Made by a program: the position numbers and the translations under genes. A stretch of 24,901 nt of DNA, from the IMG/VR virus record IMGVR_UViG_3300032163_000099, positions 1-24,901 of that record. One strand, given 5' to 3'. The stretch comes from a virus. The notes under the pieces were generated by a model. It did no database searches. It was not told the DNA's origin and worked only from the letters and a program-made list of their open reading frames with translations. Of the stretch, positions 1 to 24,901 are shown in pieces. Every line of letters begins with the position of its first letter. Position 1 is the first letter of the stretch.

Positions 1-75
1 GATGGAGGCAAAGCCAAGGATGACCGTCCATGCGGCACTCCACCACCGGGGCCAGTACCCTTCCTTCTCAGCCAT
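1..75 (-). CDS. N-terminus of a small membrane protein (partial)
   Basis: The ATG at 73-75 opens a frame of 25 codons that runs off the window edge. The visible protein starts MAEKEGYWPRWWSAAW and then enters a hydrophobic stretch (TVILGFASI), which looks like the start of a transmembrane segment preceded by Trp and Arg residues. The start lies inside the last codons of the LAGLIDADG endonuclease gene (8-base overlap), which is the usual junction style here. A holin or other small phage membrane protein is possible, but too little is visible to assign a function. Confidence 0.55.
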   Translation of the reverse strand, partial: MAEKEGYWPRWWSAAWTVILGFASI

Positions 76-586
76 CGGCGTCCTCCAATTTGCTTTGGTT
101 CCACCGTATTGTTAGGTCGCGTTTTCTCTCTTCTCGTGCCACTATGTCCGCAAACAGTCCCTTTAAATTTTCGCTCTTGTCTGTCAGATAAGGCCGTATC
201 TGCTGGCCCAGTGCGACCAGATCATTACTCCGTGTGATTGTCCAGCGCCAGGCGTCCTTTCGATTGGGGAGGCGTGCCTCTTGGAAGATAATCCGTCCGG
301 CACCAACTAGCCGGAGAAGGGTGGCTATTGTCTCAATGCTGGTGCTCGTTACTGAGATTAGTGCGGCGTTGTGATCATGTTGCGGGTAATGGCTAATGGT
401 TCCTTCTCCCTCGATCATGGCACCCACCCAGGCAGCTTCAACGGCTGTTAATACACGAACTTGGCGCACGCGGAGAGTCGGCCCGGTATAATGCTTTGGC
501 CGTCGATTAGAACAGAAACGGCAACGTCTCCAGCAACGGCCGGTGGTCGGGGCCCCGCAATCCTGACATGTCCCCGGTGTTCTCAT
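68..586 (-). CDS. LAGLIDADG-type homing endonuclease with N-terminal cysteine cluster
   Basis: This 172-residue protein has a cysteine-rich N-terminus (CQDC, then C-x3-C-x2-C within residues 7-25) that probably binds zinc. The motif AAWVGAMIEGEGTIS follows at about residues 51-65; it matches the LAGLIDADG helix and its catalytic acidic end. The rest follows the family pattern, with a G-AGRI strand, a W-x-I segment and a PYLTDKSENLKGL C-terminal helix. One motif copy implies action as a homodimer. Family members cut a specific site and spread their own gene. It is free-standing, with an ATGA overlap to the upstream gene. By eye the gene is less GC-rich than its neighbours, which fits recent acquisition. 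Its target site is unknown. Confidence 0.82.
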   Translation of the reverse strand: MRTPGTCQDCGAPTTGRCWRRCRFCSNRRPKHYTGPTLRVRQVRVLTAVEAAWVGAMIEGEGTISHYPQHDHNAALISVTSTSIETIATLLRLVGAGRIIFQEARLPNRKDAWRWTITRSNDLVALGQQIRPYLTDKSENLKGLFADIVAREERKRDLTIRWNQSKLEDADG

Positions 587-972
587 CGACCTGGTAGGAT
601 TAACCCCGAAGGTGTACGCTTTTCCTTGCCGCCGTCTTCCAGACTATTTGTCACAGGCACCATGTCCACCATGAGGTAGTCTCCCTTACGCTGAACCACC
701 AAACCGAGGCCTTGGACAACGCCGGCGGCAAAGGCCACCCGTGCCTCATCCGGGAAGTGGTTGAGGAAGTCGATGAGCAGACCCACCAGCATCTCCCCGT
801 CTCCCCAGCCAAGTCCCTTCATAATGGCGCCCACTGCGGCCGAGAACAGTCCGGTACGGCTGTCCGCCGCAGCGTCAACCATCTTGAACGTGGTGTGGTC
901 AGGACGCCACACGTCCGCTGGTAGTGAGAGACTTCCGGCGAACTTGAATTTGGCTGGCGGTTTGTCTTTCAT
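583..972 (-). CDS. Phage protein of unknown function (129 aa)
   Basis: I do not recognise this family. The protein starts MKDKPPAKFKFAG and has a central, mostly hydrophobic and helical part (about residues 40-95, including VGLLIDFLNHF and FAAGVVQGLGLVVQ). The tail is polar with a lysine-rich KEKR segment. No signal peptide or clear membrane span is evident. The start ATG lies 3 bases after the stop of the endonuclease VII-like gene. A G-rich stretch about 10 bases upstream could serve as the ribosome binding site. The stop overlaps the next start as ATGA. The position, just before late-looking genes, does not fix its role. Confidence 0.7.
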   Translation of the reverse strand: MKDKPPAKFKFAGSLSLPADVWRPDHTTFKMVDAAADSRTGLFSAAVGAIMKGLGWGDGEMLVGLLIDFLNHFPDEARVAFAAGVVQGLGLVVQRKGDYLMVDMVPVTNSLEDGGKEKRTPSGLILPGR

Positions 973-975
973 TCC

Positions 976-1593
976 CTACGTCCCCCCGATCACGGACTTG
1001 ATGATGTAGCGGATGGTCTCGGCGCGGTTCTTGAAACCCATCTTCGTGGTAAGGGTGTCAAGGGCCTCCGACTCTTCGGGTGTCAGGCGGGTGGCGACGG
1101 CTGTGTTGAGCCCGGCGCCATTTCCGGGTGGCCGACCCCTCCTGGAAGGTTGTTTATTTGGCGTAACATTTTCTTGGCGAGGCGCACTGCCGCAAGTCTG
1201 TGGTTTGTACTCTGGTGTAGCATGGAGATAGCCTGCGGCCTTCTGCCGTATTTCTGGGTCTACCTCAAGCCAGCCAATTAACTGATTGCAGCGGGCACAT
1301 AGCAGGCCACGGATCTGCCCAGTTGTATGGTTATGATCTACAAAGAGAGGCTTGCCTCCGTTTTTCGGTGGTTCATGGCAAATAGCACAGACGCCGTCCT
1401 GATCCTTCAGACGGGCAGCATAGTCATCGGCTGATATCCCATATAGGTTCATTAGTGCATTCGTTCGCTGCATCTCCTTGCGGCAGGGACGACAATAACT
1501 CGAACCTGGGCGGCCATTGTTTCCACAACTCCGAACAAACTCGGTTATGGGCTTATCTTGTTGACAATGCAAACAATGTCTTGAGTCCGTCAT
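976..1593 (-). CDS. Endonuclease VII-like nuclease fused to a ribbon-helix-helix domain
   Basis: The first ~110 residues match the recombination endonuclease VII (HNH superfamily) pattern: two Cys pairs near the N-terminus (CLHC and CRPC), then DGVCAICHEPP, the catalytic VDHNHTTGQIRGLLCARCN segment and IGWLE. A linker follows with an AT-hook-like RRGRPPGNG. The last ~45 residues (LNTAVATRLTPEESEALDTL, then NRAETIRYIIKSV) look like a complete CopG/MetJ-type ribbon-helix-helix DNA-binding domain. Such Endo VII genes in phages are often homing nucleases. The RHH tail could give sequence specificity, or it could be the remnant of an RHH gene that the nuclease invaded. The start overlaps the upstream stop as ATGA. 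Confidence 0.85.
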   Translation of the reverse strand: MTDSRHCLHCQQDKPITEFVRSCGNNGRPGSSYCRPCRKEMQRTNALMNLYGISADDYAARLKDQDGVCAICHEPPKNGGKPLFVDHNHTTGQIRGLLCARCNQLIGWLEVDPEIRQKAAGYLHATPEYKPQTCGSAPRQENVTPNKQPSRRGRPPGNGAGLNTAVATRLTPEESEALDTLTTKMGFKNRAETIRYIIKSVIGGT

Positions 1594-2075
1594 GAGATCA
1601 GGCGCCCCGTTTTTCTATAGACGAGTTCGCGGAGAAACCGCCCCGGCATCTGTGTCCTCCTATCACATTGCGGACACGCCACCAAATAAACGTCGTCTGT
1701 GTTGACCTTCGCCACGTCCACCTGTTCGCCCAGCCGGATCACGTCCGAGTTCTCAATGATCTCTGTCGGCTTCTTCTTGGTGACGATCCGCATCATGGCG
1801 TGGCATCGGTCGCATTCGAAGGCTTCGGGGCCTCCGACGACTTCCTTGATCTGGTTCGGCGGCGTTGGCCCGTGCTCTGTGATGTCCCATCGGATGTAGA
1901 CCCAGCCCGATGAGGGCTCGGCGTAGTCGGGTTCGTGTCCGGCACGCCAGCGGAACTTCTTGTCAACTCCCCGCTTGCCTGGGCCACGCGGGGTGCCTGT
2001 ACGACGGTGGCCTTCAGTGGCTCCAGCCCCAGGGGGTTGGCCAGGGTCGCCAGGTCGGTTAGTGTCTCTATCCAT
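1590..2075 (-). CDS. Zinc-ribbon protein, possibly the frameshifted C-terminus of the upstream gene
   Basis: From about residue 37 onward (KRGVDKKFRWRAGHEPDYAE) this 161-residue frame reads like a real protein, with high third-position GC and two zinc-binding pairs (FECDRCHA and VACPQCDRR). The first ~35 residues are Pro/Gly/Arg-rich and look like a shadow of the upstream frame. They overlap well-formed polymerase-like sequence. An ATG at 2075 with TGAGGA upstream could permit independent initiation. Alternatively, one missing G in the GGGG run (minus strand) at 1969-1972 would fuse this zinc ribbon to the end of the pseudo-polymerase. I favour the fusion or a frameshift, but cannot exclude a 283-base overlap of two genes. 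Confidence 0.6.
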   Translation of the reverse strand: MDRDTNRPGDPGQPPGAGATEGHRRTGTPRGPGKRGVDKKFRWRAGHEPDYAEPSSGWVYIRWDITEHGPTPPNQIKEVVGGPEAFECDRCHAMMRIVTKKKPTEIIENSDVIRLGEQVDVAKVNTDDVYLVACPQCDRRTQMPGRFLRELVYRKTGRLIS

Positions 2076-3172
2076 CGGTTCATTTCCTCAGTGTTCTTGG
2101 GCCCAGTGCCGGTGACACGGAGTAGGCCCGACAGGGGATCGGTCTCGATGTCCCGTACCAGCACGGTCGGGCCGGGTCGATTGTTGTGAAACGTCACCGC
2201 GGCCACCTCCATGATGTCGCGCACGGTGCCAAGGATGGTGTGGGCACTGGCTACGCCGGGATGGAGGCCGCCGTGTAGTTTGCGACCGTAGAGTGTCCGC
2301 GCCAGGCGGTCACGCTGGTAGGCCTGCATGAGAGTGATGATGCCGAGCCACAGGCTGGGTAGGCGCTTGTTCCACTGGTCGCCGACCACCGGGAGGTTGT
2401 CCGGCAGTCGGTCAACTAAGGACGCATCCACCCCGGCCATCACGTCCACCGACCGGCCGCAGATATGCCACAGTAGGACAGCCTTCGTCACGTCGGGCGG
2501 CCACTCGAAGAGTCCGGCCAGCCCCGTCAGTGGATCGTGGCCGCTGGTGAAGAGCCACTCCAACGTCGGGTCGCCGGTGTAGCGTCGTAGGACATGGAGC
2601 CACAGATCCGAATATGTCACCCACCAGTCCAGTGGTTCCTCTAGGAAGAACACCTGCCACTCCGCCCGGAGTCGGGCCAGTGGTATCGAGACGGCGAAAT
2701 AATAGTTTGGCGCCTCGAACTGGAGCTGGGGTTCTAGTAGGCGGGCGGTGAAGGCCTGGTCCTGAAGGGAGATGCCGGTTGGAGGCGGCGCCCCGCCTGT
2801 GTTGTAGGCGCAGGCCCGGAGGTCGCCCAACATGCACATCGACAGCCGGAGGAAGAACTCCCCTGCTGGATATGGCGCAGCGAGGGCGCCCATTAGCCCC
2901 ACCAATGTCTCCGTGGCGTCGAGTGCTACCAGGCGGGGCGGGGAGGCGCCCATGATCGCGGCAGCCAGCGCAAATCGGGCGTAGTCCCCGTCCCCGCGGC
3001 GTGGGAGAATGTAGACATCCTTCTCCTGGGCGAGGATGACCTGCTCTTCGTCTACCGCCACACCGACAGGATCCGCATCGTGGAATCCCATCGCCTCCAG
3101 GTGCGTCATGAAATCCGTTACCCCCACTGGATCGGCAAGTAGGTGTACGCCATAGGGTCGGTTGGTGGTCAT
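1793..3172 (-). CDS. Degenerate family A DNA polymerase-like protein, probably inactive
   Basis: This protein follows the layout of a phage Pol A enzyme but lacks key residues. Residues ~1-130 resemble the 3'-5' exonuclease fold (GVAVDEEQVILAQ, RLVALDATETLVGLMG, ISLQDQAFTARLL). The thumb is largely missing. Residues ~170-225 match the motif A region of the active polymerase in this window: VTYSDLWLHVL aligns with MTADWSQAEVWGL, then TGDPTLEWLFTSGHD with AGDDGLLKVLTSGQD. The catalytic Asp is replaced by Thr186. Motif B keeps a Lys but loses the rest (TKAVLLWHICG). TLYGRKLHGG aligns with the NIFGQRRHFP region. Motif C is VRD (339-341) rather than VHD. The start is the ATG overlapping the upstream stop (ATGA). 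The last ~60 residues are suspect, as the zinc-ribbon frame overlaps them. The homology is read by eye. Confidence 0.72.
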   Translation of the reverse strand: MTTNRPYGVHLLADPVGVTDFMTHLEAMGFHDADPVGVAVDEEQVILAQEKDVYILPRRGDGDYARFALAAAIMGASPPRLVALDATETLVGLMGALAAPYPAGEFFLRLSMCMLGDLRACAYNTGGAPPPTGISLQDQAFTARLLEPQLQFEAPNYYFAVSIPLARLRAEWQVFFLEEPLDWWVTYSDLWLHVLRRYTGDPTLEWLFTSGHDPLTGLAGLFEWPPDVTKAVLLWHICGRSVDVMAGVDASLVDRLPDNLPVVGDQWNKRLPSLWLGIITLMQAYQRDRLARTLYGRKLHGGLHPGVASAHTILGTVRDIMEVAAVTFHNNRPGPTVLVRDIETDPLSGLLRVTGTGPKNTEEMNRWIETLTDLATLANPLGLEPLKATVVQAPRVAQASGELTRSSAGVPDTNPTTPSPHRAGSTSDGTSQSTGQRRRTRSRKSSEAPKPSNATDATP

Positions 3173-3267
3173 GGCCTCACCCAGTAAAGTAGGATTGTCA
3201 GCCACATGCCAATACCCATACCTGTAAGGAAGGTCATCAGGGGGTAGAAGATCTTATCACTCATCAT
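3169..3267 (-). CDS. Small single-span membrane protein (32 aa)
   Basis: A 32-codon frame starts at the ATG at 3265-3267 and fits exactly between its neighbours, with ATGA overlaps at both ends. The protein begins MMSDKIFYPLMTFLTGMG, continues as an uninterrupted hydrophobic segment ending LTILLYWV, and stops after Arg-Pro. This is one membrane helix with few charges. The exact fit into a chain of coupled genes is the main support for it being real. A weak GGTGGG lies upstream. The function is unknown. Confidence 0.6.
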   Translation of the reverse strand: MMSDKIFYPLMTFLTGMGIGMWLTILLYWVRP

Positions 3268-3506
3268 GTTCCCACCAGCAACTTCACGATGCCGCGCCCA
3301 CTAGGACTGAGTATGGGGCGACCAAAGCGCCGCAGGAGTACCTCATCCACGGCCAAGAGCCGGTTGGCAAGGCGGCGCCCGTGTTCCTCTAGCTTCTCCT
3401 CCGGCCAGTCGGCGTACCACCGGTCTATGAGTTCCTGCCGACTCCCGGTAAGGGTGCGCCGTCTCCGTCCGCCGCAGACTCGGTAGGTGATCTTCGCCTC
3501 AGACAT
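3264..3506 (-). CDS. Small basic protein of unknown function (80 aa)
   Basis: I do not recognise a family. The N-terminus has an Arg-rich run (CGGRRRRTLTG), then a predicted helical part (RQELIDRWYADWPEEKLEEH) and a second basic helical part (RRLANRLLAVDEVLLRRFG). The composition suits nucleic-acid binding, but that is inference. It starts MSE through the 8-base overlap ATGTCTGA with the C5 methyltransferase stop and ends by ATGA overlap with the 32-residue membrane protein, so it is probably translated by coupling. Confidence 0.65.
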   Translation of the reverse strand: MSEAKITYRVCGGRRRRTLTGSRQELIDRWYADWPEEKLEEHGRRLANRLLAVDEVLLRRFGRPILSPSGRGIVKLLVGT

Positions 3507-4545
3507 CGATTGCCGCCAAGATTCGCCGCCCGATCCATTTGATTACGTTCACTGTCATGGCGTCTCCGAGGGCGGCGTACCGCCTGCCATCGGGGCACCG
3601 TGGACATGGGTCCAGCCCACAGGAAAACTTTGTAGTAACTCGCACTCGCTGGGTGTCAACCTTCTCACAGACATGGTTGTCAGCGATGGGGTTGCTGTTT
3701 CCGTTGTGGGCTTCTGCTCCCGTGATGGGGCCGCAAATGACATTCCCCTCATCTCCGTGGCTATCGCTCCCTCCCCAGCGGTTGGAGCGCAGGGGCTGGG
3801 CGATGAGATTGTCGGCTCCGTCCGCCCTTGGACTGCTTCGCCCGTGATGCCCGTCGCTGGCTTCAAGAGGGGCGGCGACATAGGTTTCATTGTCAAGGTC
3901 GTTTCTATGCCCGCCAAAGCTAGAAGTGCTTCCTCCAAGCGGGGCGGCAAGGTCTTGCCCCGCCTTTCCGCCCGCCGGAGTATCCCCGCCGCCGCCCTCG
4001 GACTCAAAGAGTATTTCGGGTGGGCACGGGGCTCCAAGATGTCCGACAATGTAGACACGGCGGCGTCTCTGGGGCACTCCGAAATACTGGCTGTCCAGGA
4101 TTCGCCAGCCCAGACCATACCCGCATTCGGAAAGCGTTTCGAGGACGATGCCCATGTCCTGACCTTCATGCGAAGACAGGAGGCCAGGAACATTCTCAAC
4201 GATGAGCCAGCGGGGGCGGATCGCCGCAGCCACCCGCATGAAGTCAAAGAACAGCCCACTCCTCTCTCCCTTCAAACCCGCCCGTTTGCCTGCGACTGAA
4301 AGATCCTGGCAGGGGAAACCGCCGATAATCAGGTCAACCTTCCACCCAGGATCATCCAGATATGGCATTGTCTGTATGTCATCCCAACGGAGGGTGGTCG
4401 GCCAGTGTCGTTCCAGTACCTTCCTCCGCCAAGGATCGAGTTCCACCTGCCATATGACATCCCAACCCGCTCGTTCCAGACCGAGATCGCCGCCCCCGAT
4501 ACCAGCGAACAATGATCCGCAGGTGGGACGGCGTTCCTCAGACAT
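3499..4545 (-). CDS. C5-cytosine DNA methyltransferase with a frame-disrupted C-terminal region
   Basis: The family motifs are clear: FAGIGGGDLGLERAG (SAM binding, ~13-27), GGFPCQDLSVAG with catalytic Cys79, ENVPGL (117-122), QRRRRVYIVG (~160), and the final GDAMTVNVIKWIGRRI. The product would methylate cytosine at C5 in a specific site, probably to protect phage DNA from host restriction. No cognate nuclease gene is visible. Between the variable region and the last motif the conserved SVRRLTPSECELLQSFPVGW element is present only in a shifted frame. As sequenced, the recognition/motif IX part is therefore scrambled over about 33 codons between two G/C runs (see findings). The start is the ATG in the ATGTCTGA overlap; an upstream GTG at 4572 is less likely. 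Confidence 0.85.
   Translation of the reverse strand: MSEERRPTCGSLFAGIGGGDLGLERAGWDVIWQVELDPWRRKVLERHWPTTLRWDDIQTMPYLDDPGWKVDLIIGGFPCQDLSVAGKRAGLKGERSGLFFDFMRVAAAIRPRWLIVENVPGLLSSHEGQDMGIVLETLSECGYGLGWRILDSQYFGVPQRRRRVYIVGHLGAPCPPEILFESEGGGGDTPAGGKAGQDLAAPLGGSTSSFGGHRNDLDNETYVAAPLEASDGHHGRSSPRADGADNLIAQPLRSNRWGGSDSHGDEGNVICGPITGAEAHNGNSNPIADNHVCEKVDTQRVRVTTKFSCGLDPCPRCPDGRRYAALGDAMTVNVIKWIGRRILAAIDV
3592..3691 (-). other. Out-of-frame segment inside the C5 methyltransferase
   Basis: On the minus strand this stretch is bounded by two CCCC runs (3688-3691 and 3592-3595). Read one base ahead of the main frame it encodes PSLTTMSVRRLTPSECELLQ and then SFPVGWTHVHGAP, which is the expected conserved C5 methyltransferase sequence. 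Removing one C from the first run and adding one to the second restores NSNPSLTT at one edge and HGAPDGRRYAALGDAM at the other. The signal is seen directly. Whether it is an assembly error or a real pair of compensating indels is open. Confidence 0.75.
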
Positions 4546-4786
4546 CTGCCGCAATATGGCCTTCTCGGACACAGGGGCACCTGCTAAAGTCCCAGTAACG
4601 GATTTTCACTTCGGCCCCTGTGTGCTTTTCGAGTACCGCCCGCAGTGCCGGAAAGCGGTAGTGATAGCCACTGTCCCATCGCATTAGACAGGACAGGACT
4701 TCGGTAAGATTGCTACAGTACCGGGGGCCCTCCAACCGCAATTCATAGGCGGGGGAGTCATATAGGGTGGCTACATAGGGCTTCAT
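4538..4786 (-). CDS. Protein of unknown function (82 aa)
   Basis: No family is recognised. The protein starts MKPYVATLYDSPAYEL and has scattered aromatic residues, a Cys-rich tail (SRCPCVREGH) and a central WDSGYHYRFPALRAVLEKH segment. The start overlaps the upstream stop (ATGA) and the stop overlaps the methyltransferase start (ATGTCTGA), placing it in the same coupled transcript as the small terminase-like gene and the C5 methyltransferase. It may accompany the methyltransferase, but only position suggests this. Confidence 0.65.
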   Translation of the reverse strand: MKPYVATLYDSPAYELRLEGPRYCSNLTEVLSCLMRWDSGYHYRFPALRAVLEKHTGAEVKIRYWDFSRCPCVREGHIAADV

Positions 4787-5400
4787 ACATCGATCCCCTT
4801 CGCCCGCAGTTGGGCCCGTGCCGCCTCCGGCACCGGCCTCCCGGCTCTGATGGCAAGCAACGCTATCGCCTCATCGCCGGTGAGGTTGATGTTGAACATG
4901 GTGCCCTTGATCTCCTTGGTGTCCTGGAGGATCTTGGCCGACCGTAAGATGGTGTCTACTGTCCGGAGACGTATGCGCCAGTCCGGGCGGACGGTATCTG
5001 CCTCAAACCCTTTGCCGCAGTGGGGGCACATCACCTTCTGTCGGAGCCCACGTTCGGCCTCCAGCGCCTCATCCAATACGCCTGCCGCACGACCTGACAT
5101 CAGTTCCAACTCACGTTTGGTGAGTTTCACATCGTCAAGACTGATGAGGTCGTCATAGGCCTTGTTGAAGGCCTCGTCGTCTGTCAGCCAGCCGCGGACA
5201 CGACGCTCTTTGATCTCTAGGACTTTACACGCCTTCTTCCAACTCCCTTGGATCAGGAGTTCTTGGAGAAAGCGGCGCTGGTCGAGCATTAGGCCATCTG
5301 GCCCACGGCGCTGGAGTCCGTGACCGCCACCGAGGTAGGTCTCGACCGTCGAGACGACCTCGCCCTCTAGGGGCACCAGGGCCTTGTCGTCCTCAGACAT
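4783..5400 (-). CDS. Probable terminase small subunit
   Basis: The protein (205 aa) has an N-terminal helix-turn-helix-like region at about residues 30-80 (QRRFLQELLIQGSWKKACKV, then ERRVRGWLTDDEAFNKAYDD). This fits the small terminase pattern in which a DNA-binding HTH reads the packaging site. A helical middle (ELMSGRAAGVLDEALEAERG) could serve oligomerisation. A CPHCGKGFEAD element and a C-terminal part with NINLTGDEAIALLAIRAGR follow. Small terminase subunits recognise phage DNA and load the large packaging ATPase. No large subunit is visible in the window, so this rests on the sequence pattern only. The start is the ATG in the ATGTCTGA overlap; a GTG at 5421 is less likely. Confidence 0.55.
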   Translation of the reverse strand: MSEDDKALVPLEGEVVSTVETYLGGGHGLQRRGPDGLMLDQRRFLQELLIQGSWKKACKVLEIKERRVRGWLTDDEAFNKAYDDLISLDDVKLTKRELELMSGRAAGVLDEALEAERGLRQKVMCPHCGKGFEADTVRPDWRIRLRTVDTILRSAKILQDTKEIKGTMFNINLTGDEAIALLAIRAGRPVPEAARAQLRAKGIDV

Positions 5401-6274
5401 TGGCCCTCGTATCAAAGACACTAGCCGCCGCGTTCACCACCTGCTGTAGCGAGTCGGGCCGGAAGGCCAGAAGTTCAGACGCCAGTCCCATGTAGGCTTT
5501 TCGTAGGGCGGCCTCGTCCACCAGCGGCGGGTTGCTGCTGACGTGAACCAACTTGCAGACCTCATCCCACTCGGCGTCCGTGGCGTGGTGGATGGTGTAG
5601 AAGTTGATGCCCTCCGGACAGTAGATTCCCGCACCCGTCGCCTGGAGACGGATACCCTCCGGTCCCATCGTGCGGATCTGTCCAGAGTCCTTCGGCCACT
5701 CCCAGGGGTAGGATTGAAGGGTGGGGAAGACCGGCAGACCGTAGAAGTCTTTACCCTGAAGACACTCCACAACGGCCAGTGTGATGTAGCCGTCCGGCTG
5801 CGATGGCCGGAAGGCACCGGGGTAGATCATGGGCATGACGCCGTTACACCGCAGCAACATGACCTGCTGGTATGGGTGGCGCAGACGGTCGCCGCGAGTA
5901 TCGATTGAGGCATAGAGTGGCGTCCCAGGGTGTCGGGCACGGAAGGTGTTGATGAGAGTCGTCATCGCTGGGCCGGTGTCCGTAAGTGGACCCCAGCCGC
6001 CGGGCCCTTCTTCGGCGTTGATGACGGCGAACTGGGCACCCGCATCCACGGCATTAGCCAACTTGGTGCCTTCACCAACGGGATCATCCCTGTAGGCGTA
6101 CCGCTCCGTGGCCCATCGGACACCGCCGGCGGCGTAGGCTTTCTCCGTGGCAGGCGCCCCATACTTGACGATGACGCCTTCGATCTTGGCCCGCTGCGCC
6201 CGCTCGACGCACTTCGCCAGGGGCATGGTAGACCAATTATTGTGCCATGCCCAAATACCCGCAGCCGTAGTCAT
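5393..6274 (-). CDS. TIM-barrel, glycoside-hydrolase-like protein
   Basis: The 293-residue protein begins MTTAAGIWAWHNNW and shows the alternating strand/helix layout of a TIM barrel: GVIVKYG, an Arg/Tyr-rich strand, AGAQFAVINAEEGPGGWG, TPLYASIDTRGDRL, GVMPMIYPGAF, and GLPVFPTLQSYPWEW. The acidic NAEEG after a beta strand would suit a glycosidase active site. About 60 helical residues follow at the C-terminus. It might be a cell-wall hydrolase or a virion-associated enzyme; substrate and role are inference. The chosen start (ATG 6274) has AAAGGAGA at good spacing and an ATGA overlap with the HNH gene stop. An upstream in-frame extension to 6346 lies inside that HNH gene and is unlikely. Confidence 0.6.
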   Translation of the reverse strand: MTTAAGIWAWHNNWSTMPLAKCVERAQRAKIEGVIVKYGAPATEKAYAAGGVRWATERYAYRDDPVGEGTKLANAVDAGAQFAVINAEEGPGGWGPLTDTGPAMTTLINTFRARHPGTPLYASIDTRGDRLRHPYQQVMLLRCNGVMPMIYPGAFRPSQPDGYITLAVVECLQGKDFYGLPVFPTLQSYPWEWPKDSGQIRTMGPEGIRLQATGAGIYCPEGINFYTIHHATDAEWDEVCKLVHVSSNPPLVDEAALRKAYMGLASELLAFRPDSLQQVVNAAASVFDTRANV

Positions 6275-6705
6275 CGTATGGTCTCCTTTATCTCCCGATT
6301 CTTCTGGCGGGATCTTTGATTGACAATCCTGAAACAGGTCCGACATCGGCGCAGGATGCGCCCATTTGCACCGATGTAGGTGTACGTGTTCGCAAGATCA
6401 TAGGGATGCCCACGCCGACAGATCTGGTATCGCCCTCTGCGACGATTCTCGGCGTGTGTGACAACGCACAGGTGGGCAGGGTTCACACAGGATTGGTTCC
6501 TGCAAAGGTGGTCGATCTCTAGTCCAATTGGGATGGGGCCACACCACGTTCGATAGGAGAGTCTGTGGACATAGCGGCAGCGGCCAGAGATCCAGATATG
6601 CCCGTACCCGCGTCTGTTTTTGGCCCCAGTCCAAACCCAACAGCCATAGGGGTCCAACCGCACGCGGGACCAAAGGCGTTCGAACAGACCTGCGGCTGTT
6701 GTCAT
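6271..6705 (-). CDS. HNH homing-type endonuclease
   Basis: The 144-residue protein has the phage HNH_3-like layout: LWSRVRLDPYGCWVWTG (~11-27), a GYGHIWISG strand, YVHRLSYRTWCGPIPIG, the catalytic LEIDHLCRNQSCVNPAHLC segment and THAENRRRG. A second Cys cluster (CRRGHP, CRTC) gives a C-terminal zinc site. Such enzymes nick or cut DNA and promote their own inheritance. The gene is wedged between the deoxyribosyltransferase-like gene and the TIM-barrel gene with ATGA overlaps on both sides. Its base composition looks less GC-rich than theirs. Its first six residues (MTTAAG) equal those of the next gene. Confidence 0.88.
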   Translation of the reverse strand: MTTAAGLFERLWSRVRLDPYGCWVWTGAKNRRGYGHIWISGRCRYVHRLSYRTWCGPIPIGLEIDHLCRNQSCVNPAHLCVVTHAENRRRGRYQICRRGHPYDLANTYTYIGANGRILRRCRTCFRIVNQRSRQKNREIKETIR

Positions 6706-7178
6706 GTTTCCTCACTTTTCACGAGACGGTAGCCACGATCCAAGAAGGTGTCGAGAAACTCCACCGCCTCTTCAATGGTCTCTGCGAAGTAACCGGCGTA
6801 GTGTTTGCACCAAGGGTGATCCTTGGAGCGCGTACCCACCACCACCACCGGCTTATGGTAGGCACGTGCGGCGAGCATCCACTCAAAGGCCGTGCCCCAA
6901 CTCGCATGGTTTCCTGTTAGGACAAGGAGTACGTCACAGCGGGCGATGTCGTCCTCATCCCTCTGGACTAAAGCCGCCTCCGTGACCCCCAACAGCCGTG
7001 TGGTCTCCGGGCCGTCCATCGGGTCGGTCAATGTGCTGAGGATCTGCCGTCCCCGAAGAGGATCCAGCACATCCCAGCCCCGCTCCAGCAGGAGAATTGT
7101 GGCCTGGTGGCGCTCCTTTGCGGCGGCGGAGTACATACGGCCGGAAAGAGTGCCGGACAGGTAGACTACTCTTCGCAT
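6702..7178 (-). CDS. Nucleoside 2-deoxyribosyltransferase-like protein
   Basis: The protein (158 aa) starts with a Rossmann-like strand and loop (RRVVYLSGTLSGRMY), then WDVLDPLRGRQIL. The C-terminal half carries RDEDDIARCDVLLVLTG, HASWGTAFEWMLAARAYHKPVVVVG. This is the pattern of the nucleoside 2-deoxyribosyltransferase / DUF4406 superfamily, with the Asp that contacts the sugar and the Glu used as nucleophile (here in TAFEW). Family members cleave or exchange N-glycosidic bonds of deoxynucleosides or related nucleotides. A role in phage nucleotide metabolism is likely, but the substrate is unknown. It overlaps the MazG/Nmad1-like gene by 13 bases, suggesting joint expression. Confidence 0.7.
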   Translation of the reverse strand: MRRVVYLSGTLSGRMYSAAAKERHQATILLLERGWDVLDPLRGRQILSTLTDPMDGPETTRLLGVTEAALVQRDEDDIARCDVLLVLTGNHASWGTAFEWMLAARAYHKPVVVVGTRSKDHPWCKHYAGYFAETIEEAVEFLDTFLDRGYRLVKSEET

Positions 7179-7657
7179 GGTTGGTGTTCCTTTAGGATCT
7201 CCTCCATCCGACTCTCCTGCTCTGCGATGGGGATTCCCAGGTACTTGGCAACCTCGTCTGGTGTAAGTGGCACATCCGGTTCGAGACTGAGGCGCCGGAG
7301 GATCTGGTAGGCATCGACATTGGCGGCGTCGTGGTCTGCGATCTTCTCACGTACCTCTTCCTCGAAGAGAATCCAAGCAATCAAGGCGTAAACCGCTACG
7401 TCTCGGAAGGAGTCCACAATGGGTTCGTTCTTCAACTCGCCCTTCTTGAGGAAGGACTTGATCCGTGTCACCTTGTCGTTGAGGCGGATGACGGCCCCCA
7501 CCCAGGGTTCTACTCCAAAATCGCGGCTGGCGCGGATGTTGGCAAACGGATCTTCGTCTACGCCATAGTCATGCTGTTTGACCGAATGCAATTCGGCGAT
7601 CTGCTCCAGCTTCTCTAGGAAGCGGCGGTCGCCTCCGTGTTCAGCGAAGGTACACAT
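7166..7657 (-). CDS. MazG/Nmad1 (DUF1599)-like nucleotide metabolism protein
   Basis: Residues ~20-110 fit the all-helical family known as DUF1599 or nucleotide modification associated domain 1: VKQHDYGVDEDPFANIRAS, then WVGAVIRLNDKVTRIKSFLK and EPIVDSFRDVAVYALIAWIL. The D-x3-D near the last helix and the RLNDK helix correspond to the MazG-like metal site. MazG relatives hydrolyse nucleoside triphosphates, and the Nmad1 group is tied by genome context to modified phage nucleotides. The C-terminus (~120-163) is an extra acidic helical part. The neighbour downstream is deoxyribosyltransferase-like, which supports a nucleotide role. The start ATG lies 4 bases after the preceding stop with no strong ribosome binding site. 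Confidence 0.7.
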   Translation of the reverse strand: MCTFAEHGGDRRFLEKLEQIAELHSVKQHDYGVDEDPFANIRASRDFGVEPWVGAVIRLNDKVTRIKSFLKKGELKNEPIVDSFRDVAVYALIAWILFEEEVREKIADHDAANVDAYQILRRLSLEPDVPLTPDEVAKYLGIPIAEQESRMEEILKEHQPCEE

Positions 7658-7661
7658 GGGA

Positions 7662-7832
7662 CTAGTACACCCGGCGACCCAGGAAACTGATCATCAGCCC
7701 CCAGCACGACACCGCCCAGATGTTGAGTGGTCCGAGTTGAAGCTCGAAACCGGCGTCGTCCTCTGTCCAGTCAACACTTAGACCTAGGCCAAAGACGTTG
7801 TAACCCAGACAGAGGAATAGTGAGAACCTCAT
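7662..7832 (-). CDS. Small hydrophobic protein (56 aa), probably membrane-associated
   Basis: The protein starts MRFSLFLCLGYNVFGLGLSV, has an acidic middle (DWTEDDAGFEL) and ends with a second hydrophobic stretch (IWAVSCWGLMISFLG) before RRVY. This suggests two short membrane segments with an exposed acidic loop. The start ATG overlaps the metallophosphatase stop as ATGA, so translation is probably coupled. A longer in-frame start at 7853 lies within the upstream gene and is less likely. No family is recognised. Confidence 0.6.
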   Translation of the reverse strand: MRFSLFLCLGYNVFGLGLSVDWTEDDAGFELQLGPLNIWAVSCWGLMISFLGRRVY

Positions 7833-9004
7833 TCCTTCTCCTCCCCAATCCACCGCACCTGCCGAACCTCCTCAGCAGTGGCGAGATGGATGGTATGTTG
7901 GTGCGTCTTTCCGTACCGCGGATGGAACAGCATGAACTCCTGACTTGGTAGAGTTGCCGCCGCCCGCGACCTTTCCAGGGTTAATAGGGACGGGCCCACG
8001 AAAGAACCGTTCTGGATCACCTCACCGCCGATCTCTGACTCGGCGGACTGGCGCTCGTGCAGGTGGCCCTTGAAGTAGTAGTGGATAATCTCGCCCAGGA
8101 CAGAGTTGAGGCGCAACTTGTTGTCAAGGGCCCCAACGTAGGTCGAGTCAAGACCGCGGATGCCGTGCCCGTGCCGCCCGACGCACCGCCAGCCAAGGAT
8201 GTCCACCTTGGCCAGGAAACTGCGGTGGAGGTGGAAGTCGATGGAGCCGCCGGTCAAGGCATGTACGCCGTCGGCCGTCTCTTGCCAAGTGCCGCCACAG
8301 GCACCGCGGATGCGCTCGGCGATGATCTCCCAGGCAAACAGTTCGGCGTTGTCGGGGCCGTAGGAATCCCGCGCTCGTTCTGCCGTCCGGCCGTGGTTGC
8401 CCACGACCTTGTAGATGACGACCTTCTTGTACCGGCGCAGGAAGGAGATCAACACGTCGGTCATGTCCTCGACGAACCCCATGACCTGGAACAGGAGGGA
8501 CTCAGACATCTGGAGTGCCTGCGTCGGGAACATTCGGCCGTGACCCTCCAGTTCGTCGCCCAGGGCGAAGATGTGAAGGGTATCCAGGGGCACCCAGAGT
8601 TGATTCATCTGGGTGAACCGGAGGAGACCGTCCCGCCAGCGGGCCATCCGGTCGCGGGCGATGTCGATGTTGTACTCGCAGATGCCGGTTACACGTTTGT
8701 CCACTTTTGAGTAGTAATGGAGGTCGCTGAAAAGTGCCACCCCCTCCTGGGGAGTATCGAAGCCCATGTCCTCGATTCGGGTGGCAAAGATCTTGGGGGG
8801 AATAGGCGGTAACGGCACCCGCTCCCGGAGAAATCCGGACAGGCGGTCCAGTTGTTCCGCGGATAGATCGGTCTGTGGTTCGGTCGGCTTGTTAGCTATG
8901 CGACCGCCTGGGTGCTTGGGACAATACTTACTTGCGGATCTAGGGTTTGGCGGGGCGAAGATCTCGCCGCAGCCAGGGAACTGGCAGGGTCGTTCCCCAC
9001 GCAC
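7829..9004 (-). CDS. Calcineurin-like metallophosphatase with N-terminal zinc finger
   Basis: The 391-residue protein opens with a Cys/His cluster (CQFPGCGEIF, YCPKHPGG; residues ~7-32) and then contains the binuclear-metal phosphoesterase motifs in order: FSDLHYYSK (~92), LGDELEGHG (~147), VGNHGRT (~201), GRHGHG (~278) and FKGHLHERQ (~315). Members hydrolyse phosphomonoesters or diesters, including nucleic acids (Mre11/SbcD group). No SbcC-like partner gene is present in the window. A DNA-processing role is likely from its place directly after the polymerase. The start is GTG at 9004, preceded by AAGGGAGAGAG at good spacing. Confidence 0.78.
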   Translation of the reverse strand: MRGERPCQFPGCGEIFAPPNPRSASKYCPKHPGGRIANKPTEPQTDLSAEQLDRLSGFLRERVPLPPIPPKIFATRIEDMGFDTPQEGVALFSDLHYYSKVDKRVTGICEYNIDIARDRMARWRDGLLRFTQMNQLWVPLDTLHIFALGDELEGHGRMFPTQALQMSESLLFQVMGFVEDMTDVLISFLRRYKKVVIYKVVGNHGRTAERARDSYGPDNAELFAWEIIAERIRGACGGTWQETADGVHALTGGSIDFHLHRSFLAKVDILGWRCVGRHGHGIRGLDSTYVGALDNKLRLNSVLGEIIHYYFKGHLHERQSAESEIGGEVIQNGSFVGPSLLTLERSRAAATLPSQEFMLFHPRYGKTHQHTIHLATAEEVRQVRWIGEEKE

Positions 9005-9090
9005 GGGCTCTCTCCCTTCGGGGTAACAGGCCTACGGCGGCTCGCCGCCCACCGTGGGCCCTTCTCACACTCTCAGGATAGCATATTTCG
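9005..9090 (-). promoter_or_regulatory. 86-base leader with short hairpin upstream of the metallophosphatase
   Basis: This is one of the few gaps between genes. It holds an inverted repeat (GGCGG and CCGCC around CTCG, 9036-9049) with no T-run, so it is a poor intrinsic terminator. An A/T-rich patch (GAAATATGCTATCC on the minus strand, near 9070-9083) could contain a -10 box, without a clear -35. The ribosome binding site is GGGAGAGAG. The minus-strand string GGGCGGCGA also precedes the RecA gene. A leader element or weak promoter is possible. Confidence 0.35.
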
Positions 9091-11880
9091 CTAGTCTTGG
9101 TCTTCCTTCCGCAGGTCGAGGATGTCTCCCCTGGCTGTCAGTTTGAATATCTCGTCGCCCCAATAAGGGCCCCAAGAGATTTCCACCGGCACGGCCCAGC
9201 CGAGGCGGGAACCATCCGGCAGGATCAAGGTCAGCGCCGTCTGCTCCCAGAGGTGCTTGATGATCCTGGCAGTCTCCTCCGCGTAGGCGTGGTCCGGCCA
9301 GTAGAACTCAAACGTAATGGAGTCATGGACGGAGATCACGGGGTAACATTGCCGCTGCTTCAGGGTTGGTGAGGCCTCTGTTAGAATGTGTGCCACACTG
9401 TGCAGCGTCGAACAACCTGATTGGATGGGGTAGTTGATTCCTTCGCGTATGAGTGCCTCCAAGTCATTGAACCGCCGCATGGCCTTGAGCAGTGACGCCG
9501 CCGGGAAGTGGCGCCGCTGACCGAAGATGTTGTCTCGGTGGCCCAGTTCGATCACGTCCCTTCGCGCTTGGGCGAAGTAGGAGGGCAGGCTGGCAACGAC
9601 CTGCATGTAGCGGATTCGGATCTCCTGTGCCTCTTCCAGACTGCAATCGAGACGGTCGGCGATCCCTTCATCGGTGAGTCCGTACCCAATGCCGAACACA
9701 AGTGTCTTTCCATGCCGCCGGAGGTCAGCATGTGCTTCCTTCCACTCGAAGTCCGTCATCTCCGGGTCAACTGGCCAGATAGCACGAGAGATGTAGACAT
9801 GGACATCCTGGCCGCTGGTGAGCACCTTCAGCAGGCCATCGTCCCCGGCCATGTACGCCAACCCCCAGACCTCCGCTTGGCTCCAGTCGGCGGTCATAAG
9901 GCCAAAACCTTCCGGTGCCATGAATGTCCGGCGGAAGGCGTCCTTGGTTCCCAGTTCCGGAATCTCCACATTGGCGGGTTGGTTCTGCATGTTCGGGTCG
10001 GCGGAGGATAGGCGGGTTGTCTCAGCACCACCGGGACGGTAAGTGCTACGAACGCGATTGTCTGATTCGATGAAGCGGGCAAGGCCCCCCGCACCATTAC
10101 TACCGTCGAGGTAGGTGCCCTTGGCCTTCCGTAGTTCCTTGAGTTCCACCAGGATGGGCAGGATGGGATGGTCAACCTGAGAACGAACGGCAGCAAGGGC
10201 ATCCGCCCCCGTCTGCTCGTGCTCGAAGCAGAGGCCCACGTCGCAGGCCTCACATCCGCGCCCGCCATCAGTCTTGAAGCCACTCTTGGGCAACCCCAAC
10301 TCCTCGAAGAGGATGCGTTGGAGGTTCTTGTGGTACATGTAGTTCCAGGGTGCCTTGGTCTCTGGCAGAGGGATGGCCCAGAGCCGTGCCTCCGCGTCCG
10401 CGATGCGCTGGGAGTAGTGGGCGCAGAGTTTCTCGAAGTAGTCCGTGTCCACCAGGACGCCGCGCTTCTCCATCTCCCAGCAGCAGCGTATGAGGGGCTG
10501 GATGATCGCCTCCGATGCCCAGCGCGTACCCTCGGCATCGGCCTTCGCCCGTAGGACAGGGACCACCCGCTCCACGGCGTCGGCGTCGGCGGCACTGTAC
10601 TTCCAAAGCACGTCATCCGGGGCCTCCGACATCTTCCGCTTGTTGCTGCTGACGGCGTTGACTTCTGCCTCGTAGTAGGGCATCGGCGGGTCGGCATAGC
10701 GGGCCGTCAGAATGGAAAGACTATGGCGCTTGGTCTTCCGTGCCTCCGGCGGCATGGCTGTCTCTGCGACCGCATGGTGCAGGAGCATGGTGTCTTCAAT
10801 CTGGCCCTTGATCTCGATGCCGAAGGCGGTGGCGGCCGTCACGAAAGGCCAGTCCGGGCTCCGCTCCAGGAAGCGGAGGTCGAAGATTCCGTTTTGGAGT
10901 ACCTTCTTCTTATCCGAGCCAAAGATCTCCTTCAGGATGGTGATGACCTGGGGCCATTCGTCATCCGCCCAGTGGGAATCAACCCCGGATTTTGGTACTT
11001 CCACGAGGTAGGGCGGGCCGGATGGGGGCGCAGACATGAGGATGATCTCCGCCGGGGTCTTCGGTGGGCGTTTGCCCTCCAATAGGTTCTTGGCCACCCG
11101 CGGACTGATCTCCACGATGTCCTCCGCTACCCGCTGGTGCGACAGGAGCGGAACCACGAATCCCTCGCTGGGCTCGGTGGAGAAGGAAAGGCAGAGGATT
11201 TCATCGTGCCGCCAGTCAAGGCCGGTGGTCTCCGAATCCGCCGCAATTTCCCGCGTGGACGGATGGAGTAGGTAGTCTCTAAGGTCGGTGAGCTGGGCCA
11301 GTGTGGTGATGGCGGAGTAATCACCAAGGCGGGGCTGACCCAGCTCTCCCGACGCTATGCGGAGGGCCTTCTCGAAGTGGGCCTGCACGGTGTCGGCGAC
11401 GTGCCACTGGCCACGCAACAAGAAGGCCGGATGGTAGCTCGGAATGAATGGGATTCCTGTCTCTGGCTGAGTGAGTGTCTGGCCCAGTACCGAACTCAGG
11501 GTCACGGTCTGGCCGTAGACGCTTTGCAGGGCGACATCGCCCAGGGTGACGATGATTAGCGGGGCCACCTCCTTGATCTCTTCAATGAGGTACGGGCGGC
11601 AGGTCCGGATCTCGGCCACTGTTGGGCGCCGGTTGCCGGGTGGGTGACAGCGGATGGCGTTGGCTAGGTAGACGCCTTGTGCCGGGATGTTGGCCATGTC
11701 GCAGAGCAACCGGAGGAGGTGCCCGCTGGGGCCTACAAAGGCCTTACCTTGGAGGTCTTCCTCTTCGCCTGGCGCAAGTCCGACGAACATAATGAAGGCG
11801 GGGGTTCCACGACCGCCGACTATGCGCTTGCGGCACTTCGAGAGAGCAGGACATAAGTTACAGTCTGGGGCGGGGGGCAT
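9091..11880 (-). CDS. Uracil-DNA glycosylase / family A DNA polymerase fusion
   Basis: Residues ~1-175 are a family 4 uracil-DNA glycosylase-like domain: CNLC at 7-10, LAPGEEEDLQGKAFVGPSG, NAIRCHPPGNRRP and TCRPYL (the four Cys expected to bind an iron-sulfur cluster), VTLGDVAL and YHPAFLLR. A 3'-5' exonuclease domain follows with D215-S-E217, QNGIFDLRFL and YSAADADA. The polymerase domain has TTRLSSADPNMQNQP, motif A around D665 (TADWSQAEVW), motif B RRHGKTLVFGIGYG and motif C VHD with D853. All catalytic residues look intact. This is the replicative polymerase; the same domain order is known from the SPO1-type phage polymerase. A Cys/His cluster (C543, C546, C551, H554) sits in the thumb-to-palm region. 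The start has GAGGAA 7 bases upstream. Confidence 0.95.
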   Translation of the reverse strand: MPPAPDCNLCPALSKCRKRIVGGRGTPAFIMFVGLAPGEEEDLQGKAFVGPSGHLLRLLCDMANIPAQGVYLANAIRCHPPGNRRPTVAEIRTCRPYLIEEIKEVAPLIIVTLGDVALQSVYGQTVTLSSVLGQTLTQPETGIPFIPSYHPAFLLRGQWHVADTVQAHFEKALRIASGELGQPRLGDYSAITTLAQLTDLRDYLLHPSTREIAADSETTGLDWRHDEILCLSFSTEPSEGFVVPLLSHQRVAEDIVEISPRVAKNLLEGKRPPKTPAEIILMSAPPSGPPYLVEVPKSGVDSHWADDEWPQVITILKEIFGSDKKKVLQNGIFDLRFLERSPDWPFVTAATAFGIEIKGQIEDTMLLHHAVAETAMPPEARKTKRHSLSILTARYADPPMPYYEAEVNAVSSNKRKMSEAPDDVLWKYSAADADAVERVVPVLRAKADAEGTRWASEAIIQPLIRCCWEMEKRGVLVDTDYFEKLCAHYSQRIADAEARLWAIPLPETKAPWNYMYHKNLQRILFEELGLPKSGFKTDGGRGCEACDVGLCFEHEQTGADALAAVRSQVDHPILPILVELKELRKAKGTYLDGSNGAGGLARFIESDNRVRSTYRPGGAETTRLSSADPNMQNQPANVEIPELGTKDAFRRTFMAPEGFGLMTADWSQAEVWGLAYMAGDDGLLKVLTSGQDVHVYISRAIWPVDPEMTDFEWKEAHADLRRHGKTLVFGIGYGLTDEGIADRLDCSLEEAQEIRIRYMQVVASLPSYFAQARRDVIELGHRDNIFGQRRHFPAASLLKAMRRFNDLEALIREGINYPIQSGCSTLHSVAHILTEASPTLKQRQCYPVISVHDSITFEFYWPDHAYAEETARIIKHLWEQTALTLILPDGSRLGWAVPVEISWGPYWGDEIFKLTARGDILDLRKEDQD

Positions 11881-11883
11881 TGT

Positions 11884-12090
11884 CTATTCCTCTAGGTCTA
11901 CTGTTACCCTGGCCCTGTGTATCGGGTCTATCACCAAACTGTCCACCCATGCCTCCGGCCCCATCGGGCAGAGGTTGTCCCGTTTCACGTCGCAGTTGAG
12001 GCAGGTCTGGTGCGTCAACTCCATGTACTTCCCATCCTGCCAGACGTACACGGGATCGCTCAGGAGCCAGTGGTGCGGGCACCCACTCAC
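11884..12090 (-). CDS. Small cysteine-rich protein (68 aa)
   Basis: The protein starts MSGCPHHWLLSDP and carries CPHH, then CLNCDVKRDNLCP, which could bind one zinc ion. An acidic C-terminus ends VTVDLEE. No family is recognised, though CxxC proteins of this size next to polymerases are common in phages. It starts with GTG in a GTGA overlap with the resolvase-like gene, with GGAGAA upstream, and lies 3 bases before the polymerase start. Confidence 0.68.
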   Translation of the reverse strand: MSGCPHHWLLSDPVYVWQDGKYMELTHQTCLNCDVKRDNLCPMGPEAWVDSLVIDPIHRARVTVDLEE

Positions 12091-12380
12091 AAGGACTTCT
12101 CCTTATCGGCCGGGCGGTAGACGAGCTTGTGTCCTTCTTTCACAGCCAGGAGTGCCTCAGCCCCAACACTGTCTGCTATGGCAGCCAGGGCGATTCCCTC
12201 ACGCTTGTAGCGGGCTGAGTTGGCCTTACACTGAATCAGGAGCGGTGGCTCCCCTGCCTTGAGGCACAAGAGATCGGCGGGCCCATGACTTCCAGCGGCG
12301 CGTATCACAAACCAACCACGAGACTCCATGTCCTTGCGGACTCGAACCTCGAACCGATACCCTTGGGCGTATCGGGTCAT
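12087..12380 (-). CDS. Hjc-like Holliday junction resolvase / PD-(D/E)XK nuclease
   Basis: This 97-residue protein matches the small resolvase fold: YAQGYRFEVRVRKDMESRGW (with the first acidic residue at Glu11), FVIRAAGSHGPADLLCLK (catalytic Asp in GPADLL), and PLLIQCKANS, where QCK replaces the more usual ExK. LLAVKEGHKLVYRP closes the fold. Such enzymes cut four-way DNA junctions and act at the end of recombination or before packaging. The gene sits between polymerase and exonuclease/RecA genes, which supports this. An ATP-independent VRR-NUC-type nuclease is the main alternative. Both ends overlap neighbours. Confidence 0.78.
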   Translation of the reverse strand: MTRYAQGYRFEVRVRKDMESRGWFVIRAAGSHGPADLLCLKAGEPPLLIQCKANSARYKREGIALAAIADSVGAEALLAVKEGHKLVYRPADKEKSL

Positions 12381-12571
12381 GGTTCGTCCTTCCCTTCGGC
12401 CTCAACCACCAATTCGAGGATCACATCAGCCGGAACTCCGCGGACCAGATATTCCTTGACCTTCTCAAGAATCTGATAGGAACGCAGACAGGACTCGTGA
12501 ACGCCACTACATTCACGCGGAACCTCAGTTACAGATGTCGGCAGGGTTCGAATGTGGGTCCACGTGCTCAC
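12377..12571 (-). CDS. Protein of unknown function (64 aa)
   Basis: The protein has a GTG start with a strong GGAGGT 6 to 8 bases upstream and a GTGA overlap with the preceding stop. It contains a helical, charged part (CLRSYQILEKVKEYLVRG, then ADVILELVVEAEGKDEP). No motif links it to a known family. Both overlaps place it in the recombination operon. Confidence 0.65.
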   Translation of the reverse strand: MSTWTHIRTLPTSVTEVPRECSGVHESCLRSYQILEKVKEYLVRGVPADVILELVVEAEGKDEP

Positions 12572-12792
12572 GACATGACCTCCGCAACAGGTTCGACTGT
12601 CAATACCTCGATCTCGCCGCCGGTGATCGGGCGCCGGGCGTTCTTGATCTGCACTCGGCGGCTCTTCTGGGTGGCTTCTCTGGCCGCCGTATCAATGCGG
12701 CTGTTCTCGTCGTATCCGTGGCAGTTCACGTCCACTTCTCCGATGACAGTGGTGCGTACACGGACACGGTACTTGCGGGTTGCCCAACTCAT
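12568..12792 (-). CDS. Protein of unknown function (74 aa)
   Basis: The protein is basic and beta-rich in appearance: MSWATRKYRVRVRTTVIGEV, then NCHGYDENSRIDTAAREATQ, RRVQIKNARRPITGGEIEVL. The pattern is similar to small single-domain phage proteins of unknown role. A GGAGCTAA ribosome binding site precedes the ATG, and it lies 5 bases after the coiled-coil gene. No function is assigned. Confidence 0.65.
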   Translation of the reverse strand: MSWATRKYRVRVRTTVIGEVDVNCHGYDENSRIDTAAREATQKSRRVQIKNARRPITGGEIEVLTVEPVAEVMS

Positions 12793-12797
12793 AGTTC

Positions 12798-13520
12798 TTA
12801 GCTCCTCGGCCGGGGCGGGGCCAAGTCTCTCGACCCGCCGGCGGCCACTACCTGCTCAGGCACAGCCCGAACGCCCGGATAATCTAGCGCCGTTTTCAGG
12901 GCGCGGGCTTGGGCGTTCAGGATCGTCATGTCGGGTACGAGCACCACATCCGGAACATGGCCTGCGGCCACGGCCTGGATGAGCGCCATCTTGTCCACGA
13001 CCTCGGCGTGCCAGGTCTGCCGCGTTGACAGACCTGAGATTCTGGGCGTGTCAGATACGACGATAGGGGCAACGATCATGAACGCCTGGTCCTCCAGGGC
13101 TTCGGCCATCTCCTCCTTGCCAGCGGCTTCCGCTCGTGCCGACCGTGCCAGCAGGCGCTCTTGCTCCTTGCGGGCCTGCTCGCGCAGTCGGGCCTCTTCC
13201 TCGGATCGGAGACGTTCCTGCTCCCTCTGGTAGCCGAGGATGCCGCGCTTGATGGCGGACTCAGCATTGACCAACAGGGACATAGGCCGCTCAAAGAGGG
13301 CCATGATCCTTCTCTTGGTCTCATCGATGGGGCGTGTCAAGGAGCGGCGTAGGTCGTCCAGCTCCTTGCTCCGTCCCTTGATGCGCTGGAGGGTGGCCGC
13401 CGCATCCTCGTAGTCATCGGCCGTCACGATATGAACCTCGGTAGGGATGGCCACAACCATCTTCTCGGTGTCGGCCGTGAAGGTCTGAACCTTCATGCTG
13501 TCGTTGGGATCGATTGTCAT
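12798..13520 (-). CDS. Coiled-coil phage protein linked to recombination genes
   Basis: The protein (240 aa) has an N-terminal helical part (DDYEDAAATLQRIKGRSKEL, RRSLTRPIDETKRRIMALF), a long charged coiled coil (YQREQERLRSEEEARLREQ to about residue 135) and a C-terminal domain with RQTWHAEVVDKMALIQAVA and NAQARALKTALDYPGVRAV. This layout is common in phages beside exonuclease and recombinase genes; its biochemical role is not established. Here it directly follows a PD-(D/E)XK exonuclease with an ATGA overlap. GGAGGAG stands about 10 bases before the chosen ATG. A longer in-frame start at 13577 lies inside the exonuclease gene. Confidence 0.72.
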   Translation of the reverse strand: MTIDPNDSMKVQTFTADTEKMVVAIPTEVHIVTADDYEDAAATLQRIKGRSKELDDLRRSLTRPIDETKRRIMALFERPMSLLVNAESAIKRGILGYQREQERLRSEEEARLREQARKEQERLLARSARAEAAGKEEMAEALEDQAFMIVAPIVVSDTPRISGLSTRQTWHAEVVDKMALIQAVAAGHVPDVVLVPDMTILNAQARALKTALDYPGVRAVPEQVVAAGGSRDLAPPRPRS

Positions 13521-14122
13521 CTGATGTTTCTCCTCCGCCATGAATAGAGATTGAGTGCCGACAGGAACGCAGACCAATCGCCGGCATCATCCTTATACTG
13601 GTGCAACTTGTACTTGCCGTCGGCGCCGAGCTGGATGGCCCACCGCTCTTTGACCCGAACGGCGTGCCGCTCGTTGTAGGCGACCTGATAGGCCGCGAGC
13701 TGGAGTGCCGTCACCGGATTAAGAGCGGCGCCGGTCTTGATGTCCAGGACCACCCGTACTCCCCGGAGTTCGCCGATGCGATCGATGGTTCCCGCGTAGC
13801 GATGCCGCACTGAGTAGACCTGAACCTCGACACCTTCTGGAACGAACTTGGCCTCTTCTCGAAACTTCACCCAGGCGCGGACGTAGGGTTCGAGAACCGT
13901 ATCCGCCTGCACCTCCTCCAGGGTCAGGGTATCCCTGTCGTAGAGTGCAGTTGCCGTGTGGACTAAGGTGCCGCGCTCCTGCGCCGCAGCCATGATCTCT
14001 TCGCCGACGCCCAGGAAGTCGTTGATGCCAGCCATTACCTGAGTGACGCCGGGGATACGGAGCCCCTTCAGGTAATAGGAATGGGTCTGGCCGTCGTAGC
14101 GGAAGTCTACTGCTCCAGGCAT
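13517..14122 (-). CDS. PD-(D/E)XK exonuclease, RecB/Cas4-like
   Basis: The 201-residue protein shows the family order: IPGVTQVM near the start, AQERGTLVHTATALYDR (the RG-x-x-H helix), EGVEVQVYSVRHRYAGTIDR with the catalytic Asp in GTIDR, VVLDIKTGA (D-x-K catalytic pair), and LQLAAYQVAYNE. Members degrade or resect DNA ends and in phages usually feed a strand-annealing or RecA-type recombinase. The RecA-like and SSB genes lie just upstream. The ATG at 14122 has AAAGGAAC upstream and a 16-base overlap with the previous gene; the longer frame to 14209 lacks support. Confidence 0.82.
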   Translation of the reverse strand: MPGAVDFRYDGQTHSYYLKGLRIPGVTQVMAGINDFLGVGEEIMAAAQERGTLVHTATALYDRDTLTLEEVQADTVLEPYVRAWVKFREEAKFVPEGVEVQVYSVRHRYAGTIDRIGELRGVRVVLDIKTGAALNPVTALQLAAYQVAYNERHAVRVKERWAIQLGADGKYKLHQYKDDAGDWSAFLSALNLYSWRRRNIR

Positions 14123-14328
14123 CCTAGTTCCTTTAGTACCTGCCGTGCCGTTAGCCGCCCCGCAGGAGCGCCCTGTAATGTGATCGCGGCAGGAACATAG
14201 TGGTCGCACCCGCGTCCGTGCCCATAGACATAAGAAAAGACTTCGCCGGTTCTCGTCTTCCGGACATTCACATCCATACCGTGGGCGTGGAGAATGCGGA
14301 CGTAGGATCGGAGGAAGTTCTCAACCAT
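14107..14328 (-). CDS. Small basic protein (73 aa)
   Basis: The chosen start (ATG 14328) overlaps the RecA stop as ATGGTTGA, similar to other 8-base junctions in the window; in-frame ATGs at 14340 and 14346 are alternatives. The protein begins MVENFLRSYVRILHAHGMDV, followed by VRKTRTGEVFSYVYGHGRG and TARQVLKELGCLEQ. The mix of short helices and strands suits a small DNA-associated protein, but no family is recognised. Its place between recombinase and exonuclease suggests an accessory role. Confidence 0.62.
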   Translation of the reverse strand: MVENFLRSYVRILHAHGMDVNVRKTRTGEVFSYVYGHGRGCDHYVPAAITLQGAPAGRLTARQVLKELGCLEQ

Positions 14329-15409
14329 CCGCCGTGGCATCTGCATCCTGCTCGCTCCTCTCGTTCGGATCCGGGCGCCACAGCAAAGGTGCCTCCCGGA
14401 TGATCTCCTGGAGGTCCGCCCTCTCTGCCAGGATGGAGGACCATTGCCGGCGCTGGAACTTGGCGCTCTCGCCATCCAGCGAGTACCACGATCCGGCCTG
14501 CGTGACGAGCCCCAGCCTCTCCAGCAGGTCTAGTTGGCTGTTCTCGTTGTCCACACCATAGAGGGCATAGATGTCGAACAGTCCTTGCTTTCCCTCCGGG
14601 GCGATGCTGCTCTTGCGGATCTCGGCCCGCACCGTGATGCCTACAGGATCCTCCCCAGTCTTGATGACGCCGGTGCTCGTGAAGTACACGAGCAGCGAAC
14701 CCCAGAAGACCAGGGCACCCTCACCGGCCATCGTGTTGCGCTTCATGGCCTTCCGACGCTCCCGACTCCGCGGATCACCCATGATGTCGAGATGCTGCCT
14801 GAGCTGGTTCACGAGGACCAGGGCAATTTTGTGGTGGGCCAGCATCGGCCCCAACCGTTGCATCTCCCGGCTTATCGTTCGGGCGATGATGCCGGGATGT
14901 GGTTGGTCGTCGATGGCGGCCTCCAACTGTTGCTTGGCGGGCAGCGCCGAGAGGGAATCCACGACGATACACACCAGACGGGCGGGGTCTTCCTCGCGGA
15001 CGTACTTTATGATCTCCTCGATGTCCTTAAAGCAGTCCTCCAAGGTTGCGGGCGTCGGCATGACCAGCCGGGCGGGGATGAGGCCAAGGCGTTCACCCCG
15101 GTCCCGGCTGTACCGATGCTCGGCGTCGATGAGGATCGCCAACCCGTCTCGGCGCTGCGTTTCCGCCAAGACGTGGTAGGCCACGGTAGATTTCCCGGCG
15201 CCCTCCTTGCCATAGAACACGGTGACACGGCCGACAGGGATACCCGGTTGCCCGATGATGTAGTCCAACATCGCGCACTGGGTACTGATGAAGTCAGCTA
15301 TGTCTGAGGTGAGGGGTTGAGAAGCGAGCTTTAGCTGGAACTTGGCAGCGAGACGCTCCTCAAACGTACCGGGTGCGTCCTCTGGCGGGGACGCCTTCTT
15401 CCGTGGCAT
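14321..15409 (-). CDS. RecA-like recombinase
   Basis: The 362-residue protein has Walker A GKEGAGKS (67-74), LAILIDAEHRYSRDRGE (matching the RecA helix after strand 2), LVCIVVDSLSALPAK as Walker B, and ALVLVNQLRQHLDIMGD matching the strand before loop 2. GEGALVFWGSLLVYFTS resembles the RecA core. Residues ~290-350 form a C-terminal extension with a winged-helix-like LDLLERLGLVTQAGSWYSLD. It should form ATP-dependent filaments on single-stranded DNA for strand exchange. GGAGGGAGAGAG stands directly before the ATG. It follows the SSB gene by 33 bases. Confidence 0.9.
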   Translation of the reverse strand: MPRKKASPPEDAPGTFEERLAAKFQLKLASQPLTSDIADFISTQCAMLDYIIGQPGIPVGRVTVFYGKEGAGKSTVAYHVLAETQRRDGLAILIDAEHRYSRDRGERLGLIPARLVMPTPATLEDCFKDIEEIIKYVREEDPARLVCIVVDSLSALPAKQQLEAAIDDQPHPGIIARTISREMQRLGPMLAHHKIALVLVNQLRQHLDIMGDPRSRERRKAMKRNTMAGEGALVFWGSLLVYFTSTGVIKTGEDPVGITVRAEIRKSSIAPEGKQGLFDIYALYGVDNENSQLDLLERLGLVTQAGSWYSLDGESAKFQRRQWSSILAERADLQEIIREAPLLWRPDPNERSEQDADATADG

Positions 15410-15442
15410 CTCTCTCCCTCCGTAGGCCGGGGTTCGCCGCCC

Positions 15443-16348
15443 CTATTCGACCGCTGCTGTTTCCTTCTGTGCTCTCCGCAGCTTTTCCCGCAGTGAGGTT
15501 CGGGCCACTTCCTCTTCCGCAGTTGGGGCCGCCTTCGCCCGCGCCTTCGGCACTGCCGGGGCGGGTGCCTCCTCCTCCTCCTCTTCCGCCGCCAGTTCGC
15601 GGATCTCTCCCTCCACCACCTCATCCGGCGGCGGAGGCAGACCCGCGCCCAACCGGGGCCGGGCCGACGGTGCTGTGGATGCTCCAAAAGGATCGGTTGG
15701 CCCTGCCAGGACTTCCAGCATCCGCGCTGCGGTCAGCACCTCGTAGTTGGCCACGAGATCGTTCATGTTCTCCAGGAGATCCGGTGCCTCAAGCGGCATC
15801 GGGTCTGGGGCCAGGAGTACCTGATACCTCGTGTCCTGTACGCTTGTGCCCTTGCGCCGGATGAGCACCGGCCGCCCCGTGTCCGGGTCGGTGATGTCCC
15901 GTTCGTCTTCTGGCAACTCCTCGATGGCCTGGGTCAGGTCGTCTAGGGTCGTCCTTGGACATGGCCAGATGCGAACAAGGTTTTCCTTGGGGGTGCCGTC
16001 GTCCTTCAACGTCACGACGTTCATGGCCGCGTACCAGCGTGGCCCCTTGCCGTCGCCTTGTTCCCTGGCCTGGGCACAGGCGGGGCAGGGTTCGTCGTAC
16101 ATCTTGCGAAGACAGACGAACGGCGCCCGGTTCGCGCCGTAGAAGTGAACGGCCACCGGGTAGTAGAACAGGGTCTTGCCGGTATCGGGATCCGAAGGTA
16201 GGTCTTCCCTGGGCGGGAGGATCCTGATCCAGTTGTCTGCCCATTTGCCGCCGGGCCCCGACTGCGGCTTGAACAGTGGGGTGCCCTCTGCTAGGGCCTT
16301 GGCCGCCTCGACTGAGGCAGCAATATCAGGGCGTTTCCAGCTTCCCAT
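15443..16348 (-). CDS. gp32-like single-stranded DNA binding protein
   Basis: The protein (301 aa) has an N-terminal WADNWIRILPPRED strand, FYYPVAVHFYG, and a zinc-type cluster FVCLRKMYDEPCPACAQARE as in T4 gp32-like SSBs. RWYAAMNVVTLKDD and VRIWPCPRTTLDDL continue the OB fold. The tail is very acidic (EGEIRELAAEEEEEEAPA at ~251-268), as in SSBs that use an acidic tail to recruit partners, but a basic Ala/Lys/Arg-rich end follows. It coats single-stranded DNA for polymerase, primase-helicase and RecA. The start has GGAGGGTTAGG just upstream and lies 1 base after the preceding stop. Confidence 0.8.
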   Translation of the reverse strand: MGSWKRPDIAASVEAAKALAEGTPLFKPQSGPGGKWADNWIRILPPREDLPSDPDTGKTLFYYPVAVHFYGANRAPFVCLRKMYDEPCPACAQAREQGDGKGPRWYAAMNVVTLKDDGTPKENLVRIWPCPRTTLDDLTQAIEELPEDERDITDPDTGRPVLIRRKGTSVQDTRYQVLLAPDPMPLEAPDLLENMNDLVANYEVLTAARMLEVLAGPTDPFGASTAPSARPRLGAGLPPPPDEVVEGEIRELAAEEEEEEAPAPAVPKARAKAAPTAEEEVARTSLREKLRRAQKETAAVE

Positions 16349-16349
16349 C

Positions 16350-16523
16350 CTAACCCTCCACCTTCTTCAGGTAGTCAGCCACCAACTGGGCCCCGCCGAC
16401 GAGGACAATGACCAGGAACGCCGTGGTGCTGGCACTGAAGCCTAGCAACCCCACGACTGTCGCTGCCTTCGCCAGGCCGCCAGCCAGGGCCGCCAACCCT
16501 ATGATGAGCGCGTACTTCTTCAC
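16350..16523 (-). CDS. Small two-span membrane protein (57 aa)
   Basis: A GTG start at 16523 with AGGGAGAGAAGA upstream gives a protein beginning with KKYALIIGLAALAGGL. A Gly/Ala-rich part and a second hydrophobic span (TTAFLVIVLVGGAQLVA) follow, ending DYLKKVEG. Two membrane helices with lysines at both ends are likely. The preceding in-frame ATG at 16553 overlaps the end of the SemiSWEET-like gene and has no good ribosome binding site. The neighbour is also a membrane protein, so they may act together. The function is unknown. Confidence 0.62.
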   Translation of the reverse strand: MKKYALIIGLAALAGGLAKAATVVGLLGFSASTTAFLVIVLVGGAQLVADYLKKVEG

Positions 16524-16536
16524 TCTTCTCTCCCTT

Positions 16537-16812
16537 CTATTGCCACACAACAATGGCTACGATGGTGGCGCCGGTGCATACGGCGGCCACCAGATTGACC
16601 ACTTCTAAGATGCGGGAATGGGCCTTGATGCTGGTGCCAATGAGACCCACGCATCCGATGAACAAGGCAATGAAGGCGGGTAAGCTGAGGCCTGTTACGT
16701 CGCGCTTGGCGAAGACAGAGATACTCTGGGTCATGTAGAAGACCAAGAGTCCGCCGACACCAGCGAGGTTGATTAGTGCCCCAGTCAAGGGGGGAAGTCG
16801 CCGCCTTCTCAT
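16537..16812 (-). CDS. SemiSWEET / PQ-loop-like three-helix membrane protein
   Basis: The 91-residue protein has three hydrophobic helices: LINLAGVGGLLVFYMTQSIS, then GLSLPAFIALFIGCVGLIG and LEVVNLVAAVCTGATIVAIV. This matches bacterial SemiSWEET sugar transporters in length (about 90 residues), helix order and motifs. The first helix ends with a TQ where the family has PQ, a KRDVTGLS loop follows, and the third helix has an Asn (EVVN) where the family has its substrate-binding Asn. SemiSWEETs work as dimers moving sugars across the membrane. Finding one inside a phage replication operon is unexpected. An unrelated three-helix protein remains possible. Confidence 0.58.
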   Translation of the reverse strand: MRRRRLPPLTGALINLAGVGGLLVFYMTQSISVFAKRDVTGLSLPAFIALFIGCVGLIGTSIKAHSRILEVVNLVAAVCTGATIVAIVVWQ

Positions 16813-16851
16813 CTCCGCATCCTCAGTATGACAGACTACCCCGCGAAATTG

Positions 16852-17826
16852 TCAACCCCGCTCCTCCGGGGGCGTGTTGAGCCGGATGGTTTGCGCTCGC
16901 ATCCAGGAGTCCATCGCCTTTTCGGTGGTCTCTTGTAGGACTCCATCTGATGCAGCATTGGGGTCTATGCCCTCCGGTAGTCGGGCCTCGACGTGTGGGA
17001 CGCCGTGGCTCCACAGGGACCGGCAGATCTGGCGGCTCGCATTCCTCCCGGCCTTATCGCCGTCCATCATAATGATAAAGGGACGCCACCCCACCGGCAG
17101 GCGACCGAGTAGTGTTACCTGCTGCGCCGACATCTGGCTACCCAAGATCGCCACTGCTTGGTTGGGCAGGCGCAGCGCGTCGAAGACGCCCTCCGTGATG
17201 ATGAGCGGGCGCGGATGTTGCAGGCGCTCCAGCCGGTCCAGGTTGAACACCACATCGCTCCGGCGGCTCCCGGCTGGGTACAGCACCTTGGGCTCAACCG
17301 CCGGGTCGAGGGCGCGGGCGACGAAGGTGTAGAGTTGCTTGTGGTATGTAACCGGAATGATGATGCGTCCGGCATAATATCCGGTGACGCAGAAACCGAT
17401 TCCGTAGGAGTGGGCACGGGGAGTCGGAACGTGGCGAGAATCTAGGTACTCGATGACATCCAGCCATTGTGCGTCCCCGTGGTCAGGGATGGGGGTAAAC
17501 TCATTGGGCAACGTCACCCCTGGAACCGGCGCCGGGACGCCACCACCGAACCGGAACTTGGGCTCTGCCCGGAACCGTAACTTGCGCCGAGCCTCGAATG
17601 CCTCCGCAGGCTCCATGCCCAGGGCCCGGTGGAACAGGTCGAACAGGTCTCCCCGCTCCTGGCAGCGGAAGCAGATCCACACACCAGTCTCCGCCTCGAT
17701 GTAGAGCCGGGAACGGTCGTCCCCGCAGAGCGGGCAAGGAATCCGGATCTCGGTTCCGTCCTCTACCAGCTCGGCCTCAATGCCGCCGTCGATGAAGAAC
17801 TCTATGAGGGCATCAGGATCGATCAT
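16852..17826 (-). CDS. DnaG-like primase (zinc finger and TOPRIM)
   Basis: The protein (324 aa) has an N-terminal zinc ribbon, CPLC and CFRC (C31, C34, C52, C55), which reads the template. A primase core follows: YGIGFCVTGYYAGRIIIPV. The TOPRIM fold comes next: LIITEGVFDALRL (catalytic Glu212), AVAILGS and FIIMMDGDKAGRN (D255, D257). It should make RNA primers for the polymerase fusion and work with the DnaB-like helicase encoded upstream. It is shorter than cellular DnaG because it lacks the helicase-binding domain. The start overlaps the HNH gene stop (ATGA), with AAGGGAAAA upstream. Confidence 0.88.
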   Translation of the reverse strand: MIDPDALIEFFIDGGIEAELVEDGTEIRIPCPLCGDDRSRLYIEAETGVWICFRCQERGDLFDLFHRALGMEPAEAFEARRKLRFRAEPKFRFGGGVPAPVPGVTLPNEFTPIPDHGDAQWLDVIEYLDSRHVPTPRAHSYGIGFCVTGYYAGRIIIPVTYHKQLYTFVARALDPAVEPKVLYPAGSRRSDVVFNLDRLERLQHPRPLIITEGVFDALRLPNQAVAILGSQMSAQQVTLLGRLPVGWRPFIIMMDGDKAGRNASRQICRSLWSHGVPHVEARLPEGIDPNAASDGVLQETTEKAMDSWMRAQTIRLNTPPEERG

Positions 17827-18380
17827 TGGAGTTTTCCCTTTCTCTCTGCCTTACATCTACATGTGGGGCAGTGTGGTGGCCCGCTCCCTGCTCCGTGGCG
17901 ACCCCGCCAGAGTTCTAGGTTCTCTGGGCGGTTGTCCTGTTTGTCGCCGTTCTTGTGATGTACGGTTTCGCCTGGGTGGAGATAGCGTCCGATCAGATGT
18001 TCCATTATCAGGCGATGTTCGAGAACATAACCGTTGCTGGCAAACGGATGTTGGCGCATCCGCGTGTACACGTATCCGTCTGCTTGCCGGACACGGCCCC
18101 CTTTCCAATGTCCGTTCCGTGCACCACTGGTCATCCTTCCCGTTCTCCTGCCACTGCAATGGAGACATAAGCCCGTCAGATTTCCTTCCTTAATTGTCGC
18201 CCGAACCTGATGAACCGTAACCCGTTGGATGTCGTCGCAGATGACACAGCGGCGCAGTATGGATAACCGCCGGTTTCTGCCAGACGATTCTCCTGTGGAG
18301 ACAACCTGGTTGTCCAACGTGAAGTAGGATCGTAAGTCTTCGGGTAACTCGTCATAAGTCAGTGGCCTAGCTTTAGTCAT
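17823..18380 (-). CDS. HNH homing-type endonuclease between helicase and primase
   Basis: The 185-residue protein has an N-terminal region with CVICDD and CLHCSGRR (~44-82, a likely zinc finger), a GYVYTRMRQHPF linker and the HNH core LEHRLIMEHLIGRYLHPGE, TVHHKNGDKQDNRPENLELW. The C-terminus has a second Cys pair (CPTCRC). This matches phage HNH_3 enzymes, which are mobile genes that nick DNA at a target. It separates the helicase and primase genes with short overlaps on both sides (ATGACTAA, ATGA), and GGGGGAGAGGG precedes the ATG. Composition looks lower in GC than the flanking genes, consistent with late insertion. Confidence 0.88.
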   Translation of the reverse strand: MTKARPLTYDELPEDLRSYFTLDNQVVSTGESSGRNRRLSILRRCVICDDIQRVTVHQVRATIKEGNLTGLCLHCSGRRTGRMTSGARNGHWKGGRVRQADGYVYTRMRQHPFASNGYVLEHRLIMEHLIGRYLHPGETVHHKNGDKQDNRPENLELWRGRHGAGSGPPHCPTCRCKAERKGKLQ

Positions 18381-19734
18381 CCCTCTCCCCCGATAGTACC
18401 CCCGTTAGGTTGCGCGTCTCGACGACTTCAAGTCCAGGGAACCCGTTGTCCCCTCGACCGAATGTCGCCGTACAGCGCAGCCAGCCGCCGGTGGTACCGT
18501 GGTGTGTGTCCTTCAGCACCGAAACGTTCATCCAAGGCCCCTCCACGTCGTCCCGTTCCTGGTCGGTCTGGGCTAGGCCCAAGACAAAGTGTGCTTTCTG
18601 CGCCTTGGCAAAGGAGGCCCCCACATGCTTGAGGCTTATGCGGGCCTTGTCCACCGCCTCTCTTGTGGCTTGGCCGGTGGTCCAGATGGGCACTTCCCGC
18701 CCCTGTGCCACCTCGCCGCGGAGAGTGGTGAAGATATCCTTCAACTCTTCCCAACCCTGCCGCTTCTGGCGCTCTGGTACAAGTTCATCTGCCGAGTCCA
18801 AAACTATCAACCCCGGCGGTTGGCCAGTTTCGGCGATGTACTGGTCGATGTCGTGGATGAGGTCGCGGATGGTCATCAGCCCCGTCCGCACGTCGATGTC
18901 GGCGGCCGGCGGGTCTGCCATGTGTCTGCCCTTGGCGGCCCGGAGCAGTTCTGTCTGCCACAATGTAGCGTTTAGGGCCTCGTCCCGGCCCCACTTCAGG
19001 GAGCGGGCACCCTTCTGGAGGATGCCAGTCACGGCCCGGCGTAAGATCTGAGTTGGCGTCAACTCGAATGTGTAGTACAAGGTCGAACGTTTCTTCCAGA
19101 ATGCCTCCACCGCCATGTTGACGGCCAACATGCTCTTGCCGGTGCCCGTCGGACCAAGTATGATCCCCAACTCTCCGGGATGGATGCCGCCCTCCCACAG
19201 TTTATCCAGGTCATAGAGGCCTGTGGGGATGGCGCCGCCAGAGAATCCCTGCGGCGGTTCGCCGATGAATGCCGATAGGCACACGTTCTCGTCTGAATCC
19301 TCGGTGCTGGAAGTTAGGGCTGTGCTCAGTTTCTCCCTGGCCTTCTCCACGTCGCCTCTGTCCAGGGCGGCGCCTGCCTGTTCGACGTAGGCACCGAGGG
19401 CGTACTGTGCCAACCATGCCGTGCAGACCTCGCGGGCATAGGCCAACGAGGGGGCATCCGGCGCGTAGTTGTCCAACTCGAAGTAGAGGCGGATGACCGC
19501 TTCCTCCGTCGCCCGCGCCTTCCGGAGTTGGGTGTACTCCACTTCGAGGGCCTGACTTAGTACCGAGGCCGTGACCGTGTTGCGGTAACGTGCCCACTGC
19601 CGGAGGGCGAGGTCGGCAAGATACTTCATTGGCCCCGGAGGAAACACGTTTGGGTCCAGGGTCTTATGGGCCCGCAGGAAGTCCTCATCATGCAGGAGGA
19701 GCCAGACCGTGCGGTAGGCTACGTCGTCAGTCAT
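18373..19734 (-). CDS. DnaB-like replicative helicase
   Basis: The protein (453 aa) has a short N-terminal helical domain (YRTVWLLLHDEDFLRAHKTL, residues ~7-105) and a RecA-type helicase domain. That domain has IPTGLYDLDKLWEGGIHPGE, Walker A GPTGTGKS (194-201), STLYYTFELTPTQILRR, and PGLIVLDSADELVPE as Walker B. IWTTGQATREAV and HVGASFAKAQKAHFVLGL follow, the last with the Arg/Lys-rich loops of the family. It unwinds the fork and pairs with the primase encoded downstream. ATG 19734 was chosen for spacing to AAGGA; ATG 19737, overlapping the previous stop, is the alternative. A longer frame to 19899 overlaps the previous gene. Confidence 0.87.
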   Translation of the reverse strand: MTDDVAYRTVWLLLHDEDFLRAHKTLDPNVFPPGPMKYLADLALRQWARYRNTVTASVLSQALEVEYTQLRKARATEEAVIRLYFELDNYAPDAPSLAYAREVCTAWLAQYALGAYVEQAGAALDRGDVEKAREKLSTALTSSTEDSDENVCLSAFIGEPPQGFSGGAIPTGLYDLDKLWEGGIHPGELGIILGPTGTGKSMLAVNMAVEAFWKKRSTLYYTFELTPTQILRRAVTGILQKGARSLKWGRDEALNATLWQTELLRAAKGRHMADPPAADIDVRTGLMTIRDLIHDIDQYIAETGQPPGLIVLDSADELVPERQKRQGWEELKDIFTTLRGEVAQGREVPIWTTGQATREAVDKARISLKHVGASFAKAQKAHFVLGLAQTDQERDDVEGPWMNVSVLKDTHHGTTGGWLRCTATFGRGDNGFPGLEVVETRNLTGVLSGERDD

Positions 19735-19958
19735 CATACTTCCTTCAGCACGTCTACACCCACCCAAGACTTGAAGGCAGCGGCACAGCGAAGGCAGATG
19801 TTCCCCCGGAGACCACGCGAGTCGTTCGATTCGTTGTTTCTGGTGGCACCCAGGTAGAGTCCACAGTACGTTCCGTTGATCCCCATTACGATATGCCATC
19901 GTTGGCCGGGATGTCTCCGGGCGAAGAAGGTTCCGTAGCGGCTGAGGTCAACTGTCAT
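19734..19958 (-). CDS. Protein of unknown function (74 aa)
   Basis: The protein begins MTVDLSRYGTFFARRHPGQR, has a strand-rich middle (WHIVMGINGTYCGLYLGATR) and a single CLRC pair followed by AAAFKSWVGVDVLKEV. The two cysteines plus nearby residues could bind metal, but this is not certain. It starts by ATGA overlap with the upstream gene and ends at the helicase start (TGATG). It is probably an accessory to the helicase, by position only. Confidence 0.65.
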   Translation of the reverse strand: MTVDLSRYGTFFARRHPGQRWHIVMGINGTYCGLYLGATRNNESNDSRGLRGNICLRCAAAFKSWVGVDVLKEV

Positions 19959-20299
19959 CTCAACGCCACCTCCAACTCCGGTATCTTAGCGGCGAAGAGT
20001 CTCATCGTGTGGGTGTAGCGCCCGGCCAACGGTTCACTATGCCAGTGCCAGAAGTACGTGGCCAACTCCTTCAACCGCATCTCGCCATGCTTGAGGAGCA
20101 GGCGCTTCGCTATCCCGGCATCCTCGGCGTCGAAGGGTGGGCAAGAGGAGCGGCACTCTATCCCGCGCTGGCGGAACCAGTGCAGGAACTCGCCGACAGT
20201 GTTGGCCGGCGCCACCTCACCCCCAGGGGTCGGGCTCCACTCGGATCTCCGGACGTTCACGGAATACCGGCGGTGGCCGTCCGTCAGTGTCGTCCGCAT
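19955..20299 (-). CDS. Protein of unknown function (114 aa)
   Basis: The start is ATG 20299, preceded by AAGGGAGAGAG, the same strong ribosome binding site used elsewhere in the window. The protein starts MRTTLTDGHRRYSVNVRRSE and contains NTVGEFLHWFRQRGIEC, LLLKHGEMRLKELATYFWHW and YTHTMRLFAAKIPELEVALR. It appears mainly helical. The first ~27 codons overlap the tail of the NUMOD4-HNH gene in another frame, and the reading frame extending further upstream is a shadow of that gene. No family is recognised. Confidence 0.65.
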   Translation of the reverse strand: MRTTLTDGHRRYSVNVRRSEWSPTPGGEVAPANTVGEFLHWFRQRGIECRSSCPPFDAEDAGIAKRLLLKHGEMRLKELATYFWHWHSEPLAGRYTHTMRLFAAKIPELEVALR

Positions 20300-20729
20300 C
20301 TCTCTCCCTTCGCCTTTGGGCATAGTGATCCCGCAGATGCTTGGCTCGCGATCTCCACGCCAAGTTAGTGTCGCAATTATGTGCTTTGTTCCCGTCCTTA
20401 TGGTGGGTGATCTGGCGCGGGTCTTTCCACCGGGCTTCCGGCATCGGAGGGAGCCACGCCGCCACCACCAGCCGTTGCAGGGCAATAAAGAGACCCTTTG
20501 GCCGGGGCCTGTCTGTGTTCCGCAACTTATCGCCGTTGCCCGGCGGCATGTAGACATAGAGGTGGCCATCCGGTCTCCGTACAGGCTTGATGATCCGCCC
20601 GACGTAGGTTCCCTTGCCGGGTGTATCACGCCGCACCCTGCCCAGGTTGGAGACAACGTAATCCGGCACACCCGGTATCCGTTTGAACTGCTCCTCCCGC
20701 CGGCAGCAGGGACCGAAACTTTCGGGCAA
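20217..20729 (-). CDS. NUMOD4-HNH homing-type endonuclease
   Basis: The protein (170 aa) has the NUMOD4 motif (FKRIPGVPDYVVSNLGRVRR, ~15-34), a KGLFIALQRLVVAAWLPP helix and the HNH segment QITHHKDGNKAHNCDTNLAW (~107-126). The basic tail after HYAQRRRERD is short on conserved features and shares 83 bases with the next gene. It begins at TTG 20729 with AAAGGGAGAG 4 bases upstream, and it is the first gene after the long repeat-bearing gap. NUMOD-HNH enzymes are mobile genes common in phages. It may have been inserted between the early promoter and the replication operon. Confidence 0.82.
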   Translation of the reverse strand: MPESFGPCCRREEQFKRIPGVPDYVVSNLGRVRRDTPGKGTYVGRIIKPVRRPDGHLYVYMPPGNGDKLRNTDRPRPKGLFIALQRLVVAAWLPPMPEARWKDPRQITHHKDGNKAHNCDTNLAWRSRAKHLRDHYAQRRRERDADDTDGRPPPVFRERPEIRVEPDPWG

Positions 20730-20840
20730 AGGTTCTCTCCCTTTATTTACGTGTGACGTACTCTATTCTTAATACCTGAGCCCTAAAGCACCAGCATTAG
20801 TAGGGGGGCATCCTTTAGCCCCGGCCTTCTAAGCCTAGCG

Positions 20841-20850
20841 TTATTAGGGG
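20841..20850. repeat. TTATTAGGGG repeat, copy 1
   Basis: This 10-base sequence is identical to the copy at 20902-20911. On the minus strand it reads CCCCTAATAA and is followed after 3 bases by TAGGCT, in the same arrangement as the second copy, which lies inside a promoter. It may be an operator or a DnaA-like/replication protein site. Confidence 0.6.
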
Positions 20851-20892
20851 CTGAATCTGGGCTCTAAGGGATGACTCCTTCTCCTCAGTTCT

Positions 20893-20921
20893 ATCCTACT
20901 CTTATTAGGGGTGACTGTCAA
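20893..20921 (-). promoter_or_regulatory. Sigma70-type promoter for the replication operon
   Basis: On the minus strand a perfect -35 box TTGACA (20916-20921) stands 17 bases before TAGGAT (20893-20898), a fair -10 box. The spacer contains the repeat CCCCTAATAA (20902-20911), so a protein binding it would probably control this promoter. The start site would fall near 20886, about 157 bases before the TTG start of the NUMOD4-HNH gene. Confidence 0.65.
20902..20911. repeat. TTATTAGGGG repeat, copy 2, inside the promoter
   Basis: It is identical to copy 1 at 20841-20850 and 61 bases from it. It occupies the spacer between the -35 and -10 boxes of the minus-strand promoter, a classic operator position. 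A shorter relative (TTATTAGG, 20972-20979) lies 70 bases further. Confidence 0.62.
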
Positions 20922-20971
20922 CTCCTAACAGCGCAACGGTACGCCCTCGGAAAGGCTAACCTTTGTTAACA

Positions 20972-20979
20972 TTATTAGG
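20972..20979. repeat. TTATTAGG partial repeat, copy 3
   Basis: Eight bases match the two full TTATTAGGGG copies, after which the sequence diverges (AACC). On the minus strand TAACAA follows after 3 bases, where the other copies have TAGGCT and TAGGAT. It may mark a third, weaker promoter or binding site. Confidence 0.45.
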
Positions 20980-21049
20980 AACCTGCGTAAGCGCCCCCAT
21001 CACCTTGCCAATGGTGGTGCTCAGGTCGTGCCAGCGCCAGACGGCAGGG

Positions 21050-21271
21050 CTAGCGGGGCTCGCCCAGGGCCTGGATGCGGGCACGCTTCTCATCCATCAT
21101 GTACGGTCTACGCCATCGCCCATACCGGCGTTCGGCGAGTGCGCCCGCATCATAGGCCGCCAGCATCGCGTCGCGGACGGCGGCCATTTTTCTCTGGCGC
21201 ACAATCTCGGGATAGCCCCAGGCAACTGCTTGGAATGCTGCTGCCCACGCCTCCTCAACATCCGGCATCAT
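21050..21271 (-). CDS. Protein of unknown function (73 aa)
   Basis: The protein starts MMPDVEEAWAAAFQAVAWGY and is helical and Ala/Arg-rich (VRQRKMAAVRDAMLAAYDAG, ALAERRYGRWRRPYM). It ends with a charged segment (DEKRARIQALGEPR). The basic helices could contact nucleic acid. The start overlaps the upstream stop as ATGA, and it is the last gene before the long intergenic region. No family is recognised. Confidence 0.65.
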   Translation of the reverse strand: MMPDVEEAWAAAFQAVAWGYPEIVRQRKMAAVRDAMLAAYDAGALAERRYGRWRRPYMMDEKRARIQALGEPR

Positions 21272-21939
21272 CGTGTCTCCCGCTCCTGTTCATACAGGGC
21301 TTCACCGTAGGCACCTTCCACCTGTTCGATAGTTGGGCACGGCAGCTCCGCAGCCTGCGGGTCTTCGAGCCAGCGAATAGGCTTGCCGTGTGCCCGCGCA
21401 TAGTCGATTTCGCTCTGAGTGGATTCGCCCACATACCCGCCGACATTGAGGATCAGAACCTCATCAGCCAGGTCGATCTTGCGCTTGTGCAACTCGTCCA
21501 GGGCCTTGACAACTTCAGGGCCAAGACTCTCAGCGACGTGGCCGCCATCTGGTGTCTCGGCGTACTTGCAGACGCCCACGGATAGGACGATGTTTCCCAG
21601 AAGCGTCTCGCGCCAACCTGCCTCGTGGAAAGCGTCCATGAACCGCGTGCTGCCACACAGGCAGACGATCCGTGGCCGTGGCTCCGCAGCCTGCGGGGAG
21701 AGCAGGGCACGGGCCTCCAGGCGGGCACGCAGGGCGTCAAAACGCTTATTGCAGTCAGTCCAGTTGCCCTCAACAGCGAGACGATGCACAGCGTATCCCT
21801 CGTCAAGCACCGCCAGCGCGTAGCGGTCGGCGGCGGCACGGACGGCCTCTAGCTGCCCGCGTCCGACGTGGTAGAGTCCGGCGAGGATATTCAACTCGTC
21901 CGTCAGCGTCGCCCGCGCCTCGTCTATCGGATCAACCAT
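21268..21939 (-). CDS. Deoxyribosyltransferase-like protein with helical N-terminal extension
   Basis: The 223-residue protein has a helical N-terminus (~1-85) and a Rossmann-like domain: RIVCLCGSTRFMDAFHEAGW, GNIVLSVGVCKY, LDELHKRKIDLADEVLILNV and GGYVGESTQSEIDYARAHGK. This C-terminal pattern occurs in many phages and is usually placed near nucleoside 2-deoxyribosyltransferases; the Glu in STQSEI is at the expected nucleophile position. The substrate is unknown. PQAAE flanks the domain on both sides and is encoded by a 17-base direct repeat. The start is ATG 21939 in a TGATG overlap with AAGGATAGG upstream. Confidence 0.72.
   Translation of the reverse strand: MVDPIDEARATLTDELNILAGLYHVGRGQLEAVRAAADRYALAVLDEGYAVHRLAVEGNWTDCNKRFDALRARLEARALLSPQAAEPRPRIVCLCGSTRFMDAFHEAGWRETLLGNIVLSVGVCKYAETPDGGHVAESLGPEVVKALDELHKRKIDLADEVLILNVGGYVGESTQSEIDYARAHGKPIRWLEDPQAAELPCPTIEQVEGAYGEALYEQERETR
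21345..21361. repeat. 17-base direct repeat, copy 1 (PQAAE linker)
   Basis: GCTCCGCAGCCTGCGGG occurs here and again at 21681-21697 within the same gene, in the same frame. It codes for the PQAAE linker after the deoxyribosyltransferase-like domain. The core CCGCAGCCTGCGG is nearly palindromic. Confidence 0.7.
21681..21697. repeat. 17-base direct repeat, copy 2 (PQAAE linker)
   Basis: It is identical to 21345-21361. It codes for PQAAE before the deoxyribosyltransferase-like domain, so the two copies bracket the domain. Confidence 0.7.
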
Positions 21940-22076
21940 CACTCACCTATCCTTATGTTTCCACAGCACCAGCAGATGCCTTGGCTCGTCTCGCCGTGGC
22001 CAAAGCGCCGGTGCCACCAGCGCACGATGGGGGTCAGGTCATCAAGGAAGCAGGTGAACCACTCAGGGATACACAT
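21939..22076 (-). CDS. Small Cys-containing protein (45 aa)
   Basis: From ATG 22076 the protein reads MCIPEWFTCFLDDLTPIVRW, then a His/Arg-rich part and GICWCCGNIRIGE. Paired cysteines at both ends could bind one metal. The start overlaps the end of the upstream gene by 14 bases; ATG 22082 is an alternative two codons earlier. No good ribosome binding site is visible, so coupling is assumed. No family is recognised and the gene is less certain than its neighbours. Confidence 0.5.
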   Translation of the reverse strand: MCIPEWFTCFLDDLTPIVRWWHRRFGHGETSQGICWCCGNIRIGE

Positions 22077-22323
22077 CGCCATTTTCAGCGCACTTGCGCT
22101 CCTCATACGGGACCACCATACGGCGGTATAGTTCCTGCTTTGCACACTCCAGGACTCCGATGACCTCGTTGAAGTGCGCGTAGGAGGCGCCCATCATGTC
22201 CAGGTACTCGGCCGCCAGTTTGGTCATGGCGTAGTTGAGGTCTCCGGGTCCAGACAGGAACGGGATAACCGGGTCGATGTGCTCGTCGATGATAGGTCGG
22301 TCGTGTGGGTCGATGTAGGGCAT
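22063..22323 (-). CDS. Conserved small phage protein (86 aa, DUF6899-like)
   Basis: The sequence has the recurring phage pattern MPYIDPHDRPIIDEHI, GPGDLNYAMTKLAAEYL, SYAHFNEVIGVLECAKQELY and RRMVVPYEERKCAENGDVY. This family is widespread in phages and some bacteria, and its function is not known to me. The DUF number is given from memory. AGGAGGAGAGAACC just upstream of the ATG is a strong ribosome binding site. Confidence 0.75.
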   Translation of the reverse strand: MPYIDPHDRPIIDEHIDPVIPFLSGPGDLNYAMTKLAAEYLDMMGASYAHFNEVIGVLECAKQELYRRMVVPYEERKCAENGDVYP

Positions 22324-22335
22324 GGTTCTCTCCTC

Positions 22336-22539
22336 CTAGTGTATGATGACGTAGGCTGGCCGGGACGGGACTGGGATGCGCTTGGCCGGGGTCCGACAAG
22401 GCACCACCCTGAAGTCTTCCAGCTTGTCGTCTGCTTTGACCACCTTGCCGGGGCACTCCTGGTAGTCGTCCATCTTGGCGATGGGCACGATCTTGTCAAA
22501 CTTGTGGCCCCGTGGACATTCGTATGAGTAGAGTGGCAT
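22336..22539 (-). CDS. FmdB-like zinc-ribbon protein (67 aa)
   Basis: The N-terminus MPLYSYECPRGHKFDKIVPI resembles the FmdB/CxxC_CxxC regulatory zinc ribbon, which normally begins with MPxYxYxCxxCG. Here Cys8 is present but the second Cys of the first pair is replaced by His12 (CPRGH). ECPGKVVK and VVPCRTPAKR carry the later cysteines. The function of the family is unclear; a small regulator is plausible. AAGGGATGAAAC precedes the ATG, and it starts 3 bases after the methyltransferase gene. Confidence 0.62.
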   Translation of the reverse strand: MPLYSYECPRGHKFDKIVPIAKMDDYQECPGKVVKADDKLEDFRVVPCRTPAKRIPVPSRPAYVIIH

Positions 22540-22542
22540 GTT

Positions 22543-23082
22543 TCATCCCTTCTTCGGCCAGACCCGGATGCCGGTGTGCATTCCGGAGTAGACAGGGCCC
22601 GTGTACCAGACATACCAAGCCGTCGTTACCGAATCTGTCTTCCCGTCGCCGGTGAATGAAAACCTTGGGGTTACAACGAGAAGATCCGGCGGGTGCTTGG
22701 CCAGCCATGCCCCGCGCTCGTAGGTGGGCTCCAGGAACGACAGCCGGAGCAAGAGGGCGACGCCCTCATGCGCCAACGGAAGCATCTGCTTCAGGATCTC
22801 GAACGCCTTGGAGAAGGGCGGGTTGGTTACAACCCAGTCCACTCGACCGATGTTCGCGTGCTCAAATGGCCTGGAAACGTCCAGCGTAAAGTGGGCGTCC
22901 ACCTCCGGGTCGATGTCATTGGTGGTGAGGAAACCGCGACCCCGTTTCCTGAGCGCCTCAACCAGATGGCCCCGCCCAACGCATGGCTCTAAGATATGGC
23001 CGCCGACCTGCGCGTATTCGACCAGGGCATCGATGGCGGTCTGCGCCTGGAGTGTGTAGTAGGCGTCGTTGTCTCTACGCAC
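22543..23082 (-). CDS. Adenine-type DNA methyltransferase-like protein
   Basis: The protein (179 aa) contains HILEPCVGRGHLVEALRKRG (motif I, SAM binding, ~29-48), TTNDIDPEVDAHFTLDV and VDWVVTNPPFSKAFEILKQM, where NPPF is the catalytic motif IV of N6-adenine methyltransferases. LLRLSFLEP and the tail continue the fold. There is no separate target recognition domain, and it is short for a site-specific enzyme. It may modify DNA or another target; phages use such enzymes against restriction. The start is GTG 23082, 2 bases after the preceding stop, with no clear ribosome binding site. Confidence 0.78.
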   Translation of the reverse strand: MRRDNDAYYTLQAQTAIDALVEYAQVGGHILEPCVGRGHLVEALRKRGRGFLTTNDIDPEVDAHFTLDVSRPFEHANIGRVDWVVTNPPFSKAFEILKQMLPLAHEGVALLLRLSFLEPTYERGAWLAKHPPDLLVVTPRFSFTGDGKTDSVTTAWYVWYTGPVYSGMHTGIRVWPKKG

Positions 23083-23084
23083 GT

Positions 23085-23408
23085 TTAAACGTCCTCCGGC
23101 TCCGGCCTGTCCTGCTGCATCTTGATGATGCTCTCCAGCAAGTTATAGGTGAGAATAGCCTGCCACTGGGCGCTGCCTGCCAGTGCCGCGAAGGTGGAGG
23201 ATTTCTCGCCGTTGGGCGCCGTCAACTTGGCGTCATCCTCCATCACGATCCCGAACACCACCCCACCTACCTTCGCTGGGTGGGCCAGGGCCTCGGTGAG
23301 GATGCCCTGGATGTGCTCCATCGCCCGCTGTTCGTGGATGCCTCGGTCGTCTAGGGGGATGTTCGTCTGGGCCTCGCGGTAGATCATGCCTGACTCTAAT
23401 GGGTCCAT
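23085..23408 (-). CDS. Phage protein of unknown function (107 aa)
   Basis: The protein starts MDPLESGMIYREAQTNIPLD and contains HEQRAMEHIQGILTEALAHP, KVGGVVFGIVMEDDAKLTAP and AQWQAILTYNLLESIIKMQQ. It appears to be a mixed alpha/beta fold. The start overlaps the helicase stop by 13 bases; an internal ATG (MIYREA) is a possible alternative. It is not recognised; position suggests expression with the helicase. Confidence 0.65.
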   Translation of the reverse strand: MDPLESGMIYREAQTNIPLDDRGIHEQRAMEHIQGILTEALAHPAKVGGVVFGIVMEDDAKLTAPNGEKSSTFAALAGSAQWQAILTYNLLESIIKMQQDRPEPEDV

Positions 23409-24814
23409 TGGTCTATCTCCTCTGGACTTATTTCTGCGACCGTGTAGGCTGCCTCTTGCTCATAGGCGCGGCGGCGGCTGCGGTATTGGCGTCCCAGGTA
23501 GAAGCCACGATCCGCTAGGTCCACCACGGTCAGCCGATCCTTGCCGGCGACCTTCCGCATACCTCTTCCGATCCGCTGGATTTGGCGGTGTGGAGCCCGT
23601 CCCCCGCCAGCCAAAATGAGGTTGGCAATGTTAGGAATGTCCAGTCCTTCGTCGGCTATCACCGAAGCTACGACGCAATCTAGGCGCCCCTGCCTCATGT
23701 CCTCCCATTTGTCCACGCGCTCGGCCCCGGATGTAGATCCAGACATGAACGGTACATCCAGGTTGGTGGCCAGGAGACGCCCGTGCTCGATGCGTTCTAC
23801 TAGGATGAGGGTGGGGCCTGTTTGCCGGAGGGCCTGGGCGAGCTGGACGATGACGCCATTCCGTCCGGCGTGGGCGGTAATTCCGGTTTGGTAGGCAGTC
23901 TGGTAGTCCATATCCAGGGGCAACCGCCCCGGCACGGAGGTCACGATGAAGACATCCGCCGGCACCAGGCGTCCGGCTGCTATCCCCTTCTCGCTCGGCA
24001 GATGTGACACCACGGGCCCGGTCCACCCCACCACGTTGAGGTAGGTGCCTTTGTCCCCGCTCTTCGTGGGTGTGGCCGAGTAGCCAAAGCGGTAGTACGC
24101 ATTGGGGAGGTGCTGCATCACGTACTCGTAGGTTTCTGCAACGACGTGATGCACTTCGTCAACGTGGACCGCTAGGAACTGGCGGAGCCATCCTGCGGTT
24201 TCCTTGTTGGTCTCCGGGTTCCGCAGCCGCGAGTAGATGGTCTGGAAGGTGGCGACGGTCAGTCCCTCTCCCTCTTCCCACCGACCGTCGCCAACGATCC
24301 CGGCTTTGATGTGGTAGATGTCCCGTGCCCGCTCCGCCAACTGGTAGAGCAAATCCTTCCGATGGACTAGGGCCAGCGCCGGTACTCCCAGTCTCTTCAC
24401 GATCTCCAGGAGCACATGGGTCTTGCCCGATCCGACAGGATGGTGGACGATGCCCCGGCCCGCAGCGCAGGCCGCAGCCACAGCCTGCTCCTGGTAGTCC
24501 TTGAGTTTGACCGTGGGTTCTTGGGTGAACAGATCCTCACGCCGCTGCGGGCGGATGCGCCGATCCTCGATGCTGGCCTGGATGTCAGCAACCTTCAGAC
24601 TCTCGACGACGTGGGCCACCAGCCCGGCGGGGAAGCGGCCGTCTCGTTTCATCAGGCACACCTGCCCATCCCAGAAACCAAGGCGATAGGCGTTGGAAAA
24701 AATGTATCCCTTTGGCCTGAAGGTGAGGGCATCCCGGACGAGCGCCTGGACGCCCGGCGTGTCACTCTCGGCGACGGCCCAGAGGTTGTCCTTGATGATG
24801 AGGTTGCAGTCCAA
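23396..24814 (-). CDS. SF2 DNA helicase, UvsW/ComFA-like
   Basis: The 472-residue protein has an N-terminal accessory domain (YIFSNAYRLGFWDGQVCLMK, ~38-57, as in UvsW) and two helicase lobes. These show KDYQEQAVAAA (Q motif-like), PVGSGKT (126-132), VATFQTIYSRL, VDEVHH (218-223) as motif II, and FGYSATPT (motif III). The second lobe has TLILVERIEHGRLLA, FMSGSTSGAERVDKW, VVASVIADEGLDIPNI and QIQRIGRGMRK (motif VI). It likely remodels forks or recombination junctions rather than driving the main fork. The start is TTG 24814, after a GGAGGAGGAAGAG run, 3 bases past the upstream stop. Confidence 0.85.
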   Translation of the reverse strand: MDCNLIIKDNLWAVAESDTPGVQALVRDALTFRPKGYIFSNAYRLGFWDGQVCLMKRDGRFPAGLVAHVVESLKVADIQASIEDRRIRPQRREDLFTQEPTVKLKDYQEQAVAAACAAGRGIVHHPVGSGKTHVLLEIVKRLGVPALALVHRKDLLYQLAERARDIYHIKAGIVGDGRWEEGEGLTVATFQTIYSRLRNPETNKETAGWLRQFLAVHVDEVHHVVAETYEYVMQHLPNAYYRFGYSATPTKSGDKGTYLNVVGWTGPVVSHLPSEKGIAAGRLVPADVFIVTSVPGRLPLDMDYQTAYQTGITAHAGRNGVIVQLAQALRQTGPTLILVERIEHGRLLATNLDVPFMSGSTSGAERVDKWEDMRQGRLDCVVASVIADEGLDIPNIANLILAGGGRAPHRQIQRIGRGMRKVAGKDRLTVVDLADRGFYLGRQYRSRRRAYEQEAAYTVAEISPEEIDQWTH

Positions 24815-24817
24815 GGA

Positions 24818-24901
24818 CTACTCTTCCTCCTCCGTTATCACGATGCAGCCTACCTCTTCCAGCACCGCCAGTGCCCGCCAGATGGCGGACTTGCTGGCGT
24901 G
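24818..24901 (-). CDS. C-terminus of a winged-helix-like protein (partial)
   Basis: Only 27 codons and a TAG stop are visible. The residues HASKSAIWRALAVLEEVGCI look like the recognition helix and following strand of a winged helix-turn-helix. An acidic tail of four glutamates follows. It may be a small phage regulator. The N-terminus lies beyond the window. Confidence 0.5.
   Translation of the reverse strand, partial: HASKSAIWRALAVLEEVGCIVITEEEE

What the first reader, a model, noticed from the sequence alone, without database searches (positions are those of the whole stretch)
16537..16812. SemiSWEET-like transporter within the replication operon
Length, three-helix layout, the TQ in place of PQ, the KRDVTGLS loop and the Asn in helix 3 all agree with bacterial SemiSWEETs. 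Sugar transporters are rarely seen in phage genomes and especially not between primase and SSB genes. The adjacent 57-residue two-span protein may be its partner. It could alter host sugar flow, or serve as a lysis or superinfection membrane protein using this fold.
Basis: partly seen in the sequence, partly recalled or inferred. Interest (0 to 1): 0.65.

Follow-up and report, generated by a model that had tools for sequence, protein, structure and literature searches.

The report
Phage three-helix membrane protein, SemiSWEET-like
A small group of uncultured phages carries, inside the block of DNA-replication genes, a short three-helix membrane protein that weakly resembles bacterial SemiSWEET sugar carriers but lacks most of the residues those carriers need, so it is probably a distant, repurposed relative rather than a working sugar transporter.

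Summary
The gene is real. A 91-aa ORF on the minus strand (16537-16812) lies between a Toprim primase and a gp32-type SSB, followed by a 57-aa two-helix gene. Four other IMG/VR contigs carry the same pair in the same order (59-88% and 77-88% identity to the window copies). Substitution patterns show purifying selection (pN/pS 0.23-0.63).

The link to SemiSWEET/PQ-loop proteins is weak but above chance. Pfam MtN3_slv matches 3 of 5 members, all below the gathering cut-off (best E 0.0018). Profile-profile comparison gives E 1.4e-4, z 4.7 against shuffles, with Gln29, Ser43, Gly53 and Asn73 in register. However, the profile scores higher still against one cation-efflux subfamily, apparently by chance, and AlphaFold models are too poor to decide (pLDDT about 60).

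Features that define a working SemiSWEET are mostly missing: the hinge proline (T/T/V/T/F here), the pocket Trp (Leu), the Thr pair, and the Tyr and Gly after the Trp. By the positive-inside rule the protein would insert upside down compared with 43/43 SemiSWEETs.

I read it as a degenerate, probably inverted PQ-loop-like membrane protein acting with the 57-aa hairpin early in infection. Sugar transport is unlikely. No relative was found in GenBank phages or bacterial genomes.

The parts
16537..16812 (-). 91-aa three-helix membrane protein, SemiSWEET/PQ-loop-like
   Evidence: ORF; 3 hydrophobic spans; 4 homologues in viral contigs; purifying selection; sub-threshold MtN3_slv match; profile-profile match
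16350..16523 (-). 57-aa two-helix protein (GTG start), conserved neighbour and candidate partner
   Evidence: 5 homologues, 77-88% identical to the window copy; GGGAGAG upstream in all five; pN/pS 0.13-0.39; no match in Pfam, PHROGs or PADLOC and only chance-level NCBIfam hits
16852..17826 (-). primase (zinc ribbon plus Toprim), upstream neighbour
   Evidence: Pfam Toprim_2 4.1e-9; PHROG 47 DNA primase 9.5e-51
15443..16348 (-). gp32-like single-strand DNA-binding protein, downstream neighbour
   Evidence: Pfam gp32 2.8e-9; PHROG 1192
14321..15409 (-). UvsX/RecA-like recombinase
   Evidence: Pfam RecA 7.8e-33; PHROG 97
18373..19899 (-). DnaB-like replicative helicase (the annotated start may be too far upstream; homologues start at the internal MTDD)
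   Evidence: PHROG 19 1.3e-43; homologues of 451 aa

Best explanation
A genuine phage gene encoding a small inner-membrane protein that most likely descends from the PQ-loop/SemiSWEET superfamily but has lost the hinge and sugar-pocket residues. Shown: gene reality, conservation, three hydrophobic spans, operon-like position, in-register Gln-Ser-Gly-Asn pattern, loss of Pro/Trp/Thr/Tyr. Inferred: it is made early with the replication proteins, inserts with its RRRR N-terminus inside (opposite to SemiSWEETs), forms a helical-bundle oligomer in which the Gln of helix 1 packs against the loop before helix 2 as in E. coli SemiSWEET, and works together with the 57-aa hairpin as an early membrane effector (for example changing membrane permeability or blocking a second phage) rather than as a sugar carrier.
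For: Conserved in 5 contigs with its neighbour while other genes nearby come and go (extra 131-aa gene in L001; HNH gene in the window). Purifying selection. MtN3_slv is the top Pfam family for 3 of 5 (best E 0.0018). hhalign with a broad SemiSWEET set: E 1.4e-4, score 27.4 against shuffles 13.1 +/- 3.05, 0 of 60; an earlier run with a narrower set had 0 of 300 shuffles as high. Each single sequence scores about 12 bits against the SemiSWEET HMM, reached by only 1-5 of 1000 shuffles that keep the hydrophobic pattern. The two best hits of the phage profile in 24 bacterial genomes are both SemiSWEETs, though at E 0.06-0.07. Constant offset of 9 to Leptospira SemiSWEET: Q20/Q29, S34/S43, G44/G53, N64/N73. 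Loss of P19, W48, T13, T14, Y51, G52 in all five; P21A nearly abolishes transport in E. coli SemiSWEET (PMC4309421).
Against: All family matches are below curated cut-offs (14.5 and 18.7 bits against 23.7), and two members have no Pfam match at all. A cation-efflux subfamily scores higher with the same profile (E 7.5e-6; hhalign E 8.6e-7) although the cation-efflux family at large does not (z 0.2), which shows how far chance can go with membrane proteins. In one narrow-set test 1 of 60 shuffles exceeded the observed score. AlphaFold models have pLDDT 58-60; Foldseek ranks SemiSWEETs first for one model at E above 2 and not at all for the other. The predicted orientation is opposite to SemiSWEETs. 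The early-effector role rests only on gene position. The five phages are close relatives, so adjacency of the pair is not independent evidence of partnership.
Confidence: 0.42

Rival explanations
1. An unrelated small three-helix phage membrane protein that resembles SemiSWEETs by chance and by shared membrane composition.
For: Sub-threshold scores everywhere; P19, W48 and G6, which are present in all 43 SemiSWEETs checked, are absent; inverted charge pattern in 5 of 5; a chance match to a cation-efflux subfamily scores better; no confident fold.
Against: Four of the near-universal SemiSWEET residues (Q, S, G, N) sit at exactly the right spacing over 44 residues in all five copies; shuffles that keep the hydrophobic pattern reach the score in 0 to about 0.5% of cases in most tests; matches strengthen rather than weaken as the SemiSWEET set is widened (24.3 to 27.4).
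Confidence: 0.33
2. A working facilitative carrier of SemiSWEET type moving a small solute (sugar or other) across the host membrane for the benefit of the phage.
For: Pocket Asn (N73), Gln29, Ser43 and aromatic residues at the intracellular-gate positions (Y26, F47) are kept; loss of the Trp need not be fatal, since W50A raises sucrose uptake in E. coli SemiSWEET (PMC4309421). SemiSWEET-like genes exist in a few other phage records.
Against: The hinge Pro is absent in all five, and P21A lowers transport almost to the empty-liposome level; Thr pair, Tyr, Gly and gate Asp positions are also lost; no sugar-metabolism gene was recognised next to it; predicted inverted orientation.
Confidence: 0.13
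3. A lysis-related pair: the 57-aa hairpin (both ends predicted inside, small-residue-rich helix 1) as a class II-like holin and the 91-aa protein as its regulator.
For: No lysis cassette was recognised in the 56-kb relative contig; size and two-span layout of the 57-aa protein fit class II holins (established knowledge); its conservation exceeds that of the 91-aa protein.
Against: Position between primase and SSB implies early expression; no endolysin or spanin gene next to it; no match to PHROGs holin families; class I holins have the opposite orientation to that predicted for the 91-aa protein (established knowledge).
Confidence: 0.1

Closest known systems
SemiSWEET (MtN3_slv, PF03083), e.g. 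Leptospira biflexa 4QNC, E. coli 4X5M/4X5N
   Same: Length (91 against 82-100 aa), three helices, Gln in helix 1, Ser-Leu before helix 2, Gly in helix 2, Asn in helix 3, all at constant spacing; aromatic residues at the intracellular-gate positions.
   Different: No hinge Pro, no pocket Trp or Thr pair, no Tyr or Gly after the Trp; basic N-terminus instead of basic loop 1 and C-terminus, so predicted inverted orientation; sub-threshold scores.
PQ-loop repeat family (PF04193), including cystinosin
   Same: Three-helix repeat with Gln in helix 1; weak match of one member (E 0.15).
   Different: Single repeat, no Pro of the PQ motif, far below cut-off.
Unnamed phage families PHROG 37682 and 25992
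   Same: Small phage proteins that match true SemiSWEET-type sequences.
   Different: The window protein matches neither of them.
Cation diffusion facilitator subfamily (L124-L126)
   Same: Strong local similarity 'AFMALLIGCAGIVATLASNS' to helix 2.
   Different: Six-helix metal transporter; the cation-efflux family at large shows no similarity (z 0.2), so this is read as chance.

Membership tests
SemiSWEET / MtN3_slv (PF03083) | Match to the family profile above the curated cut-off | tested here: not met
   14.5, 18.7 and 13.5 bits for three members against a cut-off of 23.7; no match for two
SemiSWEET / MtN3_slv (PF03083) | Length near 80-100 aa with three transmembrane helices | tested here: met
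   91 aa, hydrophobic spans 9-27, 44-62, 71-89; three helices in both models
SemiSWEET / MtN3_slv (PF03083) | Pro-Gln motif in helix 1 (Pro is the hinge needed for transport) | tested here: not met
   Gln29 kept in all five, Pro replaced by T/T/V/T/F; function of the Pro from PMC4309421
SemiSWEET / MtN3_slv (PF03083) | Substrate pocket Trp (helix 2), Asn (helix 3) and Thr (helix 1) | tested here: not met
   Asn73 kept in all five; Trp replaced by Leu57 and Thr13/14 by Leu22/23 in all five
SemiSWEET / MtN3_slv (PF03083) | Orientation: helix 1-2 loop and C-terminus inside | tested here: not met
   Positive-inside rule: 43 of 43 SemiSWEETs fit; in the phage proteins the N-terminus (charge +4) and helix 2-3 loop carry the charge. 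Prediction only, not an experiment.
SemiSWEET / MtN3_slv (PF03083) | Profile-profile similarity above a composition-preserving null | tested here: met
   Score 27.4, E 1.4e-4, null 13.1 +/- 3.05, 0 of 60; 0 of 300; weakened by 1 of 60 in the narrow-set repeat
SemiSWEET / MtN3_slv (PF03083) | Parallel three-helix bundle with 1-3-2 order, working as a dimer | tested here: inconclusive
   Models of pLDDT 58-60; SemiSWEETs rank first for one model at E above 2, and Z 5.3-5.9 below unrelated bundles for the other
SemiSWEET / MtN3_slv (PF03083) | Sugar transport | not testable with these tools
   Needs an uptake assay
Cation diffusion facilitator (PF01545) | Similarity to the family at large | tested here: not met
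   hhalign z 0.2 (all members) and -0.7 (without L124-L126); no Pfam Cation_efflux match for any member
Phage holin (class I or II) | Match to a known holin family | tested here: not met
   No PHROGs match for either protein

The most novel reading that the evidence does not exclude
A phage-borne SemiSWEET derivative that inserts upside down and forms a mixed complex with a two-helix partner, acting as a new kind of early phage membrane effector tied to genome replication.
Probability: 0.1. Interest if true: 0.6.

Novelty: new variant of a known kind. Interest (0 to 1): 0.3.

Why it matters
If the descent from SemiSWEETs is right, it shows phages turning the smallest known carrier fold to another use, and gives a natural set of sequences in which hinge, pocket and orientation have all changed while the Gln-Ser-Gly-Asn frame stayed. 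It also marks a conserved membrane gene pair embedded between primase and SSB genes, a place where membrane proteins are not expected. If the resemblance is chance, it remains one more unassigned phage membrane pair.

Tried and rejected
Searches that found nothing: tblastn of the protein in 50,697 GenBank phages; PHROGs and PADLOC, with only a chance-level NCBIfam hit; PDB sequences with single protein and profile; pattern-plus-tblastn scan of 84,980 bacterial and archaeal genomes. Wider hunting through primase relatives gave two distant viruses (L021, L022), which carry no such pair after their primase. Two AlphaFold runs (3 and 5 rows) gave pLDDT 58-60; a run mixed with bacterial SemiSWEETs was not made because it would bias the model to the answer. 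VIA-align listed SemiSWEETs at Z 5.3-5.9, lower than unrelated helix bundles, so not used as support. The strong hit to cation-efflux proteins was followed up and rejected because it disappears in the family at large. A lysis role was considered; no lysis cassette was recognised elsewhere in the 56-kb relative, so it cannot be excluded. The host could not be identified, so comparison with host SemiSWEETs was not possible.

Full report
Observation. The ORF at 16537-16812 is real and lies on the minus strand. The window is a 24.9-kb IMG/VR virus record. Upstream is a zinc-ribbon/Toprim primase; downstream are a 57-aa two-span ORF, a gp32-like SSB and a UvsX/RecA protein, all on the same strand, with gaps of 39, 13, 1 and 33 bases.

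Is it a gene? Four other viral contigs carry the pair: L001 (IMGVR_UViG_3300031885_000017), L002 (3300031885_000019), L005 (3300031999_000236) and L010 (3300035179_000068). The 91-aa protein is 59-88% identical to the window copy, the 57-aa protein 77-88%. In-frame pN/pS is 0.23-0.63 for the first and 0.13-0.39 for the second, lower than in shifted frames. The order primase, 91-aa, 57-aa, SSB holds in all five. Other genes nearby vary: an HNH gene lies between helicase and primase in the window, and a 131-aa gene between the 57-aa gene and SSB in L001. The five are close relatives (primases 64-81% identical to the window copy), so shared order is only modest evidence of partnership. Two more distant viruses with 30% identical primases lack the pair.

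Is it a SemiSWEET? Pfam's best family is MtN3_slv for three members (E 0.038, 0.0018, 0.076), all below the cut-off of 23.7 bits; two members match nothing. Against 59 SemiSWEETs the five-row phage profile scores 27.4 in hhalign (E 1.4e-4), aligned from residue 26 to 91, while 60 shuffles that keep the hydrophobic pattern average 13.1 +/- 3.05 and never reach it. An earlier test with 29 SemiSWEETs gave 0 of 300 shuffles as high; a repeat with a different column rule gave 1 of 60. Single sequences score about 12 bits, matched by 1-5 of 1000 shuffles. Searching 24 SemiSWEET-bearing genomes with the phage profile, the two best hits were SemiSWEETs, at E 0.06-0.07. One serious warning: in 398 further genomes the same profile hit a cation-efflux subfamily at E 7.5e-6. 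That similarity vanishes for the cation-efflux family at large (z 0.2), so I take it as chance, but it shows that such E-values are not to be trusted alone. AlphaFold models from 3 and 5 rows are poor (pLDDT 58 and 60). Structure is therefore undecided.

What is kept and lost. With a constant offset of 9 to Leptospira SemiSWEET, the phage proteins keep Q20, S34, L35, G44 and N64 and lose G6, T13, T14, P19, M37, W48, Y51, G52 and P59. In E. coli SemiSWEET the Gln contacts the loop before helix 2 (Ser36 backbone), the Pro is the hinge and P21A nearly abolishes sucrose uptake, N66A lowers it, and W50A raises it (PMC4309421). So the phage proteins keep the packing Gln and the pocket Asn but not the hinge. 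In 43 of 43 SemiSWEETs the charge lies in loop 1 and the C-terminus; in all five phage proteins it lies in the RRRR N-terminus and, in most, loop 2. The positive-inside rule then predicts an inverted insertion. This is a prediction, not a measurement.

Mechanism. Shown: a conserved, selected membrane gene pair inside the replication block, with a weak SemiSWEET-like frame and missing transport residues. Inferred: early expression with the replication proteins, a helical-bundle oligomer, cooperation of the two membrane proteins, and a membrane effector role rather than sugar transport. Chance resemblance is the main rival (0.33), followed by a working carrier (0.13) and a lysis pair (0.10).

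Known context. SemiSWEET-type genes occur in a few other phage records: MT837855, LR756502 (642 kb) and one 315-kb IMG/VR contig. PHROGs has unnamed families that match SemiSWEETs. The held open-access library gave no paper describing SemiSWEETs in phages; that library is partial. Nothing matching the window protein was found in GenBank phages or bacterial genomes, but those scans reach close relatives only.

Noticed in passing
window 9091-11880 (-): Family A DNA polymerase with a fused N-terminal uracil-DNA glycosylase-superfamily domain (Pfam UDG 1.7e-28, DNA_pol_A 1.8e-50).
   Followed up: partly
window 976-1593, 6271-6705, 17823-18380, 20217-20729 (all -): At least three endonuclease genes of homing or HNH type (Endonuclease_7, HNH_3 twice) plus a NUMOD4-containing ORF; one HNH gene sits between helicase and primase.
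   Followed up: partly
window 3499-4572 (-) and 3555-4259 (-): Cytosine-C5 methylase whose Pfam match covers only the first half; the ORF of another frame holds 'RRLTPSECELLQSFPVGW', which looks like the C-terminal target part, so the gene seems frameshifted or misassembled.
   Followed up: no
window 6702-7178 (-): Nucleoside 2-deoxyribosyltransferase-like protein (Pfam 1.1e-6).
   Followed up: no
L124-L126 (bacterial genomes): A cation-efflux subfamily whose first helix region is strikingly like helix 2 of the phage protein (AFMALLIGC); read as chance but unexplained.
   Followed up: yes
L106 (IMGVR_UViG_3300044712_000810, 315 kb); LR756502; MT837855: Phage records with much clearer SemiSWEET genes, including the PQ motif.
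   Followed up: partly

Follow-up and report, generated by a model that had tools for sequence, protein, structure and literature searches.

The short repeats that crowd a 320-bp intergenic gap (20730-21049) of the window are probably operators of a sequence-specific regulator, most likely a temperate-phage repressor controlling early replication transcription, as judged from sequence comparison. The window is the whole stretch of DNA that was analysed, 24.9 kb from a virus record, and all its genes, as judged by open reading frames (ORFs), lie on the minus strand. The operator-like cluster is conserved and belongs to a phage group without close annotated relatives.

A search of IMG/VR with the DNA polymerase revealed three close relatives with 88-90% protein identity, G001 (56,227 bp), G002 (20,622 bp) and G003 (52,984 bp), and one distant relative, G004 (40%). 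The same three contigs were recovered with the helicase and RecA queries. Nucleotides 18000-24000 of the window gave no match among 50,697 phage records, the best polymerase matches being ∼26% identical. Among bacterial genomes, a Rubrobacter MAG held a single remote relative of the polymerase (26%), which gave no guidance on the host. The gap returned a single 32-base chance-level match from phages (E 0.03, in a serine integrase gene) and none from plasmids. Literature queries on such operator themes, which were not sequence-aimed, returned no paper recognised as concerning the present phage group.

The genes of the window include those of an HNH endonuclease, a DnaB-like helicase, a primase, a RecA/UvsX-like protein and DNA polymerase A, along with endonuclease VII, methyltransferases and a UvsW-like helicase. 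The gap has a GC content of 0.519 as compared to 0.607 in the window. It had been described in the initial annotation as immediately upstream of the replication genes; the helicase, primase and polymerase genes do lie downstream, beyond an HNH gene that comes first, and since several same-strand genes also precede the gap (21050-24814), it is an internal control region and not the start of an arm. The features of this region are the following:

18373..19899, minus strand: DnaB-like helicase gene, part of the presumed operon
20217..20729, minus strand: gene of an HNH endonuclease with a NUMOD4 motif, first gene downstream of the gap, TTG start
20735..20774, minus strand: conserved 5′ leader with a presumed ribosome-binding site AGTACGTCACACGTAAATAAAGGGAGAG, also found before a different first gene in G001
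20790..20804, minus strand: operator-like site D, CCTACTAATGCTGGT, in three of the four contigs and degenerate in G002
20834..20848, minus strand: predicted operator C, CCTAATAACGCTAGG, ∼45 bp downstream of the promoter, in all four contigs
20893..20921, minus strand: sigma-70-type promoter, with −35 TTGACA at 20921-20916, a spacer of 17 and −10 TAGGAT at 20898-20893
20895..20909, minus strand: predicted operator B, CCTAATAAGAGTAGG, within the spacer and the first four bases of the −10
20924..20938, plus strand: degenerate inverted copy CCTAACAGCGCAACG, just 5′ of the −35
20965..20979, minus strand: predicted operator A, CCTAATAATGTTAAC, 70 bp upstream of B, in all four contigs

The leader AGTACRTCAYACNTAAATAAAGGG (20735-20774) is kept in the window and the three close relatives, even where the first gene differs. 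Rfam matched no known RNA element in the window and the consensus fold of the leader is weak (−8.64 kcal/mol over 184 columns, 4 sequences); a known RNA element was rejected on these two grounds.

The repeats are placed as the initial annotation had described them. The 10-base word TTATTAGGGG occurs exactly at 20841-20850 and 20902-20911, 61 bases apart, with the partial copy TTATTAGG 70 bases further along (20972-20979); a copy with one mismatch was also located at 20797-20806. Read along the minus strand, the hexamers TAGGCT, TAGGAT and TAACAA come three bases after the copies, and the middle copy lies between TTGACA and TAGGAT of the promoter. The claimed crowding of CTAA/TTAG within 225 bases is likewise confirmed, as ten such words fall in 20772-20996, against a mean of 0.43 per stretch of equal width; a count of ten is reached in only one of 988 stretches and in none of 500 shuffles of the region. 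Taken alone, TTATTAGGGG is modestly unusual, with three matches at no more than one mismatch as compared to 0.53 expected, a count reached by 4 of 100 shuffles. Within the window, the core word CCTAATAA is confined to the gap, where a window-wide search placed all three of its occurrences, each on the minus strand, as compared to none for the reversed control word.

All four gap copies belong to a 15-bp element with the consensus yCCTAATARnGnTAG, spaced 44, 61 and 70 bp apart. An orthologous control region is present in each of the three close relatives, where it precedes the HNH gene, another gene coming first in G001. The −35 hexamer is identical in all four aligned contigs. When G002, which has no clear D site, is left aside, the four 8-base cores agree at 30 of their 32 positions as compared to 95 of 178 for the rest; with G002 included the counts are 23 of 32 and 62 of 178, all from metagenomic contigs of which three close relatives amount to few independent observations. 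The inverted copy beside the −35 is clearer in the relatives, reading CCTAATAA in G001 and CCTAATAC in G002. The distant relative G004 shows no sign of the element, since it holds one CCTAATAA against four reversed control words. A scan of IMG/VR with TTGACA-N6-CCTAATA-N4-TA gave mostly chance matches among those listed, because only six of these had a GC content above 0.5 or at least four copies, and one of the six was a contig of the same group (L053, i.e. G001).

The consensus rests on 27 sites, orthologues included, all of which were picked by CCTA(A/C)TA, not counting the four inverted copies that lie 5′ of the −35. The columns outside this selection are also conserved, namely G10 (23/27), T12 (25/27), A13 (22/27) and G14 (19/27). 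The outer bases form a partial dyad CTA-N7-TAG, with pairs 2-14, 3-13 and 4-12 complementary in 19, 22 and 25 of the 27 sites, while the inner pairs 5-11 and 6-10 are complementary in 3 sites each. Since the outer bases pair and the inner bases do not, the site is largely but not wholly asymmetric; set against the dyad symmetry of an operator for a lambda-type dimeric repressor, the outer pairs agree and the inner pairs do not.

The recurrence of the element was assessed with a matrix trained on 14 sites of the replication control region, 60 shuffled sets serving as background. At a score of at least 17, it located ten further sites as compared to a shuffled mean of 0.08 (maximum 1), five each in G001 and G003 and none in the window (G000) or G002; at a score of 12, there were 19 sites against 4.4 in the shuffled sets. 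A matrix built from the four sites of the window alone gave seven at 15.5 or above, as compared to 0.17. The further sites scoring at least 17 are:

G001, positions 50561, 52212, 52246, 52339 and 52371
G003, positions 29530, 30157, 30191, 30285 and 34123

Three of the G001 sites fall in small plus-strand ORFs of 45-69 aa called by a simple gene caller, which are taken to be spurious. The 53-kb contig G003 carries eight exact copies of CCTAATAA, mostly at control regions.

In G001 and G003, both of which reach the genome centre, three to four of the further copies gather at a second, leftward promoter near the integrase gene. The two clusters are orthologous, having the same spacings of 34 and 93-94 bp, and are flanked by the leftward genes and the integrase. 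A leftward promoter, TTGACA-17-TATCTC/T, is present in each, one site overlapping its −10. A small conserved lysine-rich ORF adjoins this second control region (L028:1495-1671 and G001 52538-52675, both on the minus strand; 82% over 39 residues). Integrase arm sites were rejected because the copies lie from ∼3 kb (G003 30157-30285) to 17 kb (the replication promoter) away from the integrase start at 33233. The site at G003 34123 stands 46 bp ahead of the structural operon and is common to G003 and fragment L169 (position 73); fragment L170 is without it. Ten places of the form TTGACA-16/18-TA were found in the four contigs. Six of these, the four replication promoters and the two second promoters, carry a site, and in all six control-region promoters it lies within 45 bp and overlaps the spacer and/or the −10. 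The remaining four are without a site, two of them before integrase genes (G001 56098, G003 33252) and the others at G000 3659, inside a gene, and at G003 47532, so the regulon does not extend to every promoter.

The orientation of the site bears on its nature. It runs with transcription at the replication promoters of the window, G001 and G003. In G002, an 18-bp spacer holds the site inverted (19966, plus strand) and shifted by ∼5 bp towards the −35. In the second control region, site and promoter occupy opposite strands (G001 52246, G003 30191). The element might also be regarded as a core promoter motif of a phage sigma factor or polymerase, CCTAATAA standing three bases from TAnnnT, and the TA that follows after three bases in most copies (T12 25/27, A13 22/27) agrees with this. 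Such a motif is scarcely to be expected inverted at the same promoter or opposed to another, and a recognisable −35 is missing at C and D of the window; a core promoter element was rejected on account of the inverted copies and is held to be most improbable. A binding site that can be read from either side, and neither a core motif nor an orientation-bound stoperator, explains the orientations.

The location of the repeats near replication genes, in a gap richer in A+T, is also what an iteron-type replication origin adjoining the helicase gene would present. Phased direct repeats, DnaA boxes and an A+T-rich melting region are the marks of such an origin. The spacings are not phased and one copy is inverted, no DnaA box (TTWTNCACA) occurs in the window, the GC skew, proposed earlier as a check, shows no turn, and the relatives carry more copies at promoters 10-20 kb away. 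An origin is thus rejected on spacing, DnaA boxes, skew and the distribution of copies, and is considered very unlikely; since related viruses carry this word at the corresponding promoters, a control switch is the likelier reading. The initial annotation had entertained an operator cluster, an iteron origin and a multi-promoter switch side by side. Recurrence at the promoters of relatives, the conserved core and the overlap with spacer and/or −10 argue for the first, while the irregular spacing, the inverted copy, the missing DnaA boxes and the distant promoter-linked copies leave the second without footing. The third gains little, as one consensus promoter stands in the gap and the hexamers TAGGCT and TAACAA have no recognisable −35.

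An operator cluster can be understood in simple terms. A protein bound at B, which would cover 15 bp of spacer and −10, would exclude RNA polymerase from the promoter; this is the simplest reading, and the promoter concerned appears to be the single strong one driving the HNH-helicase-primase-polymerase genes. Sites A, C and D and the inverted copy by the −35 may contribute cooperative binding or serve as roadblocks. Further targets of this protein would be the second leftward promoter, close to the integrase, and, in some relatives, the point where the structural operon begins. We infer that the sites are bound by a protein, that it represses, and that the phage encodes it. An activator, either a phage middle-gene activator or a host factor aiding RNA polymerase, should leave much the same traces as a repressor, and it would account equally for the anatomy, with sites upstream (A) and at the promoter, and for the return of the element at several transcription units. 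A perfect −35 and a 17-bp spacer are already present in the promoter, and sites that lie over the spacer and −10, reach ∼90 bp downstream and stand in either orientation fit steric repression better, making activation unlikely.

Operators of such a kind are usual for temperate phages. G001 and G003 both encode a tyrosine integrase, and are therefore probably temperate. A tRNA-Asn-like sequence, recognised by eye, lies beside the integrase gene (L170:1-900, the end of G001 and ∼33.2 kb in G003) and is likely the attachment site; the integrase genes together with this adjoining end suggest temperate phages.

Among known systems, P1 C1 has 22 dispersed operators with a 17-bp asymmetric consensus, ATTGCTCTAATAAATTT, according to the available part of PMC8546580. 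As in P1, to the extent that this part describes it, the window has short operators in sigma-70 promoter spacers and the group has them dispersed over the genome; the P1 annotation places operators Oref and Oc1d inside promoter spacers. The P1coi promoter TTGACAATTGCTCTAATAAATTATAG is near in layout to that of the window, TTGACAGTCACCCCTAATAAGAGTAGGAT, its TTGACA-ATTGCT-CTAATAA resembling TTGACA-GTCACCC-CTAATAA, and the paired inverted operators of P1 (Oc1ab) resemble B with its inverted copy. Unlike P1 C1, however, the 17-bp operator itself is not reproduced: by inspection only the core CTAATAA is common, and G10 and the TAG at 12-14 of the window are absent from the consensus as given in that part of the source. 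With tblastn and phmmer, P1 C1 (c1.100 allele, 283 aa) found no match in the four, possibly incomplete, contigs, and no homologues of Lxc or Coi were found there, the single Coi match having an E of 0.44. Kinship with P1 is not claimed, because the common core is seven bases long and no relative of C1, Lxc or Coi was found.

Phage L5 and others of cluster A, as described in the available portions of PMC9283540 and PMC6550527, have 20-30 sites of 13-14 bp, of which an operator stands at the early promoter and more are found in other places, and the orientation of these sites follows transcription. The present group is like L5 in the operator at an early promoter with more elsewhere, and in a central integrase flanked by structure and replication arms. 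It differs from L5, as portrayed in those portions, in having eight exact CCTAATAA in a 53-kb contig, mostly at control regions, in place of 20-30 sites, and in an orientation independent of transcription, the site being inverted in G002 and, in G001 and G003, lying on the strand opposite to the second promoter. The Trixie repressor (192 aa) gave no match by tblastn or phmmer in the four contigs, which may be incomplete. In phage BPs, the available text of PMC4557955 places the operator of the repressor gp33 between the −35 and −10 hexamers of the early promoter, other promoters having operators as well, as is seen here; unlike the present element, the BPs operator is built there from 12-bp palindromic half sites whose sequence, CGACATATGTCG, is unrelated. 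The cluster is best read as one that would work in the manner of the dispersed operators bound by the repressors of P1, L5 or BPs. By the tests made, it belongs neither to the P1 system nor to that of L5, as repressor homologues, the P1 operator sequence and the L5 orientation rule were not found in the four contigs. That the lineage possesses a genome-wide immunity network with a repressor outside the described families, its operator core and placement (TTGACA-N6/7-CTAATAA) being independent of, or very remote from, those of P1 C1, is a tentative and rather doubtful proposal.

The search for the regulator detected no HTH_3 or RHH_1 protein in any of the four contigs. Pfam and PHROGs scans of 31 G003 proteins (29 of 35 called ORFs and two hand-chosen) and 36 G001 proteins (36 of 44 called ORFs), sets that take in little of the structural arms of G001 and G003 and not all of the left arms, named no repressor. 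This null result would agree with a host repressor, e.g. an SOS repressor of LexA type, binding the sites and coupling the phage to host stress, as would the partial dyad of the outer bases. The non-complementary inner pairs speak against it, and such a repressor is highly improbable. Two candidates were considered and neither is claimed. One is an RHH-like ORF of 73 aa (G001 21053-21274), in which RHH_1 was not detected; its predicted fold is weak (mean pLDDT 70.6; best PDB match NikR, E 0.12), beyond the group, neither phages nor IMG/VR yielded a relative of it, and there is no clear match in G002 or in G003, the latter beginning before the corresponding region. The other is an HTH_28-like protein of 205-212 aa (4783-5421; E 0.049, below the family's cut-off), which is present in all four contigs, has no convincing PDB relative (best E 0.02) and an unusable model (pLDDT 47), and is perhaps the terminase small subunit.

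With these operators, an uncultured phage group would gain a readable regulatory code, indicating which promoters form one regulon. Site B offers a DNA bait for fishing the missing repressor, and the relative whose spacer site is naturally inverted lends itself to testing whether such repressors need a given orientation. Confirmation of the repressor reading would mean that a further lineage uses multi-site repression of the kind described for P1, L5 and BPs.

Further features concern the domain arrangement of some proteins of the group. The C-terminal RHH-like tail of the endonuclease VII protein (window 976-1593, minus strand) is, in G001, the separate 73-aa ORF (L003:18752-18970) considered above as a candidate regulator, which suggests fusion or separation of a DNA-binding module. 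The UvsW-like helicase of G003 (19477-21807; L154:2678-5008) has 776 aa as compared to 472 in the window, and it probably bears an intein, since intein splicing and Hint domains were found in the G003 protein set. At the N-terminus of DNA polymerase A (window 9091-11880, minus strand) lies a uracil-DNA glycosylase domain (Pfam PF03167, E 1.7e-28), and three relatives retain the protein.
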